Origin: Alphaproteobacteria bacterium
GTDB taxonomy: Bacteria; Pseudomonadota; Alphaproteobacteria; UBA9219
DNA length: 47,266 nucleotides
Direction of reading: 5' to 3'
NCBI GenBank assembly: GCA_028692635.1
Contig: JAQUWX010000009.1
Coordinates: 1 to 47,266, forward strand
Part shown: in pieces, positions 1-47,266 of the stretch
Numbering within the stretch: the first letter of the stretch is position 1
Layout of the letters: each line of letters opens with the position of its first letter
Translations under genes and position numbers: made by a program
Notes under the pieces: generated by a model
Databases searched by the model: none
Seen by the model: only the letters and a program-made list of their open reading frames with translations
Told to the model about the DNA's origin: nothing

Positions 1-506
1 TATGCGTAGGGGCTTTTGTCGGCGCTCATGGAGTGCGCGGACAGGCGCGTCTGCGCAGTTTTACGGAAAACCCGGAAGATGTTTTTTCTTACTCTCCGTT
101 GACGAATGAAAGCGGCGACAAAGTTTTCGCTTTGAAGCGCATCGGCGTCATGAAGGATTGTTTCATGGTGTCGGTTGCCGGAGTTTCGGATCGAGATGTC
201 GCTGCGGCTCTTAAGGGGACACGGCTTTATGTCGATCGGGATGCTTTGCCGAAAACTAAGGATGGCGAGTATTACGAGGCTGATCTTGTCGGACTTGAGG
301 CTGTCGATCTGAACGGTGAGACAAAAGGAAAAGTCTTAGGCGTTCATGATTATGGCGCGGGATCGTTTCTTGAAATTAAGCCAGTTGTTGGGGCCAGTTA
401 CATGCTGCCTTTTAACGACAGGTTTGTTCCGAAAATCGATATCGCGGCTGGCGTCGTTACGGTGGATGTTCCCGAGGGCTGGCCTGGCGAGGCAAAGGAA
501 AAATAG
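1..506 (+). CDS. rimM: Ribosome maturation factor RimM (5' partial)
   Basis: RimM binds S19 and helps mature the 30S head domain. The frame is open back to the window edge: the codons at 3-32 read [10 protein letters not shown] and continue into [11 protein letters not shown], which is the usual RimM N-terminal signature (a glycine-rich GxxxGxHGVRG stretch followed by R-SFT). The true start therefore lies outside the window, and the GTG at 33 is an internal codon. The C-terminal half contains the PRC-barrel, including [16 protein letters not shown], then [10 protein letters not shown] and the [13 protein letters not shown] pattern. The stop is followed 2 bp later by trmD, the classical rpsP-rimM-trmD-rplS arrangement. 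The identification is firm; only the first residues are missing. Confidence 0.93.
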
Positions 507-508
507 CG

Positions 509-1219
509 ATGGCGTGGAGGGTTAACGTATTAACCTTGTTCCCTGAGATGTTTCCTGGTCCTCTGGGGATGAGTCTTGCGGGAAAAGCTCTTAATGACGG
601 GCTGTGGCGGTTGGAAACGCTGGACATTCGCTCGGTGGCCAGCGATAAGCACCGCTCGGTGGACGATACTCCATACGGCGGAGGGGCAGGAATGGTGCTT
701 CGCCCCGATGTTGTAGATGCTGCTATTAACTGCTCGGTGGCTAGGTTCGGCGAGGTTGCCAGGAAGGTTTTTCTTTCTCCCAGGGGAAAGAGGCTGGATC
801 AGGCAATGGCTAGCAAATTTGTTGCGGATGGCTCGGTTATGCTGGTGTGTGGCCGTTATGAGGGCCTGGATCAGCGCGTAATAGATGCTCAGCGCCTCGA
901 GGAAGTGAGTTTGGGCGATTTCGTGCTGTCGGGCGGCGAGGTTGCCGCTATGGCTCTGATCGACGCCTGCGTAAGGTTGCTGCCGGGGGTCATGGGTAAC
1001 GCCGCTACGGTGGATGAGGAGAGTTTTTCGGCAGGATTGCTTGAGTATCCGCAATATACTCGGCCTCCTGAGTGGAACGGAAGAGATGTGCCAGAGGTTC
1101 TTATCTCGGGTAATCATGAGAAAATTAAGGCTTGGAGACAGGCAGAAGCAGAAAAAATTACCCGCAGCCAAAGGCCGGACTTGTGGGAAATATATCAATG
1201 TACTAGAACACGGACCTGA
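509..1219 (+). CDS. trmD: tRNA (guanine-N1-)-methyltransferase TrmD
   Basis: TrmD methylates G37 of tRNAs that have G36, using S-adenosylmethionine, and so prevents +1 frameshifting. The 236-residue length is normal. Visible family motifs are the N-terminal [10 protein letters not shown], the [16 protein letters not shown] loop, the trefoil-knot cofactor segment with [13 protein letters not shown], and [11 protein letters not shown]. The C-terminal region has [21 protein letters not shown] followed by an RRP-like tail. The ATG lies 2 bp after the rimM stop, so translation is probably coupled. Residues are as expected and nothing is odd. Confidence 0.97.
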
Positions 1220-1235
1220 ATTAAGGAGAATTAAA

Positions 1236-1628
1236 ATGAACTTGTTACAAAAATTCGAACAAAAGCAACTCGAGAAGATGAACGTTACCCGTCCCGATTT
1301 CGCTCCTGGCGATACCGTGCGCATCAACGTGAAGGTTGTTGAAGGCACTCGCGAGCGTATTCAGGCTTATGAGGGCGTTTGCATCGCTCGTAAGAATGCC
1401 GGAATTAATTCGTCGTTCACCGTCCGTAAGATCAGCTATGGCGAAGGGGTCGAACGTTTGTTCCCGCTTCATAGCCCTCGCGTCGCATCTATCGATGTCG
1501 TTCGTCACGGCGCTGTTCGTCGCTCTAAACTTTATTATCTGCGCGGCTTGCGTGGGAAGTCGGCTCGTATCGCTGAGCGTAACGACTATGTCGCTCCTGC
1601 GGAGAAAAAGGAAGCTGCGGCTCAATAA
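1236..1628 (+). CDS. rplS: 50S ribosomal protein L19
   Basis: L19 sits at the 30S-50S interface near bridge B8. The start chosen is the ATG at 1236, which has a clear Shine-Dalgarno AAGGAGA at 1223-1229 and gives 130 residues. A longer open frame upstream merely overlaps trmD. Motifs include [48 protein letters not shown] and [15 protein letters not shown], all typical of L19. The short alanine/lysine tail EKKEAAAQ is common in alphaproteobacteria. The gene ends the rimM-trmD operon and is followed by a strong terminator. Confidence 0.97.
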
Positions 1629-1650
1629 CGGCTTTGGCTAAAAAAACAAA

Positions 1651-1682
1651 ACGGGCAGTCTTTCGGGACTGCCCGTTTTTTG
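1651..1682 (+). terminator. Rho-independent terminator after rplS
   Basis: A perfect 10-bp stem, ACGGGCAGTC (1651-1660) with GACTGCCCGT (1667-1676), has a six-base loop and a run of six T (1676-1681). The upstream strand carries an A-run, so the hairpin could also serve the convergent murJ gene whose stop is at 1696. Confidence 0.93.
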
Positions 1683-1695
1683 TTGCCTGAAACAA

Positions 1696-3246
1696 TCACT
1701 CTTTTCTGGTGAGCATGTTTAGGGCTTCGCGCCAGCGCATCGCTTTGGTTAGTTGCAGTAACAGCGCGTAGGCAAAGCCGGATGAGCCGATTATCAGCAT
1801 AAGCCCCAATATCCTGCTCCATACGTTGCCGGGGGCAAAGCGTTCTTCGAACATGTTTACCGTGGCTATTACGACGACGCCCATGCCGGCGGCGCTTAAT
1901 AGCATGCGCTTGGCGCGGAACCAGAATTGCTCGTCGCCTATGTGGCCGCGCTCTTTGCGGATGTATATGAAAAGGACTATGGCGTTCGTCCAGGTCGCTA
2001 TGCTGTTCGCAAGAGCTATTCCGATGTGCTGTAACGGGAAAAGCAGGGCTATTGCGAATACTACGTTCACGACCATTGCCAGTATGGCAATCTTGACCGG
2101 AGTTCTTGTGTCCTGACGGGCGAAAAAGTCGGCGCTTAAAACTTTCACTAAAAGAAAGGCCGGGACTCCAAGCGCGTAAGCCATTAGCGCTTTGGCCGTT
2201 TCAACCGAATCCACGTGGCTGAATTCTCCGTGTTCGAAAAGCGTTTGGATTATAGGCTGCGCGGCGAATATCAATCCCACGGTGGCGGGAAGGCCCAGCA
2301 TCAGGCAGAATTCAATGGAACGGCTCATGTAATGGCGGATCATGCGCTCGTTGCCGGTCGCGACATAGCGTGACAATAGCGGCAGAAGCGTGGTTGCTAC
2401 TGCAATTCCGACGATGCCAAGCGGTAGCTGGTTCAATCTGTCGGCGTAGAACAGGAATGAGACTGCGCCAGTCGGCAATGTCGAGGCCAGCACTGTAGAG
2501 ATAAACAGGTTTATTTGCGTGGCTCCGGCGCCTATTGCTCCCGGTCCTACCTGCTTGAACAGGAGGCAGGCTCGCTTGCCAAATTTAGGGAGGATTAGGG
2601 GTATCGACGCTCCTGCTTTGCGGCAGCTCCATGATAGCCACAGCATCTGGACGACTCCCGATAACGTCATCGCCCATGAAAGAGTTTTGCCAACTTCAAG
2701 ATCCAGCCATTTAGATAAAACAAGCGCGGATATCATTATGATGTTCAGCGCGATCGGAGTTGCCGCCGCCGGACCGAAAATTCCTCGTGCGTTTAGCACT
2801 CCGCCTTGCAGGGCTGTTACGGATATTAAAACCAGATAGGGGAAGGTTATGCGTCCGAACTCTACCGCAAACGCGTATTTTTCAGGATCGTCGTGAAAGC
2901 CGGGGGCCAGCACTCGGATGGCAAGCGGCATGAAAATTATGACCAAAATCGAAAACGGGATAAGGATAAGCAGCAAAAGAGCCAGGGCTTCAGCCGCAAA
3001 CGTTTGCGCCGCATTGTGGCCGTTCTTTTCTTCCTCGGCGCTGTATAGCGGGACAAACGCCGCCGAAAACGCCCCTTCGGCAAAGAGACTGCGAAATAAA
3101 TTCGGGAGACGCTGCGCTACAAAATATGCGTCAGCTATCGGACCGGCGCCGAGCAGCATTGCTGTCAACGTGTCGCGTATGAACCCGCCTATGCGGCTTA
3201 CAATCGTCAGGCCACTTACGGTGAAGAGAGATCGCGCAAAAGTCAT
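1696..3246 (-). CDS. murJ: Lipid II flippase MurJ (MviN)
   Basis: MurJ flips the peptidoglycan precursor lipid II across the inner membrane. The 516-residue protein starts MTFARSLFTVSGLTIVSRIGGFIRDTLTA, the characteristic MurJ N-terminus, and contains the DAYFVAQRLPNLFRSLFAEGAFSAAFVPLY stretch that defines the family. About 14 hydrophobic segments follow, with the usual YADRLNQLPLGIVGIAVATTLLPLLSR motif and the RQDTRTPVKIA segment. It is an MOP-superfamily exporter of normal length. It lies 3 bp downstream of the prepilin peptidase on the same strand, so the two are probably cotranscribed. Confidence 0.96.
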   Translation of the reverse strand: MTFARSLFTVSGLTIVSRIGGFIRDTLTAMLLGAGPIADAYFVAQRLPNLFRSLFAEGAFSAAFVPLYSAEEEKNGHNAAQTFAAEALALLLLILIPFSILVIIFMPLAIRVLAPGFHDDPEKYAFAVEFGRITFPYLVLISVTALQGGVLNARGIFGPAAATPIALNIIMISALVLSKWLDLEVGKTLSWAMTLSGVVQMLWLSWSCRKAGASIPLILPKFGKRACLLFKQVGPGAIGAGATQINLFISTVLASTLPTGAVSFLFYADRLNQLPLGIVGIAVATTLLPLLSRYVATGNERMIRHYMSRSIEFCLMLGLPATVGLIFAAQPIIQTLFEHGEFSHVDSVETAKALMAYALGVPAFLLVKVLSADFFARQDTRTPVKIAILAMVVNVVFAIALLFPLQHIGIALANSIATWTNAIVLFIYIRKERGHIGDEQFWFRAKRMLLSAAGMGVVVIATVNMFEERFAPGNVWSRILGLMLIIGSSGFAYALLLQLTKAMRWREALNMLTRKE

Positions 3247-3249
3247 ATG

Positions 3250-4011
3250 CTAATATAGCGCATAAAACACGCATGCTGCCAGTGACAAACACAGCGCCGG
3301 AGCAAACGGAAACTCTTTATCTCCGCCTTTTAATTGCCAGATAACGCCTATGGCCGCGCCGCTTACCCCAGCCGTTACGAAAAACCATGGGATGAGTTCT
3401 ATCGGTAGCCACAACCCCGCCGCTGCAAAAAACTTTACGTCGCCCATTCCCAGCATATCGCGGCCTCGGAGCTTGCTGTATCCCACAGCCAGAAGTATGC
3501 CAAAGAGCAATAATCCTGCGCTGTTTATGAGCGCCATGAACAGATCTCCGTCGCCTGTCATGATCCAGATCAGGCCAAGCGCTGCCAGCATTCCGTTCAG
3601 AGTGTCCGGGATTATGCCAAAAGCCAGGTCTATGCTGGCAATGGCTGGGAGCAGCCCTATGCCCAGGCAAAGCGGAATGATCGATACGTCCCATCCGGTT
3701 AACGCGACTACTGTCATTCCCATGAGAAATCCGATGAACTCAGTCAGCGGTAATAGCCACAGGCCCTTGCGATCGCCGCAGGGGCAGGGAAGTGCGCGGG
3801 CGTTCTTTCTTAGCAGCCAGCCGAAGAATGGGAATGCTTCATGCCACTCTAAGGGACGCATGCAGAATAGGCACTGCGGCATCATGCTCTCTCCGGGAAG
3901 GCGCTCCGCGGAGCGGGTTCCAAAATGGCAGGCCAGGCCAGCGCTGGCTAAGCCGAGCGCTCCGCCAGCGAGATATTCCAAGATCAGATATAAAATATTT
4001 TCATAGTCCAT
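3250..4011 (-). CDS. Prepilin peptidase (A24 family, PilD/GspO-like)
   Basis: An integral-membrane aspartic protease that cleaves and may N-methylate type IV prepilins or type II secretion pseudopilins. Two catalytic aspartates are visible: D128 in SIDLAFGIIPD and D191 in GMGDVK. The cytoplasmic loop has four cysteines (C47, C50, C76, C78), the zinc ribbon of bifunctional peptidase-methylases, although the second pair is CxC rather than CxxC. Length is 253 residues, with about seven hydrophobic segments. No pilin genes are in the window. The ATG has no Shine-Dalgarno and sits only 13 bp after a strong hairpin (4024-4057), so initiation may be weak or regulated. The next in-frame methionines (MMPQ, about residue 43) would remove the first membrane helix. 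Confidence 0.88.
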   Translation of the reverse strand: MDYENILYLILEYLAGGALGLASAGLACHFGTRSAERLPGESMMPQCLFCMRPLEWHEAFPFFGWLLRKNARALPCPCGDRKGLWLLPLTEFIGFLMGMTVVALTGWDVSIIPLCLGIGLLPAIASIDLAFGIIPDTLNGMLAALGLIWIMTGDGDLFMALINSAGLLLFGILLAVGYSKLRGRDMLGMGDVKFFAAAGLWLPIELIPWFFVTAGVSGAAIGVIWQLKGGDKEFPFAPALCLSLAACVFYALY

Positions 4012-4012
4012 G

Positions 4013-4058
4013 GCAAAAACACTTCGGCTCGAATAGGGTGCGCCCTATTCGAGCCGAG
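4013..4058 (-). terminator. Terminator-like hairpin immediately before the prepilin peptidase start
   Basis: A perfect 15-bp stem (4024-4038 with 4043-4057, loop TGCG or its complement) is followed on the minus strand by GTG and five T (4015-4019), only a few bases before the ATG at 4011. It would end transcription of the two small upstream minus-strand genes, or act as an attenuator for the prepilin peptidase-murJ pair. Confidence 0.8.
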
Positions 4059-4085
4059 ATTTGCGAAAAGCGCAATAGCGGTTTT

Positions 4086-4364
4086 TTAAAGGGTAAGCGC
4101 TTTGTGAGTCGGCTTTCCTGCTTTTTGCGTAGGAACGATAGGGGTAGGCTCGTCATTTTTAGAGCCTTGCTGCATAGCAGCCTTGATTACCTCTATAGAT
4201 TCCAAAGCGGGGTTTCCAAAATCTTTTATAAGACTTTTCAGAATCTCCTCTGAATGGTGCTTTAAAATATCAGGATTAAGCATGCCCTTGTTTAATCCAA
4301 GGCGGGAAGCGGTTTGCATCGCGTTATTGACCAAAAGGTCATAGTCGTTCATCGCGTTATTCAT
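4086..4364 (-). CDS. Hypothetical protein, 92 residues
   Basis: I do not recognise this protein. It is soluble in appearance and predominantly helical (MQTASRLGLNKG, HHSEEILKSLIKDFG, ALESIEVIKAAMQQG), with a proline/threonine/lysine-rich tail. Its start overlaps the stop of the upstream minus-strand gene by 8 bp, which is good evidence that it is a translated partner in a two-gene operon. A terminator-like hairpin follows at 4024-4057. Confidence 0.6.
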   Translation of the reverse strand: MNNAMNDYDLLVNNAMQTASRLGLNKGMLNPDILKHHSEEILKSLIKDFGNPALESIEVIKAAMQQGSKNDEPTPIVPTQKAGKPTHKALTL

Positions 4365-4782
4365 CGTCAGCCTCCAACGTAGCGATTATAGCTCTGGCAC
4401 GTTTTATGTGCATCGGCTCTTCATCGGTGTTCGCAATCAGTTTGTTCTCGTCCGCTTCGGAAAAGAAAGCGTCGTATATCTCCCGCAGCTCTCTTAATTT
4501 AGGAGCGGCTTCGGTTTTTGTTTCCGTGGGGAGATGCTCAAGCTCGGCTTCCATTTTCTCGAGCTGCTTATAAAGGTGCTTTTTCATTTCAGCGTGCACA
4601 GAGCGCTCTATCTGCAAATCTTCGTAGTCTTTGTCGATTTCTTTGATGGTGGATTTTATCACCGGCCAATGATCGCCCTCGTCGCCCATTTCATGCCCGG
4701 CAACCAAAAGCGCGTTGCGGACCAAGCCAACCATTCTGGCTTCGAAATCTGCGGCTTCTTCCTGTTTTCTCTGGGCGTTCAT
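4357..4782 (-). CDS. Hypothetical helical/coiled-coil protein, 141 residues
   Basis: No family recognised. The start at 4782 (MNAQRKQEEAADF) is preferred over an upstream in-frame start at 4851 because an AAGGTGG ribosome-binding site lies 6 bases upstream. The central part, from about residue 55 to 95, is highly charged with heptad-like spacing (VHAEMKKHLYKQLEKMEAEL) and probably forms a coiled coil. The sequence is acidic overall, with no membrane segment. It overlaps the downstream 92-residue gene by 8 bp, and the two probably act together. Confidence 0.6.
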   Translation of the reverse strand: MNAQRKQEEAADFEARMVGLVRNALLVAGHEMGDEGDHWPVIKSTIKEIDKDYEDLQIERSVHAEMKKHLYKQLEKMEAELEHLPTETKTEAAPKLRELREIYDAFFSEADENKLIANTDEEPMHIKRARAIIATLEADDE

Positions 4783-4984
4783 GTCATCCACCTTGGTAAT
4801 TGCGATCTCTTTATCGCATGACCAATGAATAGCAGATGTATGCTTAAACAAGCCTTAAAATCCCGGCTTTTTCCCTGTATTTCCGCGCCTTTAGACAATA
4901 TTTCCCATGCAAGTATTTTTTTGATGCATGCAAACAATAAAACTTTAGATAAATCTTTTGGGATTGCGCGGTTTGAGGAGGGGG

Positions 4985-5311
4985 CTAATGTATAACGCGC
5001 TGTTCGGAGACGCCGTAGATTTGCTTTTCGCTGTTTTCTAGTCTGGTGGAGACGGCTCCTAGATCGTGCCTCATTTGTAAATGAGACTCGGCTAGTTTGA
5101 GTAAATTCTGTTCGTAAACTTGCTGCTGTCTTTTCAGCATATCTATTTCTGCGCTTAATCTTTTCGTCGCTTCTATTTGGACCCCTACTGACTCGCTGAG
5201 GACTCGCGAGGTGGCGTTGCGGAATTTCTTTAGCCACAGCAATCCCGCCGCCATAAACGCGACCGACATCACAAAAGACAATGTTGCGAGAACCAGCATA
5301 AGATCGTACAT
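4985..5311 (-). CDS. Small membrane-anchored coiled-coil protein, 108 residues
   Basis: Unrecognised. Residues about 4-28 (LMLVLATLSFVMSVAFMAAGLLWL) form one transmembrane helix, followed by positively charged KKFRN, and then a long helix with heptad pattern (about 45-100: RLSAEIDMLKRQQQVYEQNLLKLAESHLQM). The topology suggests a membrane anchor with a coiled-coil domain on one side. It begins 22 bp after the lytic transglycosylase stop on the same strand, so it is probably the distal gene of that operon. The interval 4783-4984 holds no gene I can support. Confidence 0.6.
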   Translation of the reverse strand: MYDLMLVLATLSFVMSVAFMAAGLLWLKKFRNATSRVLSESVGVQIEATKRLSAEIDMLKRQQQVYEQNLLKLAESHLQMRHDLGAVSTRLENSEKQIYGVSEQRVIH

Positions 5312-5333
5312 GAATCCCCTCTCTTTATTAGGG

Positions 5334-7286
5334 CTACCTTCTTAAATCCTGCAATATCGTCAGATTCGCTTTTCCGCCGTTAAGTCTGGCGCGGTAAATC
5401 TGGAAGTTTTCCATTATGCGCTGAACGTAGTTGCGAGTCTCGTATATTGGGATGATCTCCAGCCAGTCTATCGGGTCGGTTTTTGTATCTCTCGGATCTC
5501 CGAACAGGTTGATCCATTCCCTTACTCGACCCGGACCCGCATTGTATGCCGCAAGAGCAAGTATATACGATCCGTCAAACCGATTTATTTGCTCTTGTAT
5601 GAAGTAGGTTCCCAACAGCACGTTGTAATCCGGGTCGTTCAGGCGCTGCGCTTTGAACGGCACTCCCACTTTGCGGGCGACGTCTTTCGCGGTGCGCGGT
5701 AGCATTTGCATCAATCCTCGCGCTCCGGCCGGGCTGAGCGCATCGGCGTTGAATAAGCTCTCCTGCCTTATCAAAGAGTGAGTAAATGCCGGATCAGGCG
5801 GCGACGGAATGTGCATGCTTAAAATCGGATAGGCGTTCGACGCCATTATCATGTTCTTTTGATTGGCGGCTTTCGCGGCTGTTATCGCCCAGTCCGGGCG
5901 CTTCAGGCGGTAGGCAAGCTCCGTTAGAAGCACAAACTCTACTCGCTGGTCGGCGGATTCCGTGGCGGCTTTGAAGAATATTCTGGCTCTATCGGTGGCG
6001 CCAATGCGGTAGAGGCGCTCAATCGCTTGCGTAAGATCCCGTCTCATAAATTCGTTTAGGACTTTTCGCGGAATCGCCGGTTCCGGCGAAGCGACGATGG
6101 TAGGTTTCGCGTAGAGCCTTGTTGCGGCCAATTGTCCGTAAAAAGTGGTGTTTAGTGCCGCTGCGTTTTCATACGATTGTTCGGCTTCGCGTTTGTCTCC
6201 AAGAACTTCCATCGTGCGGCCCAGCCAATATGAACCACGCGCACGCGATATCGGAGATGTCGCGCTTTGCAATATGTTGTCAAAGTGGGTGCGCGCCAGA
6301 TCCGGGCGATTTAGAAATTTTAGCGCAAGCCAGCCTGCTATGAACTCAGCGTCCACAAAATCGGAGCCTGCTATCAGCCCGTTATCTGCCGCAAGGCGAT
6401 AGGATAATTTGAAATCTTTGCGCTCCATTGCGCGGCGGATCATGATGTTGCGTTCGTCCCACCATTTGTCAGGCCGTATCAACTGCGCCGGAGCGTTCGA
6501 GAGTATTTCTATGGCGCTTTCGTCGAGATTGTTCTTTCTTCTCCACTTTAAGCGCTCAAACAAAAGGCCGGGGTCGTTCTGCCAGTGATCGGGGACTTTG
6601 GACACTAAAGACTCGGCGTTGCTGAGTTGGTTGGATAGCCCAAGCCTTGCTTCCGCTAGCGCTTTGACGCCGCTATCGACAAATTTGTACATCTGTCTCG
6701 CGTCGGTTATTTCGTTCTCCCACAACAATCTATCAAGGCGGGCATGGTGATCTTTTAAGCTTAATATATGGCTGAAACGACCATGAAATACCGTTAGCTC
6801 ATCGTTCGAAAAGTCTCTCTCGATCCAGCGCGCTCGCACAAGGCTGTAGGCTTTTTGCGCATTCCCCGCAGCTTCAAGCGCGTCTGTATAACGATAAAAG
6901 CCTATCAGCGTTACAGGCGCGTATGCGTTGAACCAGTTGATTACCTGCTCATTAGTGTAGGATTGCGGAATCTTTTGCTCCGCTATCATGAGTATGCCTT
7001 TGATGCAGGGCCAATCAGGATGCGTGGTTATGAATTCCGCCATCTCATGAAAGCTAAAGTTGTTCCCCGGCTGGGCCATGGCATAGCTTTTTATGACTTT
7101 GTTAAGCACTGGGTCGCGGCCATGCGCCGCTATATCAAGCGCTTGTTCCACTCGACCTGCTTCTATGGCGGACAGCGCTCTTCTGTAGTTCTGCGCGTCG
7201 GGGGATGCGGCGCTCGCCTCAACAGGCGGCAGAGCAAGCGTGGCGGTAATTAATAAAACAGGCAAAATATGGTAAAAACTTTTCAT
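5334..7286 (-). CDS. Soluble lytic murein transglycosylase (Slt70-like)
   Basis: A periplasmic enzyme that cleaves MurNAc-GlcNAc bonds in peptidoglycan, giving 1,6-anhydro ends. The first 26 or so residues are a signal peptide (SFYHILPVLLITATLALPPVEASAASP). Residues to about 480 form an alpha-superhelix of short helices, as in the Slt70 U-domain. The catalytic SLT domain follows: HSLIRQES carries the catalytic glutamate at about residue 509, then AGARGLMQMLP, a DP.YN.LLGT segment and ALAAYNAGPGRV. At 650 residues the length fits. It is divergent from smpB across 147 bp; no convincing promoter motif is picked out there. Confidence 0.92.
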   Translation of the reverse strand: MKSFYHILPVLLITATLALPPVEASAASPDAQNYRRALSAIEAGRVEQALDIAAHGRDPVLNKVIKSYAMAQPGNNFSFHEMAEFITTHPDWPCIKGILMIAEQKIPQSYTNEQVINWFNAYAPVTLIGFYRYTDALEAAGNAQKAYSLVRARWIERDFSNDELTVFHGRFSHILSLKDHHARLDRLLWENEITDARQMYKFVDSGVKALAEARLGLSNQLSNAESLVSKVPDHWQNDPGLLFERLKWRRKNNLDESAIEILSNAPAQLIRPDKWWDERNIMIRRAMERKDFKLSYRLAADNGLIAGSDFVDAEFIAGWLALKFLNRPDLARTHFDNILQSATSPISRARGSYWLGRTMEVLGDKREAEQSYENAAALNTTFYGQLAATRLYAKPTIVASPEPAIPRKVLNEFMRRDLTQAIERLYRIGATDRARIFFKAATESADQRVEFVLLTELAYRLKRPDWAITAAKAANQKNMIMASNAYPILSMHIPSPPDPAFTHSLIRQESLFNADALSPAGARGLMQMLPRTAKDVARKVGVPFKAQRLNDPDYNVLLGTYFIQEQINRFDGSYILALAAYNAGPGRVREWINLFGDPRDTKTDPIDWLEIIPIYETRNYVQRIMENFQIYRARLNGGKANLTILQDLRR

Positions 7287-7433
7287 GATGTCGTTTTTGA
7301 GCCTATGTCATTGATTGGAAGAAAGCCGTTAGGGCATTTGGGATGACATGCTATTTGATTTATGCAAGACAATGATCCACCATGTCAACCGCGCAAGCCT
7401 TATTAATTTTACGTATTCGTTTAACTATGTGTC

Positions 7434-7925
7434 ATGACTGATAAAAAAAATGCAGATCGTTTGAAGGCTCAGCGCTATGTCGCTATGAATCGTCGCGCTC
7501 GTCACGACTATTTCATAACCGATACTATAGAAGCTGGAATCATGCTCTCTGGGACCGAGGTTAAGTCTCTTCGGCTCGGGCAGGCCAGTATTCAGGAAGC
7601 TTTCGCGAGCGCTAAAAACGACGATATGGTTCTTTTGAACGCCTACATACCGGAGTACCAGCAGGCCGGCGCTCATTTGCAGCACGAGACTCACCGTGCG
7701 AGAAAACTACTCCTTCATGCGCGAGAGATAAAAAGACTCGTCGGGCTTATCAAGCGCGAGGGGGTAACGCTGGTTCCTTTGGGAATTTATTTCAACAAAC
7801 GCGGCATAGCCAAGGTTGAACTGGCTGTAGCAAAAGGCAAACGTCAGATCGATAAGCGCGAAGCTATCAAGGCCAGAGATTGGGACCGGGATAAGGCCAG
7901 AATTTTGCGGAACAATAACAGATAG
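7434..7925 (+). CDS. smpB: SsrA-binding protein SmpB
   Basis: SmpB binds tmRNA and brings it to stalled ribosomes for trans-translation. Family motifs are [52 protein letters not shown], and [34 protein letters not shown]. Length is 163 residues, normal for alphaproteobacteria. The ATG has little Shine-Dalgarno complementarity upstream. In many relatives dapA lies between the transglycosylase gene and smpB; it is absent here and the two genes are divergent. The tmRNA gene is not in the window. Confidence 0.96.
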
Positions 7926-7938
7926 TTTTTTTTGCTGC

Positions 7939-9126
7939 TTAGCGTGCGTCCGCTTTTGCAATAAAGTTTGTTCCTTTATTGAGGATGTTTAAATATTCGT
8001 GGTAAGCAAAAACCTTGTTTCTTTCCTTGCCCGTAATTTCTTTGATAATCCCGAGCGATGAGAGCGTGGCAAGCGATCGCAGTACAGTTTGCAACGAAAT
8101 ATTGCAAGCATTCTTGATTTTTGTGGTGTTCGCCACAGGGTGTTTTTGAAAATAGCTGTGAATGGCAAGAACGGTCGTTGTTGATTTGCCGGACTCTTCT
8201 ATTGCGGTCCTGTCTTTATTAAAGCGCGACAATATGTCATGCGCGGTTTCCGTCGCTTGATTTGCCGTTTCTGAAACTCCAGTCAGGAAAAATTTAATCC
8301 ACGATTCCCAATCGCCAGTTTCGCGCACAGATTGCAAAAGATCGTAATATGTCTGTCGGTTAGCTTTTAGATAAAGGCTTAGATAAAGCAATGGCTCTTT
8401 CAGAATTCCTTCGACGCACAGTATGAATGTTATCAATAAACGGCCCAAACGACCGTTGCCATCCAGAAAGGGATGGATGGTTTCAAACTGAACGTGCGCT
8501 AGCGCGGCTCTAATTAAGGACGGCAGTATAACTTTATCGTCATGGAGAAATTTTTCGAAAGCGTCGAGAGCTTCCATCAAGCGCTCTGGTGGAGGCGGGA
8601 CAAAACGAGCATTGCCAGGGCGTGAGCCTCCTATCCAATTTTGCGATGTGCGAAACTCACCGGGCATTTTGTGCCCTCCACGCGCATTGTTCATAAGCTT
8701 GGCATGTATTTCGCGCAAAAGACGCAAGGATAAAGGAAGCTCTTTTAGTCGTTCTAGCCCGTAGTCCATCGCCGCAACGTAATTAGAGACTTCGGTTACG
8801 TCATCTATTGGCGTGCTGGGAACCTCATCCGTTTCAAACAAGAGTAAATCTGACAATGAAGATTGAGTCCCCTCAATTTGAGACGACAGAACGGCTTCCT
8901 TGCGCACATACATGTACAGAAAAAGCGAAGGGTCAGGTATAAGCATGCTCATGCCATCCAGACGGCCAAGAGCTGTATTAGCCTTATCGAGTAGAGGATA
9001 GAGTTCGTCCATTGCAAGCGGAGGATTGGGGGGGAGTTTTTGAGGCATATAGGCGCTGTAAGTTTCCTCGCCTGCGGGTATGCCTTTTACATATTGACCT
9101 ATTCTATTTCTATTTTGTGATTTCAT
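7939..9126 (-). CDS. Fic-domain AMP-transferase with N-terminal inhibitory helix and C-terminal HTH
   Basis: Fic enzymes transfer AMP or another nucleotide moiety onto hydroxyls of target proteins. From the start at 9126 (MKSQNRN, 395 residues) the catalytic motif HPFLDGNGRLGR spans about residues 218-229 with the histidine intact. SSQIEG at 81-86 matches the class II inhibitory helix [S/T]xxxE[G/N], placing the autoinhibitory glutamate at E85. The last 90 residues look like a winged helix-turn-helix (NTTKIKNACNISLQTVLRSLATLSSLGIIKE). An unbroken frame continues to 9231, but it lacks another methionine and runs through palindromic promoter DNA. The gene is next to alr but convergent with smpB, and looks like an accessory insertion. 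Confidence 0.9.
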   Translation of the reverse strand: MKSQNRNRIGQYVKGIPAGEETYSAYMPQKLPPNPPLAMDELYPLLDKANTALGRLDGMSMLIPDPSLFLYMYVRKEAVLSSQIEGTQSSLSDLLLFETDEVPSTPIDDVTEVSNYVAAMDYGLERLKELPLSLRLLREIHAKLMNNARGGHKMPGEFRTSQNWIGGSRPGNARFVPPPPERLMEALDAFEKFLHDDKVILPSLIRAALAHVQFETIHPFLDGNGRLGRLLITFILCVEGILKEPLLYLSLYLKANRQTYYDLLQSVRETGDWESWIKFFLTGVSETANQATETAHDILSRFNKDRTAIEESGKSTTTVLAIHSYFQKHPVANTTKIKNACNISLQTVLRSLATLSSLGIIKEITGKERNKVFAYHEYLNILNKGTNFIAKADAR

Positions 9127-9141
9127 GGTGTTTACCCCAAG

Positions 9142-9177
9142 CCCAACTTCCAAAAACACCCATTTTTGGAAGTTGGG
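9142..9177. promoter_or_regulatory. Perfect 15-bp palindrome upstream of fic
   Basis: CCCAACTTCCAAAAA (9142-9156) and TTTTTGGAAGTTGGG (9163-9177) form a perfect inverted repeat with a six-base spacer. It begins 16 bases upstream of the Fic start codon. Since the Fic protein carries an HTH domain, an autoregulatory operator is the simplest reading. Confidence 0.7.
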
Positions 9178-9213
9178 TAAATATAACTTACATCGATGGA
9201 ACTTACAAGAAAA

Positions 9214-9245
9214 TAACTTCCAAAAACCCATTAATATGGAAGTTA
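9214..9245. promoter_or_regulatory. Second, related inverted repeat upstream of fic
   Basis: TAACTTCC (9214-9221) and GGAAGTTA (9238-9245) are inverted with a 16-base spacer. The left side continues as AACTTCCAAAAACCCA, nearly repeating the half-site of the palindrome at 9142-9177, which suggests two operator sites for one regulator. Confidence 0.55.
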
Positions 9246-9288
9246 CTGTTTTGGGATAACAGTCCTAAAACGATAATTGTGAATAATA

Positions 9289-10413
9289 TCAAGCCACTTT
9301 TTGGTTTGTGGCGGCGGTGTGGATGTAAACTCTGTCGGGGCGGTTGCCTAGGTGAGTCATAATTTCGTAATCTATCATCCCGGATTTTGAGGCCAGTTTT
9401 TCTACGTAATTTTCGTAGGTTATCAAATCCGCCATGACGCCCTCTTGCACGACGCTCTCCGGGATGTCGGTTACATCGCAGCAGATTAGGTCCATGGATA
9501 CTCTTCCCGTTATCGGCGCGGCATAAGTTTTGTCGCCGGAAGAAAAATAAACTTCTCCGCAATTGGAAAGTAAGGTCGGCATGCCGTCGGTGTATCCGAT
9601 TGCAAGAGTGGCTATGCGGCTTGGTCGTAGCGCCTGCCATGCCGCTAAATATCCTACAATCTCACCAACGGAGATGTTTGCTGTCTGTATAACTGGCGCG
9701 GATAACTTGAATACTGGGGCGGTGCTGCCGGCGGCGGTTTGTATTCCGTACATGGCGCGACCTACGCGAATTACGTCTTGCTGGAATTCCTTGCCCAGAT
9801 ATAGCGCGTACGATGCTGCAAGGCTTGTGGGCACGTTAGGAAAAAGCTTTTTTATTTCTTTGAATCTGGTCAACTGTTCCCGATTCTTCGGGTGGTCCGG
9901 GGTGTTCGCGCATGCAAGGTGGCTCATCAGTAACGAGAGATTCAATTTTCCCGCCGCCCAATTTTCAACTGCAAACGGAATATCGCCGCTTCTTAAAGCA
10001 AGTCGGTTCATGCCGGTTTCAACGTGGAGCGCTGCTGGTTCCGCTTGTCTTCCCGTTGTGGCGTTCAGCCAGAATCGCAGTTGAGAAAGCGAATTAATGA
10101 CCGGGCGCAATCTTAGAGAGAATATGTCATCTATGCTATCGCTTCCGGGGCCCATAAGCGCATATATGATGGCGTTCGGAGCTTGTTTGCGTAAAACCGT
10201 AGCCTCAGATGCGTGTGCTACCCAAAAGGTTCTGCAACCAGCCTCTAGCAGCGCGGGGGCTACATCGGTCAGGCCAAAGCCATAGCTGTTTGATTTTACG
10301 ACAGCAGAAACTTCAGAAAAAGGAGCGCTTTCCGCCAGTTTCAGAAAATTGTCCCGTATTCTATCGAGATTAATCTCCAGCCGCGGGCGTGTTGGCACAT
10401 ACAAATCGGGCAT
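9289..10413 (-). CDS. alr: Alanine racemase
   Basis: A PLP enzyme that interconverts L- and D-alanine to supply D-Ala for peptidoglycan. The N-terminus RPRLEINLDRIRDNF is followed by the PLP lysine motif VVKSNSYGFGLTDVA (usual form VVKADAYGHG). Further signatures are HVETGMNRLA, VRVGRAMYGIQ and the C-terminal-barrel GRVSMDLICCDVTD. The 374-residue length is typical. The motif change from ADAYGHG to SNSYGFG is mild and keeps the lysine and tyrosine. It lies 16 bp downstream of the NYN gene on the same strand, suggesting cotranscription. Confidence 0.94.
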   Translation of the reverse strand: MPDLYVPTRPRLEINLDRIRDNFLKLAESAPFSEVSAVVKSNSYGFGLTDVAPALLEAGCRTFWVAHASEATVLRKQAPNAIIYALMGPGSDSIDDIFSLRLRPVINSLSQLRFWLNATTGRQAEPAALHVETGMNRLALRSGDIPFAVENWAAGKLNLSLLMSHLACANTPDHPKNREQLTRFKEIKKLFPNVPTSLAASYALYLGKEFQQDVIRVGRAMYGIQTAAGSTAPVFKLSAPVIQTANISVGEIVGYLAAWQALRPSRIATLAIGYTDGMPTLLSNCGEVYFSSGDKTYAAPITGRVSMDLICCDVTDIPESVVQEGVMADLITYENYVEKLASKSGMIDYEIMTHLGNRPDRVYIHTAATNQKVA

Positions 10414-10429
10414 GGCGCGACCTTTGGGC

Positions 10430-11080
10430 TTACGCGACTTCCTGCATGGCTTCTTGCGAGGCCACTAGATTCTGTGTCACGTCTTTAATGCTTGGTTGCG
10501 GAGCGGCGCCGGGAATGTTGACGTCTTTCTGCATCACGGGAGCGTTCGGATCGCGAGCGCGGGCTATGTGTTGAGTAAGGTCCTGTAGCTCGATGAAGTT
10601 ATCGGCCTGACGACGCAGTTCATCCGCGATCATTGGAGGATTCGAGCGCATCGTGCTTACGATGCTGACCCTTACGCCTTTGCGCTGGACGGCTTCGACG
10701 AGGCGGCGGAAGTCTCCGTCCCCAGAGAAAATCATGATGTGATCGACGTGGTCGCACATCTCCATCACGTCAATCGCAAGCTCAATGTCCATGTTGCCCT
10801 TGACCTTGCGGCGGCCAAAAGCGTCTGAAAATTCCTTGGTAGGCTTCGTTACCATCGCGTAGCCGTTGTAATCCAACCAATCAACCAGTGGACGGATGGG
10901 AGAATACTCCTCATTCTCGACCAATGCGGTGTAGTAAAAGGCGCGTACAAGGCGGCCTCTTCCAGCAAAAAGCTCAAGTAACCGCTTGTAATCTATGTCA
11001 AATCCCAGGCCGCGGGCGGCGGCGTAAAGGTTGGCGCCATCGATGAACATCGCCATGCGTTCTTCTTTATAAAAAATCAT
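10430..11080 (-). CDS. NYN-domain (LabA/DUF88, PIN-like) protein
   Basis: NYN domains are PIN-like nuclease folds, and this branch (LabA/DUF88) is common beside rpoZ and rel genes in alphaproteobacteria. Acidic residues expected at the active site are present in MFIDGANLY (about D14), KGNMDIELAIDVM and FSGDGDFRRLVEAV. Length is 216 residues, with a C-terminal extension after the domain (IARARDPNAPVMQKDV). The start has an AGAGGG ribosome-binding site. Substrate and in vivo function are unknown; probable RNase activity is family inference. No membrane segment is visible. Confidence 0.85.
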   Translation of the reverse strand: MIFYKEERMAMFIDGANLYAAARGLGFDIDYKRLLELFAGRGRLVRAFYYTALVENEEYSPIRPLVDWLDYNGYAMVTKPTKEFSDAFGRRKVKGNMDIELAIDVMEMCDHVDHIMIFSGDGDFRRLVEAVQRKGVRVSIVSTMRSNPPMIADELRRQADNFIELQDLTQHIARARDPNAPVMQKDVNIPGAAPQPSIKDVTQNLVASQEAMQEVA

Positions 11081-11505
11081 TTTTCCCTCTTATCGTTCAA
11101 AAGCCATGTTAACCATATAATTTTTTACTGCACAAGGCAGACAAATATCGGCAGACTTTCCCGTTGTATTCGGAAGATGTGGTAAACCAAAAGGTAATAA
11201 AAGGTAACCAAATCTTAAAGAAAAACCGGGGGTTATGCCAAAAATTTCTCCGCTATTAAGTAAGCTTTTAAATGTTTTCACCTATCTTATCGGGTAATAT
11301 ACACCATCAGCGCTTTACATGCATCTGTTAAAAAAGTTAGGATAGGAGGTTCTTCACATACAAGGATAGGTCCCGGTTTTCCCGTAAGGCGATCTTTGGT
11401 CCAGTGAGGAAAAAATTTGAATTAGGAAGGAGCCTCGTTCTGCCGCTCGTTCAAAAGCGACAAGGCGCAGGTATTGTAATCAGAGTTTAAAAAAGGACTA
11501 CGAAT
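11081..11505. other. Intergenic region upstream of rpoZ, no gene supported
   Basis: About 425 bp between the divergent NYN gene and rpoZ. It is A+T-rich on the left. The only open frame (minus strand, 11090-11281) has no recognisable features. The right part contains two copies of AGGATAGG (11339-11346 and 11363-11370) whose meaning I cannot tell, and an AAAAGGAC ribosome-binding site just before rpoZ. The long leader may carry the promoter of the rpoZ-rel genes. Confidence 0.5.
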
Positions 11506-11928
11506 ATGGCGCGTGTAACAGTCGAAGATTGCGTAATGCAAGTTCCCAACCGGTTCGAGCTGGTTATGTTGGCGGCGCATCGCGCTCGCGCTCTGGCCTC
11601 CGGCGCCGAGCTTAAGGTCGATCGCGATCGCGACAAAAATCCCGTCGTAGCCTTGCGCGAAATCGCCGAGCTTAAAGTCGATCTCGGTTCTTTGAATGAG
11701 ACCCTCATCAAGGGACTTCAAAAACGTATAGAGCCGGATCAACCGGAAGAAGAAGTCGCCGAGCTTATGGCTGGCGAACAGCAGAATTGGGTCAACGTCG
11801 ATATGGGTGAAGATGCCGACGAGGCCGATGACGAAGATGTTGATAGTGAAGATGGGGAGGCTGAAGTTACCGATGTCGATGTTGTTGACAGCGGTATCAG
11901 TTTTGAAGATGAGGATGTCAAGGACTAG
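11506..11928 (+). CDS. rpoZ: RNA polymerase omega subunit
   Basis: Omega assists assembly of beta' and contributes to ppGpp site 1 in proteobacterial RNA polymerase. The N-terminal core [30 protein letters not shown] is diagnostic, as is [11 protein letters not shown]. The core is followed by a long acidic tail, residues about 83-140, rich in Asp and Glu, of the kind found in alphaproteobacterial omegas; total 140 residues against about 90 in E. coli. It precedes two Rel/SpoT-family genes, the classical rpoZ-spoT neighbourhood, 38 bp before the first. Confidence 0.95.
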
Positions 11929-11966
11929 ACATAAGACCGCCTCTTTAAATAGAGAGCGAGGTTAAT

Positions 11967-13979
11967 ATGGAGGGGGCTGCTCCTAGAAAAATGCAGCCTA
12001 CCCCAGCCACTTCGGCTGTGTTCTCTGCTGCGGGCAAAGAAACCCTCCAATCCACCGGCGCCGTTTCCGGCATTTCTCCAAAACTCGATGAAGTAGCTCA
12101 GATCTTTAAGGCGACCAAAGAATCGTCGCGGGTAGGATTTAGATTTTCGTCCGGGTATATCGCCAAGAAAGCGGGCGGATATGAGCCTTACATAAGAGAG
12201 GCTTTCGAGCTTCTGGAAGAAAACAAAGAAGTCTTGACCAATTATTATCGGGAAAAAATCGGATATAGCGGCGACGATATAATAGGCGATTATTATAATC
12301 CTCTCGCGACTATGGTCGCTGGGATGGGGCTGGATAAGGGAGATGCAGATGGCGTTCGTAAAAAAGCCAGGCATTTCTACACGGTCAGGGAAATAACTTC
12401 CAGAAATGCAGATAAAAACAAAAAAGACCAAAGCGTCTCCGTTCTCTCTTCCGTTCTAAGCGATCTTATGCTTGTGGGGGCGATGACTACGGAAGATGTA
12501 AAGGAAAAATTCGGCAGCAATGTAGCCCATCGGACCAGGCAGATAAGCTCTATAACTCAAGTTCCGATCACCATGAGGCCGTATGATAAGAATGGTCGTT
12601 GGTTGAAAAGGGATTATAAGTTCAATCTCATCCAACACGATCTTGGACAGGATATCATTCATTCGTCCGACAATCAGGCCGTTGTCTGGTTTGTGAAAAT
12701 GGTGTCGTCGCTGCAACAGGCTCGCGTCATGAATAAGGATCAGGAAAAAGATCCTAGGTTCTTTTCCGAGAGTGTGCGCCTTGAGACTAATTCAAAAAGG
12801 ATAATGCGGGCGCTTCACATAAAAGGCATGTATTTACCTGTAGCCAGGGAAATGGGTTCGCCTTTTTATGAGGAGATGCAGGACCTCCTGGTTAAGATAA
12901 TCGATCCTTGCGCATACCGCGCCATCAAAAACAAACTGGCTTCTTTGGGGGCGACAGTAGGTCTCGATGGGGAGATGCGCCCAAGCAATATTATGGGAAA
13001 GATAAAAAACAACATAAATAAACTGCTGTCCAACTATGGATTCAAATACAGAATAGAGGGGCGCGTTAAATCCGTTTTCTCGATATGGCAGAAGATGATG
13101 GATAAGCAGAACGCGAATAAATCGCAGGTGAGGGTTACTTTGGGTTCAGCTCAGAATCTGTCTGTTTTTAACAAAAAATTTAATAAAGGCGTGCGCGACG
13201 CCTTTGCTTTGCGGGCGATCATAGACGATCCAGATGAAAATTCGTGCAAGGTCATGTATGACAGGCTTGCGGAAGATGTCAGCGCAGACAAAAAGAGCGG
13301 TATATCCTTCATCAAGGGACGTCATAAAAACTATTTGGGAGATAATAAGAAAGATACTGGATACAAGGCTATACATGACTGCATGCATATTAATGGAAGA
13401 TGCGTTGAGCTTCAGGTCGTGACAGAGAATATGCACGATGACAATAGCAGCGGCATTACCAGACATGCCGCTCATAAAGGGGAAAACAATAAACTGGATT
13501 CCACAATAACGGTGCACAAAACCTGGAGCGCTCCCAGCACGCACGATCCTAATGAACATGCGGAGATAATGGACGGAGTGCTGTGTAATATGTTCGCTCT
13601 GCTTCAAGGGCAAAAAGTTGTTCACCTGCCTAAGGCTTACGATGTTGTATATGTTTGCGGCAACGATGAACGGTCGGGCATATTGTGCAGAGTTCCTAAT
13701 AATACCAAGGCAAAAGATTTGTTAAAATATGTGAAATATCGTGATTTGATAAATGATGACGGCAGTTTCAAAGATTTAAACAAAATTCTTTATGTGAACG
13801 ATGTCGTCGTTAATGGAAAATCTTATGCGGAAGAAGATACAGAAAATGTTACGCTGAAAAATGGAGACAGTTTCAGGATTGTGTATGCGCAACCTCCGGT
13901 AAAATATGCTCTTCGTTCTGTAAGCGCGCAGCCCGGATCGAGCGCAAAAACAAGCGCGAGCGTGGCTTGTGGCCCTTAG
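11967..13979 (+). CDS. Divergent RelA/SpoT paralogue with degenerate hydrolase domain
   Basis: A 670-residue protein with the order HD-like, synthetase, TGS. In the HD-like part the HD pair is S165-D166 (VLSDLM in place of LLHDTV), and the second metal aspartate is S247 (VKMVSSLQ in place of IKLADRLH). Hydrolysis of ppGpp is therefore probably lost. The synthetase keeps key positions: RIEGRVKSVFSIWQKM at about 362-377, D411 in RDAFALR, GRHKNY (the RxKD loop with D changed to N) at 451-456, GYKAIH at 465-470 and E481 in ELQVVT (R lost). A TGS-like domain follows at about 559-642; the zinc-finger and ACT domains of the neighbour are absent. The reading frame is intact and A-rich compared with rsh. 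It may be a synthetase, a regulator, or an inactive partner. Confidence 0.85.
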   Translation: MEGAAPRKMQPTPATSAVFSAAGKETLQSTGAVSGISPKLDEVAQIFKATKESSRVGFRFSSGYIAKKAGGYEPYIREAFELLEENKEVLTNYYREKIGYSGDDIIGDYYNPLATMVAGMGLDKGDADGVRKKARHFYTVREITSRNADKNKKDQSVSVLSSVLSDLMLVGAMTTEDVKEKFGSNVAHRTRQISSITQVPITMRPYDKNGRWLKRDYKFNLIQHDLGQDIIHSSDNQAVVWFVKMVSSLQQARVMNKDQEKDPRFFSESVRLETNSKRIMRALHIKGMYLPVAREMGSPFYEEMQDLLVKIIDPCAYRAIKNKLASLGATVGLDGEMRPSNIMGKIKNNINKLLSNYGFKYRIEGRVKSVFSIWQKMMDKQNANKSQVRVTLGSAQNLSVFNKKFNKGVRDAFALRAIIDDPDENSCKVMYDRLAEDVSADKKSGISFIKGRHKNYLGDNKKDTGYKAIHDCMHINGRCVELQVVTENMHDDNSSGITRHAAHKGENNKLDSTITVHKTWSAPSTHDPNEHAEIMDGVLCNMFALLQGQKVVHLPKAYDVVYVCGNDERSGILCRVPNNTKAKDLLKYVKYRDLINDDGSFKDLNKILYVNDVVVNGKSYAEEDTENVTLKNGDSFRIVYAQPPVKYALRSVSAQPGSSAKTSASVACGP

Positions 13980-14071
13980 GCCCGGTTTGGCTTGTTGTTA
14001 TCTAATTATTTATAAATTCTGTATCATAAGCACTGTAGCCGTATCCCCGGATTTATATTATTCTTGCCGCA

Positions 14072-16270
14072 ATGCCAGAAACTCAGGTTCTGCCTCAGAC
14101 TAAGCCCAGACTTATGCGCCAGTATGAACTGGTCGAGAGAGTGCGGGCTTACGATCCTACGGCTGATGAGGATTTGCTTAACCGCGCTTATGTCTTTTCC
14201 ATGCAGGCTCATGGGGCGCAGGTAAGAGCTTCCGGCGATCCGTACTTCTCTCATCCTTTGGAGGTCGCTGGAATCCTGACCAGTATGAAGATGGATGCGA
14301 CTACCATCGCTACGGCGCTGCTTCACGATACGGTCGAGGATACTCTCGCTACGTTGGACGATATTGAAAAGCTGTTCGGGCCGGAGGTCGTTCGGCTTGT
14401 CGATGGCGTCACCAAATTATCTCGCATAGAGTTTCAGAACGATCAGGCCAAGCAGGCGGAAAATTTCCGTAAGTTAGTGCTGGCTATGTCCGAGGATATT
14501 CGCGTTCTGCTTATAAAGCTGGCGGATCGTCTTCATAATATGCGCACTTTGCATTATCTGAAGGACCCGGAAAAACGCAGAAGGATCGCTCGCGAGACTA
14601 TGGATATATATGCTCCTCTGGCGGAGCGTATCGGTATCGAGAAAATGCAGGACGAGTTGCAGGATCTCGCGTTCTCTGAGCTTAATCCTGACGCAAGATC
14701 GAGCATTATGACGCGGCTTGGCTATTTGCGTAGCGAAGGCGGCGGATTGGCTTCTAAGATACAGGAGGAGCTGCGCAAGGTGCTGTCTCAATCCGGCATA
14801 AATGCCGAGGTCGAGGGGCGCGAGAAAAATCCGTACTCTATTTGGCGCAAGATGAAGCGCAAGAATATCGCGTTCGAGCAATTGTCCGACATAATGGCTT
14901 TCAGGGTGACGGTTGACAATGTCGGCCAGTGTTATCAGGTGCTTGGCATTCTTCACAGTAATTATCCAGTCGTTCCCGGGCGATTTAAGGATTACATTTC
15001 CACTCCCAAGCCCAATCAATACCAAAGTTTACACACCGGAATAATAGGGCCGGAAAATCAGCGTATCGAGATTCAGATCAGAACCCATGAAATGCATGAG
15101 GTCGCAGAATTGGGCGTGGCTGCTCACTGGGCTTATAAGCAGGACGATCATCGCGCAGACGGATCTCAGTATCGGTGGTTGAGAGAGCTTCTCGATATCG
15201 TCGAGCACGCTCAAAGGCCGGAGGAATTTCTGGAACAGACTAAGCTTGAGTTGTTTCAGGATCAGGTTTTCTGTTTCTCTCCGAAAGGCGATTTGATCGC
15301 TTTGCCTCGTGGGGCTACTCCTGTCGATTTTGCTTATGCGGTGCACAGCCTTGTCGGGGACTCGTGCGTCGGCTCTAAGGTGAATGGGCGCATGGTTCCT
15401 TTGCGTACAGAGCTGCACAATGGCGATCAGGTCGAGATCGTTACTCAGAAGGGCGGCACTCCTTCTCCGGCTTGGGAGCGGTTCGTTGTAAGCGGCAAGG
15501 CCAGGGCCAGGATTCGCCGTTTCGTGCGCACTCAGCAGCGTACCGAATATATTATACTTGGTCGCGCTATGCTTGAGAAGCTTTGCAAACAGGAGGGTAT
15601 AGACTTCGGCGAAAAACCGTTCGAGGCCGTTGCGAAGAATTTTCAAGCGGCTTCGGTCGATGATCTTTTTGCCAATGTCGGCGCTTCGCTTCAACCGTCG
15701 CGGGATGTTTTTCATGCGGCGTTCCCTCAGCATAAATACAAGGTGCAGGAAAAAACTATCGCGGTGACTGAGCCGGGGATGAATATTCCAAAACCGCAGG
15801 CTCGGACTACGACGGCTCCTTTGACGCTTAAGGGGTTGATACCGGGAATGGCTGTTCATTTCGCTCGTTGCTGCCATCCGCTGCCCGGAGACGCCATTGT
15901 GGGCATAGTCGCTACCGGAAGGGGCGTTACTGTTCATACTCGCGATTGCGAGACGTTGGAGAGCTTTCGTGACGCTCCGGAGCGCTGGATAGATGTCGGA
16001 TGGGGCGACGGTTACGGCAAAGAAAGCTCTATGGTTGGGCGGCTTACCGTCATTCTGAATAATCAGCCTAACAGTTTGGGCGCGTTGACGACTATTATAG
16101 GAAAAGGAAACGGAAATATTATCAATCTTAAGATAACCAACCGCTCTACGGACTTTTTCGATATTCTTGTCGATGTCGAGGTTAAGGATGTTCCTCATCT
16201 TATGAATATTGTGGCGGCTCTTAGAGCTAGCGCTGCTATAAATTCAGTTGAGCGCACAAAGGGACGGTAA
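14072..16270 (+). CDS. spoT: Bifunctional (p)ppGpp synthetase/hydrolase (Rsh/SpoT)
   Basis: Makes and hydrolyses (p)ppGpp, the stringent-response alarmone. HD hydrolase: H61 in SHPLEV, HD at 85-86 in LLHDTVEDT and D152 in IKLADRLHNM. Synthetase: VEGREKNPYSIWRKM, D273 in LSDIMAFRV, RFKD at 304-307 (the RxKD motif of bifunctional enzymes) and E333 in RIEIQIRT. TGS domain at about 389-450 (VFCFSPKGDLIALPRGATPVDFAYAVH). A CC-containing zinc-finger segment HFARCCHPLPGD lies around residue 605, and an ACT domain ends the protein (LGALTTIIGKGNGNIINLKITN). 732 residues is normal. All residues needed for both activities are visible. Confidence 0.96.
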   Translation: MPETQVLPQTKPRLMRQYELVERVRAYDPTADEDLLNRAYVFSMQAHGAQVRASGDPYFSHPLEVAGILTSMKMDATTIATALLHDTVEDTLATLDDIEKLFGPEVVRLVDGVTKLSRIEFQNDQAKQAENFRKLVLAMSEDIRVLLIKLADRLHNMRTLHYLKDPEKRRRIARETMDIYAPLAERIGIEKMQDELQDLAFSELNPDARSSIMTRLGYLRSEGGGLASKIQEELRKVLSQSGINAEVEGREKNPYSIWRKMKRKNIAFEQLSDIMAFRVTVDNVGQCYQVLGILHSNYPVVPGRFKDYISTPKPNQYQSLHTGIIGPENQRIEIQIRTHEMHEVAELGVAAHWAYKQDDHRADGSQYRWLRELLDIVEHAQRPEEFLEQTKLELFQDQVFCFSPKGDLIALPRGATPVDFAYAVHSLVGDSCVGSKVNGRMVPLRTELHNGDQVEIVTQKGGTPSPAWERFVVSGKARARIRRFVRTQQRTEYIILGRAMLEKLCKQEGIDFGEKPFEAVAKNFQAASVDDLFANVGASLQPSRDVFHAAFPQHKYKVQEKTIAVTEPGMNIPKPQARTTTAPLTLKGLIPGMAVHFARCCHPLPGDAIVGIVATGRGVTVHTRDCETLESFRDAPERWIDVGWGDGYGKESSMVGRLTVILNNQPNSLGALTTIIGKGNGNIINLKITNRSTDFFDILVDVEVKDVPHLMNIVAALRASAAINSVERTKGR

Positions 16271-16272
16271 GT

Positions 16273-17109
16273 CTATTTCTGTTTCGTCTCGCAATAGAAG
16301 CTGGAGCGGCCTCCTTGGGTTATTCTTTTTATTCCTCCGGTTTTTATAACGTTGCAGGTGCATGTTTTGCACTTTTTGCCTTCGCAGCCATATACGGCAA
16401 AATGATTTTGAAACGAGCCGGTAGTGCCGTCCGATCGCACGTAATCTCGTAGGCTTGAGCCTCCGGCTTTAATGGCGGATTGAAGCACTTTGCGTATGGA
16501 CTTGACCAGGCAGGCAAGTTCTTTCGGCGAGCATTTTCTCGCTTCTCGTTTTGGGCTTATCCTTGCGTAGAACAGGGCTTCGCAGACATATATGTTGCCA
16601 AGGCCAGCTATGATGCTTTGATCTAAAAGCGCGGATTTGATGCTGGTTTTTTTGTTTTTAAGCAGCTCTGTCAAGGCGGGCGCTGTGAATTCGGGAGACA
16701 GAGGTTCTATCCCTAAAGATTTTAGCAATGAATTTTCATCGTGAACGATATCGCAAAGCCCAAAGCGGCGGGGATCGTTGAAAATCAGCGCTGGAGAATT
16801 TTTGCCGGAAAAATTGAAGACCAGATGATCGTGCTTGTTCGGGGAATATTCGCGCTTTTGGCGCAGCACCAGTTTTCCCGACATTCCAAGATGGAAGATA
16901 ATAGTTTCATTGCCGCTGAGACTCATGAGTATGTATTTTGCTCGGCGGGTTATCGATATTATTTTGCGTCCTTCTGCGCGAGTTTTAAGATCTGGGGGAA
17001 ACGGTTTGCGCAGGCCCTTTGCTCGTTTTTCAACGCTGGATATTCGTAAGCCCGTTAGGGCTTTGGCAAGGCCTCTGCTGATGGTTTCGACTTCGGGCAG
17101 TTCTGGCAT
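16273..17109 (-). CDS. mutM: Formamidopyrimidine-DNA glycosylase
   Basis: Base-excision repair enzyme removing 8-oxoguanine and formamidopyrimidines, with AP-lyase activity. The catalytic N-terminal proline is in MPELPEVETISRGL. KYILMSLSGNETIIFHLGMSG and FNDPRRFG are family signatures. AGLGNIYVCEALF is the helix-two-turn-helix DNA-binding region. The C-terminal zinc finger has four cysteines (CEGKKCKTC, with a spaced C in FYCETKQK). It is 278 residues, convergent with spoT at a gap of 2 bp, and divergent from ubiE. Confidence 0.95.
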   Translation of the reverse strand: MPELPEVETISRGLAKALTGLRISSVEKRAKGLRKPFPPDLKTRAEGRKIISITRRAKYILMSLSGNETIIFHLGMSGKLVLRQKREYSPNKHDHLVFNFSGKNSPALIFNDPRRFGLCDIVHDENSLLKSLGIEPLSPEFTAPALTELLKNKKTSIKSALLDQSIIAGLGNIYVCEALFYARISPKREARKCSPKELACLVKSIRKVLQSAIKAGGSSLRDYVRSDGTTGSFQNHFAVYGCEGKKCKTCTCNVIKTGGIKRITQGGRSSFYCETKQK

Positions 17110-17149
17110 TTGATTTGTCTTTCCGGGGCGCGTGTATTATCTTTCGAGC

Positions 17150-17929
17150 ATGGCTAAAAAAGAACAAGCAAACAATCCCGATAATCCAGAGGCTGAGTGG
17201 TTCGGGTATGATCGTGTTTCTCCCGAGGATAAAACCGACCGGGTGCGCGGAGTCTTCGATTCGGTCGCCAGTCGATACGATGTTATGAACGATCTTATGT
17301 CTTTGGGGCTGCATCGGGCGTGGAAAGCCAAATTTGTTAGTCGGCTCCGTCCTAGAGCCGGACAGAAAATTTTGGATGTCGCCGGGGGAACCGGGGATAT
17401 CTCTATGCGCTGCGCTCTGAAGACTAAGGGGATGGCTGATATTACGGTTTGCGATATTAACCCTAATATGCTGGCCGTCGGGCGCGACAGGGCTGTCGAT
17501 AGGGGCTGGTTGCCGGAGCAGATAAAATGGGTTACCGGGAATGCTGAGGCTCTGCCGTTTCCCAGTCGTAGTTTCGATACGGTTTGTATCGCTTTTGGGC
17601 TTAGGAATGTTACTCGTATAGATGTGGCTCTGGCGGAGTTTGCTCGCGTTTTAAAGCCGGGGGGGCGCTTCTTTTGTATGGAATTCAGCCCAGGAATGCC
17701 TCAGGGGCTTAAAAATATTTACGATATTTACTCGTTTGCCATCATCCCCATGTTGGGAGAGGCTGTGGCTAAAGACAGGGCGTCATATCAATACCTTGCC
17801 GAGAGTATTCGCCAATTTCCTCTTCAGCCCGTTCTGGCTAAACGTATGGAAAAGGCCGGTTTCGAGCATGTTGGCTGGGAGAACCTTATGGGCGGAATCG
17901 TGGCTATTCATGAGGGATGGAAATTATAG
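17150..17929 (+). CDS. ubiE: Ubiquinone/menaquinone methyltransferase UbiE
   Basis: SAM-dependent C-methylation in ubiquinone (and menaquinone) biosynthesis. The start is placed at 17150 (MAKKEQ), giving 259 residues, rather than at the upstream GTG at 17132. Motifs are FDSVASRYDVMNDLMSLGLHRAWK, the SAM-binding LDVAGGTGDIS, and GNAEALPFP.RSFDTVCIAFGLRNV. The C-terminal ENLMGGIVAIHEGWKL is typical. The last 6 bp overlap the stop of the convergent antitoxin gene. Confidence 0.94.
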   Translation: MAKKEQANNPDNPEAEWFGYDRVSPEDKTDRVRGVFDSVASRYDVMNDLMSLGLHRAWKAKFVSRLRPRAGQKILDVAGGTGDISMRCALKTKGMADITVCDINPNMLAVGRDRAVDRGWLPEQIKWVTGNAEALPFPSRSFDTVCIAFGLRNVTRIDVALAEFARVLKPGGRFFCMEFSPGMPQGLKNIYDIYSFAIIPMLGEAVAKDRASYQYLAESIRQFPLQPVLAKRMEKAGFEHVGWENLMGGIVAIHEGWKL

Positions 17930-18223
17930 GATCGCCTCTCCTGAGTGATAGCGCGTCACTTTTATAGCGCTAGCGTGTTTTTCAATTTGGCTTAGGTCAT
18001 AGGCCGCTTGCATTCTAAGCCATGCTTCCGGCGTTCCTCCAAATGCTTTGGTTAGTCTTACGGCCATTTCCGCTGAAATCCCAGACTTGCAATTGATTAT
18101 ACGAGATAATGTGGGGCGCGTTACGTCCAGGATTATTGCCGCTTTTGTAACGGATAATCCAAGCTCCTCAAGACAAGCGCTTTTTACAATGCGGCCTGGA
18201 TGTGCTGGGTTTTTCATAACCAT
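17924..18223 (-). CDS. higA: HigA-type antitoxin (XRE/HTH)
   Basis: Antitoxin of a type II system that binds its own promoter. The HTH is LGLSVTKAAIILDVTRPTLSRIINCKSGIS (about 24-53), followed by EMAVRLTKAFGGTPEAWLRMQAAYDL, the standard HigA/VapI pattern. Length is 99 residues. It is downstream of the toxin gene (18235), the reversed toxin-first order that characterises higBA. Eleven bp separate the genes. An inverted repeat at 18529-18552 lies just upstream of the toxin start and is the likely operator. Confidence 0.93.
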   Translation of the reverse strand: MVMKNPAHPGRIVKSACLEELGLSVTKAAIILDVTRPTLSRIINCKSGISAEMAVRLTKAFGGTPEAWLRMQAAYDLSQIEKHASAIKVTRYHSGEAIL

Positions 18224-18234
18224 TTTGCCCTCCT

Positions 18235-18513
18235 TTAATGATAATCAATTAATTCCACGTCTCTAATATTGCCATTTTCAAACCGAAAGATGATCCGCCA
18301 GTTGGCGCGGACGGTAATGCTCCAGAAATCCTTCATGTCGCCAACCAGTTTATGAAGGTGATACCCGGGCAAATTCACATCTTCGGGCTTTTCTGCAATA
18401 TTAAGCAAAGAAAGAATGTCCTCCACGCGGCGGACAAGTTTGGGGTGAATTCCGCCGCAATCTGCCTTCTCGTATAGGCGCTTTAGTCCTTTGTGCTTAA
18501 AGCTTTCTATCAC
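18235..18513 (-). CDS. higB: HigB-type toxin (RelE/ParE superfamily mRNA interferase)
   Basis: Ribosome-dependent mRNase. The 92-residue protein starts MIESFKHKGLKRLYE and ends with ANWRIIFRFENGNIRDVELIDYH, matching the HigB pattern (Lys and Arg in the central region, then WRI.F...D...IDYH). HPKLVRRVEDIL and NLPGYHLHKLVGDMKDFWSI fit the family fold. It precedes higA in one operon. A toxin-antitoxin pair inserted between ubiE and the rpmI-rplT operon; the operator and start are intact. Confidence 0.93.
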   Translation of the reverse strand: MIESFKHKGLKRLYEKADCGGIHPKLVRRVEDILSLLNIAEKPEDVNLPGYHLHKLVGDMKDFWSITVRANWRIIFRFENGNIRDVELIDYH

Positions 18514-18528
18514 ATTTTACCCCATTTC

Positions 18529-18552
18529 GTATAGTGTAATGTAACACTATAC
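18529..18552. promoter_or_regulatory. Probable HigA operator
   Basis: GTATAGTGT (18529-18537) and ACACTATAC (18544-18552) form a perfect 9-bp inverted repeat with a six-base spacer, 16 bases upstream of the higB start codon. It fits a HigA autorepressor site. Confidence 0.75.
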
Positions 18553-18617
18553 AATAATCAACAAAAAAACAATTAACCTCAAATAATTGTCAGCAAATGC
18601 TTGATTTTCGGGCTTTA

Positions 18618-18695
18618 AGGGGGTATTCAAGCCCCTCGTTGTGCGCCGGAGCGCTAGACATGCCCGGCCACAGAAGGACCTCTAATCCGGTCCTT
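18618..18695 (+). promoter_or_regulatory. Structured leader of rpmI-rplT
   Basis: Two hairpins precede rpmI: AGGGG/CCCCT (18618-18622 with 18632-18636) and AAGGACC/GGTCCTT (18674-18680 with 18689-18695). No infC gene lies upstream, so the operon has its own leader. L20 autoregulation through a leader is known for rpmI-rplT operons; here it is inference only. Confidence 0.4.
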
Positions 18696-18726
18696 TGATT
18701 TTGTAACTTCTAACCAAGGATGGAAA

Positions 18727-18930
18727 ATGTCTAAGCTTAAGACCCATAGTGGGTCCAAAAAGCGTTTCCGTATTACCGGAAACGGCGACAAAGTAAAAGC
18801 AGGCGCGGCGGGAAAACGCCACGGCATGCGTAAGCGCCCTCAGAAGATGAAGCGCGAAGCCCGTCAAGGCATGATTATGTTCAAGACTGACGGCGATAAC
18901 GTAATCAAGCATTTTTTGCGTAACGGCTAG
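18727..18930 (+). CDS. rpmI: 50S ribosomal protein L35
   Basis: The small basic protein L35 is 67 residues with the family sequence [44 protein letters not shown] and a C-terminal VIKHFLRNG. An AAGGA-containing site lies just upstream of the ATG. It is followed 17 bp later by rplT. The usual upstream infC gene is not adjacent; instead higBA lies upstream on the other strand. Confidence 0.97.
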
Positions 18931-18947
18931 AGTCTAGGAGATATATC

Positions 18948-19322
18948 ATGGCACGTGTAAAACGGGGCGTGACGTCCCATGCTCGCCACAAAGCGGTTCT
19001 CAAACTTTCTAAGGGATATCGCGGTCGTTCGAGCACTAATTTCCGTATCGCTATCGAAAAGCTGGAAAAAGGATTGCGCTATTCGTACCGCGATCGCAAA
19101 AATCGTAAGCGCGATATGCGCTCTTTGTGGATCGTTCGTATTAATGCCGCCGTTCGTGAAGAGGGGCTTACTTATGCTCGCTTCATCAACGCTTTGAAGC
19201 GTCTTGGCATAGAATTGGATCGCAAACAGCTTTCCGATCTCGCCATTAACGAACCGGAGTCTTTCAAATCTTTGATCGAAGCTGCGAAGAAGGCTGTGGT
19301 TAAGGCTTCTAAGACTGCGTAA
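18948..19322 (+). CDS. rplT: 50S ribosomal protein L20
   Basis: L20 binds 23S rRNA early in assembly and can repress its own operon. The N-terminus [62 protein letters not shown] is characteristic, followed by [36 protein letters not shown]. Length is 124 residues, slightly above 118 owing to an alanine/lysine tail. A GGAG ribosome-binding site precedes the ATG, and a terminator follows. Confidence 0.97.
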
Positions 19323-19356
19323 ACGGCAATACTAATAGTTTTTTATGTTTAAACAT

Positions 19357-19394
19357 GCCCTCGATCGTGTATTTTACGACCGGGGGCTTTCTTT
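19357..19394 (+). terminator. Terminator after rplT
   Basis: A 12-bp imperfect stem (19357-19368 with 19376-19387; one GU pair and one mismatch) with a seven-base loop and T-rich tail TTTCTTTAT. It separates rpmI-rplT from pheST. Confidence 0.75.
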
Positions 19395-19462
19395 ATAGTC
19401 CCCAAACTTAAATATGTGGGGCTGCTCTTTTGTGGCGCCCGATTCAAATAGGGACTGGTTTT

Positions 19463-20527
19463 ATGTCTGACCTTGATGCGCTTAAAAAAGAAATTCTTTT
19501 GGCCGTGACTGCCGCTAATGACGCTGCCTCGCTTGAGGACGTTCGCGTTTCGGCTTTGGGTAAAAAAGGACGCATAACTGAGAAGATGAAGACTCTCGGC
19601 TCTTTGTCTCCGGATGAACGCAAGAGCTTCGGTGCTGCCATCAATGTCGTTAAAGAAGAAATATCGGCTGCTATTGAAAATAGGCGCTCGGCTTTGGCTG
19701 AAAGCATTATGACCGCGCAACTTGAAAAAGAGCGCGTCGATGTGACTCTTTCGCCTCGTCCCGGCGCGGAGGGGCGCGTTCATCCTACTTCGCAGACAAT
19801 CGACGAGGCTATCGCGATCTTCGCCAGTATGGGATTCTCTGTGGCTCGCGGGCCGGATATTGAGACGGACTGGAATAATTTCACCGCTTTGAATATGCCT
19901 CCAGATCATCCTGCCAGGCAGATGCAGGATACTTTCTATCTGCCGTCTTCTGGCGATCAACCTACTATTCTTCGCACGCAGACTTCTCCGGTGCAGGTGC
20001 GCACCATGATGTCGCAGAAGCCTCCTATTCGCATTATCGCTCCGGGGCGGACTTTCCGCTGCGATTACGATATGACCCATACTCCTATGTTCCATCAGGT
20101 CGAAGGACTGGTTATCGATGAGACTACTAATATGGCTCACCTTAAGGGATGTCTGATGGACTTTCTGCGCGCCTTCTTCGGTATTGCGGATTTGCCGGTT
20201 CGCTTTCGGCCTTCTCATTTTCCGTTTACCGAACCTAGCGCCGAGGTAGATATCGGATGTTCGCGCAAAAACGGAGAGCTTAAACTAGGTAATTATGGAG
20301 ACTGGTTGGAGATACTCGGCTGCGGGATGGTTCATCCTAATGTTCTTCGTAATTGCGGCATAGATGCCGATCGCTATCAGGGGTTCGCTTTCGGTATGGG
20401 TGTTGAGCGGCTCGCCATGCTGAAGTATGGCATCCCAGATTTGCGCACTTTCTTCGAGGCCGATTTGCGCTGGCTCAAGCATTACGGCTTCGTGCCTCTC
20501 GATATTCCGAATCCTGCTTTCGCTTAA
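19463..20527 (+). CDS. pheS: Phenylalanyl-tRNA synthetase alpha subunit
   Basis: Catalytic alpha subunit of the alpha2-beta2 enzyme charging tRNA-Phe. The start at MSDLDALKK (19463, 354 residues) is chosen over an in-frame upstream codon. Class II motif 2 is [19 protein letters not shown] and motif 3 is [22 protein letters not shown]. The N-terminal coiled coil and [19 protein letters not shown] are standard. It precedes pheT by 16 bp. Nothing is abnormal. Confidence 0.97.
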
Positions 20528-20543
20528 CATAAAGTGGCTTGAT

Positions 20544-22946
20544 ATGAAATTCACTCTCTCATGGCTTAAAAGACATATTGATACTGACGCTTCGCTCGGC
20601 GAGATTTGCGATAAGCTTACCGCTATCGGTCTTGAGGTCGAGGGGATCGAAGATCGCAGCGTTGCGCTAAAACCCTTTATCGTCGCGCAGATCGTGTCGG
20701 CGGAAAAGCATCCTAATGCCGATAATCTGCAACTGTGCTTGGTCGATACCGGAGCGGAAAAGTTGCAGGTAGTGTGCGGCGCTCCTAACGCTCGCGCGGG
20801 GTTGAAGGTTGTGCTGGCTCGTCCCGGCGACGTTATTCCGATAAACGGAGAGGCTTTGAAAAAAGGCGTAATTCGCGGCGAGGAATCTTGCGGCATGATG
20901 TGCTCGGCTCAGGAATTGATGCTTGGCGAAGACTCTCACGGAATTATCGAGGTGCCTGCCGATGCTCCTCTCGGTGTAAGCTATGCTTCTTATGCGGGGC
21001 TGAACGATCCAGTTATCGAGATAAATCTTACTCCGAATAGAGGGGATTGCGCTGGCGTGCGCGGGGTTGCTCGGGATCTTGTCGCTGCTGGTATGGGTAA
21101 GCTTAAGGAGCTTAAGATCGACAGTCCCAAGGGTAAGGAAAAAAGTCGGATAAATGTGAAGTTGGATTTTCCCGCAGATAAAAAGAACGACTGTTCGCTT
21201 TTCACGGGAAGACTCGTTCGCAACATAAAGAATGGGCCGTCTCCAGAGTGGATGCAAAAATATCTCCGCGCAATCGGGCTGCGTCCGATTTCTGCGCTTG
21301 TCGATATTACTAACTTTATAACTTTTGATTGCGCAAGGCCGATGCATGTTTTCGATGCGGACAAGGTGAGCGGAAATCTTCGCGTGCATTCTTCTGAAGG
21401 CGGAGAGACGTTCAATGCGCTGAACGCTAAAGCCTATGCTCTTGAGCCGGGGATGACTGTTATCAGCGACGATCGCGGGATTCTCAGCCTGGCCGGAATT
21501 ATGGGCGGAGAGGGAAGCGGGTGCGAGCTTGATACCAAAAACGTGTTCATAGAGTCCGCTATGTTCGATGCGGCTCGTACGGCAAAAACTGGACAGGCTT
21601 TGCAGATTTCATCCGATGCCCGCTATCGTTTTGAGCGCGGCGTCGATCCTGCTTTTGTCGTTTCAGGTTCGGATCTGGCTTTGCAGCTTGTGCTTGAGTG
21701 TTGCTCTACCAAGGACACCGTTGTCAGCGAGATGGTTGTTGTAGGAGAGGCGAAGGTGCCGGAGCGCGCAATTGATTATGATCCCAAGCAATGCTTGCAG
21801 CGCATAGGCGTAGATGTCAGCGCGGCTGAGCAGAAAAAAATTCTGACCGATCTTGGGTTTAAGGTAGAAGAGAAAAAACAGAAGTTTGTAATTACTATTC
21901 CCTCATGGAGGCCGGATGTATCGGGAATTGCCGATATCACCGAAGAAGTAATTCGCATTAAAGGGTTTGAGTGCATCCCCGCTTTGTCTTTGCCAAATCC
22001 TTCGGCGGTCACTTCCTCTGCTGTCAGTCGCGAAGATTCGCGCTCCGGGCAGATAAGGAGAGCGCTTGCGGCACAAGGGTTGATGGAGGCCGTTACCTGG
22101 TCGTTTATGTCTCAGCCGTTCGCGGAGTTCTTTGCCGAGATTAATCCGAGTTTGAAGTTGATTAATCCTATCAGCTCGGACCTCGATGTTATGCGTCCTT
22201 CGATAATCGGGAATCTTTTGCTTGCGGCAAAAAGAAACGCCGATCGCGGATTCGCAGATGTGGGATTGTTTGAGGTCGGGCCTACTTATCATAACGCGAC
22301 TCCTGAAGGCCAGGTCATGATGGCGGCTTCGCTGCGGTTGGGGAGCACTTCTCGCCACTGGGCAGACAAAGCTCGGGCGTTCGATGCGTTCGACGCAAAG
22401 GCCGATGCTGTGGCGGCTCTTTCGGCTGCCGGCGCTCCGGTTGTTTCATTGCAGGTTACTGCGGATGCTCCTTCCTGGTATCACCCGGGGAGATCGGGGT
22501 GCTTGCGTCTCGGTCCTATGGTTCTCGGTTATTTTGGAGAAATCCATCCGCGCCTGATGGCTGCTGCGGATGCTCCGGGGCGCGCTGTGGGGTGTGAGTT
22601 GTTTATTTCCGCCATACCTCAACCTCGCTCTTCGGGCTGCGCAAGGCCGCTGCTTAAACTGGAGACTTTGCAACCCGTGTCTCGCGACTTTGCTTTTATC
22701 GTTGATGAGAAAATCGTGGCCGAGAAAATTATCAGAGCCGTTAAAGGCGCAGACAAAAATCTTGTGCGCGATGTGACGGTTTTTGACGTTTATTCCGGAG
22801 ATCGCATAGAGGATGGTAAAAAATCTATCGCGCTTAACGTAATTTTGCAGCCTCAGGACCATACCTTGACTGACGTTGAGATCGAGGGCGTTTCGGCTCT
22901 TATCACCGCAGCGGCAAGTAAGCTGGGCGCAATATTGCGCGGATAA
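20544..22946 (+). CDS. pheT: Phenylalanyl-tRNA synthetase beta subunit
   Basis: Beta subunit, containing the B3/4 editing domain. The start MKFTLSWLKRHIDTDASL (20544) gives 800 residues; an upstream extension into pheS is a reading-frame artefact. Domains in order: N-terminal tRNA-binding OB fold (about 39-148, with LVDTGAEKLQVVCGAPNAR), B3/4 (SALVDITNFITFDCARPMHVFDADK), B5 (RIGVDVS and DVSGIADITEEVIRIKGF), a class II-like core, and a C-terminal ferredoxin-like anticodon-binding domain (FAFIVDEKIVAEKI, LNVILQPQDHTLTD). Confidence 0.97.
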   Translation: MKFTLSWLKRHIDTDASLGEICDKLTAIGLEVEGIEDRSVALKPFIVAQIVSAEKHPNADNLQLCLVDTGAEKLQVVCGAPNARAGLKVVLARPGDVIPINGEALKKGVIRGEESCGMMCSAQELMLGEDSHGIIEVPADAPLGVSYASYAGLNDPVIEINLTPNRGDCAGVRGVARDLVAAGMGKLKELKIDSPKGKEKSRINVKLDFPADKKNDCSLFTGRLVRNIKNGPSPEWMQKYLRAIGLRPISALVDITNFITFDCARPMHVFDADKVSGNLRVHSSEGGETFNALNAKAYALEPGMTVISDDRGILSLAGIMGGEGSGCELDTKNVFIESAMFDAARTAKTGQALQISSDARYRFERGVDPAFVVSGSDLALQLVLECCSTKDTVVSEMVVVGEAKVPERAIDYDPKQCLQRIGVDVSAAEQKKILTDLGFKVEEKKQKFVITIPSWRPDVSGIADITEEVIRIKGFECIPALSLPNPSAVTSSAVSREDSRSGQIRRALAAQGLMEAVTWSFMSQPFAEFFAEINPSLKLINPISSDLDVMRPSIIGNLLLAAKRNADRGFADVGLFEVGPTYHNATPEGQVMMAASLRLGSTSRHWADKARAFDAFDAKADAVAALSAAGAPVVSLQVTADAPSWYHPGRSGCLRLGPMVLGYFGEIHPRLMAAADAPGRAVGCELFISAIPQPRSSGCARPLLKLETLQPVSRDFAFIVDEKIVAEKIIRAVKGADKNLVRDVTVFDVYSGDRIEDGKKSIALNVILQPQDHTLTDVEIEGVSALITAAASKLGAILRG

Positions 22947-23165
22947 TTACGGTTTTAATCGGTATTGAGAAGTCCACGGATTAAATGAAAGTGGCTCTAG
23001 GGAATTGTTGGCCAAAATCAGGAGTCTCTCTTTCTTTGCTTGCTTGTAGGCCAGGCCGGATATGGGCGCTTGAAATGCGCTCCCATCTACCAGCCTTATC
23101 GCTATGTTGACTTCCCTTTGGCAAGGCACGGCTTCCAGTAAAGCCATTAATTCTTCGGCAGTCAT
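22947..23165 (-). CDS. Hypothetical protein, 72 residues
   Basis: Unrecognised, but supported by a consensus Shine-Dalgarno AAGGAGG placed 6 bases before the ATG at 23165. It has no membrane segment. Sequence: MTAEELMALLEAVPC with a basic middle portion (AYKQAKKERLLILANN). Its stop is immediately adjacent to the pheT stop (convergent, no gap). It follows the 51-residue membrane gene on the same strand 46 bp away, so the two may be cotranscribed. Confidence 0.55.
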   Translation of the reverse strand: MTAEELMALLEAVPCQREVNIAIRLVDGSAFQAPISGLAYKQAKKERLLILANNSLEPLSFNPWTSQYRLKP

Positions 23166-23211
23166 GGTTCCTCCTTAGTATGTAAGATGAACGGAAGTCA
23201 TGACGTTTTCC

Positions 23212-23367
23212 TCAATGCCACAACATCCAGCCGCACAATAACCCCATGAGCAATCCAGAGATGGCTATAACTGTGAAAGCGACGACTATTGCGCCAGATT
23301 CGGCGCGGACATCTTTCTCATATGAGGCTGTTTTTTCAAAAAATGGTGGTTCAACTAATTGGCTCAT
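23212..23367 (-). CDS. Small single-pass membrane protein, 51 residues
   Basis: Too short for routine gene finding but convincing: ATG at 23367, an AAAGGAC ribosome-binding site at suitable spacing, and a stop at 23212. The protein begins MSQLVEPPFFEK, continues with a charged segment (YEKDVRAESG), and has one membrane helix from about residue 26 to 50 (AIVVAFTVIAISGLLMGLLCGWMLW). No similarity recognised. It is divergent from the XRE gene at 23540 and upstream of the 72-residue gene; a shared control region is possible. Confidence 0.6.
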   Translation of the reverse strand: MSQLVEPPFFEKTASYEKDVRAESGAIVVAFTVIAISGLLMGLLCGWMLWH

Positions 23368-23488
23368 AAATTGTCCTTTCATTCTTCTGAGGGTTAGTGC
23401 ACACCCTGAATATAAGTCCGTGTTTTGTGTCGATAGGCCGCATAACTAGGACTCTTAATACGAATTACATACGTCGGCAAGGCTAAAT

Positions 23489-23505
23489 ACCGAATATAAT
23501 TCGGT
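23489..23505. promoter_or_regulatory. Probable XRE operator
   Basis: ACCGAAT (23489-23495) and ATTCGGT (23499-23505) form an inverted repeat with a three-base spacer, 34 bp upstream of the XRE gene start. It is a likely autoregulatory site. Confidence 0.55.
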
Positions 23506-23539
23506 GGTTAATTTCATTTATCTGAGGATAATTGCGGTT

Positions 23540-23899
23540 ATGAAGGAAAAGAATCTCAAAAAACTGTTTGGATTCAAGGTGCAGCAGTTGCGTCACCTGA
23601 AAGGGCTTACCCAGGACGAATTGGCGGAAGCTATCGACCGAAGCGTCGATACCATCAGCAATATCGAAAGAGGGTTCAGTTCTACCAGAATTGAAACAGC
23701 TTCTCATTTAGCAAAAGCATTGGGAGTTTCTCTGCCGGAGATGTTTGAGTTCTCAGGCTCTTCGGAAGACAAATCTAAAACTCACAGGAAAGAGGTTGAG
23801 CGGCTGATGGCTCTTCTCATGCAATGTCCGGCGCAGCATCTTCCTGTCCTCTCCAGGCTTGTTGAGCAGGCCGTTCAGCTTACTCACGAGTCGGAGTAA
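23540..23899 (+). CDS. XRE-family HTH regulator, 119 residues
   Basis: The start at 23540 (MKEKNLKKLFG) is preferred to an upstream in-frame codon at 23504. The HTH lies at about residues 11-60: FGFKVQQLRHLKGLTQDELAEAIDRSVDTISNIERGF followed by SSTRIETASHLAKALGVSLPEMFEF. The C-terminal half is a helical region (HRKEVERLMALLMQCPAQHLPVLSRLVEQ) that could dimerise. Probable repressor of its own gene and of the divergent small genes, given the palindrome between them. The targets are unknown. Confidence 0.87.
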   Translation: MKEKNLKKLFGFKVQQLRHLKGLTQDELAEAIDRSVDTISNIERGFSSTRIETASHLAKALGVSLPEMFEFSGSSEDKSKTHRKEVERLMALLMQCPAQHLPVLSRLVEQAVQLTHESE

Positions 23900-23979
23900 C
23901 TTCCATAGGCGGTTAATGATCTTTTAATGTGGGATCATCACAGTAAGCGCATAAGGCTGATTTTCTCAATGGAGGTTCC

Positions 23980-24837
23980 ATGTTCTCTTTGCGCGCAACT
24001 TTCGTGTCGTTGATTGCGGTGGGGCTTTTGTTTCCGGCGTTTGTTTCTTATGCCGCTGTGAGCAATGATGTTAATGAGCAGGTTGTTTCTGGCAGCGTTG
24101 TTACCGATCAACATGCCGGACTGCAACTTAAGCATGGTACCAGCAATGTAATTGTGAAAATTATTCCGGGAGAATGCCGCATTCTGTCTAACGGCGGATC
24201 AGAGGATTATTTTGTTCCGGCAAAAACGCATGAGGAATGGAACTCGTTTTTGAATCATCTTCCTCCTGGCGTCACCAGCGCTTTATGCCCTGGTGTTTGT
24301 GGGGCTGCAAACGGGACCACGGTTTATGCTTTGACGGCGACTGATTTATGCAGCGTTGGAACGGCGTCAAGCGTCGCTGGGGCGGGGCCGTGGAGTTGGA
24401 CTTGTGGCGGCAATGGCGATGGTTTTTCTCCATCGCCTTTATGCACAGCGTCATTGAGAACAGATGGCGTTTGCGGAGCGGCAAATGGAATTACTGTTGC
24501 CGATACGACCGCTTTGACAACGGCAGGTTTATGCAATGTGGGGGCATCGTCGAGCATTGCTGGGGTGGGACCGTGGAGTTGGACGTGTGTCGGTAATGGC
24601 GGTACGGTGCCTGCGTGCAGCGCTTCAAAGACGGTGGCTGCAAGTAGCAATAGCGAAGCTTCCTCTGGAACGTCTGGAGCTAGCGGGTGTAATGAGGATG
24701 GTTGCTGGGATGGTAATGGCGGATATATCCCTAACAACGCGAGTAATCCTAATTATTTATCGGCTTGGTGCAACTATAATCCAAGCGATGAAAGCTGCGG
24801 CGGGAATAACTCTGAGATAGGTTATAGCCCCCCGTAA
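23980..24837 (+). CDS. Secreted protein with two Cys/Trp-rich tandem repeats
   Basis: A signal peptide at residues 1-25 (SLRATFVSLIAVGLLFPAFVSYAAV) indicates export. The protein then holds two diverged repeats of about 60 residues. Each begins CGAANG, has LC.VG..SS.AG.GPWSWTC in the middle and ends in a glycine-rich GNG stretch: the first at about 108-155, the second at about 164-210. This repeat type is common in bacterial surface proteins. A serine-rich segment and a Cys- and Trp-containing, Asn/Gly-rich C-terminus follow. Function is unknown; a wall or surface role is inference. It lacks a sortase-type or autotransporter anchor. Confidence 0.75.
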   Translation: MFSLRATFVSLIAVGLLFPAFVSYAAVSNDVNEQVVSGSVVTDQHAGLQLKHGTSNVIVKIIPGECRILSNGGSEDYFVPAKTHEEWNSFLNHLPPGVTSALCPGVCGAANGTTVYALTATDLCSVGTASSVAGAGPWSWTCGGNGDGFSPSPLCTASLRTDGVCGAANGITVADTTALTTAGLCNVGASSSIAGVGPWSWTCVGNGGTVPACSASKTVAASSNSEASSGTSGASGCNEDGCWDGNGGYIPNNASNPNYLSAWCNYNPSDESCGGNNSEIGYSPP

Positions 24838-24859
24838 AAACGGGCGGCTATTTTCTTTT
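24826..24859 (+). terminator. Terminator overlapping the stop of the secreted-repeat gene
   Basis: AGCCCCCCG (24826-24834) pairs with CGGGCGGCT (24841-24849), with one mismatch, followed by T-rich TTTTCTTTT. The gene's TAA (24835-24837) lies in the loop. It also separates the convergent AraC gene. Confidence 0.75.
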
Positions 24860-25727
24860 ACCTGATTATAGGCACAAAGATTTCAAATTCGCTGTCGGGG
24901 GCGTTGTCTTTCCATTTTGCTCCGTAGAGTTCAAAATCCGGAGCGTCGGCGAGATCAACCCCGGACTGGGGTAGCCAGGTTTTCCAGATAAAGTCATTTG
25001 TTATTGTAATGTTGGATGTCGGCCCCTTGTGGGTGAACACGGCATATTCTTGCGCGGCAATATGTATCTTTTCCATTCCCTCCGGTACTGGCGCGTTCTC
25101 GTTGACGCGAAGCGCTGCCGTATAGTGGAATTTATCCGGCATCGCTTCCTTTTCTTTGGGGGCATAACAAATTCCGTAGCAATCTTCGCCTCGCGTTTGT
25201 TCGATCCGATTTTTTTGAGCCAGAAAAGCGTTCCATAAGGCTCCAATCGTATTGGGATTGGCAAGATTGTAGTCTTTCCCCAAACCAATGACGGTAAAAG
25301 CTTCCTTGCGTTCAAAGCGTGGCTTCATGGTGATAGATCCTGTTCTTATATGTTGAAGATATTTTTCCGTTATTGCTGATTGCCCTTTAGCGTATGGATT
25401 TCCCTTTTGTGCGCGGAAACATCCAGGGGTTTCGCCAAACATGTCTTTGAAGGCTCGGCTAAACGCAGCTTGAGATTCAAATCCTGCATTTTGGGCAATC
25501 TCGATAATGCGATTTTGATCTTGCGATAAAGCTTCCGCTGCTTTGGTCAGGCGCCTTCTTCGGATATAGGCGCTGACCGTCATGCCCGTCAGCGCATGAA
25601 AGATGCGGAGAAAATGATAGTATGAATAGCAGGCGGCATCGGACGTCTCGCTCGATTGAAAGTCGTCGCCAAGGTGGGCTTCGATGTAATTAATCGATTT
25701 CAATACGCGCTGTGTCATTGCTGTCAT
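24858..25727 (-). CDS. AraC-family regulator with GyrI-like effector-binding domain
   Basis: The N-terminal AraC HTH domain, about residues 8-105, contains YSYYHFLRIFHALTGMTVSAYIRRRRLTKAAEAL and IIEIAQNAGFESQAAFSRAFKDMFGETPGCFR. The C-terminal 165 residues (MKPRFERKEAFTVIGLGKDY, WNAFLAQKNRIEQ, EYAVFTHKGPTSNI, PDFELYGAKWKD) form a GyrI-like small-molecule-binding domain. The order is that of the Rob/SoxS-associated AraC proteins. It lies 82 bp downstream of the TauE-like transporter on the same strand, so it may sense or control its substrate. The ligand cannot be stated. Confidence 0.9.
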   Translation of the reverse strand: MTAMTQRVLKSINYIEAHLGDDFQSSETSDAACYSYYHFLRIFHALTGMTVSAYIRRRRLTKAAEALSQDQNRIIEIAQNAGFESQAAFSRAFKDMFGETPGCFRAQKGNPYAKGQSAITEKYLQHIRTGSITMKPRFERKEAFTVIGLGKDYNLANPNTIGALWNAFLAQKNRIEQTRGEDCYGICYAPKEKEAMPDKFHYTAALRVNENAPVPEGMEKIHIAAQEYAVFTHKGPTSNITITNDFIWKTWLPQSGVDLADAPDFELYGAKWKDNAPDSEFEIFVPIIR

Positions 25728-25809
25728 TTTTCCGTTCTCCGATCTGAACTTAATAGATTTAGCATGACATGTTTTGATTGTTTTTGCGCTTTTGCGTTGA
25801 ATTACGCGG

Positions 25810-26565
25810 CTATTTCGGGAAGGTGAACATGGCGACTGTCAATGCAAGCCCGAGAACGACAATGGCTGTGCGGAGTAGGCGCTCATTAACTTTGTGCAGG
25901 AGCCTTACCCCGACAAAACCTCCGAGGACCGAGCCAACAATTCCGACGCCAGCTTGCGCCCAGGCTATGTCTTTCGAAAATAAGAAAATGATGACCGCAG
26001 ACGCGTTCATAATTCCAGCAAGAATGTTCTTTGTCGCTCCGGCTTTGCGTATTGCCATGCCTCCTAACGTCAGGGCTGCAAGCATGAGAAAGCCGATGCC
26101 TCCGCCAAAATATCCTCCGTAAATGCTTATCAGAAACTGGCTGAGGATGGATCCGGCTCGGCCCAGGTGATAATGGCTGTGAATTTCATCTGGCTTTTTT
26201 CGGAAACTGCCGTACGCAAACACAACCGTTGCAAACAGAATAAGCCATGGAACAAGCTTTGCAAAAAAGGCAGGCGTTGTTAGCAGTAGTAATGAGGCTC
26301 CGATGACGCCGCCGATTAGGCTGATTCCGCATAGCTCTTTTAGGGATAGGCTTGGGCTGTCTCCTGCCATTTTTCTACCGGCGTATCCCGTGCTTAGCTG
26401 CATGGGAAAGAGGGCGATGGTCGATGTTATGTTCGCAGCCCGCGCATCCAATCCGGTGAGGAGCAATGCCGGAAAGGTGAGAAACGATCCTCCGCCTGCG
26501 AGGGCGTTGATGATTCCGGCCGCAAAGGCCGCTGCGAAAAAAATCAGGAAAGAGACAATAATCAT
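25810..26565 (-). CDS. Sulfite exporter TauE/SafE family (TSUP) permease
   Basis: A membrane protein of 251 residues with about eight hydrophobic segments. Family features: FAAAFAAGIINALAGGGSFLTFPALLLTGLDARAANITSTIALFPMQLSTGYAGRK in the first repeat half, and YGGYFGGGIGFLMLAALTLGGMAIRKAGATKNILAGIMNASAV in the second half, the two-repeat structure of TSUP. Substrates of this family include sulfite, sulfoacetate and others; none is resolvable. It is upstream of the AraC gene in the same direction. Confidence 0.87.
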   Translation of the reverse strand: MIIVSFLIFFAAAFAAGIINALAGGGSFLTFPALLLTGLDARAANITSTIALFPMQLSTGYAGRKMAGDSPSLSLKELCGISLIGGVIGASLLLLTTPAFFAKLVPWLILFATVVFAYGSFRKKPDEIHSHYHLGRAGSILSQFLISIYGGYFGGGIGFLMLAALTLGGMAIRKAGATKNILAGIMNASAVIIFLFSKDIAWAQAGVGIVGSVLGGFVGVRLLHKVNERLLRTAIVVLGLALTVAMFTFPK

Positions 26566-26636
26566 GTGTAATCTGTTATAGTATGTTCGATTGGAAATAT
26601 AGGTGGAATTTTTCTATTCCAGCCAAGGAAATTAAA

Positions 26637-26844
26637 ATGATTGTTTTTGGCATTTGCGGAAGTCCTAGACAGGGCGGCAATTCTGAATGGGCATTGGAAC
26701 AGCTTTTGAAAGCGTGTGGGGGCTATGGCTGTCAGACAAACAAAATTATGCGATGGATCTTCGCCTAAGGAAAGCGCCGCAATGAAAATTGTGAGTGATT
26801 GTGCGATAAGGCGAGCCTTGATTGATAAGGGGGCTGCTATTTAA
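26637..26844 (+). pseudogene. Remnant of an NADPH-dependent FMN reductase (flavodoxin-like)
   Basis: The ATG at 26637 with an AAGGA site opens the typical N-terminus MIVFGICGSPRQGGNSEWALEQLLKA, containing the FMN phosphate loop GSPRxxGNS. It then runs out at 26768, only 43 residues, where an intact enzyme would be about 150-200 or more. A second open frame continues at 26725-26844 (SPKESAAMKIVSDCAIRRALIDKGAAI) without recognised similarity. It is best seen as a decayed gene; it abuts the first 97-bp repeat. Confidence 0.65.
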
Positions 26845-26904
26845 CTTGAGCAAGTTATTGCTGCGATTTATAAAATCATTATAAGTGAGAAAAAGAAGGA
26901 CTCT

Positions 26905-27001
26905 TAACGGAACCGGTCCCCCTACGCTCGCTGCGCGAGCTTCGGCGGGACATAAGATTTTCTAAGGCGCGCTTTACGCGCCAAGAAAATCTAATGGTGG
27001 A
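26905..27001. repeat. 97-bp direct repeat, copy A
   Basis: Identical over 97 bases to 27965-28061. It holds two internal hairpins, GCTCGC/GCGAGC near 26927-26941 and a longer stem (GATTTTC with GAAAATC, and GGCGCG with CGCGCC) around 26955-26990, and ends with TGGTGGA, which is the complement of the last seven bases (TCCACCA) of tRNA-Ala. It lies 1,060 bp from copy B and bounds the toxin-antitoxin cassette on its left. Confidence 0.95.
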
Positions 27002-27088
27002 CGGAACGGGAAAAAGATCGGACCACGATAACCTTGACTATTTGGCCAGAATTAGAAATCTCCTTGAAAGAAGAGCGGTTCAAGAAGG

Positions 27089-27358
27089 CTATCCAAAAAG
27101 ATCGGAGTGCGATCCTATTCGATAAAGGCGAACCTCCACTTCTGTAATATCATAGATCATAAGCCAATCCGGCTCTATATGGCATTCCCACAGCTCAGTA
27201 TATTCGCCGGATAGTTTATGAGGACGATTCTTGAGTGGTAGCGGCTTATCGTATAACAGAAGATCAATGATTGTCTGCATCTTTCCGATAGCCTTTCCAC
27301 GCTTGACGGAAAGCTTAAGGTCTTTTTTGAATGTCTTCGAGACAAAAAGCGTTTTCAT
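27089..27358 (-). CDS. yafQ: YafQ-family toxin (mRNA interferase)
   Basis: A RelE-superfamily toxin that cleaves translated mRNA at the ribosome. The 89-residue protein has the YafQ catalytic constellation: HKLSGEY, WECHIEPDWLMIY (His, Asp, Trp) and RIGSHSDLFG (His, Phe at the end). All residues usually found essential are present, so it should be active. The start overlaps the antitoxin stop by 4 bp. The stop end lies 88 bp from repeat copy A; a small unassigned plus-strand open frame (26994-27125) overlaps it. Confidence 0.93.
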   Translation of the reverse strand: MKTLFVSKTFKKDLKLSVKRGKAIGKMQTIIDLLLYDKPLPLKNRPHKLSGEYTELWECHIEPDWLMIYDITEVEVRLYRIGSHSDLFG

Positions 27359-27609
27359 GATAGCAGGTCGTCAACCATCTGCTTCGACGTTTTATACCGC
27401 TTGCCTTTGCCGGTCTTAACTTCCTTGATGGCCTTAAGTGTTGCCTTGTTAGGAATCCGAACATCAAAAGGTAAGCCTTTATTCAGAACCACCTGACTCA
27501 AGAATATAGAAATAGCATCCGTCGTTTTCATGCCAAGCGAACGAAAGATCTTCTCTGCGGACGCCTTTAATGCTGGCTCGATTCGAGCATTCACAACTTC
27601 TGTTTTCAT
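27355..27609 (-). CDS. dinJ: RelB/DinJ-family antitoxin
   Basis: An 84-residue ribbon-helix-helix antitoxin. The start at 27609 (MKTEVVNARIEPALKASAEKIF) has an AAGGCGG ribosome-binding site and is better than the longer in-frame start at 27657. GMKTTDAISIFLSQVVLNKGLPFDVRIPN is the classical DinJ segment, and TSKQMVDDLLS the C-terminus. Paired with yafQ by a 4-bp overlap. A perfect inverted repeat at 27629-27648, 19 bp upstream, is the expected operator. Confidence 0.93.
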   Translation of the reverse strand: MKTEVVNARIEPALKASAEKIFRSLGMKTTDAISIFLSQVVLNKGLPFDVRIPNKATLKAIKEVKTGKGKRYKTSKQMVDDLLS

Positions 27610-27628
27610 GGTTGCCGCCTTTTTTAGA

Positions 27629-27648
27629 TGTATGACATTTGTCATACA
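27629..27648. promoter_or_regulatory. Probable DinJ operator
   Basis: TGTATGAC (27629-27636) and GTCATACA (27641-27648), a perfect 8-bp inverted repeat with spacer ATTT, 20 bases upstream of the dinJ start. Confidence 0.78.
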
Positions 27649-27814
27649 GCGTAACACAAATCGCCACTCTTTGCAAGCGGCGCATATATTCCTTTTAACT
27701 GAAGCAAATCTCGTCGGTTTTTTATAAAAGCGAAAGCTGAATCTCGATGGTTCGCATAAAGAGGGGGACGATACTATACTATTTCTGCTCTTCGACGAAG
27801 ACTTGACGAGTCTT

Positions 27815-27871
27815 AAAACGGAATCAAGTCACGCAGGGCATAAGATTTTCTACGCTTCGCTTGCGAAGCGT
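27815..27871. repeat. Degenerate third copy of the repeat family with 9-bp hairpin
   Basis: Shares AACGGAA (27817-27823) and GG-CATAAGATTTTCTA (to 27852) with the 97-bp repeat, but the first inner hairpin is lost and the second is replaced by ACGCTTCGC/GCGAAGCGT (27852-27860 with 27863-27871). Same order of motifs; it looks like an older copy of the same palindromic element. No tRNA end is present. Nothing else I can support lies in 27658-27964. Confidence 0.7.
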
Positions 27872-27964
27872 GAGTCATGGACCTCGACAATACCCTCCGA
27901 GCCGTGAAGCGGCGCAATAGCGCAAAACAATAGACAAGGGCATTGAGGTAATCAGGAAAAGTTA

Positions 27965-28061
27965 TAACGGAACCGGTCCCCCTACGCTCGCTGCGCGAGC
28001 TTCGGCGGGACATAAGATTTTCTAAGGCGCGCTTTACGCGCCAAGAAAATCTAATGGTGGA
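27965..28061. repeat. 97-bp direct repeat, copy B, ending inside tRNA-Ala
   Basis: Identical to 26905-27001. Its last seven bases (28055-28061) are part of the tRNA-Ala gene: complement TCCACCA, the 3' end of the tRNA. The other 90 bp lie downstream of the tRNA in its transcription direction. Copies A and B bracket about 960 bp that holds dinJ-yafQ and the degenerate copy. Confidence 0.95.
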
Positions 28062-28130
28062 GCCAAGGGGGATCGAACCCCTGACCTCAACAATGCCATT
28101 GTTGCGCTCTCCCAGCTGAGCTATGGCCCC
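28055..28130 (-). tRNA. tRNA-Ala (anticodon GGC)
   Basis: 76 nt on the minus strand. Read 5'-3', the acceptor GGGGCCA pairs with TGGCTCC (one GU). The D arm is GCTC...GAGC, the anticodon stem CAACA/TGTTG with loop ATGGCAT and anticodon GGC at 34-36 preceded by T33. The T arm is AGGGG TTCGATC CCCCT, and CCA is encoded. The last seven bases lie in the right repeat copy. Confidence 0.95.
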
Positions 28131-28285
28131 ACACTTTGTAAAGTCGGCGCTAAAATTGCCGATCTTGGGGGGAAAGACAAGCACTAATTATAATAAATTT
28201 AGACTATATTTTCTCCCGCTCACAAAAACTTGGGCAAATATACCACAAGGACGTCAGAGTTCGGTGGTTCTCGTTCCGTTTGTAT

Positions 28286-29245
28286 CTAATCATTGGTTAA
28301 GGATGGAGTGATTTTGTCCCTTGCTATAATAAGCTCTCCCTGGCTTTTAAATAGCGCCGTTCCGTTGTCAAATAGTCGGAAACGGACGCTTGGTAGGGTG
28401 GGATAGCGATATTCTATGCCGGATTTTATTTCTCCGGATTCTAATAATTTTACAACTTTGGCATCCTCAGACGGAACAACCATTAAACTTCTTTTTCCAA
28501 ATGGAGAAAGAGCAGAGTCCGTACGATTCTCCGTTCCGAACAGGTCGTAAAAGCCGTTGCTAGAATCCAGTTTCTTTTGTTCTTCCGCTCTATCTTTCGC
28601 TAGAGAAATATACTCCCCCATGTCTCGTTGGATAACGGAATTTAGCCGGTATTTTTCCGCAAGCTTGACGAATTCTTCCGCCCCAACAGGAGACATTCTT
28701 CGGGTGATTTCTCTTCCTACTTCATAAAAATTTGGGCGTTCTCCATTCATAAATTCCGGCTGATGAGCTAAATCGTCAAAATATTTTATGCATGGAGCAA
28801 TCATTTTTTCTATTGCGATCGAAGCGTTCTCGGACGCAGTTCTTTTGTCCCCAGAAAGTCTATATCCAGCTAATCCTCTGTCGAGCCAGCCTTTCATGTT
28901 TTCACCGCAGAGAATTATGTGCGGTTCCAGATGATTGTTTCTATGGGTCTTGTCCGTAAGAATTAAAACATCTCCATGATCGTGACCAAATAGAGAAAAA
29001 ACTTTTTTGAAGACATGTATGTCCCAGTTCGCTGTGGAGAGCGTGCCTAATGTGCTGCTGCTTAAGTTGCCTTTAATGTCTAAAGAAAATTTTATGTCTC
29101 TGTCTATTGCTCCAGACAGGAGGTCGCTGAAAATTTCATTTTGCAGCGGCCTAAGAACTTTCGAGTCGCGAACGTCTTTTTCTATTTTTCTCAGAAGGGC
29201 GCTTCCTTGCGCGCTATTTCCGTTTATTTCTGTGTAATCGAGCAT
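28286..29245 (-). CDS. Hypothetical protein, 319 residues
   Basis: Unrecognised. No signal peptide or membrane segment; mixed charge, apparently soluble. A good ribosome-binding site (GAGGAGAG) precedes the ATG at 29245. Features: a central histidine-rich stretch (LFGHDHGDVLILTDKTHRNNHLEPHIILCG, about 88-117), a helical middle with ENASIAIEKMIAPCIKYFDDLAH, and a C-terminal part rich in beta-like YRYPTLPSVRFRLFDNG. It is next to the tRNA-Ala repeat block and A+T-rich, which hints at horizontal acquisition. I cannot assign any function. Confidence 0.55.
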   Translation of the reverse strand: MLDYTEINGNSAQGSALLRKIEKDVRDSKVLRPLQNEIFSDLLSGAIDRDIKFSLDIKGNLSSSTLGTLSTANWDIHVFKKVFSLFGHDHGDVLILTDKTHRNNHLEPHIILCGENMKGWLDRGLAGYRLSGDKRTASENASIAIEKMIAPCIKYFDDLAHQPEFMNGERPNFYEVGREITRRMSPVGAEEFVKLAEKYRLNSVIQRDMGEYISLAKDRAEEQKKLDSSNGFYDLFGTENRTDSALSPFGKRSLMVVPSEDAKVVKLLESGEIKSGIEYRYPTLPSVRFRLFDNGTALFKSQGELIIARDKITPSLTND

Positions 29246-29355
29246 GACGGGATCTCTCCTCGAAAAAAACTCTTGTAAAAACCATATTTCTTGATTGATG
29301 AAAATGTGCGCGAATGTACGTCTGTTTTGCGGGAAACCATAGAGAAAACATATGG

Positions 29356-30297
29356 TTAATTGGACCCGTGGATTATGTCTTCCCAGGCTTTAAGGACTGC
29401 GGTTTTGAATGTTTCCGGCGTGTAGGACGCCAGCGTTTTTTGGCAGGCTTCGTGGTAAAGCGCCAGCGTTTCCGAGTCTTTGCCGGAAGAGGCCATGTCG
29501 ATCGCTCGTTTCAGTTGCGACAGGCAAATCGGAAAATCGTCCTCGTCGGCCCAGAAGCCGTTTTCTGGTTTTGCATATTCGCGGCCTCCGACTCCTGTGA
29601 AGCCTGCTACTACGCAGCCTGCGGACATGGCTTCAAGAGGGGTCATGCCAAAGCCTTCCAGGCGGCTTAGGGATAAAAATACGGATGACTCTCCTAGTAA
29701 TCTTGCGGTTTCCATTTCGGTTTTGTCTTTGATTATTTCCCAATCCCAGTCTCTGTATTCCGGGTATAAAAATCTGAACATGTCTCGGATGTATATCGCT
29801 TCAAGAGCGCGTTTTCTTGGAATATAGCTTATGCGTTTTTGCTTCGGCATGGGATGAAATACGTTCTTGTCTATGGCGCAGGGAATTACATATGCCTTCA
29901 ACTCGGGGTGGCGAAGGGTGGCGTGGTCATAGATGGTTTTGCTGCTGCAAAGTATATGTGTGACGCCATATTCCGCGTATCCTGAGGACTCTCCTATTCC
30001 TAAGGCTCCGTAAAAATGGTTCTGCGAATAGACGATTTTCTTTTGCGGCCAATTCTTTACCGATGCCAAAAGTTGCGGCTGGTCCTCGGGCAGGATGAAG
30101 CATTGGTCGGGGTTAGGGACAAGGTATCCCTGGCCTATTACGGGGACATTCGTGCTGAACCAGGTCGGTCGGCGCCCCTCCTGCTCGAACACTGTTACCT
30201 CGTGTCCGGCCTCAATAAGCGACTCAGCCATGCGGTAATAGCACTTTATGCCGCCGTTAATTACGACTGCTGGGGGGCCTATGAAAACTATATTCAT
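29356..30297 (-). CDS. Glycosyltransferase family 4
   Basis: Starts at 30297 (MNIVFIGPPAVVINGGIKCYYRMAESLIEAGHEVTVF) with an AAGGA ribosome-binding site, giving 313 residues; the longer open frame to 30417 has weaker support. The GT-B fold C-terminal motif is LEGFGMTPLEAMSAGCVVAGFTGVGGREY (EGFG..PLE of the GT4 family). An N-terminal GG.K.Y...ESL loop matches the donor region. It is probably used in cell-surface glycan synthesis; donor and acceptor cannot be told. No other glycan genes are adjacent. mreB diverges 149 bp away. Confidence 0.85.
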   Translation of the reverse strand: MNIVFIGPPAVVINGGIKCYYRMAESLIEAGHEVTVFEQEGRRPTWFSTNVPVIGQGYLVPNPDQCFILPEDQPQLLASVKNWPQKKIVYSQNHFYGALGIGESSGYAEYGVTHILCSSKTIYDHATLRHPELKAYVIPCAIDKNVFHPMPKQKRISYIPRKRALEAIYIRDMFRFLYPEYRDWDWEIIKDKTEMETARLLGESSVFLSLSRLEGFGMTPLEAMSAGCVVAGFTGVGGREYAKPENGFWADEDDFPICLSQLKRAIDMASSGKDSETLALYHEACQKTLASYTPETFKTAVLKAWEDIIHGSN

Positions 30298-30443
30298 TGG
30301 AATCCTTAGGATAAAGCGCCTCGGGAAGGGAAAGAGTCGACATACATCATAAAGTAACAGTAAACCTCTTGCCAGAGAGGCTATAGAGTGCCAAAAAGAT
30401 TGGAGTTTTTCCTCCATGGTCCATTAAGCAGCAGGTAAAATAG

Positions 30444-31487
<1,044 letters not shown>

Positions 31488-31924
31488 CCGGCGGGCCGCC
31501 GGGGGCGTTAATTGGCGCGGATGTCAGCTGTAGAGCGGATTCTGCTGATTGTGCGCTTCAGCTGTGTTAAGTCCACGCGACAGATAACTCTATAAAATCT
31601 ATGAGAAAGCTCATGACTCATATGGCCCGCAGACGCGGGCCGCTGGATTCCCGCCGATCCGGGAATGACTCGGGGTTGTGGAGTCGTATGAGATATCTGA
31701 TGTCCCCCAATTTGGGCTTGAATAACGCGACTTTTCCATGAGGCATGCCTGTGGATGTGGGGTGTTGTCACGGCTTAGAAAGCCGGGTAAAAATTCTTAA
31801 TAATTTCTTAAAAACAGCTGGTTTTTCAACAGGCATTTGTTAAACTCTCTTCGTCGCAGAAATTGCGGCGTTCGATTTCGTATGACAACTGTTTTTATAA
31901 CAACTAGATGACGAGCGTGAATTG
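31488..31924. other. Intergenic region mreB-mreC with REP-like hairpins
   Basis: About 437 bp with no gene I can support. It holds two hairpins at 31624-31666: GGCCCGC/GCGGGCC (31624-31630 with 31635-31641) and ATTCCCG/CGGGAAT (31647-31653 with 31660-31666). The second is part of a GGATTCCCG-loop-CGGGAATGAC motif resembling repeats seen in many alphaproteobacterial genomes. It is unusual for a gap to split mreB from mreC. Confidence 0.55.
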
Positions 31925-32821
31925 ATGTCTGTTCACCAGCATCATAGCGGCTGGAGCGATGTAGCCGCCATACCATGGCGAGTTGCTGCGCATCGTTTTT
32001 CTTTTATATTTTTTCTTGTTCTCGCCGGATGCTTGCTTATCGTTGAAAAAACAAATCCAATAATGGTTGAGGTCGCAAGAGGACACATCGTCGATGGGGT
32101 CGCTCCTTTGCTCGATGTCGCCGCTCGGCCTCTTGAATTCGCTGAGCAGTTTTCAAAGCGCATTAGCAGTTATGCTCAACTGCAAGTCGAAAACGAAAAA
32201 CTTCGTGCGGAGAATTCTCAACTGTCGCGCTGGAAAAATGCGGTCATCGTGCTCGAGCACGAAAATAAAGAGCTGCGGGAGCTGACGCATTTTAACGCTG
32301 AACCAAACCTTTCTTATATATCCGCTCGCGTAATCGCCGATGCCGGAGGGCCGTATGTGCGAGCGCTTGTTATAACCGCCGGAGCATCTGACGGAGTGCG
32401 CGAGGGCATGGCGGCTATGACCGGAGAGGGACTCGTCGGGCGCGTCGTTGAAGTCGGGGATCGCTCTTCGCGTGTTTTGATGCTGAACGATCTTAATTCC
32501 CGCCTGCCGGTTACTGTCGCCGGAAGCGGGGAGCACGCTATTCTTGCCGGGGATAATTCTTCGCAGCTTAGATTGCTTTATCTTCCGCAGGACTCGGTTC
32601 TGCAAAACGGGGCGCGGGTTATAACCTCCGGTCACGGCGGTATTTTTCCTCCTAATCTGCCGGTTGGAACTGTCGTCGGCAGCTCTGGCGGCGGGTATAA
32701 TGTCGTTCCTTTGGCTGCTATGGGCAGAATTTCATATGTAAGTTTGATAGATTTCAGTCTGGCTGGCGGTCCTACAAATAAAATCGCCGCTAAAATTATC
32801 GCCGATGGCAAGTCGCGCTGA
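31925..32821 (+). CDS. mreC: Rod-shape-determining protein MreC
   Basis: Membrane-anchored scaffold of the elongasome. The ATG at 31925 is preferred to a TTG at 31922. A hydrophobic segment FSFIFFLVLAGCLLIVEK (about 21-38) is the anchor; a coiled coil follows at about 70-100 (SSYAQLQVENEKLRAENSQLSRWKN), then the beta-rich periplasmic domain (VITAGASDGVREGMAAMTGEGLVGRVVEVG and SGHGGIFPPNLPVGTVV). 298 residues. Its stop TGA overlaps the ATG of mreD by one base (TGATG), so the genes are coupled. Confidence 0.95.
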   Translation: MSVHQHHSGWSDVAAIPWRVAAHRFSFIFFLVLAGCLLIVEKTNPIMVEVARGHIVDGVAPLLDVAARPLEFAEQFSKRISSYAQLQVENEKLRAENSQLSRWKNAVIVLEHENKELRELTHFNAEPNLSYISARVIADAGGPYVRALVITAGASDGVREGMAAMTGEGLVGRVVEVGDRSSRVLMLNDLNSRLPVTVAGSGEHAILAGDNSSQLRLLYLPQDSVLQNGARVITSGHGGIFPPNLPVGTVVGSSGGGYNVVPLAAMGRISYVSLIDFSLAGGPTNKIAAKIIADGKSR

Positions 32822-33336
32822 TGTTTGCCTCCGCTATGCAACGGATGGACGGTGTCATAAGGCATTTGCTGCCTGCCATTACTGCTATTTTGTTCGTTCT
32901 TCTTGGCGTGGTTCAGTGGCCTCTTCCTTATCTCGGAGCGGTTACTCCTTCGTTGGCTCTTATCGCAGTTTATTATTGGGCGGTTCACAGACCTGATCTT
33001 TTTCGGCCAAGCTCGGCTTTTGTCGTCGGACTCCTTTACGATGCGATCAATGGGTATCCCTTCGGAATGTCGGCTCTTATTTTTGTGGCGATACATCAGT
33101 TGGCTCTGACTCAACGGCGGTTCTTCGCGGGACATTCTTTCTTTATGATGTGGTCCGGCTTCGTCCTGACAATGTTGTGCGCGATGGTGGCAAACTGGTT
33201 GGCGATGACTTTATGGAATTGGGATTTTATGCCTCTGATGCCCATCTTTATTCAGGCGTTATTTACGGTGGTTATTTTCCCCATTCCAGCCTGGATGCTT
33301 ATAAAAATCCAGCGCGGACTGTTGGGTAATGGCTGA
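32821..33336 (+). CDS. mreD: Rod-shape-determining protein MreD
   Basis: A small polytopic elongasome membrane protein of 171 residues, with about five hydrophobic segments (LLPAITAILFVLLGVVQWPLPY, ALIAVYYWAVHRPDLFRPSSAFVVGLLYDAINGYPFGMSALIFVAIHQLAL). The motif GLLYDAINGYPFG is the family signature. It starts in TGATG overlapping mreC and ends in TGATG overlapping the PBP2 gene, so the three are translated in series. Confidence 0.93.
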   Translation: MFASAMQRMDGVIRHLLPAITAILFVLLGVVQWPLPYLGAVTPSLALIAVYYWAVHRPDLFRPSSAFVVGLLYDAINGYPFGMSALIFVAIHQLALTQRRFFAGHSFFMMWSGFVLTMLCAMVANWLAMTLWNWDFMPLMPIFIQALFTVVIFPIPAWMLIKIQRGLLGNG

Positions 33337-35150
33337 TGGCACGCGATTACGACCGCTCCCGTCTCTTTACCCGTCGAGCTATTCTTATAGGCGGCGCTAA
33401 GCTTGGGCTGCTGTCTTTGCTGGCGGGACGCATTTATTATCTGCAAATAATTCAGGGCAATAAGTATAAAACTCTGGCCGAGGAGAATAGGATAAACCTG
33501 CGTTTGCTTGCTCCTCCGCGTGGGCAGATTCTCGACTCTCATGGCGCTCCGATGGCTATTAATCAGCAGAACTATCGGCTTGTGCTTCTGCCGGAGCAGG
33601 TTAGCAATCTGGATCAGCTTCTCGACAACATAAACGGATTGTTGCCTATCGCGGATGTCGATAGAAAGCGCATATTTCGAGAAATACGGAATAACAGCAA
33701 TTTAAGCGCGGTGATGGTGCACGACAATCTTTCCTGGGATCAGGTCGCGCAGCTTTCATTGAACAGCATCGATATTCCGGGGACAGACATAGAAGTGGGA
33801 GAAGTTCGCACTTATCCGTACACTCATGCGACGTCGCATATTCTTGGTTATGTCGGATCGGTGAGCGAAAAGGATATGGAAGAAGATGAGCCGGTTATGT
33901 CGGTTCCCGGCTTTAAGATAGGCAAAAGCGGAGTGGAAAAATTTTATGACCGTCCGTTGCGAGGAATGGCTGGGACGGTGCAGCTTGAGGTAAACGCAAG
34001 AGGCCGCGTCGTAAGAGAGCTGAATCGTCAGGAGCCAAAGAACGGTTACGATCTCAAGCTTACCATAGACATAGGGTTGCAGCAGTTTACCGCTCAACGC
34101 CTTAGCTTTACGGAAAGCGCTGCCGCTGTCGTTGTCGATGTTAATACGGGCGCTGTAAAGGCGCTGGTATCGCACCCGGGCTTCGATCCTAACCTGTTCA
34201 CATATGGTATCGCTAAGGACGACTGGGATAGTTTGAACGCCGATCCATATACTCCGCTTTTGAATAAAGTGGTGAATGGGGCTTATGCTCCCGGATCTAC
34301 CTTCAAGCCTATAGTGGCTCTGGCGGCTCTGGACGGAGATATAGTCGATCCCGAATCTACGGTTTTCTGTCCCGGACACTTCGATCTTGGCGAGCATAGA
34401 TTCCACTGCTGGAAAAAAGGCGGGCACGGAAATGTGAATATGGAGCAGGCGATGATGGCGTCTTGCGACACGTATTTTTATGATCTCGGAAAGCGCGTAG
34501 GCATCGATCGCATTCATGCAATGGCGCGAAGATTTGGCATGGGGCAGAAGCTTGGCATAGACATGCCGCAGGAAAGATCCGGGCTTATTCCAAGTCGCGC
34601 TTGGAAGCTGGCTACTCGCGGGGGGCTTTGGAGACAGGGAGAAACTCTTGTCGCGGCTATTGGCCAGGGGTACATGCTGACTACGCCCTTGCAGCTTGCG
34701 ATTATGGCTGCGCGTATTGCTAATGGCGGTAAGGCGGTTGTTCCGAGATTATATATTTCGCCAGATGAAGCGGGGAGCGAATTTCCGTCCATAGGGATAA
34801 AGCCCGAGCATATTAAGTTTATAGGCGATGCGATGAGCAATGTCGTTAACAGCACCAGCGGCACTGCATACAGCGCACGCATAGTCGATCCGAAAATGGC
34901 AATGGCCGGGAAGACGGGGACTGCCCAAGTGCGCCGCATTACTATGGCTGAGCGCGAGGAGGGCATTGCTACTAACGAAAGCCTGCCGTGGAAGGAGCGC
35001 GATCATGCTTTGTTTATCGGATACGCTCCTGTTTCGTCTCCGCGCTATGCTGTGTCCGTTATAATTGAGCATGGCGGCGGCGGTTCACACGTCGCTGGTC
35101 CTGTGGCTCGCGATCTGTTGACGGAAGCTCAAAAGCGGTTGGGGGTTTAG
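33336..35150 (+). CDS. mrdA: Peptidoglycan transpeptidase PBP2
   Basis: Class B PBP of the elongasome. A membrane anchor at about 13-32 (RRAILIGGAKLGLLSLLAGRIYYL) is followed by the dimerisation domain (SHGAPMAINQQNYRLVLLPEQV). Transpeptidase motifs: S321 and K324 in PGSTFKP, S376-C-D378 (SxN in variant form), and K526 in AGKTGTAQ. FCPGHFDLGEHRFHCWKKGGHG is the usual Cys/His insert. 604 residues. rodA, often next in order, is absent from this window; a convergent gene overlaps the last 4 bp. Confidence 0.95.
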   Translation: MARDYDRSRLFTRRAILIGGAKLGLLSLLAGRIYYLQIIQGNKYKTLAEENRINLRLLAPPRGQILDSHGAPMAINQQNYRLVLLPEQVSNLDQLLDNINGLLPIADVDRKRIFREIRNNSNLSAVMVHDNLSWDQVAQLSLNSIDIPGTDIEVGEVRTYPYTHATSHILGYVGSVSEKDMEEDEPVMSVPGFKIGKSGVEKFYDRPLRGMAGTVQLEVNARGRVVRELNRQEPKNGYDLKLTIDIGLQQFTAQRLSFTESAAAVVVDVNTGAVKALVSHPGFDPNLFTYGIAKDDWDSLNADPYTPLLNKVVNGAYAPGSTFKPIVALAALDGDIVDPESTVFCPGHFDLGEHRFHCWKKGGHGNVNMEQAMMASCDTYFYDLGKRVGIDRIHAMARRFGMGQKLGIDMPQERSGLIPSRAWKLATRGGLWRQGETLVAAIGQGYMLTTPLQLAIMAARIANGGKAVVPRLYISPDEAGSEFPSIGIKPEHIKFIGDAMSNVVNSTSGTAYSARIVDPKMAMAGKTGTAQVRRITMAEREEGIATNESLPWKERDHALFIGYAPVSSPRYAVSVIIEHGGGGSHVAGPVARDLLTEAQKRLGV

Positions 35151-35608
35151 ACCGTTATCAGTTTGCGGAAGTACAGGTCCTGGATTTTTACAGGGCCGCT
35201 GACTTTGTTGACTTCTTTTAGAATGTATTTCTTCATAAAATCCAAGCTGTGGTTCGAGGATATCTCTTCTACCGTGGTGTGGCTGAGGCAGGTTTGGATT
35301 CTGTCTATTATTCGGGGGAGATATCCTTCGAGTTTCTCGGCGTCCTTGGATTCAACCGCGATGCTCAACTCCATTTTTACGGCGCCCATTTTGGCTACGA
35401 CCGACGATATGTTGGTTTTTACTCCGCTTAAATCATAATAGACCGCAGATTCGGACCTACCTGCTAGGGGGTGCCTTTTAAGCTGCTCGGTTCCATATGA
35501 AAAAGCCAGGGTTCCCATGGCTGACAATATGGACAGATAAACGAATACAAACGCCATTATGCGTTTATCCGCGAACTGATCTTTCCATTTTATATCAACC
35601 CGTTTCAT
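35147..35608 (-). CDS. FliL-family protein (flagellar basal-body associated)
   Basis: FliL interacts with the stator around the flagellar motor. The 153-residue protein has an N-terminal cytoplasmic stub, a membrane helix (about 19-38, FVFVYLSILSAMGTLAFSYG), then the FliL domain YYDLSGVKTNISSVVAKMGAVKMELSIAVESKDAEKLEGYLPRIIDRIQTCL and a C-terminal FMKKYILKEVNKVSGPVKIQDLYFRKLIT, matching the family pattern. It has a GGGGA ribosome-binding site. No flagellar genes are adjacent; it overlaps the PBP2 gene end by 4 bp (convergent). Confidence 0.75.
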   Translation of the reverse strand: MKRVDIKWKDQFADKRIMAFVFVYLSILSAMGTLAFSYGTEQLKRHPLAGRSESAVYYDLSGVKTNISSVVAKMGAVKMELSIAVESKDAEKLEGYLPRIIDRIQTCLSHTTVEEISSNHSLDFMKKYILKEVNKVSGPVKIQDLYFRKLITV

Positions 35609-35797
35609 CGTTTTTCCCCATTATTGGGTTTTAGGGTCGTTATTTTTTCCTCAAAATCATTCTCTTTTTGCAAAAACTGTTCTTATTTTGCTGCATGTGC
35701 TAATTGTAAGCCCTATGCAGTTAACTTCTTGGTAACTTTCGATAAAATTTGAATTATTGTTGTGGCATTTTTTAAATGGAGCACTAGTATTCATCTC

Positions 35798-36247
35798 ATG
35801 GCTAAGCCCTTAATTCTCCTCGCATCTGACCATCGCGGATTTCGTTTGAAGTCCGAGATCTGCGCTTGGTTAAAAGAACGTAACGTTGATTTTCTCGATT
35901 TGGGACCAGATGGGGAGGATCGTTGCGATGCTTCCGATTTTGCTCTGCGAGTCATCGGGAAAATCAAAGACGATCCGAAATGCATCGGCGTTCTTATCTG
36001 TGGCACCGGGCAGGCTATGGCGATGACTTCTAATCGATTTCAACATATTCGCGCTGCTTTGTGCACAAATACGACTATGGCTCGCCTGGCTAGAGAGCAT
36101 AACGATGCCAATATTCTGGTGATGGGCGCTCATATAACCGGGCTTGAGGTGGCGCTTGATTGTATGGACGTTTTTCTGAAAACTAAATTTCTCGAGGGGC
36201 GTTTCGTTGCGCGTCGGGAAAAGCTGACTGATATGGGCGGACTCTAA
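35798..36247 (+). CDS. rpiB: Ribose 5-phosphate isomerase B
   Basis: Interconverts ribose 5-phosphate and ribulose 5-phosphate (RpiB/LacAB fold). The start at MAKPLILLASDHRGFRLK (35798, 149 residues) is chosen over the upstream codon at 35762. Motifs: ASDHRGF.LK, DLGPDGEDRCDASDFA, and CGTGQAMAMTSNRFQHIRAALC, with the catalytic cysteine in LICGTG; the canonical form is CGTGIGMSIAANK, so the loop is slightly altered. HNDANILVMGAHITG is conserved. It is the first gene of rpiB-glyA-nrdR. Confidence 0.92.
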   Translation: MAKPLILLASDHRGFRLKSEICAWLKERNVDFLDLGPDGEDRCDASDFALRVIGKIKDDPKCIGVLICGTGQAMAMTSNRFQHIRAALCTNTTMARLAREHNDANILVMGAHITGLEVALDCMDVFLKTKFLEGRFVARREKLTDMGGL

Positions 36248-36262
36248 AAACGGAGCGATAAT

Positions 36263-37570
36263 ATGGCTGAATGCGCGGCGCATGGCAGAAGAAAACCGGA
36301 ACAACAAGCGTTCTTTACCGATTCAGTCAAAGATAGCGATCCCGAGCTTTATAAATCATTGTCAGGCGAATTGGATCGTCAGCAAAATCAGATCGAGTTA
36401 ATCGCTTCGGAAAATATCGTTTCTCGCGCTGTGTTGGAGGCTCAAGGCTCTGTTCTTACCAACAAGTACGCCGAAGGATATCCCGGCAGGCGCTATTATG
36501 GCGGATGTGAGCAGGTCGATATCGCGGAAAATCTGGCTATCGAACGCGCATGTAAATTGTTCAACTGCTCGTTCGCTAACGTACAGCCTAATTCCGGTTC
36601 GCAGGCCAATCAGGCGGTGTTTCTCGCGCTGCTTCAGCCCGGAGATACTTTTATGGGCATGTCGCTTGCGGCCGGAGGACATTTGACTCATGGCGCTTCC
36701 GTGAATATGTCCGGTAAGTGGTTCAAGTCGATAGGCTATGGCGTCAGCAAGGACGATCATAGAATCGATATGAAAGAAGTCGCCCGGTTGGCTCATGAAA
36801 ACAAGCCTAAGATGATTATCGCGGGCGGATCGGCTTATCCTCGTTTTATAGATTTTGCCGCGTTCCGTAAGATCGCAGATGAGGTCGGCGCTTATTTTAT
36901 GGTCGATATGGCTCATTTCGCCGGGTTGGTGGCTGGGGGCGTTTTTCCAAGTCCTTTGCCGCATGCTCATGTGGTGACTACTACTACTCATAAGACTCTG
37001 CGTGGGCCTCGCGGGGGGATGATACTTACCAACGATGCGGATATCGGAAAGAAGATAAATTCCGCCATATTCCCCGGATTGCAGGGCGGACCTTTGATGC
37101 ATGTTATTGCCGCAAAAGCCGTCATGTTGGGTGAGGCGTTGCGGCCCGGATTCAAAGTTTATGCAAAAAATATAGTCGATAACGCTAACGCTTTGGCGAA
37201 CACTCTGATTGCGCGTGGGTTCGATATAATCTCCGGCGGGACGGACAGCCATTTGCTGCTGGTCGATTTGCGGTCAAAAAATCTGAACGGCAAGGCTTGT
37301 GAGAAAAGTTTGGAGCGCGCCGCCATTACCTGCAATAAAAACGGGATTCCTTTCGATCCTCTGCCGCCCGCCGTTACTTCTGGAATTCGTTTGGGGACTC
37401 CTGCGGCTACTACTCGCGGGTTCGGCATCGCAGAGTTCACCGCCGTCGGCGAGATGATCGCCGAGGTTCTGGAAGGGCTTAGAAAATGTAATTCGGAAGA
37501 TAATTCTATCGCAGAGCAGATCGTTAAAAAACGCGCTCTGGAATTATGCCAACGTTTTCCAATCTATTGA
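36263..37570 (+). CDS. glyA: Serine hydroxymethyltransferase
   Basis: PLP enzyme converting serine and tetrahydrofolate to glycine and 5,10-methylene-THF. Diagnostics: [87 protein letters not shown] with the PLP lysine in THKTLRGPR, and [14 protein letters not shown]. 435 residues, with a short non-conserved N-terminal extension ([14 protein letters not shown]). Follows rpiB by 15 bp. Confidence 0.97.
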
Positions 37571-37582
37571 GGAGCAAAATAT

Positions 37583-38041
37583 ATGCGCTGCCCATTTTGT
37601 GGACATGACGATACTCAGGTTAAAGACAGTCGCCCTAGCGAGGATAACTCGTCTATCAGGCGAAGGCGTTTTTGTCCCAACTGCGCCGCTCGCTTTACGA
37701 CTTTCGAGAGAGTGCAGCTGCGCGAGCTTACAGTTCTTAAATCAGATGGCTCCAAGCAACCGTTCGATCGCGATAAACTTACGCGCTCTATGAATATTGC
37801 TCTTCGTAAGCGCCCCATAGACGAGGAAAAGCTGGAGCAGGTCATCAACAGTCTGGTGCGTCAGCTTGAGACTCTGGGGGACAACGAAGTTTCCACCAAG
37901 AAGATTGGCGAGCTTGTGATGGAGACTCTTTATACGGTCGATCATGTGGCTTATGTGCGTTACGCTTCCGTGTACAAGGATTTCCGTTCGCCCGCCGATT
38001 TCAACGAGTTTGTCGATACGTTGAAGCAGGAAATGCCGTAA
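37583..38041 (+). CDS. nrdR: Transcriptional repressor NrdR
   Basis: ATP/dATP-responsive repressor of ribonucleotide reductase genes. The N-terminal zinc ribbon [51 protein letters not shown] holds four cysteines, and an ATP-cone follows. [26 protein letters not shown] is the conserved C-terminal part. 152 residues. It starts 12 bp after glyA and sits 3 bp before ribE, in a shared operon. Confidence 0.97.
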
Positions 38042-38044
38042 CCG

Positions 38045-38644
38045 ATGTTCACAGGCATTATTCAATCAAGAGGCACCGTTTCCTCTGTGGAGAACGAAGG
38101 GGATAGGCTTTTTGCCATATCGACCAGGATGTCCATGTCCGATGTTTTAATCGGCGCGTCCATTGCTTGCAGCGGAGTTTGTCTTACGGTCATCAAAAAA
38201 ATTAAAGGCGGTTTTATGGTTCAGGCGTCTATGGAGACGCTTGAGACAACTACGGCCTGTAAATGGCGAGTGGGGACAAAGCTTAATCTGGAGCGAGCGT
38301 TGCGTCTCGGGGACGAGATTGGCGGGCATCTGGTTTTGGGCCATGTAGATGGCGTGGCGCGGGTTATCTCGAAAATCGACGATAATGAGAGCGTAAGATA
38401 TGCGTTTGAATTTCCGCAGGAGTTTTCACGGTTTCTCGCTCCTAAGGGATCGATAACTATCGATGGTGTGTCTCTTACTATAAACTCCGCTTCGGAAGTG
38501 CGGGCAGAGGTGAATGTAATTCCTCATACTCAGAGAGAGACTACTCTTGGCTGTCTTATTGCCGGAGATAGCGTGAATTTCGAAGTGGATATGATGGCGC
38601 GGTATATCGACAGGATTATTAGCGATGGAGCGCGCAAACAATGA
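38045..38644 (+). CDS. ribE: Riboflavin synthase alpha chain
   Basis: Catalyses dismutation of 6,7-dimethyl-8-ribityllumazine to riboflavin. Two lumazine-binding repeats: MFTGIIQSRGTVSSVENEGD, IGASIACSGVCLTVI and ETLETTT; then LNLERALRLGDEIGGHLVLGHVDGVARV and SRFLAPKGSITIDGVSLTIN, with NVIPHTQRETTLGCLIAGDSVNFEVDMMARYIDR at the C-terminus. 199 residues. The start is 3 bp after nrdR, and its stop overlaps the next start by 4 bp. ribD, usually between nrdR and ribE in relatives, is absent here. Confidence 0.96.
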   Translation: MFTGIIQSRGTVSSVENEGDRLFAISTRMSMSDVLIGASIACSGVCLTVIKKIKGGFMVQASMETLETTTACKWRVGTKLNLERALRLGDEIGGHLVLGHVDGVARVISKIDDNESVRYAFEFPQEFSRFLAPKGSITIDGVSLTINSASEVRAEVNVIPHTQRETTLGCLIAGDSVNFEVDMMARYIDRIISDGARKQ

Positions 38645-39753
38645 TGGTCGCCGGGGATAGAAGCGGGATTTCCTCTGCGGAGGAAATAATCGAAGAGGCT
38701 CGCAAGGGTCATATGTTCATTCTGTCTGACGATGAGAACAGAGAGAACGAGGGCGATCTGATTATTCCCGCTGAGTTTGCTTCGTCGGAGGCCGTTAATT
38801 TTATGGCTCGGTTCGGGCGGGGCCTCATTTGTCTCGCGCTTGAGAAGAGTCGTGTGGACAGGCTCGGGTTGTCTTTGATGTCTTCTTCTCACGGCGCTCG
38901 CCATCAGACCGCTTTTACGGTTTCGATCGAGGCTCGCGAGGGAGTTACTACCGGAATTTCCGCTGCGGATAGGGCGCGCACTATAAAGGTCGCCATTTCT
39001 TCGGATTGCGGGCCGCAGGATATTACTTCTCCCGGACATATTTTTCCGCTGGTAGCTCGCGATGGCGGAGTTTTGGTTCGCGCCGGACATACGGAAGCTG
39101 CGGTGGATATATCTCGTATGGCGGGGCTTATACCTGCCGGGGTGATATGCGAAATAATGAACGAAGACGGGTCGATGGCTCGTATGCCCGATCTTTTGAA
39201 ATTCGCGCAAGCTCATGGGATTAAAGTCGGGACGGTCGCCGATCTTATAGAATATCGCCGCAGAAGAGAGACTATTGTCGAACGTCGCCGGACTCTCGAT
39301 ATTAAAAGCTCATATGGCGGAGAATTTATCGCTCACGTTTATGTGAACAAGATGGACGGGGCCGAGCATGTCGCTTTGGTTAAAGGAAATATTTCCGGTA
39401 ACGGTAACTCCCCGGTTATGGTCAGGATGCACTCGCTTAACGTTTTTGAAGACGTTCTCGGCGATATATCCAATGGGCATAAGCGCTCTGAGATTGGGGC
39501 GGCTATGTCCATGATCTCAAAGGCCGGGCGGGGCGTCGTCGTTATGTTGAGCGACGATCCGCTTCCTGCCGCTCAAGGCTATGCGCCGGGAGAGGATCAG
39601 ATTCGTTCGGAGCTTAAGGATTATGGCGTCGGCGCTCAGATTCTGCTTGATCTGGGGGTGCGGGATATGGCCCTTATCTCTAATTCCAGGCGGATAATCG
39701 TGGGTTTGGAAGGGTATGGACTGCGCGTTGTGGAACAGCTCGATATAGGATAA
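38641..39753 (+). CDS. ribB: DHBP synthase with degenerate GTP-cyclohydrolase II-like C-terminus (RibBX type)
   Basis: The first about 205 residues are RibB, 3,4-dihydroxy-2-butanone 4-phosphate synthase: [57 protein letters not shown] and [22 protein letters not shown]. The C-terminal 165 residues resemble RibA in outline ([15 protein letters not shown], then [30 protein letters not shown]) but lack the zinc cysteines that normally follow the first motif and the RQEGRG loop, replaced by [11 protein letters not shown] cyclohydrolase II activity is therefore unlikely; this is the RibBX architecture. A separate ribA must be elsewhere. Confidence 0.93.
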
Positions 39754-39814
39754 TATGTGCCACTAATCCTTTCAGGGCAAAAATGCTCGGAATTAAACTA
39801 CAGTAGGTTATGCC

Positions 39815-40330
39815 ATGAAGAAAAAAGTTTCTCCGTCCGATATCAAATTTAAGGACGCTCCCCACATAATGATCGTGGAAGGGCGCTTCTACGATGATAT
39901 CGCAGATTTGCAGCTTAAGGGCGCTAAGGCCGTTCTCGATCGCGTCGGCGCAAGCTATGTCGTGCACACAGTTCCGGGGGCTTTCGAAATTCCTCCCGCG
40001 ATTATGTACGCTGTGCGCTCGCTGAATTTTGACGCTGTGCGTCGTCGCTTCGATGGGTATATCGCTCTTGGATGCGTTATACAGGGGCAGACTAAGCATG
40101 CGGATATCATCGCTCATGAAAGCGCTCGCGGACTTCAGGATCTTTCTTTGACTCATGCTCTGGCTATCGGAAACGGCATTCTTACCGTCAATACTCACGA
40201 GCAGGCGGAGGAGCGCGCAGATCCGGCTCGCCTGGATCGCGGCGGAGCTGCCGCCGAGGCTTGCTTGAAGATGGTTGAGTTGAAGCAGATATTCAATTTG
40301 TCTCCGAAGCGTCGCTGGGTAGCGAGATAA
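39815..40330 (+). CDS. ribH: 6,7-dimethyl-8-ribityllumazine synthase
   Basis: Condenses the ribityl-pyrimidine with 3,4-dihydroxy-2-butanone 4-phosphate. Motifs: IMIVEGRFYDDIADLQLKGA, VHTVPGAFEIPPAI, GYIALGCVIQGQTKHADIIAHESARGLQDLSLTHALAIGNGILTVNTHEQAEERA. The PGAFEIP substrate loop and the HADIIA region are intact. 171 residues. Follows ribB by 61 bp. It stops 2 bp before nusB. Confidence 0.95.
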   Translation: MKKKVSPSDIKFKDAPHIMIVEGRFYDDIADLQLKGAKAVLDRVGASYVVHTVPGAFEIPPAIMYAVRSLNFDAVRRRFDGYIALGCVIQGQTKHADIIAHESARGLQDLSLTHALAIGNGILTVNTHEQAEERADPARLDRGGAAAEACLKMVELKQIFNLSPKRRWVAR

Positions 40331-40332
40331 TC

Positions 40333-40818
40333 ATGACTCAATCACTACCTAATCAGACGGCAAAACATGCCGCCAAATCCTTTGCGCGTCTTGCTGCGGT
40401 TCAGGCTGTTTATCAGATATCTTATGAGCAGCAGCCGGTTGCTAAGGTTATACAGGAATGTATAGACGGCGGATTCCAGTGCCTGCGCGAAGAGACGGAC
40501 AAGCCTTCCGCGGAGCAGATAGCTCCCGATGTTGAACTGTTCGGCGTAGTGGTGCGCGGAGTCGCGGAAAATCAGGTTGAGATCGATGAGATGTTATCCG
40601 GCGCTTTGTCAGAGCGTTTCTCCGTCGAGCGCATAGAGTTGTTGCTTAAGGCTATTCTGCGAGCCGGGACTTTTGAGCTTTATAAAAATTCCTCCGTTCC
40701 TTCTGGAATTATAATAAACGACTACATCGATGTAACTCGCACTTTCTTCAATGGAAAAGAGCCCGGGTTGGTAAACGCTGTTTTGGATAAATTGGCTCAG
40801 AAGTTGCGCGACGAATAA
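40333..40818 (+). CDS. nusB: Transcription antitermination factor NusB
   Basis: RNA-binding antitermination factor acting with NusE at rRNA boxA. Family pattern: SFARLAAVQAVYQISYEQQPVAKVIQECIDG, ELFGVVVRGVAENQVEIDEMLSGALSERFSVERIELLLKAILRAGTFELYKNSSVPSGIIINDYIDVTRTFFNGKEPGLVNAVLDKLAQ. 161 residues, normal. It closes the riboflavin cluster, as in many alphaproteobacteria. Confidence 0.94.
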   Translation: MTQSLPNQTAKHAAKSFARLAAVQAVYQISYEQQPVAKVIQECIDGGFQCLREETDKPSAEQIAPDVELFGVVVRGVAENQVEIDEMLSGALSERFSVERIELLLKAILRAGTFELYKNSSVPSGIIINDYIDVTRTFFNGKEPGLVNAVLDKLAQKLRDE

Positions 40819-40884
40819 ACGGTAATTCTTTATCAAGTCTTTTGGCTTATTTTCGAATCTTTCAGCAATTCATTGGGGTTTGCG

Positions 40885-41388
40885 ATGAGTAGGCGTGCGG
40901 CGGTTGTTCTGTTTTTGTCGGGCCTTGTTTTCTTTGCTTATCTGACTTTGTCTCCGATTGAGGTCATGGCGGCTCATGGGGGCGGAGAGAAGGCAGAAGG
41001 CGGAGGCAAAGCGGAGGGCGATAAGAAAAAGAAAGATGAAGGCATTTCTGGCGGTCGGTTTGCTGGAGATCCGATGTATGTGCACATCCCTCCGTTTATT
41101 CTGCCCGTAGTGACAGATAAAGGCGCCGAGCAGATTGTTACTCTTATGGTCGATCTCAAGGTTAAGGATGGCTGGTCGGCTGAGAAGATTCACGACAATA
41201 TGCCGCGTATAAAAGATGCTATGATGCAGGCTCTATATGGCGGGCTTGGCGATGGCGCTCTTCGTAACGGCGTGCTTGTCGATGTGTCGAGGATAAGGGA
41301 AAAAATCTTTGAGGCTGTTACTGGCGTCATGGGTCCTGGTCTTATAGAGGAAGTGTTGATACAGGCTATTGCTCAAAGAAGACTTTAG
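40885..41388 (+). CDS. Exported/membrane-anchored FliL-like protein
   Basis: Start at 40885 (MSRRAAVVLFLSGLVFFAYLTLSPIEVMAAHG), giving 167 residues, with an N-terminal hydrophobic helix that is either a signal peptide or an anchor. A Gly/Lys/Glu-rich linker follows. The globular part, YVHIPPFILPVVTDKGAEQIVTLMVDLKVKDGWSAEKIHDNMPRIKDAMMQALYGGL then SRIREKIFEAVTGVMGPGLIEEVLIQAI, has the FliL-domain pattern (P-beta-strand, helix with PRI.D, terminal amphipathic helix). Its homologues commonly sit beside nusB-hppA in alphaproteobacteria. Whether it acts in the flagellar motor is unproven. Confidence 0.5.
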   Translation: MSRRAAVVLFLSGLVFFAYLTLSPIEVMAAHGGGEKAEGGGKAEGDKKKKDEGISGGRFAGDPMYVHIPPFILPVVTDKGAEQIVTLMVDLKVKDGWSAEKIHDNMPRIKDAMMQALYGGLGDGALRNGVLVDVSRIREKIFEAVTGVMGPGLIEEVLIQAIAQRRL

Positions 41389-41594
41389 TAAAAAAACCAG
41401 CTTTCTTGCCGTTTTTTGCGCTTGTCGGGCGTTCTTCTTTATTCCTTCTTGCCATATAGGAGATATTTAGGCATTCTCCCCGCTGCTCGGTGCTTGGAGT
41501 TTCTCCAGAGCCGGCCATGCGATGCTTTTGCCAACTCGTTTGGCATGCACAAGGCGTCAATTGTGTAACATTATAAATTTCTTAGAGGAATCCC

Positions 41595-43694
41595 ATGAGC
41601 AACGAATTTATGCTGATCTTCGGCTGCGGACTTTTGGCTCTCTTGTACGGGCTTTTCACTGTCCGTCAGGTCCTGTCTTCACCCACCGGCACTGCTAGGA
41701 TGCAGGAAATCGCCGCCGCTATTCAAGAAGGCGCGCAGGCTTATCTTGTCAGGCAGTATATGACCATCGCGGTGGTCGGCCTGATTATTATGGCGGCTTT
41801 GGGGGCTTTCCTCGGAGTGCACGTCGCCGTCGGTTTCTTAATCGGCGCGGTGCTCTCGGGCGCTGCCGGTTTTATTGGCATGAACGTTTCCGTTCGCGCC
41901 AACGTTCGTACCGCTGCGGCGGCTCAAAACGGCATGAAGGCCGCTTTGGACATTGCGTTTAAGTCCGGGGCCATCACTGGATTGCTTGTGGTCGGTCTGG
42001 GGCTCCTTGGCGTGGGCGGGTACTATTATGTTCTGCTGCAATGGAAGGGCGCCGATCTTACCGATATGCGACCCATTATCGAGGCTCTTGTCGCTTTGAG
42101 CTTCGGCGCTTCGTTGATATCGATTTTTGCTCGTCTTGGTGGCGGTATTTTCACCAAGGGCGCCGATGTCGGTGCCGATCTCGTCGGTAAGGTCGAGGCC
42201 GGAATTCCTGAAGACGATCCGCGTAATCCTGCCGTTATCGCCGACAACGTGGGCGACAATGTGGGCGATTGCGCTGGCATGGCTGCCGATCTGTTCGAGA
42301 CTTATGCCGTGACTATCGTTGCGACTATGCTGCTTGCCGCTACTTTCTTCTCGGGCGAACAGCGCGGCGTTATGATGATGCTTCCTTTGGTTATCGGCGG
42401 CGTCTGCATTGCCGCTTCGGTAATAGGAACCTTCTTCGTTCGTCTTGGTAAGAGCCAGAACATCATGAACGCTCTTTATAAGGGGCTTGCAGTGACGGGG
42501 TTGGTTTCTGCCGGGCTTATCGCTTTCGCTATTAAGCAGATGATCGGTTTCGATGGTCAGGCTATTAATGTCGATGGTTCTATAATCACCGGAATGCAAT
42601 TGGTTTATTGCTCGGCTGTCGGACTTGGCGTTACCGCGCTTATGGTCGTGATTACCGAGTATTATACCTCCACCGCCTATCGTCCGGTGCGCAGCATCGC
42701 TGCCGCTTCGGCCAATGGTCATGGAACCAATGTCATTCAGGGACTTGCCGTTTCGATGGAGTCTACGGCTCTTCCCGTTCTGGTGATTTCGGTCGGTATT
42801 ATCGCATCCTTCACTATCGCCGGTCTGTTCGGCATAGCGATCGCGGCTACGACTATGCTGGCTCTGGCCGGGATGATCGTCGCTTTGGATGCCTATGGTC
42901 CTGTCACGGATAATGCCGGTGGTATTGCCGAGATGTCCAATATGCCTAAAGATATTCGCGTTACTACGGATGCTTTGGATGCCGTTGGCAACACGACTAA
43001 GGCTGTCACTAAGGGATATGCTATCGCTTCGGCGGGACTTGCCGCTTTGGTGTTGTTCTCGGCTTATATCGAGGACTTGAAGCACTATTTCCCCTCAGTC
43101 GATGTGAAGTTCGATCTTCAGAACCCATACGTTATCGTCGGTCTGTTTATCGGTGGTTTGCTTCCCTATCTGTTCGGGGCAATGGCTATGACCGCTGTGG
43201 GACGCGCTGCTGGAGCCGTGGTTCAGGAAGTCCGTCGCCAGTTCCGCGAGATCGCGGGCATTATGGAAGGTACGGCTAAGCCTCAATATGGCGCAGCGGT
43301 GGATATGCTTACTAAGGCCGCTATCAAGGAGATGATTATTCCTTCGATGCTGCCGGTTGCCGCTCCTATCGTGTTGTACTTCGTCGTCAACTCTTTTGCC
43401 GGTAAGGCTCAGGCGTTTACGGCTTTGGGCGCCATGCTTCTGGGCACCATTGTAACCGGTATCTTTGTTGCTATTTCCATGACCTCCGGCGGCGGAGCCT
43501 GGGATAACGCGAAGAAATATATCGAAGAAGGTCATCACGGCGGTAAGGGTTCAGAGCCTCATAAGGCTGCCGTTACCGGAGATACCGTCGGCGATCCATA
43601 CAAGGATACGGCGGGTCCTGCGGTGAACCCGATGATTAAGATCATCAACATCGTGGCTATTCTGCTCTTGGCGGTTTTGGCCAGCTTTAATTAA
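41595..43694 (+). CDS. hppA: K+-independent H+-translocating membrane pyrophosphatase
   Basis: Couples pyrophosphate hydrolysis to proton export. 699 residues with about 16 membrane helices. Substrate motifs: [50 protein letters not shown] in the centre and [12 protein letters not shown] towards the C-terminus, plus [21 protein letters not shown] at the end. [12 protein letters not shown] contains Lys after GNTT, the signature of K+-independent enzymes (K+-dependent ones have Ala). It is followed by a terminator at 43719-43747. Confidence 0.97.
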
Positions 43695-43718
43695 GAATTA
43701 AAGCCTTAATAAATAAAA

Positions 43719-43747
43719 ACCCTGCGGCGAAAGTCGCGGGGTTTTTT
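43719..43747 (+). terminator. Terminator after hppA
   Basis: ACCCTGCG (43719-43726) pairs with CGCGGGGT (43735-43742, one GU) and is followed by six T (43742-43747). Confidence 0.85.
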
Positions 43748-43776
43748 ATTTCTCATAATTATGCTCAAATGCGGGC

Positions 43777-44532
43777 ATGACCCATACATCAGAAAATATT
43801 CCGACCGCTGCCATTCTTGTCATAGGTAATGAAATTCTGTCAGGGCGGGTGTCGGATATAAACATCAACTACATCGCTCGCAAGATGCACGGTGTCGGCA
43901 TAAAGTTGCTCGAGGTTCGCGTCGTTCCAGATATCGAGGAGGACATCGTTTCCGCGGTGAATGTTTTGCGATCCAGGTATTCTTATGTGTTTACTACCGG
44001 CGGTATTGGACCTACTCACGACGATATTACTTCAGCCAGCATCGCAAAGGCTTTTTCCGTTGAGCTTGTTGAACATCCTGAGGCCAAGAGACGGCTTGTC
44101 GCGTATTATGCTCCGGCGAAACTTAATCGGGCCAGGCTTCGCATGGCTTATGTTCCTGCGGGGGCAGAGCTTATCGATAATCCTATAAGCGTCGCTCCGG
44201 GTTTTAGAATCGAGAACGTGTACGTTTTGGCCGGAGTGCCGGTTGTCATGCAGGCGATGATCGATGCTGTCGTTAGCGGCCTTCGTCATGGGCCGGTTAT
44301 TCACAACATTACCATTGCAGTCAGCGATTTGGCTGAGAGCGTTATCGCGGAAGAGCTGGAAGAAATAGCGGACCATTTTTCAACGACGGATATCGGATCG
44401 TATCCATCCATGCTTGAGGGCAGGCTGAGGCTATCTTTGGTCGTGCGCGGCATCGGGCAGGAAGATGTCAGGCAAGCGGCCAACGCTATCTGCGATTTAG
44501 TAAAGAGGCACGGAGCCGAGCCTATTCTTTAG
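43777..44532 (+). CDS. CinA/MoaB-type molybdopterin-binding domain protein
   Basis: A 251-residue protein with the MoCF_biosynth fold of CinA N-termini: AAILVIGNEILSGRVSDININYIARKMHGVGI, YVFTTGGIGPTHDDITSASIAKAF and VYVLAGVPVVMQAMIDAV. The nicotinamide-mononucleotide deamidase half of full-length CinA is lacking. C-terminal segments (DVRQAANAICDLVKRHGAEP) are like YfaY/CinA-N homologues. The molecular role in this branch is uncertain; a pyrophosphatase-like or nucleotide-repair role is inferred from the family. Overlaps the stop of the convergent small membrane gene by 11 bp. Confidence 0.87.
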   Translation: MTHTSENIPTAAILVIGNEILSGRVSDININYIARKMHGVGIKLLEVRVVPDIEEDIVSAVNVLRSRYSYVFTTGGIGPTHDDITSASIAKAFSVELVEHPEAKRRLVAYYAPAKLNRARLRMAYVPAGAELIDNPISVAPGFRIENVYVLAGVPVVMQAMIDAVVSGLRHGPVIHNITIAVSDLAESVIAEELEEIADHFSTTDIGSYPSMLEGRLRLSLVVRGIGQEDVRQAANAICDLVKRHGAEPIL

Positions 44533-44764
44533 GCGGGGTATATCCCTGATCTTCCGGTTGATCGCTTACTTCGGCATCGGGAGCAAGCGATAATGCGTTC
44601 GGGTGAAAATATTTGTAAGCAAGGCTAAGCCCCAGAAAAATTGCCAGCCACAGCGCTATATTGCGCAGGATTTTGCCGCGATTGAGTTTTAAAATGTTTG
44701 GCGCGAACAGTACTACCAGCGCCACCATCATAAGGCCTGATATAATTGCCGATGTTTTATCCAC
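44522..44764 (-). CDS. Small two-helix membrane protein, 80 residues
   Basis: Start is a GTG at 44764 with AGGAAA eight bases upstream. Two hydrophobic segments at about 5-22 (SAIISGLMMVALVVLFAP) and 35-54 (NIALWLAIFLGLSLAYKYF) are followed by an acidic, proline-rich tail. The second helix with its WLAIFLGLxxxY pattern resembles the N-terminal anchor of alphaproteobacterial retropepsin-like proteases (TIGR02281 type), but no protease domain is present. Function unknown. Confidence 0.6.
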   Translation of the reverse strand: MDKTSAIISGLMMVALVVLFAPNILKLNRGKILRNIALWLAIFLGLSLAYKYFHPNALSLAPDAEVSDQPEDQGYTPPKE

Positions 44765-44827
44765 GAGATTTTCCTATGCGATTTATTCGTTGGTCGCAAT
44801 ATAAAGCATGTTGTGGAATCTGGCTAG

Positions 44828-45457
44828 CTAAGCCTTGATGCTGTTCGGTTTGGTGTGGGAATCTATTATTATTTTTACCATGTCTATGAAGCGGGATGCC
44901 GGGCCTTCTAAGCCTATGTTCTGTATGCTGGCCTGGACGCCTTCGTAAAGGAGAAATAATTCATCCGCCAATTGCTCCGGGTTGATGATGGAGTTGTTTT
45001 TGCACATCCTTATTAGATCTTCACGGCACTTGTTTTTGTATTCCTCAATTACTCGTCTTCCCGGATGGTTTTTGTCAGGCAATTCCGCTGCCGCATTCGC
45101 AAACGCGCAGCCGCGTTTTTCCAAACTCGATTTCAACATTGGTTCAAGAAAAAGTTCTAACCATGCGACTATGTGGCCTTTGGGGTCGCCTTTGTGGGCT
45201 TTTTCAATCTCTTTCCACATGGCGTCGGCTTCTTCGGCCAGTTTGCGCAGGTATGCGGCAATTAACTCATCTTTCGATGCAAAGTGCCGGTAAAGAGTCA
45301 TTTTGTTTGTGTCAGCTGCCGCGGCTATGGCGTCCACCCCAACCGCGTGCAGGCCCTTGTTGTAAAATAGGTCACAGGCGGCAACTAAAATGCGCTCCCT
45401 TGGCGGGAGTGCGTCTTTATGTGGGATCGTAGGGATTTTTTTAGATTTGCTTGTCAT
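44828..45457 (-). CDS. TetR-family repressor
   Basis: N-terminal HTH, about residues 22-68: RILVAACDLFYNKGLHAVGVDAIAAAADTNKMTLYRHFASKDELIAAYLRKL. The C-terminal ligand-binding helices are typical (EKRGCAFANAAAELPDKNHPGRRVIEEYKNKC). 209 residues. It is divergent from the efflux outer-membrane gene at 45554 with an inverted repeat between them, so it most likely represses the efflux operon and itself, being relieved by a drug-like ligand. Confidence 0.92.
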   Translation of the reverse strand: MTSKSKKIPTIPHKDALPPRERILVAACDLFYNKGLHAVGVDAIAAAADTNKMTLYRHFASKDELIAAYLRKLAEEADAMWKEIEKAHKGDPKGHIVAWLELFLEPMLKSSLEKRGCAFANAAAELPDKNHPGRRVIEEYKNKCREDLIRMCKNNSIINPEQLADELFLLYEGVQASIQNIGLEGPASRFIDMVKIIIDSHTKPNSIKA

Positions 45458-45482
45458 ATTCCCCTATGTCTATCTTCCTTGA

Positions 45483-45508
45483 CATGTTACTTACCGGTCT
45501 GTAACATG
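45483..45508. promoter_or_regulatory. Probable TetR operator
   Basis: CATGTTAC (45483-45490) and GTAACATG (45501-45508) are a perfect inverted repeat, with a 10-base spacer containing a central ACCGGT palindrome. It lies between the divergent TetR and efflux genes. Confidence 0.8.
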
Positions 45509-45553
45509 CCCAATCTTATCAGCTAACCGGGCAGAATACAAGGTATTGTCGTC

Positions 45554-47059
45554 ATGAATTATAGTAATGCCAGTTTACAAGCGGCAGCCAAAGCTTTGGC
45601 TTTGGCGTGTGTGCTTTCCGGATGCGCTGTGGGTCCTGACTTCAGACAGCCGGATGCTCCGAGCGTGAAATCCTATGATGCTGACAATCCTATCGAGCAG
45701 ACGGTTTCGGCCAATGTCGCTGGAGGAGTTTCTCAGAGATTCGTCCATGGACAGGATATACCCTCGGCGTGGTGGACTCTTTTTCGTTCGGAGTCGCTTA
45801 ACAAGTTGATTGCGAAATCTTTGGAATCCAATCCCAGCTTGCAGGCGGCTCAGGCTTCCTTGCGTAGCGTAGAGGAAAATTTTTATGCGGGCGAGGGAGC
45901 TTTCTTTCCGTCTGTAACTGCCGGAGGCACTGCTACCAGGCAGAAGGCCAATGGAAACATCTCAAGTCTCTATAACGCTTCCGTGAGCGTGTCTTATAAT
46001 CTGGATGTGTTCGGCGGAACTCGCAGGACTGTCGAAGCTTTGGACGCTTACGTCGAGAACGAGCGCTTTCAACTTGAGGCTACTCACCTGAGCCTGACTT
46101 CGAATGTCGTTACAGCCGCTATTCAAGAAGCGTCCGTTCGCGCACAGATCGAAGCTCTGCGCGAAGTTATCGCGGGCGAGAGAAAGCAACTCGATATTAT
46201 GAAAAAGCAGTTCGAGTTGGGCGCTATTTCTGCGGCTCCGGTTTTGGCTCAGACTGCCGCTTTGTCGCAGACCGAAGCAAGTCTGCCCGCTCTCGAAAAA
46301 CAATGGATGCAGGCCAAGCATCAACTCAGCGCTTTGGCCGGGAGATTCCCGAGCGAAGCTATGGAAACCGTTGATCTTGACGTTTTGCAATTGCCGGAAG
46401 ACTTGCCGCTTACTCTTCCGTCAAAGCTGGTTGAGCAACGTCCCGATATAAAAGCTGCTGAGGCAATTATGCGTGCGGCTAATGCAAAAATAGGCGTCGC
46501 TACGGCTAATATGCTTCCGCAGATAACTTTGAGCGGGAGCACAGGATCGTCCGCTACGGATTTTGCTAATCTGTTTACTCCGGGGGCTGCAATATGGAGC
46601 CTTGCCGGTGGAGTTACTCAGCCCATTTTCCGCGCCGGGGAATTGATGCACAAACGCCTGGCGGCTAAAGCTGATTACGATGCGGCCGAGGCTCTTTATC
46701 GCAGCACTGTAATCGCTGCGTTCCAGAACGTGGCCGATACTTTGCGCGCTTTGCAGAAGGATGCTGAGACTGTCAAATTGCGGCTCGCTGCGGAAAAGGC
46801 CGCTTTAGCCAGTCTTGCAATCACACAGAGCCAATTCCAGAACGGGGCTGTCGATTATGTCGCGGTGCTGACTGCCGAAGAAACATATCAGCAGGCTAAG
46901 ATGGAGCTGGTTAAGGCCAGGGCAAGCCGTTATGCCGATACCGCGGCTTTGTTCCAGGCTCTTGGCGGCGGATGGTGGAATCGCGCTAACGATAAAATCA
47001 TTTCAGAAAAAGAGAAAAAGGATGAGGCCGTAGTTGCTTCCTCCAAGGGAGACGAATAA
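45554..47059 (+). CDS. Efflux RND outer-membrane lipoprotein (NodT/OprM family)
   Basis: Outer-membrane channel of a tripartite efflux pump. The signal ends in lipobox LSGC with the lipidated cysteine at about residue 24. WWTLFRSESLNKLIAKSLESNPSLQAAQASLRSVEENFYAGEGAFFPSV and the repeat half SKLVEQRPDIKAAEAIMRAANAKIGVATANMLPQITLSG give the two-fold OEP pattern. 501 residues. The stop TAA overlaps the ATG of the fusion protein by one base (TAATG), so translation is coupled. Confidence 0.94.
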   Translation: MNYSNASLQAAAKALALACVLSGCAVGPDFRQPDAPSVKSYDADNPIEQTVSANVAGGVSQRFVHGQDIPSAWWTLFRSESLNKLIAKSLESNPSLQAAQASLRSVEENFYAGEGAFFPSVTAGGTATRQKANGNISSLYNASVSVSYNLDVFGGTRRTVEALDAYVENERFQLEATHLSLTSNVVTAAIQEASVRAQIEALREVIAGERKQLDIMKKQFELGAISAAPVLAQTAALSQTEASLPALEKQWMQAKHQLSALAGRFPSEAMETVDLDVLQLPEDLPLTLPSKLVEQRPDIKAAEAIMRAANAKIGVATANMLPQITLSGSTGSSATDFANLFTPGAAIWSLAGGVTQPIFRAGELMHKRLAAKADYDAAEALYRSTVIAAFQNVADTLRALQKDAETVKLRLAAEKAALASLAITQSQFQNGAVDYVAVLTAEETYQQAKMELVKARASRYADTAALFQALGGGWWNRANDKIISEKEKKDEAVVASSKGDE

Positions 47060-47266
47060 TGAAAAAACGTATGCTTATTATGCTCATTCTTATGGGCCTG
47101 GCCGGTGGCGGACTTGTGGGCTGGCAAATTTTTAAAGGGAAGATGATCGAAAAAGTTATGGCGGCCGCGCGCTCTCCTATACTTACGGTTTCTGCTCTAA
47201 CAGTAGAAGTGCAGAAATGGCAGCCCAAGCTTGATGCCGCAGGATCTCTGCGTGCGGTTAAGGGAG
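47059..47266 (+). CDS. RND efflux membrane-fusion protein (3' partial)
   Basis: Open to the window edge. The first 69 codons start MKKRMLIMLILMGLAGGGLVGWQIF, an inner-membrane anchor, followed by a segment (SPILTVSALTVEVQKWQPKLDAAGSLRAVKG) typical of the MexE/AcrA-type fusion N-terminus leading to the barrel-sandwich hybrid. The ATG overlaps the stop of the outer-membrane gene. An RND pump gene would be expected downstream, outside this window. Confidence 0.85.
   Translation, partial: MKKRMLIMLILMGLAGGGLVGWQIFKGKMIEKVMAAARSPILTVSALTVEVQKWQPKLDAAGSLRAVKG

What the first reader, a model, noticed from the sequence alone, without database searches (positions are those of the whole stretch)
9126..9245. 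Fic enzyme with HTH domain and two AACTTCC operators
Seen: a perfect 15-bp palindrome (9142-9177) and a second inverted repeat (9214-9245) sharing AACTTCC half-sites lie upstream of a Fic gene whose protein carries both an inhibitory helix motif (SSQIEG, about 81-86) and a C-terminal HTH. Inference: self-repression coupled to the enzymatic state (AMP or target level), that is, a Fic protein that senses and regulates through one polypeptide.
Basis: partly seen in the sequence, partly recalled or inferred. Interest (0 to 1): 0.55.

Follow-up and report, generated by a model that had tools for sequence, protein, structure and literature searches.

The report
Self-repressing Fic toxin with private operator
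A protein-modifying toxin-like enzyme (a Fic protein of the SoFic anti-phage family) carries its own DNA-binding tail, and an array of six matched DNA sites around its promoter changes in step with that tail across species, so the enzyme very probably switches off its own gene.

Summary
A perfect 15-bp inverted repeat (9142-9177) and a second one (9214-9245) lie upstream of a Fic gene (7939-9126, minus strand). Its protein has the class II inhibitory motif SSQIEG (81-86), an intact HPFLDGNGRLGR and a C-terminal winged HTH. The two repeats occur nowhere else in the 1.87-Mb genome.

The anatomy is richer than reported: six half-sites (consensus TGGAAGTTA) at fixed spacings bracket and overlap a TTGTAA-N17-TATATT promoter. 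Most of the closest orthologs (66-78% identical, several phyla) have the same spacing and -35 but a different word (TGTTAGTTA, TGTTCGTTA), changed at nearly all half-sites together. Of 154 homologs, 49% have a strong array, against 0.3% of same-locus control segments. Array sequence tracks the HTH recognition helix, not the catalytic domain (partial Mantel r 0.22, p 0.001, versus 0.02). The window alone among 19 close orthologs has Gln, not Pro, at helix residue 346, coinciding with its TT-to-GA operator change. No other gene travels with fic. Self-repression is well supported.

Coupling of repression to AMP or target state is not shown. Autorepression by a class II Fic-HTH protein is already proven for Yersinia CccR; the multi-site array and a family-wide private operator code appear new.

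The parts
7939..9126 (-). fic: SoFic-like class II Fic protein with Fic_N, Fic and C-terminal winged HTH, 395 aa
   Evidence: Pfam Fic_N 5.5e-30 and Fic 9.4e-21; PADLOC SoFic 414 bits; AlphaFold model best match SoFic 3eqx/3zcn. Start at 9126 is supported by ortholog alignments, not the longer 9231 frame.
8869..8886 (-). inhibitory helix motif S81-S-Q-I-E85-G86
   Evidence: translation; motif present in all 155 homologs tested
8440..8475 (-). FIC catalytic motif H218-PFLDGNGRLG-R229
   Evidence: translation; intact in 153 of 155 homologs; the other two are unaligned there
8002..8175 (-). C-terminal winged HTH (about residues 318-375), recognition helix 345-357 (S344-L-Q346-T-V-L-R350)
   Evidence: sub-threshold HTH hits to FUR and HTH_24; AlphaFold helices 317-328, 334-341, 345-357 and strand 372-374
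9237..9245 (-). half-site h1 TAACTTCCA (reverse complement TGGAAGTTA)
9214..9222 (-). half-site h2 TGGAAGTTA, 23 bp from h1
9197..9205 (-). half-site h2' TAAGTTCCA (reverse complement TGGAACTTA), 17 bp from h2, overlaps the -35
   Evidence: own-genome pattern search, 1 mismatch; less conserved in orthologs
9203..9208 (-). -35-like TTGTAA
   Evidence: promoter scan, consensus match only; TTG at this position in 15 of 18 orthologs
9184..9192 (-). half-site h3 TGTAAGTTA, 30 bp from h2, overlaps the -10
9180..9185 (-). -10-like TATATT, 17 bp after the -35
9167..9175 (-). half-site h4 CAACTTCCA (reverse complement TGGAAGTTG), 17 bp from h3, at the expected transcription start
   Evidence: the start site is inferred
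9144..9152 (-). half-site h5 TGGAAGTTG, 23 bp from h4, ends 17 bp before the ATG

Best explanation
The gene encodes a SoFic-like class II Fic AMP-transferase that represses its own promoter with its C-terminal winged HTH. Dimers (inferred from SoFic, CccR and CbFic2) bind pairs of inverted TGGAAGTTA half-sites. One pair lies upstream of the -35, one covers the transcription start, and two further half-sites overlap the -35 and -10. Full occupancy blocks RNA polymerase, so the potentially toxic enzyme is kept scarce and its level is set by its own concentration. Shown here: the sites, their fixed architecture, their restriction to this promoter, and covariation of site sequence with the recognition helix. 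Shown for relatives in the literature: autorepression (CccR), dimerisation, and toxicity of leaky expression (Sofic). Inferred: binding and repression by this particular protein, cooperative multi-dimer occupancy, and a role in phage defence. Not shown: that nucleotide or target state changes repression.
For: A rigid 5-half-site template scores 42 of 45 in the window, against a maximum of 34 in 2000 dinucleotide shuffles. The same template fits most close orthologs with other words. Repeat periods 30/40 (close) and 31/41 (distant) and inverted gaps of 8-16 are enriched. A 3-half-site score of at least 21 occurs in 49% of 154 homolog upstreams against 0.3% of 616 GC-matched control segments from the same loci. 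Operator similarity follows the recognition helix after removing catalytic-domain identity (r 0.22, p 0.001; with the rest of the HTH also removed r 0.20), while catalytic identity adds nothing once the helix is known (r 0.02). Q346 is unique among 19 close orthologs (18 have Pro) and goes with TT to GA; L008 and L090 have Q/T at 345 and share the A to C change. The residue corresponding to 346 in IdeR, Pro39 of SxPTxxQ, contacts bases in crystal structures (PMC8464063). No gene other than fic is shared by the 15 loci compared. The array occurs only here in the genome. CccR autorepression is shown by lacZ fusion, EMSA, footprint and operator mutation.
Against: No binding or expression data exist for this protein. 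The Mantel effect is modest and phylogenetic non-independence is only partly controlled. About a third of the homologs, mostly those below 52% identity, show no array with this spacing, and a few close ones (L086, L089, L092) fit poorly. The window's Q346 change is one event. IdeR P39G still recognises its target, so residue 346 need not be the specificity switch.
Confidence: 0.87

Rival explanations
1. Self-repression is coupled to the enzymatic state: nucleotide binding or automodification moves the winged HTH, so ATP, AMP or target level sets DNA affinity, or operator DNA sets enzyme activity. (An extension of the best explanation rather than an alternative to it.)
For: The C-terminal domain of apo EcSofic is twisted relative to ATP-bound SoFic, and contacts between that domain and the catalytic domain are needed for toxicity (PMC12249575). 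CbFic2 is activated and dimerised by DNA through its HTH (PMC10628234). Catalytic and inhibitory motifs are intact in essentially all operator-bearing homologs, so the two functions are kept together.
Against: The CccR dimer-interface mutant lost repression while toxicity and AMPylation were only marginally affected, and its catalytic mutant H192A still repressed (PMC9755527). The CbFic2 effect was seen with random DNA. The apo/ATP comparison is between different species' proteins. Nothing in the window tests coupling.
Confidence: 0.3
2. An unrelated transcription factor binds the palindromes.
For: Palindromes alone do not name their protein; single HTH regulators elsewhere in the genome were not tested.
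Against: The word changes between orthologs at nearly all half-sites together and follows fic's own recognition helix. Loci in different phyla share only fic. The site is at no other promoter in this genome.
Confidence: 0.07
3. The 9142-9177 repeat acts as an RNA hairpin: a terminator of alr, or a leader structure hiding the fic ribosome site.
For: A transcript from about 9173 folds a 12-bp stem (-15.2 kcal/mol).
Against: Energy is only 1.6 sd below shuffles. There is no T-run, and no terminator was found. Orthologs keep half-site spacing but usually not a continuous stem, and the upstream repeat would lie outside the fic transcript.
Confidence: 0.04
4. Mobile-element termini or a dispersed genomic repeat.
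For: The gene is patchily distributed across phyla, so it is probably mobile.
Against: Single occurrence in the genome; conserved half-site spacing tied to the promoter across phyla.
Confidence: 0.01

Closest known systems
CccR of Yersinia pseudotuberculosis (class II Fic + C-terminal HTH autorepressor; PMC9755527)
   Same: Class II inhibitory motif before the FIC core, C-terminal HTH, inverted-repeat operator at its own promoter near -35 and -10, autorepression (proven there).
   Different: One pair of 10-bp boxes AGATAATCAT with a 26-bp spacer, against six 9-bp half-sites at 23/17/13/17/23 bp here. CccR is a type VI secreted effector; no secretion genes are seen directly beside this gene (alr and smpB flank it).
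SoFic (Shewanella SO_4266, PDB 3eqx/3zcn; E. coli H397 Sofic)
   Same: Best fold and sequence match; PADLOC SoFic profile 414 bits; dimeric class II Fic with a winged C-terminal domain; palindromic arrays also precede many SoFic-profile genes.
   Different: Below the NCBIfam SoFic equivalog cut-off (168 vs 550 bits); about 25% identity. The EcSofic paper treats the C-terminal domain as an activity regulator and does not mention DNA binding or an operator. EcSofic has a downstream AS1 antitoxin gene; here smpB follows, on the opposite strand.
CbFic2 of Coxiella burnetii (PDB 8cil; PMC10628234)
   Same: Class II Fic with C-terminal winged HTH that binds DNA and dimerises on it.
   Different: Studied with random DNA and histone targets; no cognate operator reported in that paper.
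Phd-Doc and FicA-FicT toxin-antitoxin modules (general knowledge)
   Same: Fido-fold toxin in a self-controlled module.
   Different: There the antitoxin is a separate protein in a two-gene operon; here enzyme, inhibitory helix and DNA-binding domain are one chain with no partner gene found.

Membership tests
Class II Fic proteins | FIC motif HPFx[D/E]GNGRxxR | tested here: met
   HPFLDGNGRLGR, residues 218-229
Class II Fic proteins | inhibitory motif (S/T)xxxE(G/N) N-terminal to the FIC core in the same chain | tested here: met
   SSQIEG 81-86
Class II Fic proteins | AMP-transferase activity held back by the inhibitory Glu | not testable with these tools
   needs an enzyme assay
SoFic anti-phage family | match to the family profile | tested here: inconclusive
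   PADLOC SoFic 414 bits, E 1.5e-124, but NCBIfam SoFic equivalog 168 bits, below its 550 cut-off
SoFic anti-phage family | same overall fold including C-terminal winged domain | tested here: met
   Foldseek 3eqx/3zcn E about 1e-15, TM 0.70-0.73 over the whole chain; model mean pLDDT 77
SoFic anti-phage family | protects against phage | not testable with these tools
   needs a plaque assay
CccR-type autorepressing Fic-HTH | C-terminal HTH in the same chain | tested here: met
CccR-type autorepressing Fic-HTH | inverted-repeat operator at own -35/-10 | tested here: met
CccR-type autorepressing Fic-HTH | same box sequence and 26-bp spacer as CccR | tested here: not met
   half-site TGGAAGTTA, spacings 23 and 17 bp start to start, versus AGATAATCAT-N26
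CccR-type autorepressing Fic-HTH | protein binds and represses its own promoter | not testable with these tools
   indirectly supported by operator-helix covariation
Two-gene toxin-antitoxin module | partner antitoxin gene conserved beside the toxin | tested here: not met
   no flanking gene shared by two or more of 15 close loci (ORFs of 60 aa or more only, so shorter partners are not excluded)

The most novel reading that the evidence does not exclude
The SoFic-like Fic family as a whole consists of one-gene self-regulating defence toxins. Each lineage carries a private multi-half-site operator co-evolving with its own recognition helix, and operator binding is linked through the ATP-responsive C-terminal domain to enzyme activity, so loss of repression and release of AMPylation are one switch during infection.
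Probability: 0.2. Interest if true: 0.8.

Novelty: new variant of a known kind. Interest (0 to 1): 0.5.

Why it matters
How class II Fic proteins such as SoFic are kept off in healthy cells is stated as open in the literature, and leaky expression is toxic (PMC12249575). A family-wide, dedicated operator gives a concrete answer that can be tested: the enzyme limits its own supply. Because the operator word diverges with the recognition helix, dozens of orthologous protein-DNA pairs form a natural specificity series and could be orthogonal repressors. It also generalises the single proven case, CccR, to a large mobile family.

Tried and rejected
RNA family or riboswitch in the leader: none. Terminator or hairpin role: weak energy, no T-run. 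Regulon beyond fic: pattern searches of the own genome with up to 3 mismatches gave only fic sites plus single 3-mismatch hits at C75 and C63, judged chance. Upstream ATG at 9231 (430-aa frame): rejected, orthologs start at 9126. A first free-spacing fit of distant homologs mis-registered half-sites and had little power; replaced by spacing profiles and the constrained 3-site fit. A rigid template missed close orthologs with 1-bp indels, so +/-1 tolerance was allowed. A possible second link at residue 346 (L147, L148, L151 with Thr346 and TTGGAATTT) is suggestive only: closely related sequences, one event. The paper searches gave no report of an operator for SoFic; the library is open-access only.

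Full report
On the minus strand, fic (7939-9126, 395 aa) lies 162 bp downstream of alr and is convergent with smpB. Upstream of its ATG are a perfect 15-bp inverted repeat (9142-9177) and a second repeat (9214-9245). AACTTCC-N16-GGAAGTT with up to two mismatches is found twice in the window against 0.10 expected. AACTTCC...GGAAGTT pairs occur nowhere else in the 1.87-Mb assembly. The protein has SSQIEG at 81-86, HPFLDGNGRLGR at 218-229 and a C-terminal winged HTH. Pfam finds Fic_N and Fic. PADLOC's SoFic profile matches at 414 bits, while NCBIfam's stricter SoFic equivalog is below cut-off. The AlphaFold model (mean pLDDT 77) matches Shewanella SoFic over the whole chain.

The anatomy is more than two palindromes. 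Read 5' to 3' on the fic strand it is TAACTTCCA (h1) -23- TGGAAGTTA (h2) -17- TAAGTTCCA (h2') -13- TGTAAGTTA (h3) -17- CAACTTCCA (h4) -23- TGGAAGTTG (h5); numbers are start-to-start distances. The only promoter-like site called, TTGTAA-N17-TATATT (9208-9180), sits between the two palindromes; h2' overlaps the -35, h3 overlaps the -10, and h4 lies at the expected start. The five-site template scores 42 of 45 in the window, against at most 34 in 2000 dinucleotide-preserving shuffles.

Relatives were decisive. Eighty homologous loci from bacterial genomes, 30 from the window's relatives and 70 from viral contigs were fetched. Among the orthologs 66-78% identical, from Alphaproteobacteria, Gammaproteobacteria, Deferribacterales and others, most keep the same spacing. 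Most also keep a TTG-type -35 sixteen bases before h3, but the word is TGTTAGTTA, or TGTTCGTTA/TGTACGTTA in L008 and L090. The word therefore changes at nearly all half-sites together while the geometry stays. Spacing profiles over 13 close and 59 distant upstream regions show direct-repeat periods of 30/40 and 31/41 bp far above shuffles. Scored with a three-half-site template, 49% of 154 homologs reach 21 or more, against 0.3% of 616 GC-matched segments from the same loci; 100 of 155 exceed the best of their own shuffles by two or more.

Which protein reads the sites? Words group with the recognition helix: SLPTVLRSL with TGTTAGTTA, S[AP]PTIAKS with AGAAAGGAT, SAPTVNAAL with CTTAAATAG, SLPTVGKSL with CTAAAGGAT. 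In a non-redundant set of 74, operator similarity correlates with recognition-helix identity after removing catalytic-domain identity (partial Mantel r 0.22, p 0.001). It still does after also removing the rest of the HTH (r 0.20, p 0.001). Catalytic identity adds nothing once the helix is known (r 0.02). At fixed catalytic identity of 70-80%, mean operator similarity rises from 0.50 to 0.73 with helix identity. In the window, residue 346 at the start of the helix is Gln, where all 18 close orthologs have Pro, matching the window's TT-to-GA change. In IdeR, which has the same SxPTxx(Q) layout, Ser37, Pro39, Thr40 and Gln43 contact bases. The authors argue for indirect readout and P39G still binds, so the residue-level reading stays a hypothesis (PMC8464063). 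No flanking ORF of 60 aa or more is shared by any two of the 15 close loci compared, so no neighbouring regulator accompanies the sites.

Extending to genes that match the SoFic profile, many have palindromic arrays with their own words, such as TGTATAGAAAA with SR[IL]TATKYLD helices and ACGTGTTAAA with TRQTA helices. This part is descriptive, with few shuffles.

Mechanism. The best reading is a one-gene autorepressor. Fic dimers bind paired inverted half-sites around and over the promoter and shut off transcription, keeping a potentially toxic AMP-transferase scarce. The precedent is CccR of Yersinia pseudotuberculosis, where lacZ fusion, EMSA, footprinting and operator mutation prove autorepression by a class II Fic-HTH protein (PMC9755527). 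For EcSofic, dimerisation is needed for toxicity, the apo C-terminal domain is twisted relative to the ATP-bound Shewanella protein, and full control of the off-state is described as unresolved (PMC12249575). In CbFic2, DNA binding drives dimerisation and changes activity (PMC10628234). These make coupling between enzyme state and DNA binding plausible.

Novelty. Autorepression by a class II Fic-HTH protein is known. The six-half-site array, its conservation across a mobile SoFic-like family and its co-variation with the recognition helix were not found in the papers searched. That makes this a new variant of a known kind.

Noticed in passing
window 11967-13979 (+): A 670-aa protein with a RelA_SpoT synthetase region (Pfam 7.7e-11) and no detected HD domain lies directly before an apparently complete rel/spoT gene (14072-16270); an additional or diverged alarmone synthase.
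   Followed up: partly
L115, L116 (IMG/VR contigs): Fic genes 74% identical to the window's lie on contigs classed as viral; L115 has the same five-half-site array, so gene and operator may travel on phages, or the contigs may be host DNA.
   Followed up: no
L147, L148, L151: Distant homologs with Thr instead of Pro at the position of residue 346 have half-site TTGGAATTT, which like the window's contains GGAA.
   Followed up: partly
L192-L213: SoFic-profile genes are often preceded by palindromic arrays with their own words (TGTATAGAAAA, ACGTGTTAAA, ATGTCGA).
   Followed up: partly
window 7434-9126: fic sits 13 bp from the end of smpB (convergent) and after alr; close homologs elsewhere share none of these neighbours, suggesting acquisition of a one-gene cassette.
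   Followed up: partly
L029 (Candidatus Paracaedibacter symbiosus): The 79%-identical fic appears split into two reading frames (3097-3825 and 3897-4160), a likely pseudogene.
   Followed up: no
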